The notes beneath the pieces are model-generated. The model saw nothing but the letters and a program-made list of their open reading frames with translations, was not told where the DNA came from and made no database searches. The position numbers and the translations under genes were made by a program. 64,000 nt of DNA from Geomonas azotofigens (GTDB lineage Bacteria; Desulfobacterota; Desulfuromonadia; Geobacterales; Geobacteraceae), in assembly GCF_018919395.1 (NCBI RefSeq), contig NZ_JAHLME010000006.1:62001-126000 (forward strand). The letters run 5' to 3'. Shown here piece by piece: positions 1-64,000 of the stretch. Position 1 is the stretch's first letter. Every line of letters begins with the position of its first letter.

Positions 1-545
1 ATCTGCTCCAGCAGGTCCCAGGAATCGATGGCCCGCATCACCTTGCCGGCGGCGTTGGCGAAAAACGGGAAGCGCCGCCCGACCAGCTCGCCCCGCTCCT
101 GCCGCAAGGGATCCACCATGTCCAGCAGCAGCACCTCGTCACCGTTTGGGACCGCCATGTAGATCGCCTCGTTGTGCCGGCGGGCCAAGGCCTCCAGGAC
201 CGGCCGGGCATCCTTCAGGATGGTCACCTTGAGCTCGTCGTCGTGCTCCGACAACACCGACCGGAGCACCGGCCCGAGGACCCTGCTGTTGCGGGCGTTT
301 TGCAAAAGGCTCCGGGCCAGCTTCCTGGCGCGGCTCTCGTCATACTTCCCGCTCTGGATCGCGCACTGCACCAGCCCCTTGTCCTCCAAAAGCGCCAGCA
401 GGAGCCGCGCCCGGTAGGGAGTGATCCCCGCCTGGCGCGCCAGCGCCGACAGGGAACATCCCTTGCCCCGGGCCGCCACTATCTCGAGGAGTTCGACCGC
501 CTTTTGCAACTCGTCACTGGAAAGCTCACCTTTCTCCCGTTCCAT
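1..545 (-). CDS. IclR-family transcriptional regulator (C-terminus off window)
   Basis: Read on the minus strand from the ATG at 545; the frame stays open to the window edge, so about 181 residues are visible. Residues 12-55 form a winged helix-turn-helix (SALARQAGITPYRARLLLALLEDKGLV) and the part after about residue 90 looks like the start of the IclR effector domain (VLEALARRHNEAIYMAV, then VGRRFPFFANAAGKVMRAI, the region that leads into the ligand pocket). IclR proteins usually control catabolic operons in response to a small organic acid or aromatic compound. The gene follows the CoA-transferase on the same strand after a 22-bp gap, so both may be one transcript and the regulator may control acetate or acyl-CoA use (inference). 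The ligand cannot be told. Confidence 0.8.
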   Translation of the reverse strand, partial: MEREKGELSSDELQKAVELLEIVAARGKGCSLSALARQAGITPYRARLLLALLEDKGLVQCAIQSGKYDESRARKLARSLLQNARNSRVLGPVLRSVLSEHDDELKVTILKDARPVLEALARRHNEAIYMAVPNGDEVLLLDMVDPLRQERGELVGRRFPFFANAAGKVMRAIDSWDLLEQ

Positions 546-567
546 CCGTCCGCCCTCTCTGGCCCAG

Positions 568-2127
568 CTAGTTCCAGTTGTCGATCTTCATGGTCCCTTT
601 TTCCGCGAGGTGCTGCTGCATCTTGAACACCTTGAAGAGCAGGTGCGGCTCGTGGCCGACGTTCAGCTCGCAGCACTCGCGCCTGGCCCGCTCGTAGTAC
701 TCCTGCATCAGCGGCTTGTAGTCGGGATGGACGCACTTGCTGATGATGGTCCTCGCGCGCTCCTGGGGCGAGAGCCCGCGCAGGTCGGCAAGCCCCTGCT
801 CGGTGACCAGGACGTCCAGGTCGTGCTCGGTGTGGTCCACGTGCGGCGCCATGGGAACCACGCAGGTGATGCCGGTGGGATCGGTCTTCGAGGGGCGCGT
901 GGACGGGGTGTGCATGATGGAGAGGTAGGCGTTGCGGAGAAAATCCCCGGAGCCGCCGATGCCGTTGATCATCCGGGTACCTCCCACCAGGGTGGAGTTG
1001 GCGTGTCCGTAGATGTCGAACTCGACCGGCGTGTTCATGGCGATCACCCCCAGGCGACGGATCGGCTCCGGGTTGTTGCTGATCTGCATGGGGCGCAGCA
1101 CCACCTTCTGGACGTAAAAGTCCCAGTTGTCGTAGAGCCGCTTGAAGCCGTTTTCGGAGAGGGAAAGCGAGGTGGAGGAGGCGAAATCGAGCTTTCCCGA
1201 GTCGAAGAAGTCCAGCATGGTGTCCTGGATCACCTCGGTCCACACCTTGACGTTGGAGAACGGCCCCTTGACCATGCCGCCGACCACCGCGTTGGCTATG
1301 TTGCCGACGCCCGACTGCAGCGGCAGGAGGTTCTTCGGCAGCCGGCCGGCCTTCACCTCGAACTGGAAGAAGTCGAGTATGTGCGCGGCGATCTGTTCCG
1401 AGGTCTCGTCGGGAGCGGACAGGGCGCGCCCGCGGTCCGGCAGGCGCGACTCCACGATGGCGAGGATCTTGTCGGGGTCGCAGGGGACGTAGGGGGAGCC
1501 GATCCGGTCGTCGACCCGGCTGATCAGGTAGGGCTTCTTGTAGGGAGGGCGCTCGGTCATCACAATGTCGTGGAGCCCCTCGAAGGAGGGAATCGCGGTG
1601 TTGATCTCGATGATGAGCTTGTCGGAGTGCTGGATCACCTCGGTGGCGCAGCCGATGGAGCCTCCCAAAATGATGCCGCCGTCCTCGGTGATGCCGCTCG
1701 CCTCGATGAGCCCCAGGTCGAAACCGCCTCCCCTCTCCTTGGTGTAAAACCCGTAGGCCAGGTCCTGCGCGTAGACGGAGAGGTGCTTGTCCCCCATGCG
1801 TACCGTGCCGTTGTTCACCTGTTTCTGCACCACCTTGCCGGTCTGGTAGGGCCAGCGTTTGTCGGTCATCAACAGCGAAGCCCAGCGGTCCTCGATCTCC
1901 GCGCCGATGGAAGCGCCGATGAAGAGGTTGAAGCGCATCTTTCCCTGGAGGTTGTGCTTCTCCACGTAGTCGGCCAGGGCTGCCGGCACCACCTTGGGAT
2001 AGCCGACCGGGGTGAAGCCGGACCAGCCCAGGTCCATGCCGTTACGGAAAAAGGGGATGGTATCCTCGGCGTTCATGATTCTCGAATGCAGGCTCGTCTT
2101 CCTGATCCTTTTGTGCAGCTCGCTCAT
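568..2127 (-). CDS. Acetyl-CoA hydrolase/transferase family protein, probable succinyl-CoA:acetate CoA-transferase
   Basis: A 519-residue protein of the Ach1/AarC/Cat1 family, full length. These enzymes move CoA between succinyl-CoA and acetate; in Geobacteraceae this step both activates acetate and replaces succinyl-CoA synthetase in the TCA cycle (family knowledge). The motif TEVIQD at about residues 297-302 supplies the catalytic glutamate (Glu298) that forms the glutamyl-CoA thioester, and the preceding QSGVGNIANAV segment (271-281) is the usual glycine-rich CoA-binding stretch. The start at 2127 has a clear GGAGG eight bases upstream. It is cytosolic, with no signal peptide. Which acyl partners it prefers cannot be read from sequence, so acetyl-CoA hydrolase activity is the alternative. 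Confidence 0.93.
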   Translation of the reverse strand: MSELHKRIRKTSLHSRIMNAEDTIPFFRNGMDLGWSGFTPVGYPKVVPAALADYVEKHNLQGKMRFNLFIGASIGAEIEDRWASLLMTDKRWPYQTGKVVQKQVNNGTVRMGDKHLSVYAQDLAYGFYTKERGGGFDLGLIEASGITEDGGIILGGSIGCATEVIQHSDKLIIEINTAIPSFEGLHDIVMTERPPYKKPYLISRVDDRIGSPYVPCDPDKILAIVESRLPDRGRALSAPDETSEQIAAHILDFFQFEVKAGRLPKNLLPLQSGVGNIANAVVGGMVKGPFSNVKVWTEVIQDTMLDFFDSGKLDFASSTSLSLSENGFKRLYDNWDFYVQKVVLRPMQISNNPEPIRRLGVIAMNTPVEFDIYGHANSTLVGGTRMINGIGGSGDFLRNAYLSIMHTPSTRPSKTDPTGITCVVPMAPHVDHTEHDLDVLVTEQGLADLRGLSPQERARTIISKCVHPDYKPLMQEYYERARRECCELNVGHEPHLLFKVFKMQQHLAEKGTMKIDNWN

Positions 2128-2471
2128 TTAAACCTCCGTTAGTTAATTAAGCTTATGCAGACCAAGCCATAGAGGGACAACCAGCGCTACAAACCGGAAT
2201 AAAAGGTATTTTTACGGGACCAGATGAAACAGAACACAGGTTTGGCACATCGTCAATAACGCCATGAACAGCCGGAAGTCATCCCACCACCCGGGGTAGC
2301 GTCATGCCGGTTCCCCCAAAAAACCGGTCCTGCAAACCATGAGCGCATTTGACGCCAAGGGGAAATATGCACCGGTGTTCCTTTTGCCGCCAGGGCGATC
2401 CCGCAAGAAACCGACCGTTTTACAGGGTATTTGACTGCGCCATCCAAATCGCGGTAAAAAAATATCAGTCG

Positions 2472-2487
2472 TTTACGTTAATGTCAA
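2472..2487. promoter_or_regulatory. Candidate MerR-family operator, upstream copy
   Basis: The 16-bp site TTTACGTTAATGTCAA is an imperfect dyad (6 of 8 symmetric pairs). A second copy at 2609-2624 matches it at 13 of 16 positions. The site lies in the gap between the divergent CoA-transferase and MerR genes. TTKACGTNNACGTMAA-like dyads are what I recall for LiuR-type MerR regulators of acyl-CoA catabolism; that link is from memory and is an inference here. Confidence 0.5.
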
Positions 2488-2572
2488 CCATAAATAAAAC
2501 AGAATTATACTTATTTGTTTTTTTGGCATCCCAGCGTCGGTTCCCGCGCGTTTTCTTTGCACCGACTATTGG

Positions 2573-2601
2573 TTGACAAAAGACGGTGCTTAGCTGAGAA
2601 T
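2573..2601 (+). promoter_or_regulatory. Probable sigma70 promoter of the MerR gene
   Basis: A perfect -35 box TTGACA (2573-2578) is followed after 17 bp by GAGAAT (2596-2601, 4 of 6 to the -10 consensus). Transcription would start near 2608, directly at the downstream candidate operator (2609-2624), which fits autoregulation. The rest of the 2128-2572 gap holds only the upstream operator; no further gene is convincing there. Confidence 0.55.
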
Positions 2602-2608
2602 GGCGCAA

Positions 2609-2624
2609 TTTACGTAAAGGTGAA
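2609..2624. promoter_or_regulatory. Candidate MerR-family operator overlapping the start region of the MerR gene
   Basis: TTTACGTAAAGGTGAA, related to the site at 2472-2487 (13 of 16 bases identical) and containing the perfect 10-bp palindrome TTTACGTAAA. It covers the predicted transcription start and part of the ribosome binding site AAAGGTG, so a bound regulator should block the gene. Confidence 0.5.
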
Positions 2625-2628
2625 ACAA

Positions 2629-3057
2629 ATGAACAACGTGCAGAAGGAAGGCGAGACCATCGTCTCGATCAGCGACTTGGCGAAGGATCTGGGACTCACG
2701 ACGAGGACCCTGCGCTACTGGGAAGAGGTGGGGATCGTGGAATCGGTGGAGCGGCAGGACGGCGCCACCAGGGGGTACACCCCCTACTATGTCAGAAGGA
2801 TAAAGTTCATCATCAAGCTCAAAGAGTTGGGGCTGACGATCAAGGAGATGCAGGATCTCTATGTGGCATACGGAGACGCCAAGCAGACCGAGAAGATGAT
2901 CCCGCGACTGATCGAGATCCTTGACGTGCATGTCGCCAAGGTGGATGAAAAGATGGCACAACTGGCGTCGCTACGACAGGACATCGTGGGGTATCGGCAG
3001 AAGATGATGAAGCAGTTCGCGCTCGCGAACGAACGGGAGCAAAGTACCGAAGTGTAG
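2629..3057 (+). CDS. MerR-family transcriptional regulator
   Basis: A 142-residue regulator. Residues 11-80 form the MerR winged helix (ISDLAKDLGLTTRTLRYWEEVGIV, then TRGYTPYYVRRIKFIIKLKELGLTIKEMQDLY), followed by a C-terminal helix (about 90-130) that would make the antiparallel coiled-coil dimer. There is no cysteine cluster for metal sensing and no effector domain, so it belongs with the short MerR regulators that respond to organic ligands or none. The ATG at 2629 is chosen because AAAGGTG sits 6 bp upstream; earlier in-frame starts would precede the promoter. It diverges from the CoA-transferase and may repress it (inference). Between this gene and the convergent kinase lies a small CCTCTC/GAGAGG inverted repeat (3064-3083). 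Confidence 0.88.
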   Translation: MNNVQKEGETIVSISDLAKDLGLTTRTLRYWEEVGIVESVERQDGATRGYTPYYVRRIKFIIKLKELGLTIKEMQDLYVAYGDAKQTEKMIPRLIEILDVHVAKVDEKMAQLASLRQDIVGYRQKMMKQFALANEREQSTEV

Positions 3058-3128
3058 CAATCCCCTCTCACCTTTGGGAGAGGTACGGGGAGGGATCCAC
3101 TCGGCCCTCTCACCCGCCCTGCCAGGAC

Positions 3129-5699
3129 CTACCTATCCCGCAGCGCTTCCTTCAGTTTCCGGCCCAGCGACTGCAAGTCGAACGGCTTCTGGATGAAATG
3201 CCTCCCCTCATCCACCACGCCGCGCTGGGCCACGAGGTCCCTGGTGTACCCCGACATGAACAGGACCTTCAGCCCCGGTCGAAAAGCCTCGATGGCATCG
3301 ACCATCTCCTTGCCGTTCATCCCCGGCATCACCACGTCGGTCAGAATGACATCTATGCGCGTCTCCCCGTCCCTGCAGATGGCGATCGCCTCGTCGGCGC
3401 CGGAGGCATGGATCACCGTGTAGCCCAGATCCCGCAGGGCGCGCAGCGTCATCTTGCGCACCAGCGCGTCGTCTTCGACCAGCAGCACGGTTCCCGATCC
3501 CACCAGGGAGGCATCGAGTGCCGCGTCCTCCCCGACCGGGGCGGCTCCGGCACACCTTGGGAAGTTGATCTGGAAGATGGTCCCCTGCCCCGGCTCGCTG
3601 TACACGTTGATGAAGCCGTTGTGCTGCCGCACGATGCCATAGACCGTTGCCAGCCCCAACCCCGTCCCCTTCCCCACCTCCTTGGTCGTGAAGAACGGTT
3701 CGAAGATGCGATCGATGGTGTCGCGGTCCATGCCGCAGCCGGTGTCGCTCACCGAAAGCTGCACGTAATCGCCGGGGGAGGCGTCTAGGTGGTACTGGCT
3801 GTAGCTGCTGTCCACCGTGATGTTCGCCGTCGCCACGGTGAGCACCCCGCCGTTTTCCATGGCGTCGCGGGCGTTCACCGCCAGGTTGACCAGGATCTGG
3901 TCCAGTTGCGTCGTGTCGGCGTTGACCGTCCAGAGATCAGGCGCGGGCTGGAAGGACATCTTGATGTCCTCACCGATCAGCCGACCCAGCGTTTTCTGCA
4001 TCTCGGCGAAGTGCTCGTTCAGGTTCACTTCCCGCGGCGCGATCACCTCGTTGCGCGAGAACGCCAGCAACTGGCGGGTGATGTCGCTGGAGCGCTTGGC
4101 GGCGTGGATGATCTGGTCCAGGTCCTGCCACAGCGGGGTCCCTTCCTCGGCCTCGCGCAGGGCGAGCTGCGCGCACCCGAGGATGACGCTCAGCATGTTG
4201 TTGAAGTCGTGCGCCACACCGCCCGCCAGCCGCCCGATCGACTCCATCTTCTGCGACTGGAACAGCTGGGCTTCCAGCAGCTTGCGCTCGGTGATGTCCT
4301 CCTTGACCGCCAGGTAGTGCGTGATGACGCCGTTTCTGTCCCTGATCGGCGCAACGGTGGCGTGCTCCGAGAAAAGCTCGCCGTTCTTCTTCTTGTTCAG
4401 GAACTCCCCTTCCCACACCTTGCCGCTGGCGATGGTCTGCCACAGCGTGCGGGACTCCTCCGGGTCGGACTTGCCCGACTTCAGAAACCTCGGGGTTCTG
4501 CCGGCTACCTCCTCGAGCGTGTACCCCGTCAGCTGCACGAACTTTGGGTTGACGAACTCGATGCACCCGGAGGTGTCAGTGATGACGATGGACACGGGGC
4601 TTTGCTCGACCACCTGGGAGAGCTTGCGCAGGGAATCCTCGTCACGCTTTCGCTCGGTGATGTCCTGCATGATGCCGTCGATGTGGGCGAGCACGCCGTT
4701 GTCGTCGAAGGTGGGGCGCGTGCTCAGGTTGACCCAGATCTTGCTGCCGTCGTTGCGGTAAAATTCCACCTCGAAATTCTTCACGTTTTGCCGCTGGTTC
4801 ATCATCCCGTACAGCTCGTCGCGCCGTTTGGGGTCCACGTAGAGTTGCGGCCCGATGTCCACCACGTTTTCCAGCACCTCTTCCGGTGTCTGGTAGCCGA
4901 GGATGGCGGCGGTGGCGAAGTTGCAGCTCAGAAACTTCCCTTCCGGCGTGGTCTGGAAGATCCCCTCCATGGCGTTTTCAAAGATGCCGCGGTACTTCGC
5001 CTCGGCGAGCCGCTCCTGCTCCAGCGCCTTCTTCATGCCGGCGTAGTGGATCAGGTTCTCGATCGCGGAGGAGAGGAGCCCCACCAGGTTGCCGATGCCG
5101 AACAGGGCCTCCTCGCTGTCGCTGATCCTGCGGTTGAAATCGGCGTTTTCCGCGGAGTTTCCCACCGCTATGAGCACAGCGGGATCGGAAGGATTGCCCA
5201 GCGGACAAAGGAGATACTCGTTCATCAAGAGCTTGGCGCGGTATTGGGAGAGCGTGTGCTGCCGGTAGCCTTCCGTGCAGATACGGTAGTTTTCGCCGTC
5301 AAAGAGCGGGGCCAGGAAGGGGGCCTTCTTCGGAATGCTAAGGGAGGCGACGGCGCTTGCCTCGTCGGGGTCGTAATAGCCGTCCCAGGCGCAGACCGCG
5401 TAGGCGGCGCCGTCGTCGGACTTCTGGAAAATGAGGACACGTTCATAGTTGAGGCTGTTGATGACGTAGCCGGTGGCAAGTTCAAAGATGGCGGACAGGT
5501 CGGCGCAGGTGGAGAGCTTGCGGCTCAGGTCGTAGAGCTCGCTGTACTCCTTGACCTGGGCGTCCAGCTGCTCCTGGTAGTCGTAGAGCCTGCTCTCGGC
5601 CTTGACCAGCCTTTTCACCTGCTCCGACAGGATCTCGTTCTCCCGACGCAGCTTTTCAAGCTCGGCTGCCGGGGCGATGTCTTTTGCTGATTCGCTCAT
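3129..5699 (-). CDS. Cytosolic GAF-PAS-PAS hybrid histidine kinase
   Basis: An 856-residue hybrid sensor kinase without membrane segments. Order: coiled coil (about 10-60), GAF-like domain (about 60-220), PAS (235-355), PAS (360-480), dimerisation and phosphoacceptor domain with His497 in [11 protein letters not shown], HATPase (about 600-715, with DTGCGMD and GKGTGLGLA) and a C-terminal receiver (about 735-850, phospho-Asp in DVILTDVVMPGMNG). It starts 17 bp after the stop of the FIST gene on the same strand, so the two are probably one operon and the FIST protein is a likely input module. No DNA-binding output domain is present; the receiver may act in a phosphorelay or as a brake on the kinase. 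Confidence 0.92.
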   Translation of the reverse strand: MSESAKDIAPAAELEKLRRENEILSEQVKRLVKAESRLYDYQEQLDAQVKEYSELYDLSRKLSTCADLSAIFELATGYVINSLNYERVLIFQKSDDGAAYAVCAWDGYYDPDEASAVASLSIPKKAPFLAPLFDGENYRICTEGYRQHTLSQYRAKLLMNEYLLCPLGNPSDPAVLIAVGNSAENADFNRRISDSEEALFGIGNLVGLLSSAIENLIHYAGMKKALEQERLAEAKYRGIFENAMEGIFQTTPEGKFLSCNFATAAILGYQTPEEVLENVVDIGPQLYVDPKRRDELYGMMNQRQNVKNFEVEFYRNDGSKIWVNLSTRPTFDDNGVLAHIDGIMQDITERKRDEDSLRKLSQVVEQSPVSIVITDTSGCIEFVNPKFVQLTGYTLEEVAGRTPRFLKSGKSDPEESRTLWQTIASGKVWEGEFLNKKKNGELFSEHATVAPIRDRNGVITHYLAVKEDITERKLLEAQLFQSQKMESIGRLAGGVAHDFNNMLSVILGCAQLALREAEEGTPLWQDLDQIIHAAKRSSDITRQLLAFSRNEVIAPREVNLNEHFAEMQKTLGRLIGEDIKMSFQPAPDLWTVNADTTQLDQILVNLAVNARDAMENGGVLTVATANITVDSSYSQYHLDASPGDYVQLSVSDTGCGMDRDTIDRIFEPFFTTKEVGKGTGLGLATVYGIVRQHNGFINVYSEPGQGTIFQINFPRCAGAAPVGEDAALDASLVGSGTVLLVEDDALVRKMTLRALRDLGYTVIHASGADEAIAICRDGETRIDVILTDVVMPGMNGKEMVDAIEAFRPGLKVLFMSGYTRDLVAQRGVVDEGRHFIQKPFDLQSLGRKLKEALRDR

Positions 5700-5716
5700 A
5701 CGCTACATCTTTCGTC

Positions 5717-6907
5717 TTAGTACACGACGGTGACGACCGAGGTGAAATTGTGGAAGCAGTTGTACTTGCTGATCGGCCCGATCTCGCCATAGGTGTAGAA
5801 CCCGAGCCAGGGCACATTCTCCCCCAGATCGCGCTGCAGGGACTTGACCAGCTCCATGCGTTCCTGCTCCTTGAACACCACCCTGCCCCGGCCCATGCAT
5901 TCGAACTGCAGCACGAACTTCGGCGGGTCGCCGCAGAGCTGCTCCTTGATCTGCCGCGGTATCGAGCGCAGGCCGTTCATCATCAGTTCCTTGTCGCGGC
6001 GCACGATCCAGAGCTCCGTCCCCTCCGCCACGTCGGACTGGATGGTGACCGAGCCCTCCCGGTCGTCCTTGTCGGTTATGTAGCGGATGAAATACTCCTC
6101 GTACCCCTGGCGCAGGTGTTCGGGAGTCTTGAAGCCCAGGCAGAGGTTCAGGGTGGCCTTGTTCCACTTGATGGCCCAGTCCTCGTCCAGGTACTCCTTG
6201 AGCAGCTCGAGGGCGGACACCCCGTCGATCTCGTAGATGATGTTCCCCTTGCTGCGGGTGATGGTGCGCTTGGTTCCCACGGGGACGCAGCCGTGATTGA
6301 TCCCCCAGGCGACGCGCCCCTTGCCCGACATGACGACACAGCAGGCCCCGTCACTGAGCACCTCGTCGTCGTGGTACTGGTAGGTCCTGCGCGAGGCCCA
6401 GTTGTCGGCTGCCAGCCCGCCGAAGATCGGCAGCCGCGCCGACGGGGACAACACCGCCTCAAATGCGGAGACAAAAGGATCGAAATCGAAGCCCAGCCCG
6501 TCCGCCAGCAGGAAAAAGGCGCGGCTGTCGGAAGCGATCAGTGGCGCAATCTTCTGGGCCAGACGCGCGCCGGCCAGGTCGCCGCGCTCCCCTATGGCGG
6601 GGATCGAGGCGATCCCGAAGCGCAGCTCGTCGGAGGCGATCACCATGACGCCGACGGCGAAATTGGTTTCGGCGACATCCTGCTGGGCGATGATGCCCTC
6701 CCCCGAGCAACCGCACAGCGGCGCCCCGCCGGTCGTCTCCCGGATCGCGGCGATCAGCCGCTGCTGGTGGTACCCCACCGTGGCGAAAACCATGACGAAG
6801 TCCGGCTTGGCGATTCCCGCCTGTGCCAGGGCGACCCGGGCCGCCTCCTGGCCCGCCTCGACCGGGTTCTTGCGCATGCTAAACCCTATTCCTACCGACG
6901 TTCCCAT
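5717..6907 (-). CDS. FIST domain protein (FIST_N/FIST_C), putative small-ligand sensor
   Basis: A 396-residue protein with the features of a FIST_N domain (about 1-200: GIGFSMRKNPVEAGQEAARVAL, PLCGCSGEGII) and a FIST_C domain (about 225-385: GVSALELLKEYL, GFYTYGEIGP, FHNFTSVV). FIST proteins are predicted intracellular sensors, perhaps of amino acids, and are often linked to signal transduction (family knowledge; function not proven). I place the start at the ATG at 6907 because GGTGGAGG lies just upstream; a GTG four codons earlier would put the Shine-Dalgarno inside the coding region. It directly precedes the hybrid kinase in the same direction, which suggests a sensor-kinase pair. Confidence 0.85.
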   Translation of the reverse strand: MGTSVGIGFSMRKNPVEAGQEAARVALAQAGIAKPDFVMVFATVGYHQQRLIAAIRETTGGAPLCGCSGEGIIAQQDVAETNFAVGVMVIASDELRFGIASIPAIGERGDLAGARLAQKIAPLIASDSRAFFLLADGLGFDFDPFVSAFEAVLSPSARLPIFGGLAADNWASRRTYQYHDDEVLSDGACCVVMSGKGRVAWGINHGCVPVGTKRTITRSKGNIIYEIDGVSALELLKEYLDEDWAIKWNKATLNLCLGFKTPEHLRQGYEEYFIRYITDKDDREGSVTIQSDVAEGTELWIVRRDKELMMNGLRSIPRQIKEQLCGDPPKFVLQFECMGRGRVVFKEQERMELVKSLQRDLGENVPWLGFYTYGEIGPISKYNCFHNFTSVVTVVY

Positions 6908-6946
6908 CAAAACCTCCACCCCTTTGGGGGGATGACCAACAACCTG

Positions 6947-7996
6947 TCAGAACCGGTGCCCCAGCCCCAGGTGCAGCGCCACGTCCGGCGAGGCGCCGAC
7001 GATGACGTCCTCGGAAAGGGCGATATCCAGGGTGGTGCGCGGCGAGAGAGCGACGGTCCCGCCGAAAATGAGCTGCATGGCGCCGGAGGTCAGCTCCGAG
7101 AACCCGCTGTCCCTGAAAATGGCGCTGTGCCCGGAGAGCTGCGCCTTCAAGGCGAAGCTGTCGGCCGGGGACCAGCCAAAGCCCAGGGTGCCGAAGCCCG
7201 CCAGGTTCTTGTGCTGCTCCTTCAGCACCTGCCCGTCCGTCATGGCGAGGCCGCCGGCAGCCGCGAAAACCGCGGCGTGCCCCCATGCGCCGGGAAGGGC
7301 GTAATCGCTGCTGCCGGTGAGCCACAAGGCCAGGTCCGTGCTGCCGCTGCCGGTCAAACGGGAACTGCTTCCGGTGGGGAGTTTGAGGCTGCCGCGCAGC
7401 GCCAGGGCGACCGGGTTGGCCCCGCCGTCGTGGTAGAGCTGCCATGCCCCGTTAAACCTCAGGTCCCCGACCCGCATGCCGTCGCGGTCCATATCCAGGC
7501 GCTGCCGTCCGTCCTTGGCGTACTCGAAGCGGAGCTGCCCCTTCGGTGCATCGGGCCTTTGCCCCTGGGGGAGCCCGAAGAACTCGTGCCAGTCTTCGAT
7601 GAAGCCGTCGAAGATCCCGCCGCTGTAAAAGACCAGGGGGAGATCCATCCCCAACTCCGCCCTTTGTGCGACGCCGTAGCGCAGCGCAAGAGTCATGCGC
7701 TCCCCCTCTCCGTCCAAAAGGAGCGTCTCCCGTGCCGTTTCCCGCTTCAGGTAACTGTTGGCCACATCCACGGCCACCAGCGTCCATGCCTTCCCAGCCG
7801 GCTGCACGATGGCGCTTTCGGCGGCGGGAAGCCCGTAGATCTGAACCAGCGGGCTCTGGTTGAAGGTATGGAAAGGGTTGATCGCCAGCGGCTCCGCGTG
7901 GCACCGTCCACTCCATGAAGCAAGCAGTACAATAAGGAAAAAAAACATTCTCTGCAGCGACGGCACTGGGGTCATGAGGGAACTTTGGCTTGTCAT
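6947..7996 (-). CDS. DUF3187 family outer-membrane protein
   Basis: A 349-residue protein with an N-terminal signal sequence (hydrophobic stretch FFFLIVLLASWSG, cleavage near CHA-EP at about residue 35). The body is rich in alternating hydrophobic strands and ends in LGLGHRF; a terminal phenylalanine is the usual signal for Bam-dependent insertion into the outer membrane. The pattern of the N-terminal part (INPFHTFNQSPLVQIYGLP) matches DUF3187, whose role is unknown. The start at 7996 has GGAG 5-6 bp upstream. It is transcribed in the same direction as the FIST and kinase genes, 39 bp upstream of them, so it may be their first operon gene. Confidence 0.78.
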   Translation of the reverse strand: MTSQSSLMTPVPSLQRMFFFLIVLLASWSGRCHAEPLAINPFHTFNQSPLVQIYGLPAAESAIVQPAGKAWTLVAVDVANSYLKRETARETLLLDGEGERMTLALRYGVAQRAELGMDLPLVFYSGGIFDGFIEDWHEFFGLPQGQRPDAPKGQLRFEYAKDGRQRLDMDRDGMRVGDLRFNGAWQLYHDGGANPVALALRGSLKLPTGSSSRLTGSGSTDLALWLTGSSDYALPGAWGHAAVFAAAGGLAMTDGQVLKEQHKNLAGFGTLGFGWSPADSFALKAQLSGHSAIFRDSGFSELTSGAMQLIFGGTVALSPRTTLDIALSEDVIVGASPDVALHLGLGHRF

Positions 7997-8254
7997 AGCA
8001 CTCCGCTTACAGGTGGTCGTATGGATTCAACAGATGGTACATGAGGTTGCGCTTAATGCAAACACGGCACAGAGTAGCCGGCACTGACGTCTGAGAGGAA
8101 AACCGGTCTTCACGTCAATGTGTCACAGGTCGAGCTTTCCCGTCAACCGCCATTGCGCTCGTTTCGTGCAATCTCCGCCACTTCCCACCACCTCGTGCCG
8201 CCTCAAAAAACGCGCTCACACCCTGCAACCGCGAACTGGGAAAATCAAACCTTC

Positions 8255-8380
8255 ATGGGCGAGGAGGAGTTGCTGCGCGCCCGCGGCGTGCACGTAGAAG
8301 TGCTGCAAAGCGAGCAAGACCTGATGCGCAGGTTCATCGACGCAACGCCGGAGCTTTGGAACGAGGATATCGGGGTGTGA
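8255..8380 (+). pseudogene. C-terminal remnant of a nucleoside/cytidine deaminase-family protein
   Basis: Forty-one codons starting MGEEELLRARGVHVEVL and ending ELWNEDIGV closely resemble the C-terminal tail of zinc-dependent CMP/dCMP and guanine-type deaminases as I know them (GEEELLRARGVEV ... FI ... P.LWNEDIG). The catalytic core with its HAE and PCxxC motifs is absent upstream, where the same frame holds no recognisable deaminase sequence. This is best read as the decayed end of a deleted gene; independent expression is unlikely. Confidence 0.5.
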
Positions 8381-8426
8381 CACCCGGTCATATCCTGCTG
8401 AGCAAATATTTGAGGGGCCTGCCGAT

Positions 8427-8459
8427 AAAAAGGCTGTCCGCTTCCGGACAGCCCCTTTT
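8427..8459. terminator. Bidirectional rho-independent terminator
   Basis: Stem GGCTGTCCG (8432-8440) pairs with CGGACAGCC (8445-8453) across a 4-base loop, with A-runs before and T-runs after, so it can stop transcripts from both sides. It ends the minus-strand YtxH cluster. Confidence 0.85.
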
Positions 8460-8488
8460 CGACCTGGCCGGTGCCAACACGTCCGGCG

Positions 8489-8764
8489 TTAGTGATACTG
8501 TTCCCTTTCCTCAATATTTGAAGATAACTCCGACACTTTTTCTTCCGCGTACTCGCGCCCTCTGCGCAGGTTCCGGTTCAGCTTGTCCTGGGCTTCCGCC
8601 GTCATCCCTTTCATCTTGGCGATGGCGTCCCCGGTCACGTCGGAGACTTTCTCCCTCATCTCGTGGCCGGTTTTCGGGGCGTAGAGCAGGGCAAGCCCGG
8701 CGCCTACCAGTGCCCCCGCCGAAAAGCTGACTACCTCAGCCGTGGTGCTCGCATGTCTTCTCAT
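8489..8764 (-). CDS. YtxH domain small envelope protein
   Basis: A 91-residue protein with one N-terminal membrane segment carrying the YtxH signature (FSAGALVGAGLALLYAPKTGHEMREKV), followed by a charged, probably helical tail. YtxH proteins are small, stress-associated membrane proteins of unknown mechanism. GGAGG precedes the start. It is the last gene of a three-gene set with the DUF3618 and holin-like genes and sits upstream of a strong terminator. A second YtxH protein lies at 57347-57694. Confidence 0.82.
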   Translation of the reverse strand: MRRHASTTAEVVSFSAGALVGAGLALLYAPKTGHEMREKVSDVTGDAIAKMKGMTAEAQDKLNRNLRRGREYAEEKVSELSSNIEEREQYH

Positions 8765-8802
8765 GGTGTTCCTCCTTCGCTAACTTTCGTTACACTGCCC
8801 GG

Positions 8803-9393
8803 TTACACTCTGCGGGTCTTGTGGGTGTACCAGTAGTTCCCCAGAGCCGCCCCGATGGTCGTCGCCACCCCGTGCCAGGCGACCTTTTTACCTTCCCTGG
8901 GAGTGCCGCTTTTTTGCGAGGCTCTTTTGCCCCCCAGGAACGCCTTGGCGGCGGTGGCTGCCAGGGCCCACCCCGATGCCGGAACCTTCTCCGCACTCCC
9001 CTTTCCGCCGCCAAGCTTGCGCATCAGCAGCCACAGCGCGCCTGTTCCGACCGCGCGCGCCGCGGCCGGAACAGGATGGACCTCCACGACGGGCTTTTTG
9101 CCCGTCCTGACGTGCATCCTGTCGCGCACCCGCCTGTTCCCCAACAGCATCAGCAGCGCGCTCCCTCCGACCAACGAGGCCTGCACCGAGGTCCGCTGGG
9201 CCATATCGAGGGCTTTGGCGATGGTCTGCCAGGCGAACAGCTCGGCCTTCCGCAGTCCCCGCCGCTTCAGGTAACGCGGGGAAAGTCTCTGCTCGAGGCT
9301 CTGCACCGTTTGCGTTATATCGCTTTCCGTATGCCGGATTTGTTCGCGAATCCTCTCCGGCGACTGCTCGTCAATTTTAACGTTTTCGCCCAT
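8803..9393 (-). CDS. DUF3618 domain protein
   Basis: A 196-residue protein. The start (SPERIREQIRHTESDITQTVQSLEQRLSPRYL) matches DUF3618, a short helical motif found in bacterial envelope proteins; the rest is basic with weakly hydrophobic stretches near residues 75-85, 110-122 and 140-155. AAGGAGG precedes the ATG at 9393. The gene begins 79 bp inside the upstream holin-like gene, which implies translational coupling. Function unknown; the context suggests an envelope or stress role. Confidence 0.75.
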   Translation of the reverse strand: MGENVKIDEQSPERIREQIRHTESDITQTVQSLEQRLSPRYLKRRGLRKAELFAWQTIAKALDMAQRTSVQASLVGGSALLMLLGNRRVRDRMHVRTGKKPVVEVHPVPAAARAVGTGALWLLMRKLGGGKGSAEKVPASGWALAATAAKAFLGGKRASQKSGTPREGKKVAWHGVATTIGAALGNYWYTHKTRRV

Positions 9394-9758
9394 TGTACCG
9401 CCTCCTTCAAAGCCCCGACCGTCTGTTCGGGCTTCACGTCCATCCCCTTCACGTCCTTGCCGCCTTTAAGAACCAGCACCGCTCCGATCGCGATCAGGCC
9501 CACAGCCACCAGGAGCGCCGCCCCCCACGCGGGCATCACGGTGGCCAACCCAAGAACGATGGCCGCCAGGAACACCAGGAACCCCGTATAGAGGAGCACC
9601 CCGCCCACTCCGATAGCGGCGGCATCCTTGGCCAGCGCCACCGCTTTCTGCTTCATCTCCGCCGTGAAAAGGTCCAACTCCTGCCGGAAAAGCATGCGCA
9701 CCTCCCCGGCCAGCTCGGACACCAGTTCGCCAATAGTCTTTTCACCTTTATCCGCCAT
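9315..9758 (-). CDS. Phage holin family protein (DUF1469 / Phage_holin_3_6)
   Basis: A 147-residue protein with an amphipathic N-terminal half (GELVSELAGEVRMLFRQELDLFTAEMKQKA) and two close membrane helices (about 48-70 and 76-97), the layout of the DUF1469 holin-like superfamily. Despite the name these are normally chromosomal membrane proteins without phage genes around them, as here. AAGGAGG precedes the start. Its last 26 codons overlap the DUF3618 gene, and the tail (TSSRRRGFANKSGIRKAI) looks like read-through sequence rather than conserved protein. Confidence 0.8.
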   Translation of the reverse strand: MADKGEKTIGELVSELAGEVRMLFRQELDLFTAEMKQKAVALAKDAAAIGVGGVLLYTGFLVFLAAIVLGLATVMPAWGAALLVAVGLIAIGAVLVLKGGKDVKGMDVKPEQTVGALKEAVQWAKTLKLTSSRRRGFANKSGIRKAI

Positions 9759-10138
9759 GGCAGCCTCCTTTCGCCGCGTCGCACTGCTCCAGACAGGTAT
9801 TGCTGTAAGTTAATGGTAAAAAATTTACCTTTTTATTGCAAGGTTATTGGCGCAACGGCGGGCAGGGACCTACCGGGGGAAGTAACCCGGTGGGCGGCCG
9901 GGGGAACGCGCCTGGTATCGCGGGGCAACGCCAGGCTGGCCGGAGGATTTGGGAGGGGGGACGTGCCGATAAGCCATGGAAAAAGAGCGCGGATTGTGTT
10001 ACTGTCGCACCCCTTCAACCGTATACACAATTTACTGGAATATTTTTTTTCTTTGGTCCACAATTAGCACAATTAGAAAACATCAATCAGCATCACTGTC
10101 ACAACTTTTTATTGTTATGCAAGGAGAAGGAGCGTGTC
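9759..10138. other. Intergenic region with GC-rich inverted repeats
   Basis: No gene is supported in these 380 bp. The part 9868-9950 can form two adjacent hairpins (ACCGGG/CCCGGT near 9872-9892 and GCCTGG/CCAGGC near 9908-9936) and could be a structured leader or small RNA, but it fits no riboswitch class I recognise. The region 10020-10130 is AT-rich, as expected for the promoter of the next gene. Confidence 0.3.
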
Positions 10139-10504
10139 ATGAGTACCCAAAGAGAGTTTACCTCGTATACCCCGGATGAACTGCGGGAGCTATATAAGGA
10201 GGACCCCGCCCGGTTCGAAGAACTGGCGGATGAGGCGTTAAAGAAGGCGTGCGTGGCGAGGACCCCGGAGAAGAGCCTGAAGCTCCAGCAGATGCAGTGG
10301 TCGATGACCATGCAGATGCGTAAGGCGAACAGCAACCTCGGCCGTATGCACATCATGGAGAACCTCTTTTACACCCAGGTCTACGGCAAGGGAGGGCAGT
10401 TGGAGAAACTGGTGGACAACTGCAACTCCCTGCTGCGCGCCATCGGCAAAAAGCAGCAGATCGTGGGGAAGGAAGAGGAGACCATCAAGCTCCGCAGAGT
10501 TTAG
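10139..10504 (+). CDS. DUF3135-like small cytosolic protein
   Basis: A 121-residue, highly charged helical protein (SYTPDELRELYKEDPARFEELADEALKKAC, then LKLQQMQWSMTMQMRKANSNLGRMHIMENLFYTQVYGKGGQLEKLV). The pattern resembles DUF3135, whose function is unknown. The ATG at 10139 follows a strong AAGGAGAAGGAG. No membrane segment or catalytic motif is visible. A hairpin terminator follows 56 bp after the stop, so the gene is probably transcribed alone. Confidence 0.6.
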   Translation: MSTQREFTSYTPDELRELYKEDPARFEELADEALKKACVARTPEKSLKLQQMQWSMTMQMRKANSNLGRMHIMENLFYTQVYGKGGQLEKLVDNCNSLLRAIGKKQQIVGKEEETIKLRRV

Positions 10505-10560
10505 ATCAATCAAGCTACGCAGGGGGGCAACAGTGCACGAGCGTGGCGTCCCGCAGTAAC

Positions 10561-10609
10561 GAAAAGAGCCGCAGAGGCCGGCGATGTCGGCCCTGACGGC
10601 TCTTTCTTT
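10561..10609. terminator. Rho-independent terminator
   Basis: AAAGAGCC (10563-10570) pairs with GGCTCTTT (10598-10605), with a further GC-rich inner stem, then TCTTTG. It can serve the gene ending at 10504 and, from the other side, anything arriving on the minus strand. Confidence 0.75.
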
Positions 10610-10779
10610 GTGCAGCATCAAGAGCTGAAAACAGGCTATCCCCCCATAATGAAGGTTCATCTCACACGACCGCCAGCATCGAGTGAAGCCCACGAAGCAC
10701 CACACTTCGAACCAGAGTCCCCCCTTTTACGAAGGGTGTATAGACCGGAGTCAAGGGTGACAGTTGTTCGGGGACAGGG

Positions 10780-10801
10780 GGGATTTGCCTTGAAGCAGCG
10801 G
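10780..10801. repeat. Dispersed G-rich repeat, copy A
   Basis: A 22-bp block around GACAGGGGGGATTTGCC that recurs exactly at 57970-57991 and, inverted and slightly changed, near 57802-57820. It lies in the non-coding 10610-10864 gap; nothing else is recognisable there. Confidence 0.7.
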
Positions 10802-10864
10802 TCAACCACCGGTTCCGGCCCTGACCAGGTCCGGCGCCAACTAGATGCCGCCACAGCTTGCCGA

Positions 10865-11914
10865 TCACCCGCCGGCGCTGCAGTCGGCGAAGAAGGCATC
10901 GAGACCGGCGATCCACACCGCCTTGGTCTCGTCCGGGACGAAGCTCGCCTCGAAGCTGTTGCGCGCCAACAGGTAGGCCTCCCGCGCGCCGAGTTCGGGA
11001 AGCGCGTCGAAGGTGGCCGTGAAATTCTCGTTCAGATAACCGCCGAAGTACGCGGGATCATCGGAGTTAATGGTGGCGAGGACTCCTGCCGCCAGCAGCC
11101 TGCCGATGTTGTGGTGCCCCAGCTCGGGAAACACCGCGAGCTTCACGTTGGACAGCGGGCAAACCGTCAGAGCGATCCGCTCCGCGGCCAGGCGGGCGAC
11201 CAGGTGCGGGTCTTCCAGGCACCGCACCCCGTGGTCGATCCTTTCCGCCTTCAAAAGGTCAAGGGCGTCGCGTATATAGCGCGCCGGCCCCTCCTCGCCG
11301 GCGTGCGCCACCAGCCTAAGCCCCAGTTCGCGGCAGCGGCCGAAAACGGCGGCGAATTTCTCCGGGGGGTTGCCGCGCTCACCGCTGTCAAGCCCGACAC
11401 CGATGAACTTGTCCCGAAACGGCAGCGCCTGTTCCAGGGTGGCGAAGGCGTCAGCCTCACTCAGGTGGCGCAGGAAGCAGAGGATCAGGGACGCGGAGAG
11501 CCCCAGTTCCTCGCGCGCCCGCTCGACGGCACGGTGCAGCCCGTTGATGACCGTCGCGAAGGGGACGCCCCTGGCGGTGTGAGTCTGGGGATCGAAGAAG
11601 ATCTCACAGTGGATCACGTTGTCGGCCTTGGCCCGGTTCAGGTAGCTCCAGGCCATCTCGAAGAAGTCCTCCTCCGTTCGCAGCACGCCGGCGCCGGCAT
11701 AGTAGATGTCGAGAAAGCTCTGCAGGTCGGTGAAGGCGTAGGCCGCGCGCAGCGCCTCGACCGACGGGTAGGCAAGCTCAATGCCGTTTCTTTGGGCCAT
11801 GCGGAAGATCAGCTCCGGCTCCAGGGATCCTTCGATGTGGATATGCAGTTCCGCCTTGGGCATGCGGCGCAGGATGGCGGCGAGTTCCCCGCGCGGGATG
11901 GATTCCAGGTTCAT
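10865..11914 (-). CDS. Adenine/adenosine deaminase family protein, probably adenine deaminase (ADE)
   Basis: A 349-residue zinc hydrolase of the adenosine deaminase family. Visible motifs are the metal-binding [10 protein letters not shown] (His24, His26), the catalytic HAGEEG and [16 protein letters not shown]. The last, with [20 protein letters not shown], is the pattern of the adenine deaminase (Aah1-type) subgroup rather than classical adenosine deaminase, so the reaction is probably adenine to hypoxanthine plus ammonia in purine salvage. The start at 11914 is preferred (GGAG about 10 bp upstream); an upstream in-frame start at 12028 adds a Cys/Arg-rich stretch with no family match. It stands alone. 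Confidence 0.85.
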
Positions 11915-12108
11915 ACTCGATACTCCAGTGGTTCGATTGGGCGCCCGCAGGCGCGGACCAGGGATACTGCCACAACAGCACCCACACGACAACGACCTTT
12001 CACGACTGGCACCATTATAAAAGATCAACCCTCTGTGTCAGCAACCGGAACGCATTTTCCCTTGCCACCATTGCCTGCCGCTCCCCTAAAACGCTGAATC
12101 TTTGCCCT

Positions 12109-12137
12109 TTGACACGGGGTTTGAACTGTTATACATT
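12109..12137 (+). promoter_or_regulatory. Probable sigma70 promoter for the binding-protein gene
   Basis: TTGACA (12109-12114), 17 bp, TACATT (12132-12137). The -10 end overlaps ATTGCGCCTA (12135-12144), which occurs again inverted as TAGGCGCAAT at 12216-12225; the pair could be operator half-sites or the feet of an RNA stem. This leaves a leader of about 150 nt before the start at 12298. Confidence 0.5.
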
Positions 12138-12297
12138 GCGCCTAATCTGAAGGGGCTGCGAAAAACATCCCGACTCCCCACTCAAGTGAAATGCGATAGT
12201 GCCGAAAGTATTGTATAGGCGCAATTTTTGACTGTGTCGGACCGGTTTCAGCAGGGACGAAGAGGGAACGGGATTGCGCTCCCGCATGGAGAAGAAG

Positions 12298-13671
12298 ATG
12301 ACCCGGATGTGGCCCCTAAACCGCCTGCTGTACGTACTGGTCGGCGTCTGCCTGCTCGGTTGGGTGATGAACGCCGACGGCGCCGACACCACTGCCCGCA
12401 AAAAGGTCCTGATCCTCAACTCCTACCATTCCGGGTACAAAGGGTCCGATGACGCCGTGGAAGGGATCAGGGAGACGCTGCTCCGGGCACTGCCGGAAAC
12501 CGAGATCCAGATCGAGTACCTGGACTCAAAAAACAACAGCGGCAAGGAGTTCGATGGCAAGCTCATCGACCTGCTCAGGTTCAAATACCAAAAACGCCAC
12601 TTCGACCTGATTCTCTCCACGGACGACTACGCCTTCAGCGTCATCGAGGCGCACGGGGCGGACCTCTTCGGCGCCACGCCGGTGGTCTTTTGCGGCACCA
12701 ACTCATTCGATCGCTCAAGGCTCACCGGCAAGCACGGCATCGTCGGCATCGACGAACGCCCAAGCTTCAAGGCCACCCTCGACCTCATCCTTACCCTCCA
12801 CCCCAAAACCAGCAATATCGTCGTCATCCGTGACGATTCGGTTACCGGCCAGCTGAACGACATGGAGTTCCGCAAGGCGGCCGAGCAGTTGCGGGATAGA
12901 GTCACCTTCTCCGACTGGGCCGGGCTGCGCATGGACGAATTCATCACCCGGGTCGAGAAGCTGCACCCCGGCAGCGTGATCGTTTACTTCGCGTCCTTTG
13001 TGCAGGATGAAAATGGCGACCGGGTCTCCAGCAACGAGGCGCTCAGAAGGATTTCCACCGCCAGTCCCGTCCCCGTGTACGGCGGCTGGGAATTCAACCT
13101 GGGCAAGGGGATCGTCGGGGGGCGTTTGCTGAACCTTCGGGAACATGGTGCCGCCGCGGCAGCCTTGGCCGTGCGGGTCCTCAGGGGAGAATCCATAGAT
13201 GCCCTCCCCCCCGTCAGCCCCAGCCCCAACAAGGACATGTTCGACTACAACGAGCTGCGGCGCTTCGGCATCGCGCAAGGGGAACTGCCGGCCGACAGCA
13301 TCATCGTCAACAAGCCCCCCGGCTACCTCTGGAGTCACCGGGTCGAGATACTCTCCACCATATCCGTGCTCCTTTTGCTGGCCCTCACCATGAGCTTCGT
13401 CAAGCTGGTCAACAGCCGGAAGAACCTCCAGATTCACCGCGATGCCCTGATGCAGCGCAACGAGGAACTCGAAAAGGCCCTGTCCAAGGTAAAGGTGCTG
13501 GAGGGGATCATACCGGTCTGCATGTACTGCAAGAAAGTCAGAAAAGACGAGCAGAGCTGGCAGCAGATGGAGTCCTACATATCCCAGCACACCGAGGCTC
13601 AGTTCAGTCACGGCATCTGTCCTACCTGCTTCGACGACAATTTCTCGGGGAAAAAGCCCAAGCAGCTTTAG
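12298..13671 (+). CDS. ABC-type substrate-binding domain protein anchored in the membrane, with cytoplasmic double-CxxC tail
   Basis: A 457-residue protein. A signal/anchor helix (LLYVLVGVCLLGWVM) leads into a periplasmic domain (about 30-330) of the ABC_sub_bind type (KKVLILNSYHSGYKG, FDLILSTDDYAFSVI, PVVFCGTNSFD, VIVYFASF, PVYGGWEF). One membrane helix follows (ILSTISVLLLLALTMSFV), then a short coiled coil and a tail with CMYC and CPTC around VRKDEQSWQQMESYISQHT. This tail is the IPICxYCKKIR-type motif usually found at the end of sensor kinases and response regulators in these bacteria. No kinase domain is present. The start at 12298 is chosen for the GGAGAAG just upstream. The next gene is a histidine kinase, a likely partner (inference). 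Confidence 0.8.
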   Translation: MTRMWPLNRLLYVLVGVCLLGWVMNADGADTTARKKVLILNSYHSGYKGSDDAVEGIRETLLRALPETEIQIEYLDSKNNSGKEFDGKLIDLLRFKYQKRHFDLILSTDDYAFSVIEAHGADLFGATPVVFCGTNSFDRSRLTGKHGIVGIDERPSFKATLDLILTLHPKTSNIVVIRDDSVTGQLNDMEFRKAAEQLRDRVTFSDWAGLRMDEFITRVEKLHPGSVIVYFASFVQDENGDRVSSNEALRRISTASPVPVYGGWEFNLGKGIVGGRLLNLREHGAAAAALAVRVLRGESIDALPPVSPSPNKDMFDYNELRRFGIAQGELPADSIIVNKPPGYLWSHRVEILSTISVLLLLALTMSFVKLVNSRKNLQIHRDALMQRNEELEKALSKVKVLEGIIPVCMYCKKVRKDEQSWQQMESYISQHTEAQFSHGICPTCFDDNFSGKKPKQL

Positions 13672-13803
13672 TAGCGACCTCGCCGGGGAGCCTGTACCGT
13701 GAGCCACCGTCCATCCGCTGGTGCCATGATCGAATGCGATGATCTGGCGCCGCCTTGATTCCGTCCTCCGGAGTCAGCCCAGTTTGCCCCAGAAGGAGAG
13801 TAC

Positions 13804-15525
13804 ATGTCGTCGCGGCTCCGAAACGGTCGTTGGTATTCTGTCGCAACAGCAAGCATCCTGATCGTGGGATCGTGGATCACGGACAGCTTTCTCGACGCCG
13901 TGCTATTTTCCGAAGGGACCTTCCTTCAGCAGCTCCTGCGGCCCCACCCCCAGGAACTGACCTACCGTCTCCAGACCGTCATTTTTCTGCTGGTTTTCAT
14001 GACCTGTGCCTGGCGCAAGTCGAGCCGCGAGGAACAAGCGACCGCCGCGCTGGAAGATACCGTGGCCAAACTGGCCTTCGAAAAGGCGCGCACCGAGGCG
14101 ATCCTCGCCAGCGTGCCCGAGGCGGTTACGGTCCAGAGCCCGGACTTCAGGATCCTGTACCAAAATCCCACAGCCAGGGCGTTCAAGGGGGAGCACCTGG
14201 GGCAGTACTGCTACACCGCCTACCATGGTAGGGACTCCATCTGCACCGACTGCGTCGTCAGGGAATGCCTGGCCGACGGACAGCGACACCAGAGGGAATC
14301 GACCCATGTCTTCGACGGGGAGACGCGTCACATCGAGACGGTGGCGGCCCCGCTCGTTGATGCCACGGGTACCGTGATCGCGGCCATTGAACTCGTTCGC
14401 GACGTGACGGAGCGCAAGAACAGGGAAAACATCCTGAAAAAACAATCGGCTGCCATAGAAGCATCCATGGACGGCATCGCCCTGTTAGACGCTGACGGCA
14501 AGTACCTCTACCTGAACAGGGCACATGCCACCATCTACGGCTATCCCTCGCAGCGGGAACTGATCGGCTGCACCTGGAAGACCCTGTACCATGACGAGGA
14601 ACGCCAACGGCTGGAGCCGCTCATCTACGCCGAATTCGAGAAGGGACACGGGTGGCGCGGCGAGGCGACCGGCGTCAAGAAGGACGGCTCCCAGTTCCCC
14701 CAGGAGATTTCCCTCTCGCTTTTGGAGGATGGAGGCATCATCTGCGTGGTGCGGGACATCACCGAGCGCAAGGAATCGGAACAGGCGATCCGGACATTGA
14801 ACGCCAGCCTGCGCCAGCAGACCCTCGAGTTGCAGGCGACCAACCGGGAGCTGGAGGCTTTCAGCTACTCGCTGTCGCACGACCTGCGCACCCCGCTGAC
14901 CAGCGTCTCCGCGGCCGGGCAGGCCTTAGCGGACCTGTACCGCGACCAGCTGGACGAAACCGGTCAGTACCTGTTGAACGCCATCTATACCGGTTGCGAA
15001 AACATGGAAGAGTTCATCGAGGCGATGCTGGTGCTGTTCCGGGTAACGAGGTCGGAACTGAGTTGCGAGGAGGTGGACCTGAGCGCCTTGGCCGATGACA
15101 TCATGGCCGAACTGCGCATGTACGACGTGGAGCGCTCGCTAAAGTGGCAATGCGCCCCGAACCTGACCGCGTGGTGCGACCCCCACCTCGCCCGCCTCCT
15201 GTTGCAGAACCTTCTGGGCAACGCGTGGAAGTACACCTCCAGAAATGAGCACACCTGCATCGAATTCGGACAGAAGGTGCGCGACGGCGTGACGGAGTTC
15301 TCCGTCTGCGATAACGGCATCGGCTTCGAGATGAGCGACGCGGACAAGATTTTCAAGCCCTTCCAGCGTTTACAGCGCTCCAGTGATTTCCCCGGCACCG
15401 GGGTGGGGCTCGCCACCGTGTTCCGCATTGTCGACCGGCACGGCGGGGAGGTGCGCGCGGAGGGGGAGGCCGGCAAAGGCGCCTGCTTCTATTTCACGCT
15501 GCAAGGGGCGCAGCACCACATCTGA
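13804..15525 (+). CDS. Membrane-bound PAS-PAS sensor histidine kinase
   Basis: A 573-residue kinase. Two N-terminal membrane helices (about 11-30 and 56-70) have almost no periplasmic domain between them. PAS 1 (about 95-203) contains a cysteine set (QYCYTAY, SICTDCVVREC) that could bind a cofactor or metal. PAS 2 (215-325) follows, then a coiled coil, HisKA with His359 in YSLSHDLRTPL, and HATPase (CDNGIGFEM, GTGVGLATV). AAGGAGAG precedes the ATG. It has no receiver domain. The upstream gene supplies a periplasmic binding domain but no kinase, so the two may form a split receptor. No response regulator is adjacent. Confidence 0.9.
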   Translation: MSSRLRNGRWYSVATASILIVGSWITDSFLDAVLFSEGTFLQQLLRPHPQELTYRLQTVIFLLVFMTCAWRKSSREEQATAALEDTVAKLAFEKARTEAILASVPEAVTVQSPDFRILYQNPTARAFKGEHLGQYCYTAYHGRDSICTDCVVRECLADGQRHQRESTHVFDGETRHIETVAAPLVDATGTVIAAIELVRDVTERKNRENILKKQSAAIEASMDGIALLDADGKYLYLNRAHATIYGYPSQRELIGCTWKTLYHDEERQRLEPLIYAEFEKGHGWRGEATGVKKDGSQFPQEISLSLLEDGGIICVVRDITERKESEQAIRTLNASLRQQTLELQATNRELEAFSYSLSHDLRTPLTSVSAAGQALADLYRDQLDETGQYLLNAIYTGCENMEEFIEAMLVLFRVTRSELSCEEVDLSALADDIMAELRMYDVERSLKWQCAPNLTAWCDPHLARLLLQNLLGNAWKYTSRNEHTCIEFGQKVRDGVTEFSVCDNGIGFEMSDADKIFKPFQRLQRSSDFPGTGVGLATVFRIVDRHGGEVRAEGEAGKGACFYFTLQGAQHHI

Positions 15526-15636
15526 AAACGTCGCGTCCACACAGCCGCCCGTTACCTCTCTCTTCCACCTGGTGCACTCATACGTTCTGCCAACGGGACC
15601 AAAGATTGCCTGGCGGCTTTTAGACCAGGTGCATCT

Positions 15637-16104
15637 TTAGGGCTGGGCATTCATCTTTTTATCCGACAATTCCTCAAGCATTTTATGCAGTTCAGCTATG
15701 ACAATGTTCTGTGCGTCAAGATTTTCCAAAATTGCTTTGATTTCGGCCTCTGCTTTCAGATTGACTTCATAATCAATGTGGGCTTCGATGCGGTCGCGAT
15801 CAGCCTTGCGATTTTGACTCATCATAATCATGGGAGCCGTGTAAGCAGCCTGTAATGACAGTACCAAGTTCATCAATATGAACGGATACGGGTCCCAGTG
15901 TTGGACCCAAGCAGTAACATTCAGTATCGCCCATATGAAGAGAATTGTAGACTGCCCGATGATGAACTGCCAGGATCCGACTTTGTCGGCGATCCAGTCA
16001 GACGCTTTCTGGCCAAAAGTAAGCTGTTCCTCGACGATCTCGTTGGCGTTCTTTATCGGGCCGTGTTCGTGCCGGTAGGGCGGTGGAAGAGTCGGGCGGG
16101 TCAT
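15637..16104 (-). CDS. DUF1003 family membrane protein
   Basis: A 155-residue protein with the DUF1003 layout: ASDWIADKVGSWQFIIGQSTILFIWAILNV (membrane helix 1), WDPYPFILMNLVLSLQAAYTAPMIMMSQNRK (helix 2), and a charged coiled-coil tail. The family is broadly found and of unknown role; Mg2+ or CorA-like links have been suggested but are not established. AAGGAG lies 7 bp before the ATG at 16104. The codon use and GC content of this gene and its flanks are lower than in the neighbours, hinting at different ancestry. Confidence 0.8.
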   Translation of the reverse strand: MTRPTLPPPYRHEHGPIKNANEIVEEQLTFGQKASDWIADKVGSWQFIIGQSTILFIWAILNVTAWVQHWDPYPFILMNLVLSLQAAYTAPMIMMSQNRKADRDRIEAHIDYEVNLKAEAEIKAILENLDAQNIVIAELHKMLEELSDKKMNAQP

Positions 16105-16477
16105 TGAATTCTCCTTAGCCGGGCTGGATGTCACAATTCGCAGGTGTAATTCATCCAATCCTTTTCCTTGTTCATGGTGCCAACGGGGGCGGCCTTGACC
16201 GGCGGCGTCAGCCGTCCGAGTCCAAGGGCGTTGTTGGGCTCACCTCTCCGCCATCTGTGGTGATAAAAGTAGCCTGTCCCCTTTTACCCTCCACCTATAA
16301 GCAATTTCATTTGCCGGAACAAATAAATCGCAATATATAGAGATCCTGCATACATGTCAAAGGCGAAGTGATGGCTGGTATCCCTAAAGCGGTCGTGTCC
16401 ACCAAACTGCGGTAGTAGTAGGAATACTGTTGGTCGCGTTCCGGGATTTCGCACACTTTTTCCGTTGTTACGGTCGT
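16105..16477. other. Intergenic stretch with no recognisable gene
   Basis: Low-GC sequence by local standards, holding no ORF with homology I recognise. Its right end grades into the 21-bp tandem repeat. Confidence 0.4.
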
Positions 16478-16687
16478 TACTTTGCCAATGTACGGCTGCA
16501 CTTTGTGAATGTTCAGTAGTACTTCACGAATGTCCCAACGTACTTTGCCAATGTATGGACGAAGTTTGTGAATGTACGGTCGTACATTTCTGATGTAGGG
16601 CGACAATTCGCGAATCTACCACCTTACTTTGCGAATCTACGGTGTTACCTCTCAGTTTTATCATCACGTTTTGCAATTTTGCGTATT
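16478..16687. repeat. Degenerate 21-bp tandem repeat, ten units
   Basis: Ten consecutive 21-bp units with consensus near TACTTTGCGAATGTACGGTCG, each 21 bp exactly in phase. Because 21 is a multiple of three, both strands translate into heptads: roughly Y-F-A-N-V-x-x on the plus strand and R-P-Y-I-x-K-V on the minus strand. Stops interrupt the plus frame within the array (16517-16519), and neither strand offers a well-started gene, so I treat this as a minisatellite. Confidence 0.8.
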
Positions 16688-16807
16688 GAGATTTTGCAGG
16701 AAGGTTTTGCGATCCGGGGGGCTGGTTTCCGGTTTTCAGGGTGTCTCGACGTTCACCAGCTTGCCGACGACCTCTCGCGATTAGGTGGCAAGGGAGGTTG
16801 GAAGGGA

Positions 16808-16849
16808 GTGCCACCACCCGGTACGGAACCGGACCAGGGGTGGTGGCAC
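16808..16849. terminator. Strong nested inverted repeat downstream of the FN3 gene
   Basis: GTGCCACCACCC (16808-16819) pairs perfectly with GGGTGGTGGCAC (16838-16849), with an inner CCGGT/ACCGG stem. No T-run follows on either side, so it may stabilise or process RNA rather than act as a classical terminator. Confidence 0.45.
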
Positions 16850-16861
16850 GGTTGAGATGCT

Positions 16862-17488
16862 CTAGATCGCCATCATACTGATGAAGTTGGACCAAGGCCC
16901 TGCGTCCGTGGCACCCACCGCCCTGATCCTGAAATAGTAGAGCCTGCCGGGGGTAAGACCGGTTATGTCGATTCGGTGGACCCGACCTGAGGTCGTGTGG
17001 TGCCTCCAGCTGCTCTCGACGAGAGGGTCGCTTTCGCACACCCAGATCTCGTAGCTTTTGGCACCCTTGACCGCGGAGGCGCGGGCAATGATGCCGCGCC
17101 CTTCGTAGGCCATTCTGAAGTTCTCCGGCACCAAAAGACCCGCAACCGAAACTCGTTTGCTGGAGTTCTGCTGCACCATGCCCAGTTTCTGCGGAATGGT
17201 CGGGTCGTGTTTGCCGGTGAGGTTCGCTATGCCGTGAACAAGGCTCATCTGTAAGAGGACGTAATTTCGGGCTGCCTCCAGTTCCCCCTCCTTGTCATGG
17301 GCACCGTCCAGGACCTGGTGAAAGAGGGTACGGTGCCGTTCATGGGCACTCCGTATCTTCTCCAGGTTCGGCAGCAGGGTGTAAATGCTTTCCATGATGG
17401 AGGGGTCATTGCTCAAGTTGGTGATCAAGTCGCCGGTCTCGCGGACAAGTTCTTCGTCCTTTTCTCCGCCGTTACGATTTTTCCCCAT
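16862..17488 (-). CDS. Fibronectin type III domain protein, cytosolic
   Basis: A 208-residue protein. The N-terminal half is helical and charged (KDEELVRETGDLITNLSNDPSIMESIYTLLPNLEKIRSAHERH), and the C-terminal part (about 118-208) is one FN3 domain (YEIWVCESDPLVESSWRHH, ITGLTPGRLYYFRIRAVGATDAGPWSN). No signal peptide is visible, which is unusual for an FN3 protein. AAAGGAGG precedes the ATG at 17488. Similar FN3 proteins occur singly in Geobacteraceae; function unknown, perhaps protein binding. Confidence 0.72.
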   Translation of the reverse strand: MGKNRNGGEKDEELVRETGDLITNLSNDPSIMESIYTLLPNLEKIRSAHERHRTLFHQVLDGAHDKEGELEAARNYVLLQMSLVHGIANLTGKHDPTIPQKLGMVQQNSSKRVSVAGLLVPENFRMAYEGRGIIARASAVKGAKSYEIWVCESDPLVESSWRHHTTSGRVHRIDITGLTPGRLYYFRIRAVGATDAGPWSNFISMMAI

Positions 17489-17580
17489 ACGGGTTCCTCC
17501 TTTCGCTAGATTGGAAAACTCCAATACCGTAACATGCAGAACGGTCAAAGCAAGAATAAATCGTGGGGGAGTGAGGCGAA

Positions 17581-17610
17581 GGCGGGCGAATGATTATTCG
17601 CCCCTACAGG
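17581..17610. repeat. Dispersed palindromic repeat (GGGCGAAT...ATTCGCCC), copy 1
   Basis: A 30-bp element with GGGCGAAT (17584-17591) and ATTCGCCC (17596-17603) around a 4-base loop, ending CCCTACAGG. Its reverse complement occurs at 25508-25537 with one mismatch in 30 positions; variants lie at 25594-25625 and 25648-25673. Confidence 0.85.
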
Positions 17611-17629
17611 ACGGACGCGGGTGAACCAT

Positions 17630-17668
17630 AAAAAAGCGGGGGGCGAGTCTTTGCTCGTCCCCCGCTTC
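17630..17668 (-). terminator. Rho-independent terminator of the chemoreceptor gene
   Basis: On the minus strand AAGCGGGGGACGAG pairs with CTCGCCCCCCGCTT and is followed by a T-run (the A-run at 17630-17635 on the plus strand). It lies 35 bp after the chemoreceptor stop codon. Confidence 0.85.
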
Positions 17669-17702
17669 GCTTTCGGTTGCTACGGTATATCGCTGGCGGC
17701 CG

Positions 17703-19601
17703 CTAAAGCTTGAACTTGCCGACGATGCGCTGCAGTTCGCCGGAGAGCTCGGAGAGCCGGGAGGCGGACTGGGCGGAATCCTGGGCGCCGCTGGCGGTCT
17801 CCTGGACCACCGCGGTCACCTGCTGGATGTTATTGGTGATCTCGCCGGTGGTGGCGCCCTGCTCCTCGGCAGCGGTGGCGATCTGGCTCACCTGGGTGGT
17901 GACATCGTTCACCTGCTCCAGGATCTTCTTCAACGCCCCCTCCAACTGCTCGGCCTCGACGGCGCCCTGCTCGGTGCCGCGCACTCCTTCCTCCATGGAG
18001 GTGATGGCGTCCCTGGTCTCCAGCTGGATCGCCTTGATCATGTCGCCGATCTCCTTGGTGGCGCGGGTGGTGCGCTCGGCAAGGGCACGCACCTCGTCGG
18101 CAACCACCGCGAACCCGCGCCCCTGCTCCCCGGCCCGCGCTGCCTCGATGGCGGCATTGAGCGCAAGGAGGTTGGTCTGGTCGGCGATGTCCTCGATGGT
18201 CGCCACGATGGCGCCGATCTGTTCGGAGCGCTCGCCCAGCGAGGAAATCCGGTCGGCGTTCTGCCTGGTCATCCGGCCACGGTGACGGATACCCTCCACC
18301 GTGCTGGAGACCACCTTGAACCCTTCCTGGGTGGTATCGGCGGCGTGCTGCGCGCTATCGGCGGCACGGTGACAGTTGCTGGCGATGTCGGCGGCGGTGG
18401 CGGCCATCTCCTCGCTGGCGGTGGCCACGGTGGCGGTCTGCCCGGCCACGGATTCGGCGCCGACCGAGATGGACATTGAGGTGGAGGTGAGCGCGTTGGA
18501 CTCGGAGGCGAGCGACTTCGAGGCGGAGGCGATCTGGGAGATGATGCTCCCCATGTTCTCCACGAAGGTGTTCAGCTTCTCGGCCAAAAGCCCGATCTCG
18601 TCGCGGCGGTCACCGACGTCGACCCGCTTGGTCAGGTCCCCCTCCCCTTCCGCGAGGTCGGCGACGCGGGTGCAGAGCACGCCCAACGGACTCAGCAGGC
18701 GCCTGATGATGAAGAAGATGACGGCGATGCCGCCCGCGAGGAAGACGGCGCCGATGGCGATGAGGGCCCGGGTCTGGCGGTTCACCGGTGCGAAGACGTC
18801 AGCCTTGTCCGCCGTGACGCAGAGATACCAGTCCGCGGCGGGGATGCGCGCGTAGGAGGCGATTTTGGCGACGTCCCCCATCTTGTACTCGATGCTGCCA
18901 TTGGGAGTAGCGGCCAGTTTGGCGCTCAGATCGTCCATGCCGGTGGTGACCTCCTGGAACTTCTTCTTGAGCACGAGCTCCTTTTTCGGGTGCACCAGTA
19001 TCTTGCCGGTCTTGTCCATGATGAAGGCGTAGCCGGAGCTGCCGATCTTGACGTTGAGCACCTGCTTGATCACGTCGTCGAGCATGATGTCGGAGCTGAG
19101 CACGCCGGTGAAACTCCCGCCGGCCGTGATGGGTGCGATGAAGGAGATGATGGTCTTGCCGGTCTGGGCATCGACGTACGGCTCGGTCTGGGACACCTTC
19201 ATCTCCGACTTCGCCTTCTCGTACCAGGGCCTCTTGCGATGGTCCCAACCGGCATCGGGCACCCAGCCGTCCGAGGAGACGAAGAGGCCGTTCTCGTACC
19301 CCGGGTAGACGGTGGCGAACCCGCCGGCGGAGGCCAGCAGCCGCACCAGGGACCCCAGCGCCTCCTTCGATTGCCCGGATTCCTTGGAAAGATCCTTGGC
19401 CCCCGCGGCGATGATGGCCTGTTTGCTGAGCAGCCACGAGTTGACGCTGGCGGCGTTGTCGCCGGCAAGCGACAGTTGGGAGGTGTCGATCATGCTCCCC
19501 ATGATCCTGCGCGAACTGGTGGCGGCGGTAACGATCAGGGCGACGATCGCTATGGCGAAAGCTACCACGACGGTCAGATTAACCTTGGTTCTCAGATGCA
19601 T
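17703..19601 (-). CDS. Methyl-accepting chemotaxis protein with dCache sensor
   Basis: A 632-residue chemoreceptor: membrane helix 1 (about 8-28), periplasmic double Cache domain (about 35-275), helix 2 (about 280-303), HAMP (305-357) and a cytoplasmic signalling domain whose hairpin tip is [37 protein letters not shown]. In the distal part of the sensor, RKRPWY, then EPYVD, then SSDIML match the residue pattern (R, W, Y, Y, D, D) known as the amino-acid-binding dCache_1AA motif, so an amino-acid attractant is plausible (inference). No che genes are adjacent. A terminator follows. Confidence 0.93.
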
Positions 19602-19793
19602 AAGTCACCTCTCATATTACTCCCGAAAAAATGTTCCATTCCTGCTTTTTCGGCCCGAAGAGGAACGCTCTTGAGTACTTTAAGGGACACCCCCCTGCAC
19701 ATTGGCGGAAAATAATGCACCAGCCGGTGCCTTATCATGTCAGTAGTGTCAGAGGTTCTTGCAACTCGCGAATTTGATGGATAAGCTGCATCC

Positions 19794-21566
19794 ATGCCAT
19801 CAGCAAGTAAGCGCCACTATCGCCGCAACCGCACCAGGCACCTGCGCCTTCTCCTCACCGCAGTCTTCCTCCTCTGCGGCGTCATCCACGTCGACGCGGC
19901 CTTGGCGGCCGACCCCGGCCCGTCACTGGTCATCGTCGGCGGCGACCGCAGCTATCCTCCCTACGAGTTCCTGGACAAGGATGACAAGCCAAGCGGCTAC
20001 AACGTGGAACTGACCCGCGCCGTGGCGCGGGTGATGGGGCTCAAGGTCGACATCCGGCTGGGGGCATGGTCGCAGCGGCGCCAAGACCTGGTCCGGGGGG
20101 ACATCGATCTCCTGGAGGGGATGTCCTACTCGGACGAGCGCGCCAAAACCCTCGACTTCTCGCCGCCGCACACCATCGTGCACCACTCCATCTTCGCCCG
20201 CAAAGGAGGGAACAGGCGCCCGACGCTGGCTGACCTGCGCGGCAAGGAGGTCCTGGTGCTGAACGACGGCATCATGCAGGAGTTCCTGGCCGCGAACCGC
20301 GTCGGCGCCACGGTGATACCGGTCCCCACCCACGCCGACGTGCTTCGCTCGCTGGCCTCGGGCAAGCACGACTACGCCGTCATGGCGAAGCTCCCCGGCC
20401 TGTACCTGATCCGGGAGCTGGGGCTGTCCAACCTGGAGGCGGTGGGGGACCCGGTATCGGCGCAGCAGTACTGCTTCGCGGTGAACAAGGGGAACGCGGC
20501 GCTCCTGGCCCGCTTCAACGAGGGGCTCGCCATACTGAAGAACACCGGCGAGTACCAGAAGATCTACAACAAGTGGCTGGGCGTCCTGGAGCCGCCGGGG
20601 CTCTCCTGGAGCGAGGTGTTCAAGTACGGCGCCGTCGTGGTGCTGCCGCTCATCCTGCTGGCGGGGGGCTCGGTGCTCTGGTCACGGGCTCTTTCGCGCG
20701 AGGTGGACACCCGCACGGCGGAGCTGACCCGCGAGGTGGAGGAGCGCCGCCTTGCCGAGGAGGAGCTCAGGAACCGGCAGCAGCAGCTGGTCCAGGCAGA
20801 CAAGATGGCGGCGCTGGGGATCCTGGTTTCGGGCGTGGCGCACGAGATCAACAACCCCAACGGCCTGATCCTTTTGAACCTGCCGGTGGTGATGGAGGCG
20901 TTTCGGGACGCAGAGCCGATCCTCGAGGAGTATTACGAGAAGAACGGCGACTTCGAGTTCGGGGGGCTCTCCTATTCGCGGATGCGCGAGGCACTCCCCA
21001 AGCTGATCCAGCAGATGCAGGAGGGGTCGCGGCGGGTGAAGCTGATCGTCGAAGACCTGAAGGATTTTGCAAGACAGCAGGAGCCGGGGCAGGCGGCGGA
21101 GCTCGACCTGAACGAAACGGTGCAGGCGGCGCTGCGCCTTCTGGCCAACCTGGTGGAGAAGAGCACCGAACACTTCAGCGTGAGCCTCGGCAGCGGGATT
21201 CCCAAGCTCAACGGCAGCGCCCAGCGCATCGAGCAGGTGGTGGTGAACCTCCTGGTGAACGCCTGCCAGGCGCTCCCCGCACCGGATCGGGGCATCGAGC
21301 TGGTCACCTGGTTTGACGCCGAAAAGAGGCAGGTGATCCTGGAGGTGCGGGACCAGGGGACCGGCATCGCGCCGGAGCACCTGCCGCGTTTGACCGATCC
21401 CTTCTTCACCACCAAGCGTGAAAGCGGCGGCACCGGGCTCGGGCTGTCGGTATCGAGCGGCATCGTCAAGGAGCACGGCGGCGAGCTCTCCTTCAGCTCC
21501 GCCCCGGGCGCAGGCACCACGGCACGCCTCACCTTCACCGTGCCGGACAAGGAGTCCGTATCATGA
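19794..21566 (+). CDS. Sensor histidine kinase with periplasmic solute-binding (SBP_bac_3) domain
   Basis: A 590-residue kinase: signal anchor (about 18-38), a family 3 periplasmic binding domain (about 44-265: GGDRSYPPYEFLDKDDKPSGYNVEL, GDIDLLEGMSYSDERAKTLDFSPP), one membrane helix (278-297), a coiled coil, HisKA with His350 in SGVAHEINNP, and HATPase (VRDQGTGIAPEHL, GGTGLGLSV). Family 3 domains bind amino or carboxylic acids. The stop overlaps the start of the sigma54 activator gene by 4 bp, so kinase and regulator are cotranslated partners. A dicarboxylate or similar ligand is suggested by the Dcu transporter downstream (inference). The Shine-Dalgarno at 19794 is weak. Confidence 0.92.
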   Translation: MPSASKRHYRRNRTRHLRLLLTAVFLLCGVIHVDAALAADPGPSLVIVGGDRSYPPYEFLDKDDKPSGYNVELTRAVARVMGLKVDIRLGAWSQRRQDLVRGDIDLLEGMSYSDERAKTLDFSPPHTIVHHSIFARKGGNRRPTLADLRGKEVLVLNDGIMQEFLAANRVGATVIPVPTHADVLRSLASGKHDYAVMAKLPGLYLIRELGLSNLEAVGDPVSAQQYCFAVNKGNAALLARFNEGLAILKNTGEYQKIYNKWLGVLEPPGLSWSEVFKYGAVVVLPLILLAGGSVLWSRALSREVDTRTAELTREVEERRLAEEELRNRQQQLVQADKMAALGILVSGVAHEINNPNGLILLNLPVVMEAFRDAEPILEEYYEKNGDFEFGGLSYSRMREALPKLIQQMQEGSRRVKLIVEDLKDFARQQEPGQAAELDLNETVQAALRLLANLVEKSTEHFSVSLGSGIPKLNGSAQRIEQVVVNLLVNACQALPAPDRGIELVTWFDAEKRQVILEVRDQGTGIAPEHLPRLTDPFFTTKRESGGTGLGLSVSSGIVKEHGGELSFSSAPGAGTTARLTFTVPDKESVS

Positions 21567-22975
21567 CCACCACCCTCTATCCATCCTTCAGCATCCTGCT
21601 GGTGGACGACGAACCGGACTGGCTCTACTCCATGAGTATCACCCTGGAGCGCGCGGGGCTCACCAACATCCTGACCTGCGCGGACAGCCGCGAGGCCCTG
21701 AAGATGATGACACAGCACACGGTCGGCGTGGTGCTCCTCGATCTCACCATGCCGCACCTTTCCGGGGAGGAACTCCTGGAGCGGATCGCGGAAGAGCACC
21801 CCGAGGTGACGGTGATCATCGTGAGCGGCCTGAACCAGCTGGAGACCGCGGTGAACTGCATGAGAAGCGGCGCCTTCGACTACTACGTGAAGACCTCGGA
21901 GGAGGGGCGCATCGTCAAGGGGGTGAAGCGGGCGGTCCGGGAGAAGGAGTTGCAGCTCGAGAACCGGGAGCTGAGAAACCGCTTCCTCTATGACCGGCTG
22001 GAGCACCCGGAGGCATTTGGCGACATCGTGACCGGCGACAAGGGGATGCGCTCCATCTTCCAGTACGTCGAGGCGGTGGCGCTCTCCTCGCAGCCCATCC
22101 TGGTGACCGGGGAGAGCGGCGTCGGCAAGGAGCTGATCGTTGCCGCGCTGCACCGGCTGTCCGGGAGAAAGGGGGAGTTGGTGGCGGTGAACGTGGCGGG
22201 CCTGGACGACGCCATGGTGTCGGACACCCTCTTCGGACACGTGAAGGGGGCCTACACCGGCGCGGGCGAGGCGCGCAAGGGGATGATCGAGCAGGCCGCC
22301 GACGGGACGCTGTTCCTGGACGAGATCGGCGACCTGAGCCTCGGTTCGCAGGTGAAACTGTTGCGCCTTCTGCAGGAGGGGGAGTACTACCCGATCGGCA
22401 GCGACCGGCCCCGGCGCATCCGGGCGCGGGTGGTGGTGGCGACACACCAGGACCTGGCCGCGCGGCAGGCGGCCGGTGAGTTCCGCAAGGACCTCTACTA
22501 CCGGCTGCGGGCGCACCACCTGCACATCCCCCCCTTGAGGAAGCGGAAGGAGGACATACCGCTTTTGCTCGATCACTTCCTGGAACTTGCCGCCGCGGAG
22601 TTCGGCAAGAAGAAGCCGACCCTCCCCAAGGAACTCGCCGTGCTCCTCTCCACCTACGACTTCCCCGGCAACGTGCGGGAACTGAAGGCGATGGTCTACG
22701 ACGCGGTGAGCCTGCACCAGGGGGGTGTGCTTTCCATGGAGGCGTTCGTGCGGGCCATCGGCGAGCGCCCGGTGCACGCCGCCGCGGAGCAGGCGGTCGA
22801 GGCATCGGACAACCCCTTCTATGGCATGGAGCGACTCCCCGGCTTCACCGAGGCCATCGACCTTTTGGTGGCCGAGGCGGTGCGGCGGGCCGAGGGGAAC
22901 CAATCCATCGCGGCAAGGCTTTTGGGGGTATCGCAACCGACGCTGAGCAAGAGGTTGAAGCAGCAGCGTTCATAA
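21563..22975 (+). CDS. NtrC-family sigma54-dependent response regulator
   Basis: A 470-residue regulator with receiver (1-125, phospho-Asp60 in VVLLDLTMPH), AAA+ domain (about 145-385: Walker A GESGVGKE, sigma54-contacting loop GAYTGA, Walker B LFLDEIGDL) and a C-terminal Fis-type helix-turn-helix (NQSIAARLLGVSQPTLSKRLKQ). GAYTGA replaces the common GAFTGA, a substitution seen in functional members. It is translationally coupled to the kinase gene. Likely targets are the paired dyads at 23596-23613 and 23683-23700 and the sigma54 promoter of the Dcu gene (inference from position and symmetry). Confidence 0.95.
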   Translation: MTTTLYPSFSILLVDDEPDWLYSMSITLERAGLTNILTCADSREALKMMTQHTVGVVLLDLTMPHLSGEELLERIAEEHPEVTVIIVSGLNQLETAVNCMRSGAFDYYVKTSEEGRIVKGVKRAVREKELQLENRELRNRFLYDRLEHPEAFGDIVTGDKGMRSIFQYVEAVALSSQPILVTGESGVGKELIVAALHRLSGRKGELVAVNVAGLDDAMVSDTLFGHVKGAYTGAGEARKGMIEQAADGTLFLDEIGDLSLGSQVKLLRLLQEGEYYPIGSDRPRRIRARVVVATHQDLAARQAAGEFRKDLYYRLRAHHLHIPPLRKRKEDIPLLLDHFLELAAAEFGKKKPTLPKELAVLLSTYDFPGNVRELKAMVYDAVSLHQGGVLSMEAFVRAIGERPVHAAAEQAVEASDNPFYGMERLPGFTEAIDLLVAEAVRRAEGNQSIAARLLGVSQPTLSKRLKQQRS

Positions 22976-23095
22976 CCGCGGCCGGACCAGGCGAGGGTCC
23001 CCTCCCGACCTCCCCCCTCCGGGGGGACGAGATGGACGAGGAACGGCTTGCTGTGGCGCCACCGTAGTGCTAGGATGACTGCCCCGGAGGGATAA

Positions 23096-23518
23096 ATGGA
23101 GCACCGCCACAAAATCAGCATGCCTTTGCCACTACGGCACCGGACAGCGTTCCGACTGGCCGCGCTCCTCCTCCTGCTCTCGCTGCCGCTCCCCGGCTGC
23201 GCCACGGCGACCTCCCCCCTCCCGACCTCCACCCGCCCGACCTCCACCCGCCACTACCCCGCCATAACCATCTATACCGGCAGCGGCTGAAGCTACTGCG
23301 CCGAGGTGGAAAGTTATTTCACCGAGAAAGGGATCCCCTACACCACGCGCGACATCCGCAAGGACCACGTCGCGCACCAGGAATGGCGCGAACGCTACCA
23401 TGGCGACATGGTCCCCCTCATCGTCTTCGACCACGGCAAGCGGATCGTCGACGGCTGCGATGTCCGGGCCATCGAACGGGTGATGCGGGAGCTTGAGGAT
23501 GGGGCCCGGGCAAGGTAA
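23096..23518 (+). CDS. Selenocysteine-containing glutaredoxin-like lipoprotein (in-frame UGA at 23288-23290)
   Basis: Read through the in-frame TGA at 23288-23290, this is a 140-residue protein. Residues 17-35 are a signal peptide ending LPLPGC, a lipobox-like site (Cys36). After a Pro/Thr linker comes a glutaredoxin fold: ITIYTGSG-U-SYCAEVESYFTEKGIPYTTRDI, then HGDMVPLIVFDHGKRIVDGCD. The TGA falls exactly on the first active-site position of a CxxC motif (U65-S-Y-C68), and the frame continues with full homology to TAA, which argues against a true stop. TVP is replaced by MVP. GGAGG lies just before the ATG. A candidate SECIS hairpin follows the UGA. The likely role is thiol-disulfide exchange at the membrane. 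The alternative, a nonsense mutation, is less likely because of the exact Cys position. Confidence 0.85.
23305..23323 (+). promoter_or_regulatory. Candidate bacterial SECIS hairpin
   Basis: GGTGGAA (23305-23311) can pair with TTTCACC (23317-23323), one G-U pair included, around the loop AGTTA. The loop G lies about 23 nt after the UGA, within the spacing known for bacterial SECIS elements, which sit in the coding region just after the codon. Confidence 0.5.
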
Positions 23519-23595
23519 GGCACGGGAAGGCTAATACCCGAGGGATCCCACCCGTCAACCGAACGCCCGCCTCACCGGAACCATGCGGAAAAGGG

Positions 23596-23613
23596 GTATT
23601 CCCCCGGGCATAC
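23596..23613. promoter_or_regulatory. Upstream activator dyad, distal site
   Basis: An 18-bp dyad GTATTCC-N4-GGCATAC. Together with the copy at 23683-23700 it lies about 200 bp before the predicted transcription start at about 23804, typical for an NtrC-class enhancer. The overlapping 13-bp palindrome GGCATACTATGCC (23607-23619) shares its right half. Confidence 0.6.
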
Positions 23614-23682
23614 TATGCCGGTTGTCATACATCACCCTAACCGACCGTAGTTCCGTATCATTCCTCGCTGACACAGTCCCCC

Positions 23683-23700
23683 GTATTCCCTGCGGCATAC
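23683..23700. promoter_or_regulatory. Upstream activator dyad, proximal site
   Basis: The same GTATTCC-N4-GGCATAC dyad as at 23596-23613 (15 of 18 bases identical overall, all 14 arm bases identical), centred about 112 bp before the predicted start of transcription. Confidence 0.6.
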
Positions 23701-23776
23701 CCCTCATGAGAACCAGCGCGCTTCGGTCGACACGACAACCCTCCGATTCTACGACATTTGCATCCGGGCATCCCTC

Positions 23777-23794
23777 TTGGCATCGCCGATGCTA
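23777..23794 (+). promoter_or_regulatory. Sigma54 (-24/-12) promoter of the Dcu transporter gene
   Basis: TTGGCATCGCCGATGCTA fits the sigma54 consensus, with GG at -24 (23779-23780) and GC at -12 (23791-23792) separated by exactly 10 bp. It gives a start near 23804 and a leader of about 44 nt. No other gene is seen in the 23519-23847 gap. Confidence 0.7.
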
Positions 23795-23847
23795 TGTACC
23801 GGTCGTGGGCGATACTGCGCCCGACCATCTCAGAGGGGAGAATCATC

Positions 23848-25488
23848 ATGTTCTGGCTAGAGTTCGTAGTGGTACTGGCAGCTATCTTCGTCGGAGCCCG
23901 GTTGGGCGGCATCGGCCTCGGGGTCATGGGCGGCCTGGGCCTCGCGGTCCTCACCTTCCTGTTCCACCTGCAACCGACCGCGCCCCCCATCGACGTCATG
24001 CTGATGATCGCCGCCGTGGTCACGGCCGCCGGCGTGCTGCAGGCGGCGGGGGGGCTGGACTACCTGGTATCGCTGGCGGAACGGATCCTCAGGAACAACC
24101 CGGACCGGATCACGTTCCTGGGGCCCATGGTCACCTACTTTTTCACCCTCTTCGCCGGGACCGGGCACGTCGCCTATTCGGTGCTCCCGGTCATCGCCGA
24201 GGTGGCGCGCGAGACCGGCGTCCGCCCCGAACGCCCCATGTCCATTTCGGTAATCGCCTCGCAGCAGGCCATCACGGCGAGCCCGATCGCCGCGGCAACC
24301 GTGGCTCTTTTGGGCCTGCTCGGTGGCTCGGCCGCCAAGTTCGGCTTCAACGTGGAACTGATCGACATCCTGAAGGTCTGTATCCCCTCCACCCTGATCG
24401 GCGTCATCATCGCCGCCTTCGTCTCCAACAAGCTCGGCAAGAACCTGGACCAGGACCCGGAATACCAGAAACGCCTTAAGGAAGGGTTGGTCCCTCCGCC
24501 GCGCACCTCCCATGCGGACAGCGCCAAGGTCAACGAGGCGATCAGGAACACGCCGGCCGGCGCCAAGGTGGCGGTGGCACTGTTCCTGGTGGGAACCATC
24601 CTGGTGGTCCTCTTCGGCTCCTTCCCGCAAATGCGCCCCGAGTGGAGCGTGGGGAGCGATACCAGGATCAGCCACATCGTGGTGAAGAGCGAGACCGAGG
24701 CGAAGCAGGTGCTCGCCCAGCTTAAATCAGGCGGCAACTTCTCCGACGTCGCCAAACAATGCTCCATCGACGCCACGGCGCCGACCGGCGGCGACCTCGG
24801 CTGGCAGGCCAAGGGAAAGATGATCCCCGAGTTCGAGAAGGCGTGCGCCAAGCTGAAAAAACCGGGTGACCTCACCGAGGTGATCAAGACCCCGTTTGGC
24901 TACCACGTCGTCAAGCTCGATGACAAGCGCCCCGCCCAGAACAAGGAGAAGATGGGGATGCCGCACGTGATCGAGATCGTGATGCTGACCATCGCGGCGC
25001 TCATGCTGCTTCTGTGCAAGGTGAAGGTATCCCGCGTGGCCGAGGGGAGCGTGTTCATCGCGGGCGTGCAGGCGGTCATCGCCATCTTCGGCATCGCCTG
25101 GATGGGGGACACCTTCTTCCAGGGAAACATGGACTTTCTGAGCGGCTCCATCAAGGGGATGGTCACCACCGCGCCGTGGCTGTTCGCCTTCGCGCTCTTC
25201 GTACTCTCCATCCTGCTCTACAGCCAGGCCGCCACGGTGAGGGCGCTCATGCCGCTGGGGATCAGCCTGGGCATCCCCGCCCCCTTCCTGATCGCCATGT
25301 TCCCGGCGGTTAACGGCTACTTCTTCATACCCAACTACCCGACCGTGGTCGCCGCCATCAACTTCGACCGCACCGGCACCACCGGCATCGGGCGCTACGT
25401 GTTGAACCACAGCTTCATGATCCCGGGGCTCGTCGCCACCTTCTCGTCCATCGGTATCGGTTTTTTGCTGGTGAAGCTGATGTTCTAG
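23848..25488 (+). CDS. dcuB: Anaerobic C4-dicarboxylate transporter (Dcu family) with inserted parvulin PPIase domain
   Basis: A 546-residue transporter. Residues 1-260 and 370-546 are the two halves of a Dcu carrier (LEFVVVLAAIFVGARLGGIGLGVMGG, FAGTGHVAYSVLPVIAEVA, ASQQAITASPIAAA; PHVIEIVMLTIAALMLL, LFAFALFVLSILLYSQAAT, PNYPTVVAAINFDRTGTTGIG). The family exchanges fumarate, malate, aspartate and succinate. Between the halves, at about 272-361, sits a complete parvulin domain (SHIVVKSETEAKQVLAQL, FSDVAKQCSIDATAPTGGDLGW, MIPEFEKACAKLKKPGDL, TPFGYHVVKLDDKR), which accounts for the roughly 100 residues beyond the usual length of about 445. The start at 23848 is chosen for GGGGAG 7 bp upstream; an in-frame ATG at 23758 would precede the sigma54 promoter. 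The exact Dcu subtype is not certain. Confidence 0.9.
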   Translation: MFWLEFVVVLAAIFVGARLGGIGLGVMGGLGLAVLTFLFHLQPTAPPIDVMLMIAAVVTAAGVLQAAGGLDYLVSLAERILRNNPDRITFLGPMVTYFFTLFAGTGHVAYSVLPVIAEVARETGVRPERPMSISVIASQQAITASPIAAATVALLGLLGGSAAKFGFNVELIDILKVCIPSTLIGVIIAAFVSNKLGKNLDQDPEYQKRLKEGLVPPPRTSHADSAKVNEAIRNTPAGAKVAVALFLVGTILVVLFGSFPQMRPEWSVGSDTRISHIVVKSETEAKQVLAQLKSGGNFSDVAKQCSIDATAPTGGDLGWQAKGKMIPEFEKACAKLKKPGDLTEVIKTPFGYHVVKLDDKRPAQNKEKMGMPHVIEIVMLTIAALMLLLCKVKVSRVAEGSVFIAGVQAVIAIFGIAWMGDTFFQGNMDFLSGSIKGMVTTAPWLFAFALFVLSILLYSQAATVRALMPLGISLGIPAPFLIAMFPAVNGYFFIPNYPTVVAAINFDRTGTTGIGRYVLNHSFMIPGLVATFSSIGIGFLLVKLMF

Positions 25489-25507
25489 GGTGAAAACTGA
25501 CGACAAA

Positions 25508-25537
25508 CCTGTAGGGGCGAATGATCATTCGCCCGCC
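25508..25537. repeat. Dispersed palindromic repeat (GGGCGAAT type), copy 2
   Basis: Inverted copy of the element at 17581-17610, 29 of 30 bases identical. It is the first of three such elements in the 205-bp gap between the Dcu and GDH genes. Confidence 0.85.
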
Positions 25538-25593
25538 TTTACCGCATCTGTCACCTCGGCGTCTCTCGCCATCGGCAGTGATCGGGCAATGGT

Positions 25594-25625
25594 GCCGGGC
25601 AAATAATTATTTGCCCCTACAACAG
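25594..25625. repeat. Dispersed palindromic repeat, diverged copy 3
   Basis: GGGCAAATAATTATTTGCCC core with the flanking CCTAC seen in the other copies; the stem has compensating changes (G to A and C to T on opposite arms), which suggests the hairpin itself is maintained. Confidence 0.7.
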
Positions 25626-25647
25626 CTCACCACCACAGGAAATACAC

Positions 25648-25673
25648 AAGGGGCGAATAACCATTCGCCCGCC
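25648..25673. repeat. Dispersed palindromic repeat, copy 4
   Basis: GGGGCGAATAACCATTCGCCCGCC, in the same orientation as copy 2 and lying 20 bp before the GDH start codon. Confidence 0.75.
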
Positions 25674-25693
25674 TTCAAAGGGAGCAACGATCA

Positions 25694-28657
25694 ATGAAAA
25701 CGAACACCGCAGCATTCAAGAGACTGAGCGCCGCAACCATGGGAAACCGCAGCTGGCTCATGGAGCAGTTCCCCCCGTATTTCTTCATCGCCATGAAGGA
25801 CGAACCCGAGGCGATGGCCATGCTGGAGCGCGAGATGGGCACTCTCGCCCAAAACCGCCGGCTGGTGCTCTCCGACCGGGACAAGTGCCTGATCCAGGCG
25901 CTCCCCAACGTGCCGGGATCCCTGTACGACACGCTGCGCCGCATCCCGGAACGGGAGATCTCCTACGCCATGATCGCCCACTCGGAAAGCCCGCTCCCCG
26001 GCAGCGACCGCACCCTCGAAATCCAGCGCTTCGAGTTCGACCGCAAGAGCAACAAGGAGATCCAGGAGGGGGGCGACGTGGTCATCCCGGCGGGCATCCG
26101 CGCCAAGATCGCCTCCTCGCTGCGCCAGAGCTACCCGGACTTCGCCATGTCCGAACTGGACCGCCTGTTGCGCATGGTCTGGCTCAACAACGAGAAGTAC
26201 GTGCGCATGGCCTGGCCTGAACGGGTGGCGCAGGTGCTGAACCTGTACCAGAAGGGGGTCAAGGCGGGCGGGCTCTACCTCGACGTAGAGGAGATGGAGG
26301 GGGGGCGGGAATCGCGCATCCACTTCGCCGTCGGCAACCCGCCGCAGCACGACTTCCTGCTCCAGGTGATGGAGGTCTTCAACCGCCTGGACCTGGGCGT
26401 GAACCGCGCCTACTGCCTCACCATCTCCAACGGGACCCACCCCTACTTCCTGGGGACCTTCTACGTGCGCCGCCGCGATGGCGAGGTGCTCTCGCGCGGC
26501 AGCGAACTGTTCAGCCGCCTGAAGGACGAACTCTGCAACACCCAGATCCTCGCCACCACCTCGATCGCCTACCGCGACTTCGTCACCAAGGGGACCTTCA
26601 GCGGCAGGGAGGGGTCGCTCATCAACGCCTTCATCGCCTTCACCCACACGAACCTCGCCCATAACCAGCCGGACCGCTTCGGGCTGGACGACGTGAAGAG
26701 CGCCTTCTTCTCCCACCCCGAGATCGCCCTGCAGTTGGCCGAACTGTTCGCGGTCCGCTTCCATCCCGCCGTCGGTGAGCGCGAGGCGCGCTACGCGGCC
26801 AAACTGGAGGAGACCGAGCGGGTGGTGGGCGACTACAACACCGGGCACCGTTACCTGGACGAGGTGCGCCGCGCCATCTTCCGCTGCTGCCTCATCTTTA
26901 TCAAGCACACCCTGAAGACCAACTTCTACGTCCTTCAGAAGCAGGCGCTCGCCTTCCGGCTCGACCCCGCTTACCTCGCCGAGTTGGGGAGCGACTTCAC
27001 CGCCGACCTCCCCTCCGCCCTCCCCTTCCGGGTCACCTTCTTCTTCAGCCGCTTCGGCTTCGGCTACCACATCGGCTTCTCGGACATCGCGCGCGGCGGC
27101 TGGCGCACCGTCATCGCCAGAAACGGCGACGACTTCATCACCAACGCCAACACCATCTTCCGGGAAAACTTCGTCCTCGCCCACACCCAGCACCTGAAGA
27201 ACAAGGACATCTACGAGGGGGGCTCGAAGCTGGTACTGATCCTCGACGCGGGGGACCTGCAGAGAAGCGGCGAGCGCGACCAGGAGGTCTTACGCCTGTA
27301 CAAGCTGCAGTACGGCGTCGCCAACGCCTTTTTGGACATCTTCGTCACCGACCAGGGCGTGGCCCGGCTCCCGGCAGTGGTGGACTACTACCGCGAGGAC
27401 GAGCCGATCGAGCTCGGGCCGGACGAGAACATGCACGACGCCATGATCGAGAGCATCGCCCGCATCTCCAAAGAGCGCGGCTACCTCTTGGGCATCGGCA
27501 TCATGTCCAGCAAGAAGGTCGGGATCAACCACAAGGAGTTCGGGGTCACCTCGACCGGCGTGGTCCGCTTCGCCGAGATCACCATGGCGGATCTCGGCAT
27601 CGACATGGTGCACGACGCCTTCAGCGTGAAGTTCACCGGCGGCCCCAACGGGGACGTGGCGGGCAACGCCATGCGCATCATGCTGGAGCGCTACCCGAGG
27701 ATGCAGGTCCGCCTGATCCTGGACGGCACCGCGGCCCTGTTCGACCCGCTGGGCGCGCGCCACGGCGAGCTCGCCCGCATCATCCTGAAGGAGGACCTGG
27801 ACGGCTTCAACCCGCAGGCGCTGCACGAGGGGGGCTTCATGCTCTTTAGAAGCGGCAGCCGGACCGAGGGGCTGAAGACCCTCTACCGCAAGGTGACCAT
27901 GGGGAGCGGCGGTCTCACCGAGCAGTGGATCTCCATCGACGAGTTCTCGCGCGAGTTCGGGGACCTGGTCTTCACCACCGAGGCCGACCTCTTCATCCCC
28001 GGCGGCGGGCGCCCGGAGACCATCGACGCGGGCAACTGGGAGCGCTTTTTCCTCCCTGACGGCACCCCGTCGGCGCGCGCCATCATCGAGGGGGCCAACT
28101 CCTTCATCACCCCGCCGGCGCGGGCCCTTTTGCAAAAACGCGGCGTCATCATCATGCGCGACGCCTCGGCCAACAAGTGCGGCGTGATCTCCTCCTCCTA
28201 CGAGATCATCGCCAACCTGCTCATGAAGGACAACGAGTTCCTGGCCGAGAAAAATGAGTACGTGGCCGGGGTGATCGCCATCCTGGAAAAGCGGGCGGCC
28301 GACGAGGCGCGGCTGATCCTCAAGCGGCACCGCGACAACCCGGCACTTCCCTGCACCGAGATCTCCGACGCCATCAGCACCGAGATCAACGGCCACTACG
28401 CGCGCCTGTTCCGCTTCTTCCAGGCAAGGCCGGAGCTTCTGGGTCAGGCACCGTTTCGCCGGGTGATCCTGGCGCACCTCCCCGCCCTGGTGGCCGACAA
28501 GGCGCTCTACCGGCGCAGGATCGGCATCCTGCCGCAGAAATACCTCTGCGCCATCCTGGCGGCGGAACTGGGTTCCTCCATGGTGTACCGGGGCGACCAG
28601 GAGACCGAGTTCGAGGACATCCTGAGGCTGCACATCGACCGCAACTTCGCCGCCTGA
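25694..28657 (+). CDS. Large NAD-type glutamate dehydrogenase
   Basis: A 987-residue protein of the Glu/Leu/Phe/Val dehydrogenase superfamily, of the large (about 115 kDa) GDH2-like class. The N-terminal 450 residues form a regulatory region; the catalytic part includes GFGYHIGFSDIARGGWRTV and EGGSKLVLILDAG in the substrate-binding domain, GVTSTGVVRFAEI and GGPNGDVAGNAMRI in the nucleotide-binding domain, and IIEGANSFITPPARALLQKRGV. It should interconvert glutamate and 2-oxoglutarate plus ammonium, probably with NAD. It follows the Dcu gene by 205 bp of repeats, so cotranscription is uncertain. GGAG lies before the ATG and a terminator follows the stop. Confidence 0.9.
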   Translation: MKTNTAAFKRLSAATMGNRSWLMEQFPPYFFIAMKDEPEAMAMLEREMGTLAQNRRLVLSDRDKCLIQALPNVPGSLYDTLRRIPEREISYAMIAHSESPLPGSDRTLEIQRFEFDRKSNKEIQEGGDVVIPAGIRAKIASSLRQSYPDFAMSELDRLLRMVWLNNEKYVRMAWPERVAQVLNLYQKGVKAGGLYLDVEEMEGGRESRIHFAVGNPPQHDFLLQVMEVFNRLDLGVNRAYCLTISNGTHPYFLGTFYVRRRDGEVLSRGSELFSRLKDELCNTQILATTSIAYRDFVTKGTFSGREGSLINAFIAFTHTNLAHNQPDRFGLDDVKSAFFSHPEIALQLAELFAVRFHPAVGEREARYAAKLEETERVVGDYNTGHRYLDEVRRAIFRCCLIFIKHTLKTNFYVLQKQALAFRLDPAYLAELGSDFTADLPSALPFRVTFFFSRFGFGYHIGFSDIARGGWRTVIARNGDDFITNANTIFRENFVLAHTQHLKNKDIYEGGSKLVLILDAGDLQRSGERDQEVLRLYKLQYGVANAFLDIFVTDQGVARLPAVVDYYREDEPIELGPDENMHDAMIESIARISKERGYLLGIGIMSSKKVGINHKEFGVTSTGVVRFAEITMADLGIDMVHDAFSVKFTGGPNGDVAGNAMRIMLERYPRMQVRLILDGTAALFDPLGARHGELARIILKEDLDGFNPQALHEGGFMLFRSGSRTEGLKTLYRKVTMGSGGLTEQWISIDEFSREFGDLVFTTEADLFIPGGGRPETIDAGNWERFFLPDGTPSARAIIEGANSFITPPARALLQKRGVIIMRDASANKCGVISSSYEIIANLLMKDNEFLAEKNEYVAGVIAILEKRAADEARLILKRHRDNPALPCTEISDAISTEINGHYARLFRFFQARPELLGQAPFRRVILAHLPALVADKALYRRRIGILPQKYLCAILAAELGSSMVYRGDQETEFEDILRLHIDRNFAA

Positions 28658-28693
28658 CAGCACCGCCACCGCTCTCCTCCAACCGCGACCCCC

Positions 28694-28727
28694 ATGAGCC
28701 CGCCGGCAACGGCGGGCTCATTCATTT
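28694..28727 (+). terminator. Rho-independent terminator of the GDH gene
   Basis: GAGCCCGCC (28696-28704) pairs with GGCGGGCTC (28711-28719), followed by ATTCATTTG. It lies 39 bp after the GDH stop. Confidence 0.75.
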
Positions 28728-28849
28728 GTGCAACATTTTTTTGCTGCTATTATCATTAAGTTGCGCGGAGCCGGGATGGCCGGGGCTCAATGTTTCGGGG
28801 CGAAAGCCGATGAGGAACAGATCGCAGCCAATCCTTCCGGAGGAACGTA

Positions 28850-31387
28850 GTGTCTTACCTCAAAGGCCCATACCCCCACCCTCGCAACCGCTCGGCGGCC
28901 CTACGCTACAGCGCCATCCTGTTCGCCACCTTCCTGGTGGTCTTCGGACTGATCGTCTGGTTTACCGAAGGTAACAACCTCAAGTCGAAGCAAAACGACC
29001 TGAATAGCAGGGCAAGGACCTTCAGCGGATCGTTGCAGCTCACCCTGGAAGGGGACGCGAGCTACCTGGAGCTTCTGGCGCTGGACCGCGCCTCGGGAAA
29101 GCTCACCCCCCAGCTTTTCCAAGAGCGCGCCGGGCAGTACGTGCAGGCGCACCCCCAGTTGATCAACATCACCTGGGTCGACGCCGACTTCTATATCACC
29201 GACGTGGCGCCGCTGGCACAAAACCGGCAGATCGTCGGGCTCCAGCTGAACCTCCCCGAACCCAAACGGGTCTCCGCCCTGGCCAGGCAACTGCGCAAGC
29301 CGGTCTACACCCGCCCCTTCGAGGCGATCCAGGGGAACACCTCCTTCGAGGTCTGGGTCCCGGTGTTCCGCGGCGACACCTTCCTCGGGCTCTTCGGAGG
29401 GATCTATTCCTGCAACAACCTCCTGCAGCAGCTGGTCGCGCATACCCAGCCGCGCCTTTACCACCTAAGCCTCACCGACCAGGGCGGCCGACTGCTCGCC
29501 ACCATGGCGCATGACGAACCCCTGGACCGGCACTTCACCAGGGAAAGCGCGGTCACCGACCCTGAGAGCGGGGTGATGCTACGGGTGACCCGCTACCAGG
29601 GGCGCAGCGACTGGCGCCTGTACCTGTTGAAGTCGATCTCGCTCCTTTTGGTCATGGGGATGTTCTACACGCTCTGGAACCTGAAGCTGGAAATAGAGGA
29701 GCGCAAGCAAGCCGAGGAGGAGATCAAGAAGCAGGCCGCGCTCTTGGAGGAGGAGATCAGCGAGCGCCAGGTCGCCCAGGAATCGCTGCAGGAGCAGGCG
29801 GCGCTCTTGGAGGAAGAGGTCTCGGAGCGCTGGCAGGCGGAGGAGGCCCTCAGGGAGAGCGAGGAGCGGCTGCGGCTATTGCTTGATTCCACCGGCGAGG
29901 CGATCTACGGCATCGACATCGACGGGAACTGCACCTTCTGCAACCGGGCCTGCCTGAGGATGCTCGGCTACGAAAAAGACACCGACCTCCTCGGCAAGAA
30001 CATCCACGGCATCATGCACCACAGCTACCCCGACGGAAGGCACATGCCCCAGGAGGAGTGCGGCGCCCACCGTAACATGCTGCAGGGCAAGGGGAGCCAT
30101 GCCGATGACGAGGTGTTCTGGCGCTGCGACGGCACCAGCTTCCCCGTCGAGTACTGGTCCTATCCCCAGGTGAAGGGAGGCAAGGTCGTGGGCGCGGTGG
30201 TGGCCTTCATCAACACCACGGAGCGCAGGCACCTGGAGGAGCAGTTCCGCCAGTCGCAGAAGATGGAATCCATCGGCCGCTTGGCCGGCGGGGTCGCGCA
30301 CGACTTCAACAACATGCTGAGCGTCATCTCCGGCGCCGCCGAGCTCTCCAAGCGCAAGCTCGAGGACGGCGAGCCGATCGGGCAGTACCTGGAACTGATC
30401 ATCAACGCCGCCCGCCGCTCCAGCGACATCACCCGACAGCTCCTCGCCTTCTCCCGCAAGGAGGTGGTCTCCCCCAAACCGGTGCAGTTGAACCGGCAGA
30501 TCGAGGACTCCATCAAGATCCTGACCAGGCTCATCAGCGAGGACGTGAAGCTCACCTTCCATCCGGCGCCGGAGCTTTGGAGCGTGCTGATCGCCCCCTC
30601 GCAGGTGGACCAGATCCTGATGAACCTGGCGGTCAACGCCCGCGACGCCATGCCCGAGGGTGGAAGCCTCGCCATCGAGACGGCCAACGTCCAGATCCCC
30701 AGCCACTACGCCTACCTGCATCCGGAGGCGAGACCGGGTGATTACGTGCAGCTCTCGGTGAGCGACACCGGCCACGGCATGGACAAGGCCACCGCCGCCC
30801 ACATCTTCGAACCCTTCTTCACCACCAAGGGACAGGGGAAGGGTACCGGCCTGGGACTCTCCACCGTGTACGGCATCGTCACCCAAAACGGCGGTTTCAT
30901 CAACGTCTACAGCGAGCCGGGCCAGGGGGCCGTGTTCAAGGTGTACCTGCCCCGCCTCCAGGAGAGCCCGGCGCCGCCACAGGGGGACCGCCCCGAGGGT
31001 GGGCCCCTTTCCGGAACGGTGCTGCTGGTCGAGGACGAGGAGATGCTGTTGTGGCTCACCACGAGGCTGCTGGAGGAGATGGGGCTCACGGTGATCCAGG
31101 CGCAGAGCCCGCTGGAGGCCCTGGAGATCAGCCGGCAGCGCGGCGCCGAGATCGACCTGGTGCTGACCGACGTGGTGATGCCGGAGATGAACGGCAGGGA
31201 ATTGGCGGAGCGGATCCGGGAGAGCCTGCCGCGGATGAAGGTGCTCTTCATGTCGGGGCACACCTCCGACAACGTGATCCGGCGCGGGGTGATTGAAGCG
31301 GGGATGCACTTCATCCAGAAACCCTTGGAGATGGAAAAACTGAAGAAAACGATCTCGGAGATGCTGGCGGAGCGGCAAGAGGCTTGA
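28850..31387 (+). CDS. Membrane-bound hybrid histidine kinase with periplasmic sensor, PAS and receiver
   Basis: An 845-residue kinase starting at GTG (28850), supported by GGAGG 6 bp upstream. Two membrane helices (about 20-38 and 261-277) enclose a periplasmic domain of about 220 residues ([39 protein letters not shown]), Cache/CHASE-like in pattern. A long acidic coiled coil (278-340) contains two near-identical repeats ([26 protein letters not shown]). Then PAS (340-460), His484 in [11 protein letters not shown], HATPase ([16 protein letters not shown]) and a receiver ([14 protein letters not shown]). CheD follows 31 bp downstream, hinting at a chemosensory link. No response regulator is adjacent. 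Confidence 0.92.
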
Positions 31388-31418
31388 GGCGGATCATTAC
31401 CGGCGCGGCGGGTGCGGC

Positions 31419-32015
31419 ATGAAGGTGGAGAAATATCAAAACGGTGAGCGGGTCACCATCGCGCCGGGCGAGTTCTACGTCACCGGCAAGCCCTGCGTGA
31501 TCACCACCCTGCTCGGCTCCTGCATCGCCGCCTGCCTCTACGATCCCGCCAAGCGGCTGATCGGGATGAACCACTTCATGCTGAGCAACCCGCGCTACGC
31601 CAAGGAGCTGCCGCTCAACATCACCGACGCGGGACGCTACGGCATCCATGCCATGGATCTCTTGATCAACGCCATGATGGCCAGCGGCACCGACCGTTCG
31701 CGGCTGAGGGCCAAGGTGTTCGGGGGGGCGACCATCATCAACGCCGAAAGCAACGCGGACAACTTCTTCTGCGTGGGGCAGGTCAACTGCAGGTTCATCC
31801 TGCAGTACCTGGAACAGGAACGGATCCCCATCGACGCCATGGATATCGGCGGCGACTTCGGGAGGGTGATCCACTTCTCCAACGGCGATTTCGCCGTGCA
31901 CAGAAGGAAGGTGGACTCAAACCGCAGCAACAAGCTGGCCCAGCGCGACCGCTACTGCTGGCAAAGGGCGATCGAGCAGCAGCAGGCGGCACTCACGGAA
32001 ATCGACCTGTGGTGA
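31419..32015 (+). CDS. cheD: CheD chemoreceptor glutamine deamidase
   Basis: A 198-residue CheD. The active-site cysteine is Cys35 in LLGSCIAACLYD and the partner histidine is His52 in GMNHFML, spaced as in Thermotoga CheD. CheD deamidates specific glutamines on chemoreceptors and in some species binds CheC or CheY. The C-terminal 40 residues (RRKVDSNRSNKLAQRDRYCWQRAIEQQQ) extend beyond the core domain. No cheC or other che gene is nearby, so it acts in trans, possibly on receptors such as the one at 17703-19601. The Shine-Dalgarno is weak, and translation may depend on the upstream kinase gene. Confidence 0.9.
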   Translation: MKVEKYQNGERVTIAPGEFYVTGKPCVITTLLGSCIAACLYDPAKRLIGMNHFMLSNPRYAKELPLNITDAGRYGIHAMDLLINAMMASGTDRSRLRAKVFGGATIINAESNADNFFCVGQVNCRFILQYLEQERIPIDAMDIGGDFGRVIHFSNGDFAVHRRKVDSNRSNKLAQRDRYCWQRAIEQQQAALTEIDLW

Positions 32016-32033
32016 CCGGGAAAGGTGGACCCG

Positions 32034-32495
32034 ATGAAGATGTACCTGTTGAAACAGGAGCAGTCGCTGCCGCTGTCGCTGGGGGAGGCCTGGGAGTTCT
32101 TCGTGCACCCGGGCAACCTGCCGCGCATAACGCCCCCAGACCTGGGGTTCCAGATCACCGGGGAGCTCCCGGAGAAGATGCACGCGGGGATGATCGTGAG
32201 TTACACGGTGACCCCGTTTCTCGGGTTCGCGGTCGAGTGGGTCACCGAGATCACCCACATGCGGGAGCCGTACTTCTTCGTGGACGAGCAGCGCTTCGGC
32301 CCGTACCGGATGTGGCATCACCAGCACATGTTCAAGGAGACGCCGGGGGGGACGCTGATGACCGACCTGGTGCACTACGTGCTCCCCTTCGGTCCCCTGG
32401 GGCGGGTCGCTGCCCCCCTGGTGGCGCGCAGGGTGCGCGGCATCTTCGAGTACCGGCGCGCGGCCCTGGCCCGCGAACTCGGCTTCCCGCTGTAG
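32034..32495 (+). CDS. SRPBCC superfamily protein (START-like fold)
   Basis: A 153-residue protein with the helix-grip pattern of SRPBCC/SulA-like proteins: EQSLPLSLGEAWEFFVHPGNLPRITPPDLGF at the N terminus, central strands and a long C-terminal helix (RRVRGIFEYRRAALARELG). Members bind hydrophobic ligands or act in ring-hydroxylation; the ligand here is unknown. The ATG at 32034 with AAAGGTGG upstream is preferred over the GTG at 32025. It starts 18 bp after cheD and may be cotranscribed. The 232 bp that follow contain no gene. Confidence 0.78.
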   Translation: MKMYLLKQEQSLPLSLGEAWEFFVHPGNLPRITPPDLGFQITGELPEKMHAGMIVSYTVTPFLGFAVEWVTEITHMREPYFFVDEQRFGPYRMWHHQHMFKETPGGTLMTDLVHYVLPFGPLGRVAAPLVARRVRGIFEYRRAALARELGFPL

Positions 32496-32727
32496 AGCAG
32501 GGACAGCAGCGGAGAGACTGCACATTTTTTATGCAAAAAGGTAAAAAACCATGATCTACGGGGAGAAACCCGCGCGATCCGGAAAGTTATCCACAGCGTT
32601 TTCCACGAAACTGTGTACAGCGAAGCCGCGCCCAGATGGGTGCTAGCTCCCGGAGCCGCATTTTATGCACTTTTACGCCAGTTTGCGCAGCTTCGACACT
32701 ATATTGACGAAAACCAATGTGCACCGC

Positions 32728-33021
32728 CTAACCATTGCCGCCCCATAAGGGATCCTCGAAGTACTGGCGCCTGAGACGCTCGTCCGGGTTCTGCTCGTAG
32801 AACTCCTCTTCGGCGAAGGAGAAACGGTAATCCGAGAGGTACTCCAGCAGCACCCGGTAGGCGGCATTCACCTTCCTCATCTCCTCGCTGTCGGCCGGCG
32901 CGCCCAGGTCGGGATGATGTCTTTTCACCAGTTCCCGGTGCCGACTCTTGATCTGCCTGAGGCTGGCCCGGTCCTCGATACCGAACACCGCCAGCGCCAG
33001 TTGCAACTCCCTGTAGGTCAT
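32728..33021 (-). CDS. Small J-domain (DnaJ-like) protein
   Basis: A 97-residue protein that is essentially one J domain with a short tail. The HPD motif at residues 36-38 (VKRHHPDLG) is intact, so it should be able to stimulate a DnaK-type chaperone. There is no Gly/Phe region, zinc finger or substrate domain. The C-terminal tail (FAEEEFYEQNPDERLRRQYFEDPLWGG) is acidic and aromatic. Its ATG overlaps the stop of the transaldolase-like gene (ATGA), so it is translationally coupled to it. Confidence 0.82.
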   Translation of the reverse strand: MTYRELQLALAVFGIEDRASLRQIKSRHRELVKRHHPDLGAPADSEEMRKVNAAYRVLLEYLSDYRFSFAEEEFYEQNPDERLRRQYFEDPLWGGNG

Positions 33022-34163
33022 AGCTCACCTCCGCCTCGCCCCAGCGCCGCCCTGCGTTTCAGCTCTATATTGCGCATCAGGCTGTCGTAGGGACGGGCCA
33101 GCCGCTGCACCCCCTCGTCCTCGAGCTCCTGGGCCAGGCGCTCCGGATCGATCCCCAGGGCGCGGAGCTGCTCCAGGAGCGCCAGGGCGTCCTGCATGCC
33201 GAGGTCCAGCCTGCTGACGGGACGGCCGCGCTCGCGGTAGGCGGCCAGCACCCCCGGCGACATGACCTGCACCGTCTCCGGCCCGACCAGCGCCTCGGGG
33301 TAGCGCAGATCGAAGCATCCCGCCTCCCTCTCGTTGGCAATGACCCAGGCCAGCCGCTGGGGGGTCGCTCCCCGCGCCGCCAGCGCCAGGTAGCGGCTGT
33401 CGCGGTGGATCTCACGGTTCACGCCGCGCAGCACCTTGGCCAACGCGATGGCGGCCTCGCCCCTGATCGCCCCGGCCAACACCCTGCCGGCTTCGCTCTC
33501 CTGGGCCAGCCGGGCCAGCTGCGGCTCCAGGAGCCGGTCGACCCGTCCCAGCGGCAGCCCCACCACCGAGGCCACCCGCTCCAGCGGCAGCCCGCGCGCC
33601 GCGCGCCGGGAGAGCCCGTCCAGGTACGCCTCGGCCACCGAACGGTAACGGGGCACGCTGAAAACCGGATCCACCCGCACGCTGATCCCCTCGCTCACCA
33701 GGCGGCGCAGGGCCGCCACCCCCTCCAGGGTGCCCGGGATCTTGATGAAGAGGTTGGCCCGCCCGGCCAGGTCCCAAAGGCGCCTCCCCTCCAGGACCAA
33801 CGCGGCGGCGTCGTGCGCCAGGTAGGGGGAAAGCTCCAGGGTGACCAGGCCGTCCACCCCCGCGCTTTGTTCATACACGGGGCGCAGCAGGTCGGCGGCG
33901 GTCCTCACGTCGTCCAGAAGGAGCGTGTCGTAGATCGGCTCCGCCGCGAGACCGCTGCGGGCCAGGGCGGCGATGTCGGCGTCGTAATCGCTCCCCGCCG
34001 CGATACAGTGCTCGAGGACGGCGGCGCTGCAGCCGACGCCGCCCACCCCGTCCTCCTGGACCAGCGCTACCAGTTCCCCGGAAAGCAGGACGCTGCGGCT
34101 GACGCCGTCGAGCCACACGCTCTGGCCGCACCGCGATAGCCTCGATACCGGCGTATCCCTCAT
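33018..34163 (-). CDS. Divergent transaldolase-family protein
   Basis: A 381-residue member of the large (mycobacterial-type) transaldolase family. The Schiff-base lysine is kept (Lys141 in NLFIKIPGT), as are Asp19 in VWLDGVSR and Glu110 in LELSPYLAH. Other catalytic-site motifs are altered: the usual T-S/T-N-P-T/S-I-F reads GCSAAVL (44-50), NVT in the strand before FS reads RVD (163-165), and SVASFFVSRVD reads SVVGLPLGRVD. It may have changed specificity or lost activity (inference). The start at 34163 has GGGAG upstream. It follows the transketolase gene and overlaps the J-domain gene, so this is a pentose-phosphate operon with a chaperone-like partner. Confidence 0.8.
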   Translation of the reverse strand: MRDTPVSRLSRCGQSVWLDGVSRSVLLSGELVALVQEDGVGGVGCSAAVLEHCIAAGSDYDADIAALARSGLAAEPIYDTLLLDDVRTAADLLRPVYEQSAGVDGLVTLELSPYLAHDAAALVLEGRRLWDLAGRANLFIKIPGTLEGVAALRRLVSEGISVRVDPVFSVPRYRSVAEAYLDGLSRRAARGLPLERVASVVGLPLGRVDRLLEPQLARLAQESEAGRVLAGAIRGEAAIALAKVLRGVNREIHRDSRYLALAARGATPQRLAWVIANEREAGCFDLRYPEALVGPETVQVMSPGVLAAYRERGRPVSRLDLGMQDALALLEQLRALGIDPERLAQELEDEGVQRLARPYDSLMRNIELKRRAALGRGGGEL

Positions 34164-34171
34164 GATCGCTC

Positions 34172-34210
34172 CCTTGATCCGGGTGCGGCTTCGCCGCCCC
34201 CGGATCAAGG
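34172..34210. promoter_or_regulatory. Strong intergenic hairpin between transketolase and transaldolase-like genes
   Basis: CCTTGATCCGGG (34172-34183) pairs with CCCGGATCAAGG (34199-34210), with an inner GCGGC-TTC-GCCGC stem. It ends only 8 bp before the transaldolase-like ATG on the minus strand and covers part of its upstream region. It lacks a T-run, so it more likely tunes expression or RNA processing within the operon than ends transcription. Confidence 0.55.
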
Positions 34211-34220
34211 CGTCGGACCG

Positions 34221-36296
34221 CTACCCACCAGTCAGCCGCAGGGCGAGCCTGCGGACGTTCTCCAGGGTGAACCCGTACTCCTCGAGGACGCGGTCCCCCG
34301 GCGCGGAGGCGCCGTACCCCTCCACACCGAGCACGGCACCTGCGTCCCCCACGTAGCGGTGCCACCCCTGGGGGCTCCCCGCCTCGATCGCCAGCCGAAG
34401 CGGGACCTCGCGCGGCAGCACGGCCTCGCGGTACTCCGCGGGCTGCTCCTCGAAGAGCTCCCAGCTTGGCAGCGATACCACGCGTACCGCGAGCCCCTCC
34501 TCTTGCAGCCCAAGGCGCGCCCGCAGCGCGAGGGCAACCTCGGAACCGGTGGCGATCAGGATGAGCCGAGGCCCCTCCCCCTCGAAGTCGGCCAGCACGT
34601 AGCCGCCGCGCAGGACACCCTCCGCCGCCCCATAGCGCTCCCGGTCCAGGGTGGGGAGGGCCTGGCGCGACAGCACCAGCGCGACCGGGCGGTCATTGGC
34701 CGAAAGCGCCACCCGCCAGGCAAAGGCGCTCTCGTTGGCGTCGCACGGTCGCAGCACGATGAGGCGCGGGATCGCCCGCAACGAGGCCAGGTGTTCCACC
34801 GGCTGGTGGGTCGGCCCGTCCTCGCCCAGGGCGATCGAGTCGTGGGTGAAGACGTGCACCACCTTCAAGCCGGAGAGGGCGGCGAGGCGCAACGCCGGGC
34901 GCAGGTAGTCCGAGAAGGTGAGGAAGGTGGCCCCGAAGGGGATGGTGCCGCCGTGGGCGGCCATGCCGTTCAGGATCGCCGCCATGCCGTGCTCGCGCAC
35001 CCCGAAGTGGACGTTGGCGCCGCCGGCTCCCCACTCCCCTCCCACCGCCCCCTGGCGGTCTTCCGGCTGCCACTGCTCGCTTTGGAAGTCCCCCTTGCCG
35101 GCAAGCGCGGTGACGGTGGAGGGGTTGAGATCGGCCGAGCCGCCGAAAAGCTGCGGCAGGCGAGCCGCCAGCGCGTTCAGGACCTTCCCCGAGGCGGCGC
35201 GGGTCGCCATCCCCTTCTCGTCGGCGGGAAACTCGGGGAGGGCCTCCAGCCACCCCGCCGGGAGCTCGCCGGAGAGGGCGAGCGCGAGCTCGGCGGCAAG
35301 CTCCGGATAGTCGGCGGCGTAGCGGGCGCGCAACGCCTCCCACTCCCGCTGGGCCGCGCCGCCACGCTCGAGCGCCTGCCGGAAATGCTCGAGCGCGGCA
35401 GCGGGAATCAGGAATTGCGGTTCGGCGGGCCACCCCAGACGCTCCTTGCTGCGCAGCACCTCGTCCGCGCCAAGCGGAGAGCCGTGCGCCTCGAAACTGT
35501 CCTGTTTTCCCGGCGAACCGAAGCCGATGCGGGTGCGCACCATGATGAGCGAGGGGCGACCCGACTCGGCGCGCGCCTCCTCGAGCGCGTCCGCGAGCGC
35601 CGCGAGGTCGTTGCCGTCCGCCACGGTGAGGACCTGCCAGCCGAAGGAGGCGAAGCGCGCGGCGCGGTCCTCGGAAAAGCTCAGGGAGGTCGAGGCGGCC
35701 AGGGTGATGCGGTTGTCGTCGTAGAGGCAGATCAGTTTGCCCAGGCGCAGGTGCCCTGCCAGGGAGGCGGCCTCCGAGACCACCCCCTCCATCAGGTCCC
35801 CGTCGCCGGCGATCAGGTAGCTGTAGTGGTCGATGAGGCGGTAGCCGGGACGGTTGAAGCGCGCGGCCAGGTGGGCCTCCGCCATGGCCATGCCCACCGC
35901 GTTGCCAAAGCCCTGTCCCAGGGGGCCGGTACTCACCTCGACGCCGGGGGTGAGGCCGCGCTCGGGGTGCCCCGGGGTGCGGCTCCCCCACTGCCTGAAG
36001 CGCTTGATCTCCTCCAGCGGCAGGTCGTAACCGGTCAGATGCAGCAGGGAATAGAGCAGCATCGAGCCGTGCCCGGCGGAGAGGACGAAGCGGTCCCGGT
36101 CGAACCAGGCGGGATCGGCCGGGTTGTGCTTCAGGAACCGGGTCCAGAGCTGGTACGCCATGGCGGCCGCCCCCATCGGCATGCCGGGGTGGCCGCTGTT
36201 GGCCTTTTGAATGGCGTCGACCGCGAGAAAGCGCAGGGTGTTGATGCAGAGCTGGTCCAGGTCGGTGGCGGGGGCGGTAACGGGATGCGTGGTCAT
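34221..36296 (-). CDS. tkt: Transketolase
   Basis: A 691-residue full-length transketolase, thiamine-diphosphate dependent, moving two-carbon units in the pentose phosphate pathway. Motifs: [19 protein letters not shown], the ThDP motif [39 protein letters not shown] in the pyrimidine domain and the C-terminal domain with [23 protein letters not shown] lies 7 bp before the ATG. It heads the operon with the transaldolase-like and J-domain genes. Confidence 0.96.
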
Positions 36297-36516
36297 GGCG
36301 CTGCTCCTCCAGGTATGAGATCCGGGAGCATCGACATTGTTTCCGCCACCCTTCGTTCATTGACCCCAGAAGGAACTGTGACAGGAAAATTGCGCTGCTT
36401 CCTGCCATGACTATAACAAGTGACAAGCCAAATAGAAACTGTAGCAGCCACTCTCTATGACGTGAACACCATTTCCCGATACAGTTCCCGTTGCCGCCGC
36501 GACCTGTCGCCGCCGC

Positions 36517-37512
36517 CTAGTCGGAATTGTCGACGAATCGAAGCGCCGCCTCGGGCGAGCGCGCGCCGGCCACCTGGAACCCGCAGACCGACTTGTCGAG
36601 GCTGCACCAGACGTCGTCGCACAGTTTGAGCCCCACGGCCTGGGCGTTCTCCTCGAGGTAGCGCAGGTGCCTGGTCCCGGGGATGGGGACGACGTCGCTG
36701 CCGCGGCGCAACAGCCACGCGAGCGCCACCTGGGCTGGCGTGGCGTCGTGGGCGCAGGCGAGTTCGTTGACCATGGAGACCAGGGTGAAGTTGTGGCGCA
36801 GGTTCTCGGCGAGAAAGCGCGGGTTCTTGCGGCGCCAGTCGCACGGCTCGAGGTCGTCGGTGCTCCTGATCTTGCCGGCCAGGAACCCCCTCCCCATCGG
36901 GCTGTAGGCCACGAAGCCGATCCCCAGTTCGCGCAGCACCGGCAGGAGCTTGTCCTCCACCCCCCTCTCCCACAGCGAATATTCCGACTGCACGGCGGAG
37001 AGCGGGTGCACGGCATGGGCGCGGCGCACGATCCCGGGGCCCACCTCGGAGAGGCCGATGTAGCGCACCTTCCCCTCCCGCACCAGTTCCGACAGGGCTC
37101 CCACCGTCTCCTCGACCGGGACCGCCGGGTCCAGGCGGTGCTGGTAATAGAGGTCGATGTAGTCCGTCCCCAGGCGCTTCAAGGAGCCGTCGATGGACCT
37201 GCGCACCTGGGCCGGGCTGCTGTCCAGCCCGACCTGCCTGCCGTGCGGCCCGAAGCGCCAGGCGAACTTGGTGGCGAGCACCAGCTTTTGGCGCGGCACC
37301 TCCTTCAGCAGGCGCCCCAGGAGTTCCTCGTTGCAGAAGGGGCCGTACACCTCGGCGGTATCCCAGAAGGTGATGCCGAGCTCCATGGCCCGGCGCAGTA
37401 CCCGGATCGACTCGGTCAGGTCCTGGCTCCCGTAGCTGTAGGTCAACCCGCGACAGCCAAGCCCCAGTGCCGACACCTCCAGCCCCTGTTGCCCCAGTTT
37501 GCGTTTGTGCAT
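36517..37512 (-). CDS. Aldo/keto reductase
   Basis: A 331-residue AKR with the standard tetrad: Asp and Tyr in FWDTAEVYGP, Lys in VLATKFAW, His in DLYYQHRLD. The NADPH-binding end is recognisable (VVPIPGTRHLRYLEENAQAV). It is closest to the AKR13-like group of oxidoreductases acting on aldehydes and ketones; the substrate is unknown. The ATG at 37512 has GGGGGAGG 5 bp upstream. It stands alone, 220 bp from the transketolase gene; that gap shows nothing recognisable. Confidence 0.92.
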   Translation of the reverse strand: MHKRKLGQQGLEVSALGLGCRGLTYSYGSQDLTESIRVLRRAMELGITFWDTAEVYGPFCNEELLGRLLKEVPRQKLVLATKFAWRFGPHGRQVGLDSSPAQVRRSIDGSLKRLGTDYIDLYYQHRLDPAVPVEETVGALSELVREGKVRYIGLSEVGPGIVRRAHAVHPLSAVQSEYSLWERGVEDKLLPVLRELGIGFVAYSPMGRGFLAGKIRSTDDLEPCDWRRKNPRFLAENLRHNFTLVSMVNELACAHDATPAQVALAWLLRRGSDVVPIPGTRHLRYLEENAQAVGLKLCDDVWCSLDKSVCGFQVAGARSPEAALRFVDNSD

Positions 37513-37658
37513 AAGACCTCCCCCCAAAACAGGCTCTACGTTCTATGTTCTACGTGTCCAGGATCCGGTACCGGGTTCCTCGATATCGGTGACGTCCGTT
37601 CTGGAGACTCGGCACCTGGAACGGGTACGGTCCCTTCCACGCTCCGGCGGGTGCGGCA

Positions 37659-37693
37659 ACAAAAATAGCCCATACGGGATATGGGCTATTTCT
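37659..37693 (-). terminator. Rho-independent terminator of the OmpA-like gene
   Basis: AAATAGCCCATA (37663-37674) pairs with TATGGGCTATTT (37680-37691); on the minus strand it is followed by T-rich sequence (TTTTTG). It lies about 75 bp after the OmpA-family stop. Confidence 0.85.
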
Positions 37694-37765
37694 GCGGCGG
37701 AGGTGGTCAGGGGTGCCGTTGGCCAGGGTGCTGAAGGTGAGCGCGGGACCCCTGGCCGCACATGG

Positions 37766-39193
37766 TTACTTGTTGACGACGCAGTCGATGATGGCGTTGA
37801 TCCTGCGGTTTTGCTGCCGCCCTTCCGCGGTGTTGTTGTAGGCGATGGGGCGGGTCGAGCCGAACCCCTTGGCGGAGAGACGGGAGCGCTCGATGCCGAA
37901 GTTCTTGACCAGGTAGTCGGCCACGTTCTGGGCGCGCTGCTGGGACAGCTTCATGTTCTGTGCGGCGTTGCCGGTGTTGTCGGTGTGCCCTTCGATGACG
38001 GCGGTCGTGGTGGTGTAGCGCTTCATGTAGTCGGCCACCTTGGCGATCTCATCGCGGTACTGCGGCTTGATCTCGGCCTTGCCCGGGTCGAAGTCGACCA
38101 CCAGGGACATGCAGAGACGCTCGGGCGGGGTAACCTGCTGCACGTCGAAGGCGCAGTCGATGATCGCCTCGATGCGGCGGTTCTTCTGCTTCCCTTCATT
38201 GGTCGCGTTGTCGGCGATGGGGCGGGTGAAGCCGTAGCCCTTGGCGGCGAGGCGGGTGCGCTCGATGCCGTACTGCTCGGCCAGCACGTCGACCACGGCC
38301 TGCGCGCGGCGCTGGGAGAGGTCCATGTTGTGGTTGTAGGAGCCGACGTTGTCGGTGTGCCCCTCGATGACGGCCGTGGTGGTCGGGTACTTCTTCATGA
38401 AGTTGCCGACCTGGGCGATCTGGTCGCGCAGTTCCTGGCGCACGATGGCCTTGTCGATGTCGAACTCACCCTGCAGGGTGATGCAGTACTTGTAGTGCCC
38501 CGGGGTCGGCTCGGCTGCCACGGGCGCGGGCTGCGGCTGCGCCTGCGGTTCGGGCTGCGCCGGCGGCGGGGTCTGGGCGACGGTGCCGCCGGGCTCGGTC
38601 GCCGCGGCCCTGGCGGGAGCGGCCTTCATGGAGCGGCCGCCCACCACGAAGGTGAGGCCGACGCTGTATTCCCAGTTCCTGGCGATGTTCTCACGGACGT
38701 GGTCGCTCTGGAAGTCGATGATGCGGCGGGCGTCGGCCCTGAAGGCGATGTCATCGTTGAAGAAGAGCTTGAAGCCGGCGCCGCCGTTGGCCGTGCCGTC
38801 GTGGGAGTTGGCGCCGTGGTACCTGATGGTGGTCCCGCCGCCGCCCAGGGCGAGGTAGGGAACGAAGGCGGACCTGGGCATGAAGTTCCAGATCAGGTCC
38901 AGGTGGTAGGAGTACATGCCGTTCTCGATATCGGTGGCCTGATCCTCGATCTTCAGATAGCTCCCCACGAGCTCGGTGGCGAAGTTGTCGGTCCAGTCGT
39001 AGCCGAGCCTCAAACCGCCGGTTATCCGGTTCTCCCTGTAGTTGCGCTGTGGCAGTTTCGAATCATCGAAGATGTAACCGCCGACGAAGGGGGAGATGGA
39101 GAACGCCCCCGCGCGTTCTCCGGCGTGCGCCGTGGCGGCCAGCGCCATCACGGCCAGGACCATGATGCAGATAAAGCCGGTGATCTTTTTCAT
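37766..39193 (-). CDS. Outer-membrane protein with beta-barrel domain and two tandem OmpA domains
   Basis: A 475-residue protein: signal peptide (1-24, cleavage after AHA), an 8-strand OmpA-like barrel domain (about 28-190, with glycine-rich strands and GLTFVVGG at its end), a Pro/Gln/Ala linker (200-230), and two complete OmpA peptidoglycan-binding domains (about 235-350 and 360-475). Each has the TAVIEGHTDN signature, an R-A-Q box and the conserved NRRI motif. OmpA domains bind diaminopimelate in peptidoglycan and tie the outer membrane to the wall. Most family members have one such domain; the duplication is unusual. The RBS (AAGGAGG) is good and a terminator follows. Confidence 0.92.
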   Translation of the reverse strand: MKKITGFICIMVLAVMALAATAHAGERAGAFSISPFVGGYIFDDSKLPQRNYRENRITGGLRLGYDWTDNFATELVGSYLKIEDQATDIENGMYSYHLDLIWNFMPRSAFVPYLALGGGGTTIRYHGANSHDGTANGGAGFKLFFNDDIAFRADARRIIDFQSDHVRENIARNWEYSVGLTFVVGGRSMKAAPARAAATEPGGTVAQTPPPAQPEPQAQPQPAPVAAEPTPGHYKYCITLQGEFDIDKAIVRQELRDQIAQVGNFMKKYPTTTAVIEGHTDNVGSYNHNMDLSQRRAQAVVDVLAEQYGIERTRLAAKGYGFTRPIADNATNEGKQKNRRIEAIIDCAFDVQQVTPPERLCMSLVVDFDPGKAEIKPQYRDEIAKVADYMKRYTTTTAVIEGHTDNTGNAAQNMKLSQQRAQNVADYLVKNFGIERSRLSAKGFGSTRPIAYNNTAEGRQQNRRINAIIDCVVNK

Positions 39194-39451
39194 CGTGGTA
39201 GCCTCCTTGTTGAGAGCATCTCGGCCTGGAGATCCTCCCGCTAATTTTTCGAGCCGGCCTCTGGCTGGCCCATCCAGTCCCGGCCCAAGCCGGCGTGAAA
39301 GATCCGCTAACCCGTTGTTTCAGTTACCCGGGCGCCTGGTTCGCCGGCGCCGGAAAAATTAACGTTTACCAATATAACGTCATTCATCTGGGTGTCAACC
39401 AGCGAAAAGCCGCTCTGGAAGCCGCTGCGCAAAGGATGAACAGCGCGCGGT

Positions 39452-39820
39452 TCACTCGCCGCGGCTGCGGGTCATGTCCCGGGCCGCCTTGACCTCGTCC
39501 GCCGGGAGTCCGGCCTCGAGGTACTCGGCCACCCCGCCCGCGAGGACCCGAGCCGTTACCCCGTTCTCCGTGAGAAAGGCGGCCAACTCCAGCGCCGGCT
39601 CGTCGTTGGGCAAGCCGGAACAGACCACCACCAGGCGGTCGCGCGGCAGTTCCGGGAGATGCCGCTTGGCGTCGTCGAAATCGACCCGGAGCGCCCCCCG
39701 CACCCGGCGCACGGCGTAGTCGACATCGCCGGGGTGCCGCAACTCGATAAAAAAGAGCGGCTCCCCTTCCTTGATCCGCTCCCATACCCAGTCCGTCGAT
39801 ACCGCCAGATCGCTCCGCAT
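39452..39820 (-). CDS. Single-domain rhodanese-like protein
   Basis: A 122-residue rhodanese domain (sulfurtransferase fold). The active-site cysteine is Cys67 in VVVCSGLPNDEPALELA, and the fold ends with GVTARVLAGGVAEYLEAGLP. The catalytic loop CSGLPND differs from the usual 6-residue C-x5 loop, so the substrate is uncertain. No signal peptide, so it is cytosolic. It lies 14 bp after the small membrane protein gene on the same strand and probably shares its transcript. Confidence 0.88.
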   Translation of the reverse strand: MRSDLAVSTDWVWERIKEGEPLFFIELRHPGDVDYAVRRVRGALRVDFDDAKRHLPELPRDRLVVVCSGLPNDEPALELAAFLTENGVTARVLAGGVAEYLEAGLPADEVKAARDMTRSRGE

Positions 39821-39834
39821 GGTCCCCTCCCCGC

Positions 39835-40032
39835 TCAGTCTTCCCCCTCGTCGCCGGCTTTCTGGTCGACGTGCCGGCCATCGACCTTCCTGCGCGAGGT
39901 GAAGTACACGAACAGGGCGATGGCCAGCACGATGAACAGCGTGACGCTCAGGGCGAAGGTGCCGAAGGAATGTTTGGCTACCGGAACGGGAACGGTCGAC
40001 GGAGCCTGGGTTTGCGCTTGCACAGTGGCCAT
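39835..40032 (-). CDS. Small single-pass membrane protein, unknown function
   Basis: A 65-residue protein: polar N-terminus, one membrane helix (about 25-43, FALSVTLFIVLAIALFVYF) and a charged C-terminus (TSRRKVDGRHVDQKAGDEGED). AAAGGAGGAG before the ATG at 40032 is very strong, which argues that it is real. It lies just upstream of the rhodanese gene. I do not recognise the family; small oxidase-type subunits look similar, but there is no such enzyme here. Confidence 0.6.
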   Translation of the reverse strand: MATVQAQTQAPSTVPVPVAKHSFGTFALSVTLFIVLAIALFVYFTSRRKVDGRHVDQKAGDEGED

Positions 40033-40327
40033 GGTCTCCTCCTTTGAGCCGGTCATCCCGCTTATTGCCCGGCGGGCGGCACCCATTTAAAATAACTTAG
40101 TGTTTTTTAATGTCAACAAGCCAATCTTTCTTTTTTGGCGTGACTGGAACAGAAGGGAAGAGTTGAGCGCCCGGACCTGTTGGCGAGAGACAGGGTCGAA
40201 CCGGCGGGAAACTTTATGAAAGGGCACACGGCGCACACACGACAACGCCGCGCACAGGCGGGGGGGCAATGACTGTCGCGGCGGGCGGGGAAGGACGTCG
40301 ATAATGAAATAAAAATCACTGGGATTT

Positions 40328-40365
40328 ATGCAAGAAAACTATTACCATTCAAATAGTTCCTGCAT
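40328..40365. repeat. Imperfect inverted repeat upstream of flgM
   Basis: ATGCA (40328-40332) and TGCAT (40361-40365) flank an inner AACTATT/AATAGTT pair. It lies 32 bp before the flgM start and could be an operator or leader stem. The rest of the gap 40033-40396 shows no gene. Confidence 0.4.
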
Positions 40366-40396
40366 ACACACCCACAACGAGCAAAGAGCCGGAGAT

Positions 40397-40681
40397 ATGA
40401 ACATCACCGATAAAATAGAGCAGGCCAAGCCTGCCATTCCCGTAGAGGGAAGGATGGACGCCCCGCCGCGGACCCGGGCGCAGCAACCGGAAGGCCGCCC
40501 CGAGCGACAGGATGACCTGGTCGAGCTCTCCACCTCCCTGTCCCAGATTTCCACCCATGACCTGGACCAGCAGCAGGCCCGGCGGGTAGCCGCCATCAAG
40601 GCACGCATCCAGTCGGGAGAGTACCGGGTCGATTCCCGGCAGGTGGCCGAGAAGATGCTTGCCAACAACAGCGGCATCTGA
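40397..40681 (+). CDS. flgM: FlgM-like anti-sigma28 factor
   Basis: A 94-residue protein whose C-terminal half fits FlgM: DDLVELSTSLSQI, then RVAAIKARIQSGEYRVDSRQVAEKMLAN. FlgM holds the flagellar sigma factor FliA until the hook is complete and is then exported. The N-terminal half is disordered in composition, as in the family. It lies alone, away from other flagellar genes. GGAG is close to the ATG at 40397. A strong terminator follows. Confidence 0.88.
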   Translation: MNITDKIEQAKPAIPVEGRMDAPPRTRAQQPEGRPERQDDLVELSTSLSQISTHDLDQQQARRVAAIKARIQSGEYRVDSRQVAEKMLANNSGI

Positions 40682-40711
40682 CCGCCCCCTCCCCCTCAAC
40701 AACCTGAAACG

Positions 40712-40749
40712 CCAAACGGCGCGTCACCTGGCGGTGACACGCCGTTTTT
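40712..40749 (+). terminator. Rho-independent terminator of flgM
   Basis: AAACGGCGCGTCACC (40714-40728) pairs with GGTGACACGCCGTTT (40733-40747) with one mismatch, followed by TTC; GC-rich stem plus T-run. Confidence 0.9.
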
Positions 40750-40862
40750 CATTGCCCCCCTTCAGAGCCGCGCCGCTTGATCTCGCGCAACTTCACCGTG
40801 GTCTGGTTGAAGTGCCGCGCCAGCTCCCCGGACTCGTCGTTGCCGGGCCCCTGCGCGGCGCC
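40749..40862 (-). pseudogene. Possible remnant of a HAMP-domain receptor
   Basis: On the minus strand the frame reads GNDESGELARHFNQTTVKLREIKR before a stop. This closely resembles the second half of a HAMP domain (DEIGELARAFNxMTxxLRE). Nothing of a sensor or signalling domain is attached and there is no usable start, so it is at best a leftover of a deleted receptor gene; chance similarity cannot be ruled out for so short a stretch. Confidence 0.35.
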
Positions 40863-40896
40863 AGCGTTCGGGACGGAAACAATTAAAAAATAAAAA

Positions 40897-42402
40897 TCAC
40901 CGAGGGGTCGTTTCGTCCCCTTGGAGGAGTCTCCCCAGGTCGTACTCGAGGTGCTGGTAATCGGGAAAGCGCCAGCTTCCACCCCAGGTGAAGCCGCGCT
41001 GCCGGAAGGGGGTGAGCAGCGGGTCGCCCGGCTGCAGCATGCCGGGGCGCGGTTGCTGCCGGTCCAGGTGGTCGGCCGAAGCCGCCGGAAGAACCCGGCA
41101 CAGGGCGGGGTTGCCGAGGCAGAAATCCCGCGCGGCGGCGGCTCCCGCTACGCTCGCGCCTTGCTGCCGCGCCCCCTCCTCGAGCATCAGGTAGGGGTTT
41201 TGCCTCGGGTTGATGTCGATGGCGGCGCCGTAGCTGTGCCTGGAGAAGACCCCGGGCCTGCCGGGGACCTCGCGGCAGTTGAAGGCCGAGCTGTTGTTGG
41301 CGTCCATGGAGCGGAAATCGTCGGCATCGAAGGCGTCGATGAGCTCCATCCTTTCGATGGGGAAGCGGCCGTTGTAGGCGTGGTGCAGGGAATCCATGAA
41401 GAAGGCCGCGAGCACCTGGTGCACCACCAGCTCGCCGTAGTGTGGCTGGCCGTCGAAGCCCCAGAACGAGGTGACCAGGTAGGCGAGCTGGTCCAGCGGG
41501 ACCGGGCATTCCGGCCGCCAGGACTGCTTCTCCCGCATCAGGCGCCCCACGCTGTCGGGCAGCGAGACGGCGGCGGCGAAGAAGCCCCCGGCGCCGCGAC
41601 GTAGCGCCAACAGGCGTCCCCCCTGGGAAAGCCGCTCCTTCAGTCCGGCCGGCAGGTCGTCCGGAAGCTGCGCCGCGACGCCGGCGGACGCGGCCGCCAC
41701 GGCGGAGGCGCTGCCGATCACGACCTGCGGCCGTTGTTCCGGGTCGAGCCAGCCGATGACCCGCACCAGCTCCTTTTCCGGCAGCGAGACGCACCCGGCG
41801 GTGCCGCTCTCCGGGCCCCGCTCGACGTGGATGAAGATGGCGCTTCCCATGTCGCGCACCGCCGGCTCCGTGTTGTAGTCGAGCGCCAGGGCGTACCGGT
41901 AGAGCGGATCGGGACGCAAGAGCTCCTCGAAGGAGGAGGCCCTGGTCTCGCCGCGCCAGACCCAGCGGTTGTAGTCGGGGGATTGGGGGTCGTCGACCCA
42001 AAGGTCGTGGGTATCGACCTGGCGGTAGGGGAACGTACCGGGGAGAGTGGCGGGGTAGCCGAAGGCGGTGCGCAGGGGGAAGATGCCGGCAGGGGTGCGG
42101 CCGTCACCTTCGCGCTTCTCGAACGGGGGCGCCACACCGTTGCGCCCCAGGTTGACCGGGACCGCCGGCAGGGCAAGCTCCCACCCCAAAAGCGAGCGCC
42201 GCACCGGGTAGAGGGTCGCCTGCGGCAGCCCCGGGGTGCCCGGGTCGACGTAGAGGAACTGGCCGCTGTGGGAGCTGCGCGCGATGCCGTCCAGGCTCTC
42301 GCTGATGCGCCGCGGCAGTTCGCGGTTCGAGCTGCATCCTGTCACCAGGGCCAGGGTTGCCAGCGTAACGCCGCCGAAGATGGATCGCCAAGTCCTGTTC
42401 AT
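40897..42402 (-). CDS. Lipoprotein fusing an L,D-transpeptidase (YkuD) to an M15-type peptidase
   Basis: A 501-residue protein. A lipobox (LVTGC, Cys23) marks it as a lipoprotein. The first half (about 50-230) has the YkuD motif IFIHVERGPESGTAGCVSL, with His192 and catalytic Cys204. The second half (about 320-490) has the M15 zinc-peptidase motifs SRHSYGAAIDINP (His389, Asp396) and FPDYQHLEY (His484, with Glu486 next to it). L,D-transpeptidases cross-link peptidoglycan through meso-diaminopimelate; M15 enzymes trim the peptides. Joining both activities in one chain is unusual. Acting at the periplasmic face of a membrane is inferred from the lipobox. It is followed by an AT-rich gap and flgM on the other strand. 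Confidence 0.88.
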   Translation of the reverse strand: MNRTWRSIFGGVTLATLALVTGCSSNRELPRRISESLDGIARSSHSGQFLYVDPGTPGLPQATLYPVRRSLLGWELALPAVPVNLGRNGVAPPFEKREGDGRTPAGIFPLRTAFGYPATLPGTFPYRQVDTHDLWVDDPQSPDYNRWVWRGETRASSFEELLRPDPLYRYALALDYNTEPAVRDMGSAIFIHVERGPESGTAGCVSLPEKELVRVIGWLDPEQRPQVVIGSASAVAAASAGVAAQLPDDLPAGLKERLSQGGRLLALRRGAGGFFAAAVSLPDSVGRLMREKQSWRPECPVPLDQLAYLVTSFWGFDGQPHYGELVVHQVLAAFFMDSLHHAYNGRFPIERMELIDAFDADDFRSMDANNSSAFNCREVPGRPGVFSRHSYGAAIDINPRQNPYLMLEEGARQQGASVAGAAAARDFCLGNPALCRVLPAASADHLDRQQPRPGMLQPGDPLLTPFRQRGFTWGGSWRFPDYQHLEYDLGRLLQGDETTPR

Positions 42403-42466
42403 GCCCCGCTCCTGGTGTGAGATTAGAGTCGTCTATACGATTTTGGAGCGGGAAAGGCAAGGAAAA

Positions 42467-45400
42467 TCAATGCTGCAGCCCCACGATCCTCCGTAACAGC
42501 ACCAGCAGATCGCCGACGTCGATGACCCCGTCGGGCCGGGACACGCCGTTCACCACCGGGGCCAGGTCCCCGTGGGCGAGCGCGGCGGCAGTGGCGGGAT
42601 CAGCCCCCAGCGAGATCCTCAGTAACCGCAGGGCGTCCTGGATGTCGACGCTGCCGTTGCCGTCCAGGTCGCCGCCGATGCGCTCGATGCGCACCAGGTT
42701 GCGCTGCGCCACGCTGCTCGCCCCGTCGGCGGAGGTGGCGCGTACCGTGACCCGGTTTTCCCCCAGGGCCAAGGGGAGCTGCTGCCGGAAGGACCCGGCG
42801 GCCACCTCGGGGTTGTAGAGCGCCCCGCCAGCCTCGACCTGCACCGTCCCGGCAGCGGCGCCCCCCACCGTGCCCTGGATGGTGAATCCTTCCGCCTCGG
42901 TGCGCAGGTCCTGCACCGGATCGGTGATCGCCAGCGCCGGCGCTGCCGGGTCGAAGGTGACGCTCCGCTTGCTGCGCGAACTGCGCCCCTGCCCTTCCGC
43001 GGTGAGCTCAATGGTGTTCACCCCCGGGGCGAGGAGGGCGCTCCCGGTGAAGCTTCCCCCGGTCACCGGAAGCAGCTGCAGCGCGGCCCCGTTCACCGCC
43101 ATGGTCACCGCGCTCCCCGGGGTCACCGTCCCGGTGACGGCGCAGCTCACGGCATCGGTGACGCTGTTGTCGGCGGGTGCGGTGACTGCCAGGACCGGCG
43201 CCAGCGCATCGAGGGTGATGGTGAAGCTGTGCGTGGTCACGTTGCCGGCGCCGTCGCGGGCGGTCACGGCGACGGCGTTCTCCCCTTCGGCCAGGGTAAC
43301 GGCGGAACTGAACAGCGCCGCGTCGGCACTGCGCTCGACGCCGGCCACGGTGAGGCTCGCGATCCCCGAGGCGTCGCTGGCCCGCCCCATGATGTTCAGC
43401 ACCGGGTTGGAGGTGCTGGAGCCGTGGTTCAACGTGGAGAGGTAGAGCTGCGGCGCGCTCCCCTCCTGGGCCACGGTGAGCGTGCGGGAAACCGGCAGGG
43501 CCGGGAGGTAGTTGCCGCTTCCCTCCTGCAGCGCGCTGATCACGGTGGTGCCGGCGCCGACCACGGTCACCGTGCTCCCGGCGACGGTGGCCACGGCAGG
43601 GTCGGAACTCACGTAGCTGAGGGGCAGGCCGCTGGAGGCGCTCCCCGTAAGGTCGAAAGGGGGATCCCCCACCACCTTCTGGGCCGGCGAGGAGAAACTT
43701 ACCTGCTGGCCGCTTCTGTGCACGACGAAGGGCTGCGACTTCTCGGGCGCCGTCTCCAGGTCGCCGGTTCCCGGCTGGCTGGCGGTGATCACGGCGCTCC
43801 CCGCCCCGACGACGGTGATCACGGTGCCGTCGATGCGGGCCACCTCCGGGTTGGAGCTTTTGAAGCTGAGAGGGAGCCCGCTGCAGGCGGAGGCGACGAT
43901 CTCGAAGGGGGGATCGCCGAAGGTCCGCTCGGGGATGGCGGGGAAGGTGATTTCCTGGCAGGACCGGTACACGGTCAACGTGCCGTTGACCGGCACCAGT
44001 TGGTAGTTGGCCGCCTGCAGCGTGCCGGTTCCGGCCAGGATGGCGTAGCTCCCCACCGGGCTGGACAGGACGGCAGGGGTGGCCAGCACCGGGGCCCCGG
44101 TCAGCACCGCGCCCCCCTCCCCGTTCACGAACCCCTGGTAGGCGACGGTCAGCTCGGGGTTCGGGGTGAGGTAGGCGCGGCTCTTGTCCTCGGCCACCAC
44201 GCGCAGGGGGGCCTTGACGACGGTGAGGGTCACCGGGACCGCCGGGGCCGGGTCCCAGAAACCGTCCCCCGCCTGCGAGGCGGTGATCACGGTGCTCCCC
44301 GCGCCGGTGATGCGGACCTCCCCGCCGACCACGACCGCGGCGGCAGGGTTGGAACTCGCGTAGCTCACGGTGAGCCCGCTGCTGGCGCTCGCCCCCGCGG
44401 CGAAGGGGGGAGCCCCGTAGACCTTCGGGGGAGGCTCGGCGAAGGTGATGCCCTGGGGGCGCCCGGTGACGGTAAAAGTGCCGTCGGCGAAGCTGTAGCG
44501 GTAGTTGGCGCTGGTGATGCTCCCCAGGGCGGCATGGATGGGATAGCTCCCCCGGGGAGTGCCGGCAGCGACGCTGGTGGTAAGAAGCGGGGCGCCGCCG
44601 AGGCTTGCCGTGCTGTCCCAGGGGGCAAGCCCGGTGCAGGTGGCGGTGAGCTGGGGATTTGCGTTGCCGGCGGTCTTCACCTGGTTGTCGGCGCTGATCA
44701 GCAGGGGTGCCTGGTTGATGGTGAGGCTCGCGCCGCTGAACACGAGGTCGTAGGCGCTGCCAAGGGCGAGGGTCCCCACGGTGATGGCGTAGCTCCCGAC
44801 ATCCTCGCCCGCCACGCGGGACAGCGCCCCGGTGAACCGGTCGCTGCCGTTTAGGGGCGGATCGAAGCTGTAGCCCAGGGGGGGATCGGCCTGCCCGTAG
44901 GTTTTGCTTTGTCCGCGGGCAGTCACGGTGATGGTCGTCTTCTGCGGTTTCAGGTAATAAAGGCGCAGCGACTCCACGAGGGAGCCGATGGTGCCGTGGT
45001 CTCCCGCCACGTATCCCCTGGCGCGCACGTAGCCGTTGACCCGGGTGCCGTACCGGGCCAGGTTGACGCCGTCCAGGCGCCACCCCCCCGCCACCCGGGT
45101 GCCCCTGCCCAGCGGGACCCAAACCGGGGTGGCCGCGTCCGGGTCGGGCGAATACTCGAAGCTCACCCGCCACAGCTCCGGGGAGGTTCCCGAGCGCAGC
45201 CAGGTGACGGTGTCCCCCGTGTCGGAGACGGAGAGTTCCTCGAAGCTCCAGCCGTTGGCATAACGGCTCAGCTTGCTCCTGCCGTTTTGGTCCGTGAAAT
45301 CGCCTCCCATCAGGAATTTGCCGTCCGGCCCAAGATTGATGGTCTCAACCTGGCTGATGGGGGTCCCGCTGGCGAAGGAGAAGGCGCCCAGGTCGAAGCC

Positions 45401-47608
45401 GGTGTCCAGGCGTCCTTCCGGGGTGATGCGGGCCACGTAGTCGCGGTAGATGACGGTGCCGTACCCGTCGGTCAGCTGGTCGAACACGCCGAAGATGATG
45501 ATGCTGCCGTCACTTTGCAGGGCGAAGCCGATAACGTCGTCGCTAAAGCTCGTGTCGTAGGTGTAGAGGGCTTCTATGACGAAGCTCTCGTCGACGCTGC
45601 CGTCACTGTTCAGGCGCACCACGTTCCTCGTTACCGGGACCAGGTTCCCGGTGTCCGGGTCGGTGTAGCTGCCGGGGTACATGGGATAGCCGGAGATGAG
45701 GACGCGGCCATCGGGCAGCAGCGCCAGGTGATCGATCCTCCCCCCCATCTGCAACGGGGTGCCGCCGTGCCAGCCGGGGTCAAGGCTGCCGTCGGGTTTG
45801 AGCCGCAGCACGCGCCCGGTGCGGGTGGCGACCAGCAGCATGTTGTCCGGCTGCAGCGCCAGCGCGCTGACGACACCGTTCACGCCGGCAGCCGGGACGA
45901 AGCTCGGGTCATGTTCCCCGGTGGTTTTGAGGCGGAAGAGGTAGCGATAGGGGGACGCGATGACGTTGTTCCCCCCCACGTACATCATGCCGTCCTCCGC
46001 CACCATGACCGTGTTGAGGCTGCCCCACCTCTGCAGGTAGGCGTTCACCGCGGCGTTGAAAGCGGCCGGTCCCGGGATCCCCGCTTGGGTCACCTGCACC
46101 AACTGGTGCTGTTCGATGCCGTTGATGGTCAGGAAGTTCCCCCCGAACAAAAGCGCGTCCTGGGGCAGCGGCACGATGCTGGTCGTGCGCTGCCCCAGGG
46201 TGAGTCCGGCGTCGAAACCGGGATCGAGGGACCAGTCCGGCGTGAGCCTGGCGACGTGGAACCGCGACGCACCGAGCACGTTCTCGAAGAGGCCGGCGAC
46301 GGTGGTGTAGCCGTCCGGGCGCAGCAAGAGCCGGGTCACCAGCCCGGTGTCGTCGATGATCTGGGCCAGGGTGTCGTCGAGGGTACCGTAGGGGTAGAAA
46401 CGGGCCAGGGACGTGCGCGGGACGGAGCCGATGTTCGCGAAGTCTCCTCCGGCCAGGATGTTGCCGTCTCCCTGGCGCGCCACAACCCGTACCGCCGCAT
46501 CGGCCGCGGGGAAGACGGTGTCGGCGAGGGTCCCGTCTATCTTCAGGCGGGCGAGATTGGTGCGTTGCGCGGGGGCGGGGCCGATGGTAAAGGTACCGCC
46601 GGCCAGGATCCTACCGTCGGGCTCCACCAGGATCGAGGCGACCCGGGCGCCGGGCGCGCTGTCGAAGCCGGGGTTGAACGCGTCCGGGGTCCCGTCGGCG
46701 TTGAGCCTGGCGAGGTAGGTGCGGGAGAGGAGCCCCCCGGAGAAGTCGCCTCCCAGCAGTATCTTCCCGTCCGCCTGCACGGCCAGGGCGCGCACGGCGC
46801 CGTTGGGCGACGGCGGGGCGAAGCCGGGGTCGTAGGCGCCTTGGGCCGTGAAGCGGGCGACATGGGAGGACCCGGTGCTGGCGAACTCTCCCCCGACCAC
46901 GATGGCTCCGTTGTGCACCTGCACCGCGTGGACCGCCACGTTGCCGGCGTCATCGGTCAAGCCTCCGCTCCAGGTCCAGTTGAGCGCTCCGCTCGTGGCC
47001 GACAGCCCGGCCAGGTTCCTCGTGGGCACCCCGGACTTGATCTCCCGGAACGCTCCCGCCACGATGAGGTCCACGCCGCTCGGAAGGATGACCAGCGCGT
47101 TGACCGTCACCGGCGCGAGCGCGCTGGTGACCGGGTCCAGGCTGTCCAGTGCGCCGCTCGCCCCGGAGAGCCGTGCCAGTCCCTTGCGGCTCACCCCACC
47201 CACCGTGGTGAAGCTCCCCCCGATCCAGATCCCGTCCGGGTTGGCGGGGGTGGCCAGGTCCGGTTGCAGGGCTATGGCGCGCACGGGGCCATCCGGAAGC
47301 GGCGGATCAAAGGTGGCGTCCAGGGTGCCGTCGTGGTTGATCCTGGCTATGTTGGTGCGCGTCACCACGCCGTCGGTGAGGGTGAAATCCCCCCCCAGCA
47401 CGATCTTCGCGTCCGCGCGCTGCACCGCGATGGCATGCACCGAACCATTGATGGCCACCGTGCCGCCGCTATGGATGGCGAAGCCGTCCAGGGTCCACAC
47501 CGCGGCACCGGCCGGGGACGCCGCGGCCCAAAGCAGCACCAGGACCACCAGCAGATGTGCCGCCACCGTCAGTATGGCCCGCCCTGTCAGCACCGTTCTC
47601 CCTGTCAT
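42467..47608 (-). CDS. Very large secreted surface protein: delta-60 repeats, MBG and Ig-like domains, dockerin-like C-terminus
   Basis: A 1713-residue protein with a signal peptide (about 1-35). The first half (about 40-860) consists of delta-60 repeats, recognisable as repeated DGKILLGGDFS / LARLNADGTPD / DPGF patterns that form a beta-propeller-like array. Then come MBG-type modules (ITVTARGQSKTYGQADPPLGYS, LRVVAEDKSRAYLTPNPELTVAYQGF), repeats of the form ITFxxxPxKxYGxxPF ... SSGLPLSYxSSNPAVAxVxG, glucodextranase-B-like domains (NPVLNIMGRASDASGIASLTV, TVTPGSAVTMAVNGA) and a C-terminal pair of dockerin-like Ca loops (DLDGNGSVDIQDALRLLR, DGVIDVGDLLVLLRR). It starts 3 bp after pilY1 on the same strand, so it is probably an adhesin made with the pilus tip protein (inference). 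Confidence 0.88.
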   Translation of the reverse strand: MTGRTVLTGRAILTVAAHLLVVLVLLWAAASPAGAAVWTLDGFAIHSGGTVAINGSVHAIAVQRADAKIVLGGDFTLTDGVVTRTNIARINHDGTLDATFDPPLPDGPVRAIALQPDLATPANPDGIWIGGSFTTVGGVSRKGLARLSGASGALDSLDPVTSALAPVTVNALVILPSGVDLIVAGAFREIKSGVPTRNLAGLSATSGALNWTWSGGLTDDAGNVAVHAVQVHNGAIVVGGEFASTGSSHVARFTAQGAYDPGFAPPSPNGAVRALAVQADGKILLGGDFSGGLLSRTYLARLNADGTPDAFNPGFDSAPGARVASILVEPDGRILAGGTFTIGPAPAQRTNLARLKIDGTLADTVFPAADAAVRVVARQGDGNILAGGDFANIGSVPRTSLARFYPYGTLDDTLAQIIDDTGLVTRLLLRPDGYTTVAGLFENVLGASRFHVARLTPDWSLDPGFDAGLTLGQRTTSIVPLPQDALLFGGNFLTINGIEQHQLVQVTQAGIPGPAAFNAAVNAYLQRWGSLNTVMVAEDGMMYVGGNNVIASPYRYLFRLKTTGEHDPSFVPAAGVNGVVSALALQPDNMLLVATRTGRVLRLKPDGSLDPGWHGGTPLQMGGRIDHLALLPDGRVLISGYPMYPGSYTDPDTGNLVPVTRNVVRLNSDGSVDESFVIEALYTYDTSFSDDVIGFALQSDGSIIIFGVFDQLTDGYGTVIYRDYVARITPEGRLDTGFDLGAFSFASGTPISQVETINLGPDGKFLMGGDFTDQNGRSKLSRYANGWSFEELSVSDTGDTVTWLRSGTSPELWRVSFEYSPDPDAATPVWVPLGRGTRVAGGWRLDGVNLARYGTRVNGYVRARGYVAGDHGTIGSLVESLRLYYLKPQKTTITVTARGQSKTYGQADPPLGYSFDPPLNGSDRFTGALSRVAGEDVGSYAITVGTLALGSAYDLVFSGASLTINQAPLLISADNQVKTAGNANPQLTATCTGLAPWDSTASLGGAPLLTTSVAAGTPRGSYPIHAALGSITSANYRYSFADGTFTVTGRPQGITFAEPPPKVYGAPPFAAGASASSGLTVSYASSNPAAAVVVGGEVRITGAGSTVITASQAGDGFWDPAPAVPVTLTVVKAPLRVVAEDKSRAYLTPNPELTVAYQGFVNGEGGAVLTGAPVLATPAVLSSPVGSYAILAGTGTLQAANYQLVPVNGTLTVYRSCQEITFPAIPERTFGDPPFEIVASACSGLPLSFKSSNPEVARIDGTVITVVGAGSAVITASQPGTGDLETAPEKSQPFVVHRSGQQVSFSSPAQKVVGDPPFDLTGSASSGLPLSYVSSDPAVATVAGSTVTVVGAGTTVISALQEGSGNYLPALPVSRTLTVAQEGSAPQLYLSTLNHGSSTSNPVLNIMGRASDASGIASLTVAGVERSADAALFSSAVTLAEGENAVAVTARDGAGNVTTHSFTITLDALAPVLAVTAPADNSVTDAVSCAVTGTVTPGSAVTMAVNGAALQLLPVTGGSFTGSALLAPGVNTIELTAEGQGRSSRSKRSVTFDPAAPALAITDPVQDLRTEAEGFTIQGTVGGAAAGTVQVEAGGALYNPEVAAGSFRQQLPLALGENRVTVRATSADGASSVAQRNLVRIERIGGDLDGNGSVDIQDALRLLRISLGADPATAAALAHGDLAPVVNGVSRPDGVIDVGDLLVLLRRIVGLQH

Positions 47609-47611
47609 GCC

Positions 47612-50600
47612 CTAGCGCTCCTGGATGTGGATGATCTTCTTCAACGGTTTGAGACCGCTGTTGGTGACCAGCCGCGGCTTCACCGCCTTGCCGGTCAGGG
47701 CGGCGCTGCGCCGTTTGCCGCGATCGGGAAAACTCCCGGCGTCGACCGTGGCGAGGGTCCCGTTGGCAAGCGGGATCAGCACCTGGGCGGAAAGAGAGGC
47801 GACCGCCCCGCCGGTGCTGTAGTGCACCCCCCACAGGTACGAGAACCCCTCAAGACAGGGGTCCAGGGGAGGCTGGTAGGTGGTTAAGAAGACGGCTCCG
47901 CCGGTAAGCGCGCTCGGGCTGTCGATGAGGCGCTCACTCCCAAAGTTGCCGGCAGCGGCATCGAGGCGGATCCACCACCCCTTGTAGCCGGCGGTCTGGT
48001 CCTTGGCCGGTACGACCCGGGTGACATCGGTGACCTCGACCAGGTCGCCCGGCAGGACGGGGCTCTTGCTGCAGGTACCGTTCTCGATGGTGTCTCTCGG
48101 GGTGTAGCACGGCTCGCTCACGCCGTAGAGCGCGCGCCCGGCGGAGAGGTCGTCCTGGGTGTTGAAGTACCTCCCGGCGCCGAAGTAGAGCCAGAGCCGT
48201 TTATACTGCCGGTCCTGGAGCTTCGCCACGGCACCGGTGACCGGCCCGACGTCGTCGATCACCGGGCTCGTCTTCCAGGTGGAGGGATCGGGATCGTGGC
48301 CGGTCAAAAGCCTCAAAACCCCTCCGGTCCATCCTCCCCCGGCGGCAGCCCTGGTGTAGCCCAGGTACAGGGCATCGTCCTCGTAGTTGCCGGCATCCCC
48401 CCCGGCTACGTTCCACTTGTCCGCATCGATGCCGGCGCCGGACATGCTGCCGCCGAAGGCCTTCGGGATCCCCGTGTCGATGATCCAGTAGTTACGCCCC
48501 TGGACCAGCGGCGGGACCGCGTTCAGGTCGACCACGAACAGCTTCAGGTTCTGGTCCGAGGTCCCGGTGAACTGGCGGGTCTTGCGCTCCACGGCGCCGG
48601 TGGGGCCGGAGGCGAAGACCGCGAACCAGCGGCCGTTGCGGTTGGGATCGTGGATCACCACGTGGTTGGCGTCGGTGCTGCGTGCCTTGATCCGCACGAT
48701 GGCGGGGCCGGAGGTGGCAAACCCCAGCTCGGGGTGGGAAAACTCCCACAGCAAGGTGGGCGCGCTGCCGGAGCCGTCTTCGGCCTGGCCGGTGACGTCC
48801 AGGGCGAAGTAGGAGGACAGCCCCCCCACCCCCACGGCCGGGGCCTTGACGCAGGTCGGGGAGGGATCCTGGTCACTGCAGGCGTCCCCGGGCAACCTGC
48901 TGGCTCCCCCAAGCCCCATGCCGCCGATGAGGACGGTGCGCCAGCTGTTTCCAGAGGGGTCCTTGGTGCAGTTCCAGTAGTCGTCGCGGCTGCAGCGCTG
49001 CGGGTCGCCGATGGCCGCGTCGACAAGGGTGATGGCACCATCCACGTAGTACAGGTGCGGGTAGAGCGGCTCCTTCAGGTAGCGCAGGTAGGGAAGCGCG
49101 TTCTTGGGCACGAAGGCCCATTGCTCCTCGCCCAGCAGGTCCTCCTCCCCAGACGCGGTGGTGAGAGCGGCCTTCTGGCTGACCGGCCAGCTCTCGGCGC
49201 CGTCGGGGCGGACCTTCAGCCTGCCCAGCCTGAAGGCGTGCAGCATGCCGTCGTTGGCCCCCACGTAGACCGTCCCCCGTTTGCGGTACGCGTCCGAAGC
49301 GCTGAAGGTGCCGTACGAGGCGTCTGCGTAGCCGCGGGGGGGAGCAAGATGGTAGCTCCCGAGCGGAACCGCCGACTGCAGTACCGGGGTGGAAGAGATG
49401 ATGTCCCCGAGCTTCCAGACCAGCTTATCCGTTGCGCCGTACGCCGTGAGGGTGCGCGTCCGGGTGGCCGGGCCGTTGGCGCCGGCGCTGTCGTCGGTCC
49501 CCCGGGCGAAGGCCACGATCTGGTCCGCCTCCGCCTGGTCCTTGGCCTGCAGCAGCTGCTGGTTGGCGGCCGAGGTGGTATCGAGAAACGGGACCAGGAA
49601 AGCACCGCCGGTCTGGGTGTAGATGGTCCTCGTGGAGGGTGCCCTCTCCCAGAGCTTGCGCCCCGCGCGCCACAGGCTCTGCACCGCCTCGGGAACCACG
49701 GTCCTGGGGTAGCCGGAGGGCTGGGGCGCGTCGATGCTGCCGTCGCCGTCCGCGTCGACAAAGAGCCTGGCGCGGGCTTCGAGCAGCGCCGGGTCCAGGA
49801 TGAACTGCACGACCCGGTCCTGTTTCAAGTCGAGTTCCCTCCCCCCCCCGGTGTCCTCCCTGATACCGCTCGACGCCCCGACGCTTCCCCCGATGAAGGG
49901 ATCGATGTAGTACCAAAGGCTCTGCATCTCGCCGATCCACGCCGCAAAGGTGCGCCCTGCGTCGAAGCTTTTGTTGGGGTAGAACTGCGGCTGCAGAAAC
50001 AGCGCCCCGTTCCCCTCCCCGGTGGCCAGTATCGAACTGCTGGTCCCCGTGTACGAGCCACCCACCACCTGCTGGAACAGCCCCTTGAGCGCGCTCTGCA
50101 GCGTAGCGGGGTTGCGGACGTTCTCGATGGCTCCTCCCCCCTTGGCCGCGGTCAACTGCATCAGCTTTTCCGGTTTTCCTTCGTCCGGGCTGACGCAGCT
50201 GCCGTCCGGGTTGTACCCGGTCCCGGTTTTGGGATCGCCACACGGGGGGCCGGTGTAGACCACGTGGGTGGTGATGTACTCCCTGCGCCGGGATACGGGC
50301 TGATCGGGATCGAAGATGTTCTTGTGCCTGGCGATCCAGGCGAGGTCATCGAGGTTATAGCTGCCAAGGTATGACGGCGCTGCATCGGGCGCCGTGCCGT
50401 TGGTGGTGGTCTGGCTGGCAGGGATGCCGTCGCTGCCGGTCCACTTGGCCACCGCAGCGGCTACATAACCGTTCACGGCGGTGGCGCGGTCCGCGGTGGA
50501 CATGCCGTCGGTGAGGATCAGCACGTTGTTGCTTTGGCAACTGTACTTGGACGGAGGATTGGCGAGGTTGAAATCGTCCTGCTGCAGGCGCAGTTTGTCC

Positions 50601-52282
50601 TGGTTGGCGAAGTAGCCGATGACGTCGTAGAACGCCTCGGCCAGGGGGGTCCAGGAGGTGCCCCTGATGGCGTCGATGGCAGCGACCAGACTGGAGCCGG
50701 TACCGTGGTCGCCGACCTCGGAGTAGTTGATATAGGAGATGATCCTGCCGCCGTCATTGCGGGTGTCTTCGACACAGGGCCCAGCCGACCCGCAATCACC
50801 GTTCACGTAGCACTCCCTGCGGGGGGGCGCGTCGTTCTTGCAGTGCTTGACGCACGGGATGACGCCGCCGCACTCGGAGCCGGCACCGTTGTCGTTGAAG
50901 ACCATGGCCCCGAGGTTGATCTCCGTCGCAAACAGCTGTATCAGCCCGGTCGGTGCCGCCGCCGTTGCCACCCGGACCTGCAGCGTCCCGGCGACCTGCC
51001 CCAGGCTGGTGATCCCCGCGTCGAGAATGTAGGCAGGAAGGCTGGCATTGGTCCCTGCCTGGGTCACGCCCACAGATGGGTCCGCCAGCCAGGGCATCTG
51101 CACCTCGGAGCAGAAGTCCTTGGTCTGTTTCACGGTGCAGTCGGCATCCATATCGCCGGTCTGGTAGCACTGCCCCAGGTAGCCGGTGATGGAGGGGGTT
51201 TTCTCATGGGTAATGAGGTTGTGGAACAGCCCCCTGGCGCAGACGTCGTCACCGGTGTTCTTGACGATCTTGGTGGGATCGTCGCTGTACGAGGAGCTGT
51301 AGCGCCGCAAGCAGTCGGCGACCAGGGTGTCGGCGATATCGGCGTAGACGATGTCGGTGCCGGCCCGATAGGTGTAGCAGTAGGTCATGATCTCGGCGAA
51401 CACCTTGCCCGCGGTCGGCGTGCCGTCGCCAAGTTCGAGCTGCCCCATGCACTTGGCGGTGTAGAGCGCGATTTCGTCGCGGGTCCCCCCCTGCCATTTG
51501 TTCACCGCCGTCAGGCAATCGTCCCGGTTGTACGTGGCCGGGTAGACGTCGATCCGGGACGGCCCGCCGTGGTTGGCCTGCTGCACGTAGCCTGATTCGG
51601 ACGGGATCGGTCCGCGCACCCCGAAGGTCACCGGAAGAGGTTTGGTAAGGTCGTTGACGATCTTCCCGTTCTCGGTCTTCTCTGCATAGACCGTCTTCAC
51701 GTGGCGTTTCCCCTGGCAACCGCGCGATTCCCCCTGCAGTGTCCCGCTGACGGTATCGTACTTGCCACCCGTCAGCGCCAGTTTCTCCAGGTCCAGCTTG
51801 CTCATGGCGAGCCAGTTGAGAAATTTGCCCGTGGCAAGGAAGTTGTCGATCTTCCTGGAGCTGTCGAGGTTCACGCAGAAATGGGATGATCTGGCCTGGT
51901 TGCAGCTACTCGCCCCGATGCTGTCCGTGGCGGGCACAAACTTGCCGATGGCCGAGGTCTCCACGGAGTAACGATAGAGCGTACCTTGGTCGAAGTAGCC
52001 GGGATAGTTCCCTTCCGGCGACGGGTCGAAACGGTCGTCAAAACAGAAGATGTTGGGATCGGTATAGGCGAGATCGTACATGCTGGCGGAGTTATCCAGC
52101 AACAGGAGAAGGTTGGGCTTGATCCCGAAGCCGGGCAGCGGGGGAACGCTGCAGTAGGCCTGCATGGCCGCGGCGGCATCCTCGGCCCGCGCCTGCCGCG
52201 GCGGCGGGAACAGCACCAGGACCAGCAAGCTTATCACCACAGGGAGGACCACCCGCCCCCCCAGGCCCCTTCCCTTTTTCAT
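47612..52282 (-). CDS. pilY1: PilY1-type pilus-associated adhesin
   Basis: A 1556-residue protein. Signal peptide (about 1-34), then a von Willebrand A-like region beginning NLLLLLDNSASM (metal-site DxSxS) and continuing to VLILTDGMST, with many cysteines (CFDDRFD, NGDCGSAGPC). The C-terminal half is the PilC/PilY1 beta-propeller domain (RGTVYVGANDGMLHAFRLG, EQWAFVPKNALPYLRYL, YFALDVTGQ, KLFVVDLNAV, YGVSEPC). A Ca-binding loop DADGDGSID precedes it. PilY1 caps type IV pili and acts in adhesion and retraction control. The start at 52282 has GAGGTGG upstream. The minor pilin genes that usually precede pilY1 are absent; the hydrogenase operon diverges instead. Confidence 0.93.
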   Translation of the reverse strand: MKKGRGLGGRVVLPVVISLLVLVLFPPPRQARAEDAAAAMQAYCSVPPLPGFGIKPNLLLLLDNSASMYDLAYTDPNIFCFDDRFDPSPEGNYPGYFDQGTLYRYSVETSAIGKFVPATDSIGASSCNQARSSHFCVNLDSSRKIDNFLATGKFLNWLAMSKLDLEKLALTGGKYDTVSGTLQGESRGCQGKRHVKTVYAEKTENGKIVNDLTKPLPVTFGVRGPIPSESGYVQQANHGGPSRIDVYPATYNRDDCLTAVNKWQGGTRDEIALYTAKCMGQLELGDGTPTAGKVFAEIMTYCYTYRAGTDIVYADIADTLVADCLRRYSSSYSDDPTKIVKNTGDDVCARGLFHNLITHEKTPSITGYLGQCYQTGDMDADCTVKQTKDFCSEVQMPWLADPSVGVTQAGTNASLPAYILDAGITSLGQVAGTLQVRVATAAAPTGLIQLFATEINLGAMVFNDNGAGSECGGVIPCVKHCKNDAPPRRECYVNGDCGSAGPCVEDTRNDGGRIISYINYSEVGDHGTGSSLVAAIDAIRGTSWTPLAEAFYDVIGYFANQDKLRLQQDDFNLANPPSKYSCQSNNVLILTDGMSTADRATAVNGYVAAAVAKWTGSDGIPASQTTTNGTAPDAAPSYLGSYNLDDLAWIARHKNIFDPDQPVSRRREYITTHVVYTGPPCGDPKTGTGYNPDGSCVSPDEGKPEKLMQLTAAKGGGAIENVRNPATLQSALKGLFQQVVGGSYTGTSSSILATGEGNGALFLQPQFYPNKSFDAGRTFAAWIGEMQSLWYYIDPFIGGSVGASSGIREDTGGGRELDLKQDRVVQFILDPALLEARARLFVDADGDGSIDAPQPSGYPRTVVPEAVQSLWRAGRKLWERAPSTRTIYTQTGGAFLVPFLDTTSAANQQLLQAKDQAEADQIVAFARGTDDSAGANGPATRTRTLTAYGATDKLVWKLGDIISSTPVLQSAVPLGSYHLAPPRGYADASYGTFSASDAYRKRGTVYVGANDGMLHAFRLGRLKVRPDGAESWPVSQKAALTTASGEEDLLGEEQWAFVPKNALPYLRYLKEPLYPHLYYVDGAITLVDAAIGDPQRCSRDDYWNCTKDPSGNSWRTVLIGGMGLGGASRLPGDACSDQDPSPTCVKAPAVGVGGLSSYFALDVTGQAEDGSGSAPTLLWEFSHPELGFATSGPAIVRIKARSTDANHVVIHDPNRNGRWFAVFASGPTGAVERKTRQFTGTSDQNLKLFVVDLNAVPPLVQGRNYWIIDTGIPKAFGGSMSGAGIDADKWNVAGGDAGNYEDDALYLGYTRAAAGGGWTGGVLRLLTGHDPDPSTWKTSPVIDDVGPVTGAVAKLQDRQYKRLWLYFGAGRYFNTQDDLSAGRALYGVSEPCYTPRDTIENGTCSKSPVLPGDLVEVTDVTRVVPAKDQTAGYKGWWIRLDAAAGNFGSERLIDSPSALTGGAVFLTTYQPPLDPCLEGFSYLWGVHYSTGGAVASLSAQVLIPLANGTLATVDAGSFPDRGKRRSAALTGKAVKPRLVTNSGLKPLKKIIHIQER

Positions 52283-52438
52283 ATTCGCCACCTCTCCCAT
52301 TAACGGCTCCGGCCAACCCCTCTGGTGCCCGTAAATTATTAGAAAATTTCAATCAAAGAAGTATAGCGTCGACAGGATGAAAAAAAAGTCCCTTTTGCTT
52401 TTAATGGCTTCCGGACCGCGAGGGAGCTGAAGTTCTAA

Positions 52439-52466
52439 TTGACATCGTTTTCCTTGGCGTTAATCT
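52439..52466 (+). promoter_or_regulatory. Candidate promoter of the hydrogenase operon
   Basis: A perfect TTGACA (52439-52444), 16 bp, then TAATCT (52461-52466), a weak -10. The -10 region overlaps a perfect palindrome, so the promoter looks regulated. It points toward the hydrogenase small subunit gene. Confidence 0.45.
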
Positions 52467-52477
52467 CTTAAGAGATT
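52462..52477. promoter_or_regulatory. Perfect 16-bp palindrome, candidate operator
   Basis: AATCTCTTAAGAGATT is fully self-complementary and sits on the -10 and start region of the candidate hydrogenase promoter, 94 bp before the start codon. The binding protein is unknown. Confidence 0.5.
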
Positions 52478-52570
52478 TCATTGAACCAATGCGACGGCGC
52501 TTCCCATTGGCCTGACGCCTCTCACGTTCCCCTCCTATGGCGGGGTGGGAACCGGAGCAGGAGTACGGAA

Positions 52571-53758
52571 ATGAACGATCCCCCCGACGGTGGTTGGTCG
52601 CGCGGCGAAACCTTTCTGCAGTTTGTGAGGCGACGCGGCGTCAGCAGACGCGAATTCCTCTCCTTTTGCGGCAGGATGGCGGCCTGTTTCGGCGCCGCGG
52701 CCGCCCTGCCTCCCGGTTCCCGGGCGCTGGCCCGGGAGATGGCCGGAAAACTCTCCGCGGCCCGGCGCCCCAGCGTCATCTACCTGCAGTTGCAGGAGTG
52801 CACCGGCTGCCTGGAAAGCCTGCTCCGCTCGGGGAGCAGTCCCATCGACCGGCTGGTCCTGGAACAGATCTCGCTCGACTACAACGAACTGCTGATGGCC
52901 CCTTCGGGCGACGCCGCCGAGGCGGTGCTGCGCGAGGCCAGCGACCGGCCGCACCTCCTCTTGGTGAACGGCTCGGTCCCACTGGGCCAGAACGGCGCCT
53001 TTTGCACCATCGGCGGTGACTCGGCCGAGAACCTGCTGCGGCGCGCGGCGCGCAAGGCGAACGCCATCATGGCGGTGGGTGCCTGCGCCGAGTACGGCTG
53101 TGTCCAGGCCGCCTCCCCCAACCTCACCGGCGCGGTCGGGGTCGCCCAGGTGATCACCGACCGGCCGGTGGTGAACATCAGCGGCTGCCCCCCCATCGCC
53201 GAGACCATCACGGCCACCCTCACCTACTACCTCGCCTATGGACACACGCCCCCCCTGGACGGCATGGGGCGCCCCCTCTTCGCCTACGGGCAGAGGATCC
53301 ACGACAAGTGCCCGCGCCGGGCCAGTTTCGATGCCGGGCAGTTCGCCGAGCGTTTCGATGACGAGAACGCCCGCCGTGGGTACTGCCTGTACCGCCTCGG
53401 CTGCAAGGGCCCCGCCACCTTCGCCCCCTGCGCCACGGTGGAGTGGAACCTGGGGCAGAGCTTCCCCATCAAGGCCGGGCATCCCTGCCTGGGCTGCACC
53501 GAGCGCGATTTCTACGACCGGATGACCCCTTTCTACCGCAGGCTCCCCGGCTTCGTGGTCCCGGGGCTCGGGGTCGAGGCGACCGCCAACACCGTCGGCG
53601 TCGCGGCCGTGGCCGCCTCGGTGGGTGGCGTGCTGGTGCACTCCGCCGCGACCGTGATCGCGAAGAAGAGAGCGAAAAAGGCGCAGCCGGAAACCCTGCC
53701 GCTGGCTGTTTTGGGGGACACGGAGAAGCCGGCGCGGGACGAGGACCAAAAGACCTAA
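52571..53758 (+). CDS. hyaS: [NiFe] hydrogenase small subunit, Tat-exported, membrane-anchored
   Basis: A 395-residue small subunit of a group 1 uptake hydrogenase. A Tat signal (RRGVSRREFLSFCGRM) directs folded export; C-terminal residues about 345-365 (TVGVAAVAASVGGVLVHSAATVI) form the membrane anchor. Cysteines for the three Fe-S clusters are in place: CTGCLE, GACAEYGC and SGCPP (proximal), then HDKCPRR, CLYRLGCKGP, CATVEW and HPCLGC (medial and distal). The start at 52571 is chosen because AGGAG lies about 12 bp upstream and the Tat signal is then normally placed. The gene order small, large, cytochrome b matches the Hya hydrogenase of Geobacter. Its stop codon lies inside a repeat element. 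Confidence 0.93.
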   Translation: MNDPPDGGWSRGETFLQFVRRRGVSRREFLSFCGRMAACFGAAAALPPGSRALAREMAGKLSAARRPSVIYLQLQECTGCLESLLRSGSSPIDRLVLEQISLDYNELLMAPSGDAAEAVLREASDRPHLLLVNGSVPLGQNGAFCTIGGDSAENLLRRAARKANAIMAVGACAEYGCVQAASPNLTGAVGVAQVITDRPVVNISGCPPIAETITATLTYYLAYGHTPPLDGMGRPLFAYGQRIHDKCPRRASFDAGQFAERFDDENARRGYCLYRLGCKGPATFAPCATVEWNLGQSFPIKAGHPCLGCTERDFYDRMTPFYRRLPGFVVPGLGVEATANTVGVAAVAASVGGVLVHSAATVIAKKRAKKAQPETLPLAVLGDTEKPARDEDQKT

Positions 53759-54007
53759 CGCAAAGACGCGGAGGCGCGAAGGCGCGAAGAGAGGCGTGTT
53801 TTAACGCAAAGACGCAAAGGCGCGGAGAAATCATCTTTTTCGGAAACGCTTCAAGTCGCTCTTCTTTGCGCCTTTGCGGCTTTGCGTTGGAATTCGGTTT
53901 ACACCAATGCAAGAGCCAGAAGGGAGGGAGCAGTGGGGAGATGCCGCAGTCCGGTTTCTCCCGATGGGCTTTTCTTTGCGTCTCGGCGCCTTTGCGTCTT
54001 TGCGTTG
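53756..54007. repeat. AACGCAAAG-type repeat cluster between hydrogenase subunit genes
   Basis: Two direct copies (53756-53781 and 53802-53827) and two inverted copies (53864-53888 and 53974-54007) of an element built on TAACGCAAAGACGC. The first copy begins with the stop codon of the small subunit gene. The inverted arrangement allows long RNA hairpins in the 273-bp spacer of an operon whose genes normally nearly touch. No gene is encoded here. Confidence 0.85.
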
Positions 54008-54031
54008 AAGGTTTTACAAAAGGAGGTCGCG

Positions 54032-55747
54032 ATGGCCAAGGAGCGAATCGTCATCGACCCGATCACCCGGATCGAGGGGCACCTGCGCATCGAGCTGGAG
54101 GCGGACGGGGGGAGAATCGGCAACGCCTGGGCCTGCGCCACCCAGTTCAGGGGGATCGAGAGGGTACTGCAGGGACGCGACCCGCGCGACGCCTGGGCCT
54201 TCGCGCAGCGCATCTGCGGGGTCTGCACCGGCGTGCACGCCATCGCCTCGGTGCGCACGGTCGAGGACGCCATCAAGTGCAAGATCCCCCCCTGCGCCGA
54301 GCTAATCCGCAGCCTGGTCTCCGGCATGGCCACCCTGCAGGACCACGTGATGCACTTCTACCACCTGCACGCCCTGGACTGGGTCGACGTGATGAGCGCG
54401 CTCAAGGCCGACCCCGCCGCCACCTCCCGCCTGGCCGCCTCGCTCTCCCCCTGGCCCAACAACTCCGCCACCTGGTACCGCGAGGTGCAAAAGCGGGTGG
54501 CCGATTCGGCGGGAGGGGGCTTGGGCATCTTCGCCGGCGGCTACTGGGGGCACCCCGCCTACCGGCTCCCCCCCGAGGCGAACCTGATGGCGCTCGCCCA
54601 CTACCTGGAGGCACTTTCCTGGCAGCGCGAGGTCATCCGCCTGCACACCATCTTCGCCGGCAAGAACCCGCACCCGAACTACCTGGTGGGGGGGATGGCC
54701 TGCTCGATAAACCTCGACAACCAGATCGCCATCAACCAGGTGCGCCTGGACGAGATCGCCGGCATGATCGACCAGGCCAGGCGCTTCGTGCTGGAGGTCT
54801 ACTACCCGGACATGCTCGCCATCGCCTCCTTCTACCCGGAGTACGCCGCCATCGGCGTCTCCTCCCCCACCCTGATCGCCACCGGGGAAAGCGCCTACTC
54901 CTGCTCGGGGGCCCCGGCGGGGGGCGTGTTCCCGGCCGGGGTGCTGCTGGACGGGAACTACGGCGCGGCGCACCCCTTCGAGCACAAGAGAATCGCCGAG
55001 TTCATCTCCTCGGCCTGGTACAGCCAACCCGAGGGAGACCGGCAGGGGCTCCATCCCTGGCAGGGGCGCACCGAGCCCCACTACACCGGCCCCACGCCCC
55101 CCTTCAAGGAGCTCTCCGACCACCCCAAGTACACCTGGTGCAAGGCGCCGCGCTACGACGGCCGCGCGGTGCAAGTGGGGCCCAACGCCCGCATCCTGCT
55201 CGCCCTGGCCCAGGGGCACGCCGAGACGGCCCAGCTCGCCGGTGAGGGGCTCGGCAAACTGAAGGCCGGGGTCGAGGCGCTCAACTCGACGCTTGGGCGC
55301 ACCTACTGCCGGGCGCTCGAGTCGGTGCTCCTGGCCCGGCGCATGGACCAGTGGTTCGCCCAGTTGAACGACCGGATCCGCTCGGGAGACGTGGCCACCT
55401 TCAACCCGGAACTCTGGGAGCCGGCCAACTGGCCCCGCCAGGCCCAGGGGATGGGCTTCATGGAGGCGGCCCGGGGGACGCTGTCGCACTGGGTCGAGAT
55501 CGAAAACGGGCGCATCTCGCGCTACCAGGCCGTGGTCCCCAGCACCTGGAACAGCTCCGGCCGGGACCCCGGCGGCCAGATGGGGCCCTTCGAGCAGGCC
55601 CTGGCCGGCGACGGCACGCATCCGCTCTCCGACCCAAAACGCCCCATCGAGGTGCTGCGCACCATCCACTCCTTCGACCCGTGCGAGTCCTGCGCCGTGC
55701 ACATGGTGGTCCCCGGTGGCGGCGGGGTGGAGGTCAAGGTGCAATGA
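54032..55747 (+). CDS. hyaL: [NiFe] hydrogenase large subunit
   Basis: A 571-residue catalytic subunit. The N-terminal motif RICGVCTGVHAIAS and the C-terminal motif DPCESCAVH supply the four cysteines that bind the Ni-Fe(CN)2CO centre. After the final His a tail of 14 residues (MVVPGGGGVEVKVQ) would be removed by a maturation endopeptidase. With the small subunit it oxidises H2 on the periplasmic side. AAAAGGAGG gives a strong ribosome site. The stop overlaps the start of the cytochrome b gene (ATGA). No maturation protease gene follows in the operon, unlike the usual Hya layout. Confidence 0.96.
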   Translation: MAKERIVIDPITRIEGHLRIELEADGGRIGNAWACATQFRGIERVLQGRDPRDAWAFAQRICGVCTGVHAIASVRTVEDAIKCKIPPCAELIRSLVSGMATLQDHVMHFYHLHALDWVDVMSALKADPAATSRLAASLSPWPNNSATWYREVQKRVADSAGGGLGIFAGGYWGHPAYRLPPEANLMALAHYLEALSWQREVIRLHTIFAGKNPHPNYLVGGMACSINLDNQIAINQVRLDEIAGMIDQARRFVLEVYYPDMLAIASFYPEYAAIGVSSPTLIATGESAYSCSGAPAGGVFPAGVLLDGNYGAAHPFEHKRIAEFISSAWYSQPEGDRQGLHPWQGRTEPHYTGPTPPFKELSDHPKYTWCKAPRYDGRAVQVGPNARILLALAQGHAETAQLAGEGLGKLKAGVEALNSTLGRTYCRALESVLLARRMDQWFAQLNDRIRSGDVATFNPELWEPANWPRQAQGMGFMEAARGTLSHWVEIENGRISRYQAVVPSTWNSSGRDPGGQMGPFEQALAGDGTHPLSDPKRPIEVLRTIHSFDPCESCAVHMVVPGGGGVEVKVQ

Positions 55748-56931
55748 GCCTCTATCGGATACCGGAGTCGGAGATACGCATCGAGCTGGGGGACCCCGTT
55801 CCCTTCGCCAAAAGAAAGCGCCGCGACCTCCTCGTCGCCGCCGCCCTGGGCGCCCCCTTGGGCACCCGGGATCCCGTCGATCTCGCCCTTTTGAGCGCCG
55901 CCTCCGGGAAGGAGGACCTGCGCCACTACCAGCAGACGGGGTTCACCCCCCTGGAGCCGCGCCTGGCGCGCAGCGTGGCCCGGGTGCGGCGGCTCGATTC
56001 GGGGGAGGAGGCGCTTTTCGCCCGCGGCGAGGTCGATACCATCCTCTACCTCTGCCACCCCGACCAGGCGACCCGCTACCGCGCCGAGCTCCAGGCGGAG
56101 ATGCAGATGACGCACGGGTTCCGGGCGCTGGGCATCGGCAGGGGCACGGTGTCCCCGGACGGGAGTGAATCGTGGGAATTCCTCGGTTACATCCCGGTGC
56201 GGGCCACCAGGCAAAAGAGCCGGCGCAGCGAGGAGCCGGGGGATTTCAACTACGTGCCGGTGTGGGACTGGCAGCTGCGCGCGCTGCACTGGCTGGCGGT
56301 GCTGTTGATCGTGGTGCTGTCGGTGACCGGGCTTTTGATGGGGAGCAGCCGCTTCATCTACGGGGTGACCGATGGCTACTCCAACTACCTGAGCTGGCTG
56401 CGACTCGCCCACTTCGTGGCGGGGTGGCTCCTGCTCTGCGCGGCCATCCTGCGTATCGCCGGGCTCTTCCTCGCTTCGAACCGGTTCCAGCGCTGGTACG
56501 CCCTGTTCCCGGTGCGGGTGCGCGACCTGAAGAACCTCATCCAGGTGGCGCAGAATTACCTGTTCTGCCGCTTCGACCGGCCGCCGCACTATATCGGCCA
56601 CAACCCGCTGCAGCAGGTCGCCTATACCGCCATCTTCGCCGTCGGCCTGCTCGCCCTGGTCACCGGTTTCGCCCTGTACGCCCTCTACGATCCGCAAAAC
56701 TGGTTTTTCGGTTACCTGGTCCGCTTCGACGAAGTGGTCGGGGTGCAGTACCTGCGCCTGGCCCACCAGTTGATCATGTGGATCTTCCTCGCCTTCATCC
56801 CGATCCACGTCTACCTCTCGGTCCGCGCCGACACCGTCGAGCGCGAGGGCGCCCTCTCGTCCATCGTGAGCGGCGGCCGCTGGTGCCGCAAGGGGACCAG
56901 GTTCGAGGACGGCGAGGCAATGGACCATTGA
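55744..56931 (+). CDS. hyaB: Hydrogenase b-type cytochrome subunit with N-terminal P-type ATPase N-domain-like region
   Basis: A 395-residue protein. Residues 170-395 are a Ni/Fe-hydrogenase diheme cytochrome b with four membrane helices and the expected histidines: His182 (LRALHW), His223 (LAHFVAGW), His341 (LRLAHQLIMW) and His355 (PIHVYLSVRAD). It passes electrons from the small subunit to the quinone pool. Residues about 13-152 resemble the nucleotide-binding domain of P-type (H+-type) ATPases: GDPVPF, DPVDLALLSAA, YQQTGFTPLEP, ARGEVDTILYLC where KGAPxxILxLC is usual, HGFRALGIG and WEFLGYIPV. The ATPase phosphorylation domain (DKTG) is absent. The fold match is from my memory of the family and needs a profile search. 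No other gene fits the N-terminal stretch. Confidence 0.85.
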   Translation: MSLYRIPESEIRIELGDPVPFAKRKRRDLLVAAALGAPLGTRDPVDLALLSAASGKEDLRHYQQTGFTPLEPRLARSVARVRRLDSGEEALFARGEVDTILYLCHPDQATRYRAELQAEMQMTHGFRALGIGRGTVSPDGSESWEFLGYIPVRATRQKSRRSEEPGDFNYVPVWDWQLRALHWLAVLLIVVLSVTGLLMGSSRFIYGVTDGYSNYLSWLRLAHFVAGWLLLCAAILRIAGLFLASNRFQRWYALFPVRVRDLKNLIQVAQNYLFCRFDRPPHYIGHNPLQQVAYTAIFAVGLLALVTGFALYALYDPQNWFFGYLVRFDEVVGVQYLRLAHQLIMWIFLAFIPIHVYLSVRADTVEREGALSSIVSGGRWCRKGTRFEDGEAMDH

Positions 56932-57059
56932 CAGTAGCGCTGCACCTCCACCACGGTATCCATCTCCTCACCCAGAGCGAACACGGGGCGCCCGCCGCGC
57001 CCGGCAGCGAAGTAGCAGCTGAAGCACCCGCTCCCCCCCGGGAGAGGGGACTCAAAACG

Positions 57060-57095
57060 AAAAAGGCCGCGCCCGGGAGGGGTGCGGCCTTTTTT
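57060..57095. terminator. Rho-independent terminator between hydrogenase operon and ferredoxin gene
   Basis: AAAAGGCCGC (57061-57070) pairs with GCGGCCTTTT (57084-57093), with A-runs before and T-runs after; it can serve both convergent transcripts. Confidence 0.88.
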
Positions 57096-57115
57096 ACGCG
57101 GTGCGTGCAGGGGTA

Positions 57116-57307
57116 TCAGCGCCAGTGAATGCAGCTCACCGGGCAGACATCCACGGCGTTACGTTGGATCTCGTCCTCCGAAGCGCCGGCCGGATCATAG
57201 GCCTCCGCCTTGCCGTTGTCGGCGAAACGGAACACTTCCGGCACGTTGTCCGTGCAAAGACCGCAGCTGATGCAGACATCTTGATCGACCCAGGGTTCTT
57301 TTGCCAT
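57116..57307 (-). CDS. Single-cluster [4Fe-4S] ferredoxin
   Basis: A 63-residue ferredoxin with CISCGLC near the N terminus and VCPVSCIHW near the C terminus, giving the four ligands of one [4Fe-4S] cluster; a further Cys (PVSC) could form the disulfide seen in one-cluster ferredoxins. It is a low-potential electron carrier of the cytosol; the partner is not shown by the context. A ribosome site (GGAGG) precedes the ATG. Confidence 0.92.
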   Translation of the reverse strand: MAKEPWVDQDVCISCGLCTDNVPEVFRFADNGKAEAYDPAGASEDEIQRNAVDVCPVSCIHWR

Positions 57308-57346
57308 GGTAGTACCTCCAGTTTTTGATGGTGAAAGCGTCGAGCG

Positions 57347-57694
57347 CTACATGATGCTATCGGCAAGCCTTTTCCTTTGCTCTTCCAGTTTCTCCTGGGC
57401 CTTTTCCAGGGCGGCCAGCAACATCTTCTTGGACTCCTTGGTAAGCCCTTCCTTTTCCTTGAGGAAGTCGGAGGCGCGGTCGCTGGCGCGGTCCACGAAG
57501 TCGGACACGGTTTCCGCGAAGTCGCTCACGGCCTCGTTGGCCTTGCCGCTGACCTCATCAGCCAAGGACGCCAAGTACTTCCGTGTCTTTTTCCCGGCCT
57601 GGGGAGCCAGCAAAAGCGCAAGACCAGCTCCGATCAGTCCGCCCACTACCAGTTTCACCATGCACCCCCCTTCGCAGCACTCTTTATGTCCCAT
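57347..57694 (-). CDS. YtxH domain protein with Cys-rich N-terminus
   Basis: A 115-residue protein beginning MGHKECCEGGC, then a YtxH membrane segment (KLVVGGLIGAGLALLLAPQAGKKTRKYL) and a long amphipathic helix (SDFAETVSDFVDRASDRASDFLKEKEG...). The ATG at 57694 is supported by GGAGGAG 6 bp upstream. It is transcribed toward the convergent terminator with the ferredoxin gene after it. Compare the YtxH protein at 8489-8764; this one has three extra cysteines, which may bind metal or be oxidised. Confidence 0.8.
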   Translation of the reverse strand: MGHKECCEGGCMVKLVVGGLIGAGLALLLAPQAGKKTRKYLASLADEVSGKANEAVSDFAETVSDFVDRASDRASDFLKEKEGLTKESKKMLLAALEKAQEKLEEQRKRLADSIM

Positions 57695-57801
57695 ACCGTC
57701 TCCTCCGTCCCGCTGGTTTTGAACAACAGCGGTAATACTACCAATAAAATTAGGTTCGTCCAATTTTATGAAAAGCTCGTTTCTTGCCACTGACACAAAA
57801 T

Positions 57802-57991
57802 GCAAAATCCCCCCTGTCACCCCTTCGCAAAGGGGGGGACCCTGGTTCATCTGCAACCCTTCGTGGGACGTAAAAGCCGTCTGGGAGCTCTTCAGAGGAT
57901 GCCGAGGGAATTAAAGGCATGTTGGCCATCAAGTGCTGCATGTGACCTCGCGTTCCCCCGTTTGCGAAGGGGGACAGGGGGGATTTGCCTT
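57802..57991. repeat. Inverted pair of G-rich dispersed repeat, copies B and C
   Basis: Copy B (57802-57838, inverted) and copy C (57953-57991, direct) of the element at 10780-10801, containing CTTTGCGAAGGGG and GACAGGGGGGATTT. The two arms face each other across about 115 bp and could form a large hairpin. The 57695-58129 gap holds no gene; the predicted promoter of the next operon must lie after 57991. Confidence 0.7.
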
Positions 57992-58129
57992 GGCCAGACG
58001 AGACCAACAAAGCGCGGGCGTCCCCCTCCCCTTCTCGGGTCTCTCTCGGATTTTCTCCGTGGTCAATGATTTTAATTTTGTGTAAGATGGCGGATCGACA
58101 CAGGTACACCGGCAAAGGAAGGACGCGAC

Positions 58130-59191
58130 ATGAACGTGGAACAGATGAAGATCGTGGTGAAGGAGATCCTCTCCAAGACTGACCTCACCCCCTGCGTGGT
58201 GGGACACCGCGGCGTGGGTAAGAGCGCCGGCATCCTGCAGGCCTGCCGCGAGCTGGACAGGCGCTACGTCTCGCTGCGTCTCGGGCAGATGGAGGTGGGC
58301 GACCTGGTCGGCATTCCGTTCAGAAACGGCGACGTTATGCAGTGGTCGCGCCCGTCGTGGCTCCCCGGCGACGAGGACGCCCCCACCGTGGTCCACTGCG
58401 ACGAGCTGAACCGTGCCCAGCAGGAGGATACCCTGCAGGCGATCTTCCAGTTCGTGGAGCCCCCCGCCGAGGGGATGCTGCGCGCCATCCACACCCACAC
58501 CCTGTCCCGCCGCCACAAGGTGGTGGTCAGCATCAACCCGCCCGACGGGAGCTACCAGGTGGCGACCCTTGACCGCGCCCTCGTCGACCGCATGGTGATG
58601 CTCTTCGTGGAGACCGATTACCAGTGCTGGGCCCGCTACGCGCAAAAGCGGGAGTTCGCCGGCGAGGTGCGCCAGTTCCTGGCCGGCAACCACGGCTTCC
58701 TCGCCAAGCAGGGGATGCCGATGGAGATGCAGGTGGAGCCGAGCGAGCGCGCCTGGGAGATGGTCAGCGTGCTCAAGAAGAACTGCCGCTTCCCGGCCGA
58801 ACTAGAGATGGAGGTCTACTCCGGCATCGTCGGCAAGGAGGCCGCCATCGCCTTCATGCGCTGGCTCTCCGACCGCAAGGGAAGACCGGTGACGGCGGAC
58901 GAGGTGCTGAACGACTGGTCGGCCGTGGCCGCCCGGGCCGAGGCGCAGCGCGACGACGTGCAGGCCGCCACCATCAACGACCTCTCCGCCCTGCTCCAGG
59001 TCTCCCCCGAACTCACCGGGGAGCAGGAGGACAACCTGGTCGCCTACATCGCCGTGCTGCCGCGCGATCTCCGTTTCGGCTTCGTGAAGTCGCTCCTCAA
59101 GATCCCCGCCGTGGCGCTGCTTCTCGTGAAGGACAAGCACGACGCGGTCATCTTCGACGCCATGCAGGCGATCAGCCAGCAGGCCGGGTAA
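58130..59191 (+). CDS. MoxR/dynein-type AAA+ ATPase
   Basis: A 353-residue AAA_5-type ATPase. Walker A is GHRGVGKS (25-32) and Walker B is VVHCDELNRA, with the sensor and arginine-finger region following (VVVSINPPDGSYQVATLDRALVDRMVMLF). MoxR ATPases act with von Willebrand A partners to insert cofactors or remodel protein complexes. It lies 3 bp before the VWA-domain gene, so the pair is typical. The substrate complex is unknown. AAGGA precedes the ATG. Confidence 0.9.
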   Translation: MNVEQMKIVVKEILSKTDLTPCVVGHRGVGKSAGILQACRELDRRYVSLRLGQMEVGDLVGIPFRNGDVMQWSRPSWLPGDEDAPTVVHCDELNRAQQEDTLQAIFQFVEPPAEGMLRAIHTHTLSRRHKVVVSINPPDGSYQVATLDRALVDRMVMLFVETDYQCWARYAQKREFAGEVRQFLAGNHGFLAKQGMPMEMQVEPSERAWEMVSVLKKNCRFPAELEMEVYSGIVGKEAAIAFMRWLSDRKGRPVTADEVLNDWSAVAARAEAQRDDVQAATINDLSALLQVSPELTGEQEDNLVAYIAVLPRDLRFGFVKSLLKIPAVALLLVKDKHDAVIFDAMQAISQQAG

Positions 59192-59194
59192 GCC

Positions 59195-60367
59195 GTGTCG
59201 CCCGGCACGCTGCAAAACGCCGTGGTGCGGCTTTTAAAGGAGCGCCCCTTCTACGGCCACTTCCTGCTCAACCTGCGCCGCGAAGAGCGACCGCTCTCCG
59301 GAAAGCCTGCCGGCGTCACCATCCGTAACGGCACCCCGACCCTCGCCGTCGATCCCGCCTCGTTCTCGCTCCTCAGCTTGTCGGAACAGCAGGCGCTCCT
59401 CGAGCACCTGGTGAAGCACCTTTTGCACCTGCACATGCTGCGCGGCAAGGGGAAGAACAGCCACGACTGGGACCTCTGCTGCGATCTCGCCATCAATCCC
59501 GATACGCCGGGGCTCCCGGAAGGTGGCGTGTACCCGCCCCAGTTCGACCTCCCCGACGGCCTCGCCGCCGAGGAATACTACCGGCTGCTGGTACGCCCCT
59601 TCGACATCGGCAACCTGGCGGGAAGCGGCTTCGGCGACGAGGCGCAGGAGATCGAGGGCGCCTCGGGAGCGGGCCGGGATCCGGCCGGGGCCTCCACGCT
59701 GGACGATCACGCCATCTGGAGCGACGCGGACAGCACGCCCTTGCCGCTTGCCGAGGAGATGCTGCGCGCGGTGACCCGGGAGAGCCTGCGCGGCAGCGAC
59801 GGCGAGGCGCCGGCCGAGGTACGCGCGGTGGTGGACGCCCTTTTACGCCCTTCCCCCATCCCGTGGCGCCAGGTGCTGCGCCAGTTCGTGGCCACCGCCG
59901 GCAGGATCGGCAGGAAGAGCACCTGGATGCGCGTGCACCGCCGCTTCGAACACGACACGCCGGGGTCGCGCAAGCGCCACCGCCTGACGCTGCTGGTAGG
60001 GATCGACGTGAGCGATTCCACCGACATCGTGGAGCTCAGGGAAGCCTTCGCGCGGGAACTCCTGCAGATCGCCCGGGGGCGCGACGCCGCCATCACCGTG
60101 CTCTACGCCAACAGCCGCATCCAGCACGTCGAGGCCTTCAAGGGAACCGCCTTCGTGCCGGAGCGCTACGACGGCGGCGGCTTCACCGACCTGCGCCCCG
60201 TTTTCGAGTACGCCAAGACCATGCATCCCCTCCCCGCCGCGGTCATCTATCTCACCGACGGCATCGGCCCGGTACCGGAGCAGATGGAGCTGCCGACCCT
60301 GTGGGTCCTGACCGCCGAAGGGGAAAAACCGGCCCCCTGGGGCATCGAACTGAGACTGGAGGTTTGA
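59195..60367 (+). CDS. DUF2201/VWA-like domain protein, metallopeptidase-like N-domain without catalytic Glu
   Basis: A 390-residue protein starting at GTG (59195). The first part resembles the putative metallopeptidase domain of DUF2201 (LSLSEQQALLEHLVKHLLHLHMLRGKGKNSHDWDLCCDLAINP), in which the HExxH site reads HLVKH, so the catalytic glutamate is missing. After an acidic, variable middle comes a VWA-like domain (about 265-390) starting LTLLVGIDVSDSTDI, with a DxSxS metal site, and ending AAVIYLTDGIGPVPE. It is the expected partner of the upstream MoxR-type ATPase. The start context has no clear Shine-Dalgarno, so translation is probably coupled. Confidence 0.85.
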   Translation: MSPGTLQNAVVRLLKERPFYGHFLLNLRREERPLSGKPAGVTIRNGTPTLAVDPASFSLLSLSEQQALLEHLVKHLLHLHMLRGKGKNSHDWDLCCDLAINPDTPGLPEGGVYPPQFDLPDGLAAEEYYRLLVRPFDIGNLAGSGFGDEAQEIEGASGAGRDPAGASTLDDHAIWSDADSTPLPLAEEMLRAVTRESLRGSDGEAPAEVRAVVDALLRPSPIPWRQVLRQFVATAGRIGRKSTWMRVHRRFEHDTPGSRKRHRLTLLVGIDVSDSTDIVELREAFARELLQIARGRDAAITVLYANSRIQHVEAFKGTAFVPERYDGGGFTDLRPVFEYAKTMHPLPAAVIYLTDGIGPVPEQMELPTLWVLTAEGEKPAPWGIELRLEV

Positions 60368-60372
60368 ACGAT

Positions 60373-60783
60373 ATGGAAGAGACGACATCGGCGCCGATGA
60401 CCGCCGAATCGGTGGGAGAGATATTGAGGGAGGCGGGCGCGCAGGTGATGGTGCGCTCCGGGCGCAGCGAGAACTACAGCGCCCCCAGGGAATTCTCCTT
60501 CGAGGTGAAGGCGATCTTCGACAACGGCATGGCCCTGCACGTGGTGGCGCGCCAGTTCAACTACCGCGACCCGTGGGAGGCCGAAGGTAGGATCAACGAC
60601 CACGTGGACGTGATGCTGCTGCGCGACGGCGCGCTCACACCGCTCCCGAAGGGATACCCCTATTTCCAGGGGATCGACGAGGAGTGCGGCCTGGACGAGG
60701 CGATGCTGCGCGAGGTGATCGACTGCGTGCGCACGGTGAACCCGAAGTTGTACCTGTTGCAGGAGATGACCGGGGACCTGTAA
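60373..60783 (+). CDS. Third gene of MoxR/VWA operon, unknown function
   Basis: A 136-residue protein with no recognised domain. It has an N-terminal helix (TAESVGEILREAGAQVMVRSG), a middle of strands (EFSFEVKAIFDNGMALHVVARQF, DHVDVMLLRDGAL) and a C-terminal helix (LDEAMLREVIDCVRTVNPKLYLLQEMTG). No signal or membrane segment. It starts 5 bp after the VWA gene, so it belongs to the same operon and may be a substrate or accessory factor of the MoxR/VWA machine (inference). Confidence 0.7.
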   Translation: MEETTSAPMTAESVGEILREAGAQVMVRSGRSENYSAPREFSFEVKAIFDNGMALHVVARQFNYRDPWEAEGRINDHVDVMLLRDGALTPLPKGYPYFQGIDEECGLDEAMLREVIDCVRTVNPKLYLLQEMTGDL

Positions 60784-60970
60784 GGCCTTGGGATTGAGTG
60801 GTAAAAACCAGCCACTCACATTGATTACTTAAGCTGTGCTGTTAAACTTCCGATAATGTGTATGAAGTTGCATACCTTCTGTCATAGCGGGAGCCGCATT
60901 CGCTATCGGAGCGACTCCGGATCTATCGCGGTAAGCTCCAGATTCAATAGAAGATCGCAGGAGGGACGTG

Positions 60971-61831
60971 ATGAAAGGACTGGTAATCATTGCCGCCATG
61001 GTCTGCGCTCTTTTGGGTGCAGGTGTGACAGCGTCGGCAGCCGAGGAGTTGAAGTTCGGCGTCGCGGCCATGATCTCGCCGCAGGAAACGATCAAGTATT
61101 ACCAGCAGATCATCGACTACGTCGGCAAGAAACTGGGGCGGCCGGTCGAAATGGTGCAAAAGCACAGCTACGACGAGACCGACAAGCTGCTGGAACGGGG
61201 TGAACTGAAAGTAGCCTTCGTCTGCTCCGGTCCTTACGTCGTCGACAAGGAGAAGTTCGGCGCCGAACTCCTGGTCGCCCCCCAGTCCTACGGCGAACCC
61301 TTTTACTACGCCTACATCATCGCCCACCGCGACAGCGGCATCACCGACCTCTCCCAACTCAAGGGGAAAAGCTTCGCCTTCACCGATCCCAAGTCCAACA
61401 CCGGAAAGCTGGTGCCCGCGTACATGATCGGCAAAAGGTTCAACCTGACACCGGAGAAGTTCTTCGGCAAGATCATCTACACCAAGACCCACGACAAGGC
61501 CATCGAAGCGGTGGCCAAGAAGATCGTCGCCGGTGCCAGCGTCGACAGCCTGATCTACAACTACGCCGCCAGCAAGGATAACCGCTTCACCAGCCAGACC
61601 AAGATCATCGCCAAGTCCCCCCGTTACGGGATCCCCCCCATCGTCACCCGGAAGGACCTCGACCCGGCCTTGAAAGCGCGCCTGCGCGATATTTTCCTGA
61701 ACATGCACAAGGACCCGCAGGGAAAGGCGATCCTTGCGGGGATCAAGGTGGATCGGTTCATCGTGCCCAAGGACTCCGACTACGACTCGGTGCGGGAGAT
61801 GGAGAAGTGGCTCAGGATGAATATCAAGTAA
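60971..61831 (+). CDS. PhnD-like phosphate/phosphonate-type periplasmic binding protein
   Basis: A 286-residue protein with signal peptide (1-24, cleavage after ASA) and the PhnD-family layout: ELKFGVAAMISPQETIKYYQQIIDYVGKKLGRPVEM, ELKVAFVCSGPYVVDKEKFG, LKGKSFAFTDPKSNTGKLVP. Many such proteins next to kinases act as soluble sensors rather than transporter parts. No ABC permease or ATPase is present; the next gene is a sensor kinase 31 bp away. The ATG at 60971 is preferred over GTG at 60968 because of GGAGGG at the right distance. Confidence 0.85.
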   Translation: MKGLVIIAAMVCALLGAGVTASAAEELKFGVAAMISPQETIKYYQQIIDYVGKKLGRPVEMVQKHSYDETDKLLERGELKVAFVCSGPYVVDKEKFGAELLVAPQSYGEPFYYAYIIAHRDSGITDLSQLKGKSFAFTDPKSNTGKLVPAYMIGKRFNLTPEKFFGKIIYTKTHDKAIEAVAKKIVAGASVDSLIYNYAASKDNRFTSQTKIIAKSPRYGIPPIVTRKDLDPALKARLRDIFLNMHKDPQGKAILAGIKVDRFIVPKDSDYDSVREMEKWLRMNIK

Positions 61832-61862
61832 GGAGCCGCCACTACGGGGAAGGCAGGTATCA

Positions 61863-64000
61863 ATGGGCAGGTGGCAGATCCAAACGATGAGTCTGCAGCG
61901 AAGGTTTTTCCTCCTTTCCTTCAGCATCATCCTCATTTTTTCCGTCGCGGTGACGGCAACCCTGTTCGTCGCCCAGAAAAACAAACTGGAACGTTCCCTA
62001 GAGAACAAGGGCAAGGCCTTCGCCACGTACATAGCGTCGGTGTGCACGGATGCGTTGATCCTGCGGGACGCCCTGCAGTTGGACGCGCTGGTCGCGGAGG
62101 TGCATGACGACGAGGTGGTCTATACCGTCATCGAGGACGACAACGGAACCGCGCTCACGACGGCCACGGCCAGCCTGAAGGGTCATCACCCCCTGCTGGC
62201 AAGGCACCTGCAAAAGCTCCCCGCCGAAGCGCCCCTCGACACCATCCTCAAATCCCTGAGGCAGGACGAGAACATCATCGAGCTGTCCCAAGGGGTCAAG
62301 GTCGATTCGTCGCAGCTCGGCACCGTCCACATCGGGCTCAGCAAACACAATATCCATGCGCAACTGGTGCGCCAGGCATTCATCATCCTGATGGGGATGC
62401 TGTTCATGTCGGTCACGCTCGCCATAACCCTCAACGTTGCCGCGAACCGGTTGGTGCTGCGCCCGGTGAGCGAACTGGCCCAGGTAGCCAACCAGCTCTC
62501 CGCCGGCAACATGGCCGCCAGGGTCACCTCCACGTCGGTCGGCGAAATAGAGACCGTCTGCAAGAGTTTCAACGTCATGGCCGAGCGGCTGGAACGGGAC
62601 ATCGGTGAACTCCGGCAGGCCGAGGCCAGCGTGCGCCAGGCGCAGGAATCCCAGGAGGCCATCTTGAACTCGATGCCGGACCTCATGTTCCGGATCGACC
62701 GGGACGGGGTCATCATCGAATTTCACTCTTCGCAGATGGGCTTGCTTTACCTCCCGCCGGAGCAGTTCATGGGGAAGAGCATCCCCGACCTCCTGCCGGA
62801 AGAGCCGACCCGGATCATCATGGCGGCCCTGGAAGAAGCGGCAAGAACCGGCTCCCACCGGGGTGCGATTTACTCCCTCACCATGCCGCAAGGAGAGATG
62901 TGGTTCGAGCTTTCGGTGACCGCGATGGGCAACCCGTGCACGGGTTTCATCATGCTGGCCCGAGACGTCACAGAGCGCAAGCGGATGGAGGAAGAACAGC
63001 AGCAACTCGAAAAACAGCTGCTGCATGCCCAGAAACTGGAAAGCCTCGGCGTACTCGCCGGGGGCATCGCCCATGACTTCAACAACATCCTCATGGCCAT
63101 CATGGGCAACGCAGAACTCGCGCTCATGCGCCTCGACAAGGAATCCCCCGCGATAGGGAACCTGCGCAGCATCGAACAGGCCTCCGCGCGCGCCGCGGAC
63201 CTGGCGGCCCAGATGCTCGCCTATTCCGGCAAGGGGAAGTTCATCATCGAGCACCTGGACCTGAATCGCCTGCTGCAAGAGATGCTGCACATGCTCGAGG
63301 TCTCCATATCCAAGAAAGCACAGCTCAGCTTCGAACTCGCCGAGTCGCTCCCGCTCGTCGAGGCCGATGCGACCCAGATCCGCCAGGTCGTCATGAACCT
63401 CGTCATCAACGCCTCAGAAGCGATCGGGGACAACAACGGGACCATCTCGGTCAAAACCGGGAGCATAACGTGCGACCGCAACTACCTGAAAAACATGTGG
63501 CAGAACGAGGAACTGGCGGAGGGGAGCTATGTCTACCTGGAGATAGCGGATACCGGCTGCGGCATGGACAAGGACACCTTGGCGAGGATGTTCGATCCCT
63601 TTTTCACCACCAAGTTCACCGGGCGGGGCTTGGGGATGGCGGCGGTGCTGGGGATCATCAGGGGGCACAACGGGGCACTGGTCGTGGACAGCGAACCGGG
63701 CCGAGGGACCACCATCAGGATACTCATCCCGGCGGGCGAGCAGCAGACCGAGGTCCACCACCACCCCCCGCCAGAGGAGGAAGATTGGCAAGGCGCGGGA
63801 TATGTTCTTCTTGTCGATGATGAGGAGACGGTGCGCAACATTGGCGCCGAGATGCTCAGGGAACTCGGCTTTTCCCCGATAAGCGCCAGCGAGGGTTGCG
63901 AAGCTATCGACCTCTACAAGGCGGTCGCGGGTATCCGGTTCGTGATCCTGGACCTGACCATGCCACACATGGACGGCGGACAGTGCCTGACCGAGCTGAA
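61863..64000 (+). CDS. Membrane-bound hybrid histidine kinase (C-terminus off window)
   Basis: The frame from ATG 61863 runs open to the window end (about 712 codons). Membrane helix (about 15-38), a periplasmic domain (about 40-165), a second membrane helix (QAFIILMGMLFMSVTLAITLNVAA), HAMP (NRLVLRPVSELAQVANQLSAGN), a PAS domain (AILNSMPDLMFRIDRDGVIIEF), a phosphoacceptor His in LAGGIAHDFNNIL, HATPase (DTGCGMD, GRGLGMAAV) and a C-terminal receiver, of which VLLVDDEETVRN and VILDLTMPHMDG (phospho-Asp) are seen before the cut. It probably takes input from the PhnD-like protein encoded just upstream. Confidence 0.92.
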   Translation, partial: MGRWQIQTMSLQRRFFLLSFSIILIFSVAVTATLFVAQKNKLERSLENKGKAFATYIASVCTDALILRDALQLDALVAEVHDDEVVYTVIEDDNGTALTTATASLKGHHPLLARHLQKLPAEAPLDTILKSLRQDENIIELSQGVKVDSSQLGTVHIGLSKHNIHAQLVRQAFIILMGMLFMSVTLAITLNVAANRLVLRPVSELAQVANQLSAGNMAARVTSTSVGEIETVCKSFNVMAERLERDIGELRQAEASVRQAQESQEAILNSMPDLMFRIDRDGVIIEFHSSQMGLLYLPPEQFMGKSIPDLLPEEPTRIIMAALEEAARTGSHRGAIYSLTMPQGEMWFELSVTAMGNPCTGFIMLARDVTERKRMEEEQQQLEKQLLHAQKLESLGVLAGGIAHDFNNILMAIMGNAELALMRLDKESPAIGNLRSIEQASARAADLAAQMLAYSGKGKFIIEHLDLNRLLQEMLHMLEVSISKKAQLSFELAESLPLVEADATQIRQVVMNLVINASEAIGDNNGTISVKTGSITCDRNYLKNMWQNEELAEGSYVYLEIADTGCGMDKDTLARMFDPFFTTKFTGRGLGMAAVLGIIRGHNGALVVDSEPGRGTTIRILIPAGEQQTEVHHHPPPEEEDWQGAGYVLLVDDEETVRNIGAEMLRELGFSPISASEGCEAIDLYKAVAGIRFVILDLTMPHMDGGQCLTEL

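Follow-up and report, generated by a model that had tools for sequence, protein, structure and literature searches.

The question raised by this locus is whether a TGA codon in the middle of a glutaredoxin-like reading frame is a stop, and hence the mark of a decayed gene or the boundary of a shorter one, or a codon at which selenocysteine (Sec) is inserted. The frame lies in a 64,000-nucleotide stretch of Geomonas azotofigens DNA (hereafter, the window), where an initial annotation had proposed a Sec-containing, glutaredoxin-like lipoprotein. The gene spans 23096-23518 on the plus strand and consists of 140 codons followed by a TAA stop at 23516-23518, with one in-frame TGA at 23288-23290. 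A ribosome-binding site, GGAGG at 23086-23090 (+), sits ahead of its ATG and was read directly as ccccGGAGGgataaATGg. The TGA had been placed at the first active-site cysteine of the frame, and we find its coordinates and frame to be as claimed. Mechanical ORF calling returns 64 residues (23096-23290) and 70 residues from a GTG at 23306, which is the split into two short genes that had been anticipated. Read as Sec, the TGA would supply residue 65, the first position of a UxxC motif, in an active site U65-S-Y-C68 whose resolving Cys68 is encoded at 23297-23299 (+). The product is predicted to be an exported selenoprotein with an N-terminal signal peptide (23096-23200, +) and a glutaredoxin/thioredoxin-fold domain covering about residues 57-139 (23264-23512, +).

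The TGA form of the gene was present in 19 of the 78 genomes searched, the window's own included, with some match in 65 of the 78. An order-wide profile search matched 112 of 141 genomes; its top 24 rows (at least 134.5 bits), again including the window's gene, are the TGA form, and the row that follows scores 85 bits. All 24 family members (the 19 and five more that were checked), distributed across seven genera, have the TGA at the identical place together with UxxC. A phylum-wide sample of 395 genomes yielded nine matches at an E value of 1e-14 or better; six have the TGA form, all from Geobacterales, and a PF00462 scan of the 78 genomes found TGA-bearing matches at loci of this clade only. 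Several other TGA-marked rows were examined and rejected: G018:C137 is not in a UxxC frame; the weak rows G078, G022 and G042, outside the 24, are Cys proteins; and so are G045 and G044, the TGA of G045 being its terminal stop. The second stop counted in three of the 24 (G040, G009 and G072) is, by frame, a terminal or preceding stop.

The proteins themselves have conserved columns to either side of the codon. In the alignment of 19 sequences, for which the start codons of relatives were picked by eye from ribosome-binding sites, 17 columns are invariant, including G64 directly before Sec; residue 65, residue 68, P107 and D122 are likewise among the invariant positions, and I57 is conserved ahead of the UGA. 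The role first assigned to Cys68, as resolving residue, is in keeping with its invariance. The 19 proteins contain no core indels, and dN/dS for the 66 codons past the UGA is 0.10-0.42 (14 pairs); selection on the codons that follow the TGA is purifying. Because only 9 of the 19 genomes of the genus Geomonas carry the gene, it is dispensable. Its absence from the other 10, along with the two short frames returned by ORF calling, is what could be said for a glutaredoxin gene in decay, its active-site codon lost to a nonsense mutation. Such decay does not account for the same TGA in 24 of 24 members across seven genera, for a downstream hairpin that covaries (see below), or for a dN/dS below 1 downstream of the UGA. 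With 24 TGA-bearing family members, decay and chance are excluded, and since the TGA is conserved and followed by codons under purifying selection, we consider decay refuted and its probability negligible.

The gene contains a candidate bSECIS apical hairpin, GGUGGAA-AGUUA-UUUCACC, within its coding frame at 23305-23323 (+). It has a 7-bp stem and a 5-nt loop, spans 15-33 nt past the UGA with the loop 21 nt after it, and has a 43-nt energy of -9.4 kcal/mol; it agrees with the published bacterial SECIS model, as quoted in section 5 of PMC13188914, on each of four criteria. Taken alone, the hairpin is weak in the window sequence: its energy is about 1 sd from shuffles (z about -1), stems equally long by the same rule follow 142 of the window's 1570 TGA triplets, and 127 of the 1570 (about 8%) also satisfy the SECIS criteria, their 43-nt energy being no higher than -7.5. 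The weight of the case for a recoding signal is carried by the family evidence, rather than by the single-sequence hairpin. Across 19 sequences 132 of 133 stem cells are paired, as against 70.7% at most when the arms are slid, and five members outside the alignment that defined the hairpin form 7/7 pairs each. Compensatory changes affect two pairs (four cells): three sequences have C-G in place of U-A, and one has G-C in place of A-U. Further pair types, one of five covariation measures, showed no excess (3 vs a shuffled mean of 3.4). Synonymous codons are frozen within the hairpin (AGT, for example, encodes Ser in 17 of 17), with a homogeneity of 0.98 (6 codons) vs 0.62 (31 codons, the first five past the UGA being excluded); the p value of 6.7e-5 is optimistic, since the sequences are related and both it and the shuffle counts overstate independence. 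The family hairpin is absent from the minimum-energy structure of all three Cys paralogues folded, and the centroid of the Cys paralogue L029 has another 6-bp hairpin nearby.

The host must also be able to make and insert Sec, a check that had been suggested at the outset. The window's genome encodes SelA (508 bits), SelB (393.6 bits) and SelD (358 bits), as well as a tRNA-Sec scoring 74.9 bits vs a 47-bit cut-off that is likewise exceeded in 5 of 14 control genomes, so that this model alone is not fully specific. SelB was found in 24 of 24 carrier genomes. As a separate observation, the SelD gene (L048, C18:49370-50287 of the same genome) holds an in-frame TGA and is probably a selenoprotein gene itself. 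On these comparisons of sequences the reading of the TGA as Sec is strongly supported, and each of the refutations proposed initially (missing Sec machinery, lack of any Cys or Sec homologue, indels marking decay) failed.

The initial annotation had pointed to Sec or Cys homologues as a further check. Both exist: beside the 24 TGA members, four database homologues (P0007, P0014, P0015 and P0035) have Cys at the Sec place, P0014 with a lipobox-like LAAC besides. In an unrooted tree of 37 rows (24 Sec and 13 Cys, with P0035 left out), a single group with support 98/93 takes in every one of the 24 Sec rows, together with the Cys rows P0007 and P0015, and P0014 lies just outside. Two changes of Sec/Cys state are needed on this tree, which fits a single origin of Sec and a single return to Cys, as read on an unrooted tree.

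The same database searches revealed how the gene is currently represented. Among 5.77 billion proteins, the window protein had 3 matches, the family profile 45 and the protein of Geobacter sp. AOG1 4; only proteins 0.55 to 1.75 times the query length are admitted, and most fragments of about 71 residues lie outside the range of a full-length query. The 45 profile matches comprise 36 that start after the UGA, 3 with Trp at its place, 4 with Cys there and 2 WCxxC proteins (P0045 and P0046). No full-length Sec record was found among the matches of the window protein, the 19-row profile or the AOG1 protein. Trp as a genuine variant was rejected for P0005, P0006 and P0008, which resemble proteins of the L027 type; these are metagenome entries, and the likeliest source of the Trp is a gene caller that translated UGA under genetic code 4. 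Entries that carry a name start inside the hairpin, one example being 'glutaredoxin family protein [Geomonas agri]' (P0010). It could be argued from them that the true product is a post-UGA fragment of about 70 residues from GTG 23306, as annotated in relatives ('glutaredoxin family protein', 71-73 residues), and the NCBI/UniRef entries P0009, P0010, P0012 and P0016 do start at that place. We find this very improbable: the fragment would be without the active-site Sec and Cys and without the first strand, the residues ahead of the UGA (I57 and G64) are conserved, and its start codon falls inside the conserved hairpin. The full-length selenoprotein gene, conserved and intact, is held by the protein databases mostly as post-UGA fragments, and we regard this as an annotation gap.

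What kind of protein does the gene encode? With Cys in place of Sec, the window protein matches the Pfam Glutaredoxin family PF00462 at 41.3 bits (cut-off 22.9; E value of 1.8e-10) over residues 57-112. In the glutaredoxin fold the Pro after Val is cis; the window protein has both the C/UxxC motif and a Pro after Val, the invariant P107, which we take as the cis-Pro. Its best NCBIfam match is YruB (TIGR02196), at 52.2 bits under a cut-off of 88.55. Although it is glutaredoxin-like, as are the Uxx-star (seleno)proteins of NCBIfam, it falls under every one of their cut-offs: NF041212 gives 43 bits (E value of 4e-11; cut-off 66), and NF041114, NF041211 and NF047338 give 16.8, 21.1 and 15.9 bits vs 72, 100 and 97. 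The SWCPHC/SWCSHC Cys paralogues of Geobacterales (L029-L036) have the domain in common with it, and a hydrophobic N terminus in 8 of 8, but they form a separate tree group (100/100) apart from the Sec clade. Among solved structures, cGrx1 (PDB 7c10), which we take to come from Clostridium oremlandii and to be naturally a selenoprotein, is 27% identical to the window protein and cGrx2 (4tr0) 24%; the nearest structures include GSH- and GSSG-bound cGrx2, and the N-terminal 50 residues of the window protein are without equivalent in the solved chains of cGrx1 and cGrx2 (75-93 residues). A reference title in the literature gives Clostridium oremlandii as the source of 4tr0.

Those N-terminal residues are informative as to location. 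A strong hydrophobic N-terminal stretch occurs in all 19 Sec members, the window's included (15-residue mean hydropathy 1.99-2.88), the signal peptide being called from hydropathy and pattern with no dedicated signal-peptide predictor. In the window protein the h-region LAALLLLLSLPLP is followed by a lipobox-like LPGC ending in Cys35 (23198-23200), which has Pro at -2, is non-canonical and fails a strict, PS51257-like lipobox pattern. Cys occupies the lipobox column in 14 of the 19 homologues and 8 of the 19 pass the strict pattern; in L024, L026, L027 and L028 the column lacks Cys and an AxA pattern is present, and L015 has neither. Because the hydrophobic stretch is found in 19 of 19, the lipobox in 8 and the column Cys in 14, export appears to be the conserved trait and lipidation lineage-dependent. 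Of the signal peptide and lipobox first described, then, the former stands and the latter holds only in part. Export of the window protein is a well-supported prediction; its lipidation, which carries some uncertainty, is likely and would vary by lineage, and membrane anchoring is plausible. DsbA-like, DsbG-like and thiol:disulfide interchange proteins act outside the cytoplasm. Sec forms of all three, redox proteins of a related thioredoxin fold, are on record in PMC1794560, but the catalogues assign the DsbG-like and thiol:disulfide interchange proteins to other Pfam families (Thioredoxin_2 and Thioredoxin_4).

The gene neighborhood includes, as initially described, an NtrC-type regulator upstream (21563-22972) and a Dcu-type dicarboxylate transporter downstream. 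The regulator adjoins a histidine kinase with an SBP_bac_3 sensor domain (19794-21563, +). The transporter (23848-25485, +) is of the DcuA/DcuB C4-dicarboxylate type, with PF03605 in two stretches and, inserted at about residues 281-361, a prolyl isomerase domain of the PpiC type; related ORFs of 564-576 residues occupy the corresponding position in L053, L058 and L059. The order kinase, NtrC-type regulator, Sec-glutaredoxin is kept in 4 of 15 loci (L052, L053, L058 and L059), all from Geomonas, and Dcu-GDH is also kept in three of those four, L052 ending earlier. At the remaining 11 loci the neighbors are, by eye, unlike the window's, some being common to near relatives. We found no conserved operon partner among the 15 named loci, and no linked reductant or substrate gene in the loci read. 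The sole sigma-54-like site of the window (TGGCAT-N6-TGCT, 23778-23793, +) is located after the selenoprotein gene and before the transporter, and at least one such site arises by chance in 32 of 100 shuffles (mean 0.38). Since the lone site lies after the gene, co-regulation of the selenoprotein gene with the transporter is unsupported. The interval 22900-23900 yielded neither a sigma-70-like promoter nor a terminator, and Rfam gave two weak, unrelated matches only.

Sec-glutaredoxins as such (Grx, PF00462, UxxC) have been catalogued before (PMC1794560, PMC9312934, PMC13188914). One from G. sulfurreducens was predicted and catalogued (PMC1242214, PMC1794560; catalogue example WP_010943784.1), and GSU2812 is named a glutaredoxin family protein, Sec being unmentioned in the available part of the KN400/PCA paper (PMC3495685). 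The window protein has PF00462, UxxC and a bacterial SECIS in common with the catalogued proteins, whose hosts include a Geobacter species; its clade differs by its predicted signal peptide and, in many members, a lipobox, the G. sulfurreducens protein being compared by description only. The accessible text of PMC13188914 and PMC1242214 contains none of the terms periplasm, signal peptide or lipoprotein, and that of PMC1794560 neither of the first two. Among the matches listed in the literature searched, in the portions available, we found no description of a Geobacterales Sec-glutaredoxin that is exported or bears a lipobox. What appears to be new is a Geobacterales clade of this known kind that is predicted to be exported and often to bear a lipobox, the host here lacking the two glutathione-synthesis families tested.

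We hold recoding, fold and export, taken together, with high confidence, and they suggest the following scheme. SelB and Sec-tRNA would read the UGA at 23288-23290 as Sec, aided by the hairpin 15-33 nt downstream. The product would be exported via its signal peptide, would probably stay tethered by signal or lipid in many lineages, and would adopt a glutaredoxin-type fold whose active site is Sec65-Ser-Tyr-Cys68. In the periplasm, or on the inner membrane's outer face, it may reduce disulfides or oxidized selenol/thiol groups of exported proteins, Sec65 attacking and Cys68 resolving the selenenylsulfide. Re-reduction of the redoxin by a DsbD/CcdA-type membrane protein, and not by glutathione, is the tentative part of the scheme, and we would put it at somewhat less than an even chance; the genome encodes three DsbD_TM proteins. 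Of the functions considered, an extracytoplasmic selenol/thiol-disulfide reductase fed by such a membrane protein is the most likely, the partner being one that we infer.

Two other functions were weighed. A glutathione-dependent glutaredoxin would be in keeping with a PF00462 score above cut-off, with GSH- and GSSG-bound cGrx2 among the nearest structures and with the invariance of P107 and D122. Nevertheless, the glutathione-synthesis families PF02955 and PF04262 were not found in the window's own genome, the E. coli control being positive, and the predicted location is outside the cytoplasm; we consider this function improbable, and use of glutathione by the window protein in its host, judged on the two synthesis families searched, unlikely. 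Because the genome is without these two families, 'glutaredoxin' describes the fold of the window protein. Geobacter-type hosts live with metals, a circumstance that favors a selenoprotein whose Sec would bind metal or metalloid ions with no disulfide exchange. Sec is discussed as a possible metal ligand in UXX-star proteins in the available text of a 2026 review (PMC13188914), but the window protein is below the UXX-star cut-offs, the UxxC pair and the Cys homologues suit redox exchange, and no metal-resistance gene is adjacent in the loci read, where neighbors outside the window were judged by eye. Metal binding is, in our estimation, just as improbable as dependence on glutathione, and the reductase remains our preferred function.

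The Sec-glutaredoxins thus gain what we regard as a well-supported exported clade. A predicted extracytoplasmic Sec redoxin in a bacterium that seemingly is without glutathione raises the question of what reduces the redoxin and what the redoxin protects, and the Sec and Cys sister sequences provide natural pairs in which the reason for using Sec could be studied. One speculative answer, unlikely as matters stand though less so than either alternative above, is that a membrane-tethered, glutathione-independent selenoredoxin outside the cytoplasm, evolved in Geobacterales, keeps the thiols of exported multihaem cytochromes (CxxCH) or of other periplasmic redox proteins reduced. If this were true, it would connect selenium supply to cytochrome maturation and extracellular electron transfer.
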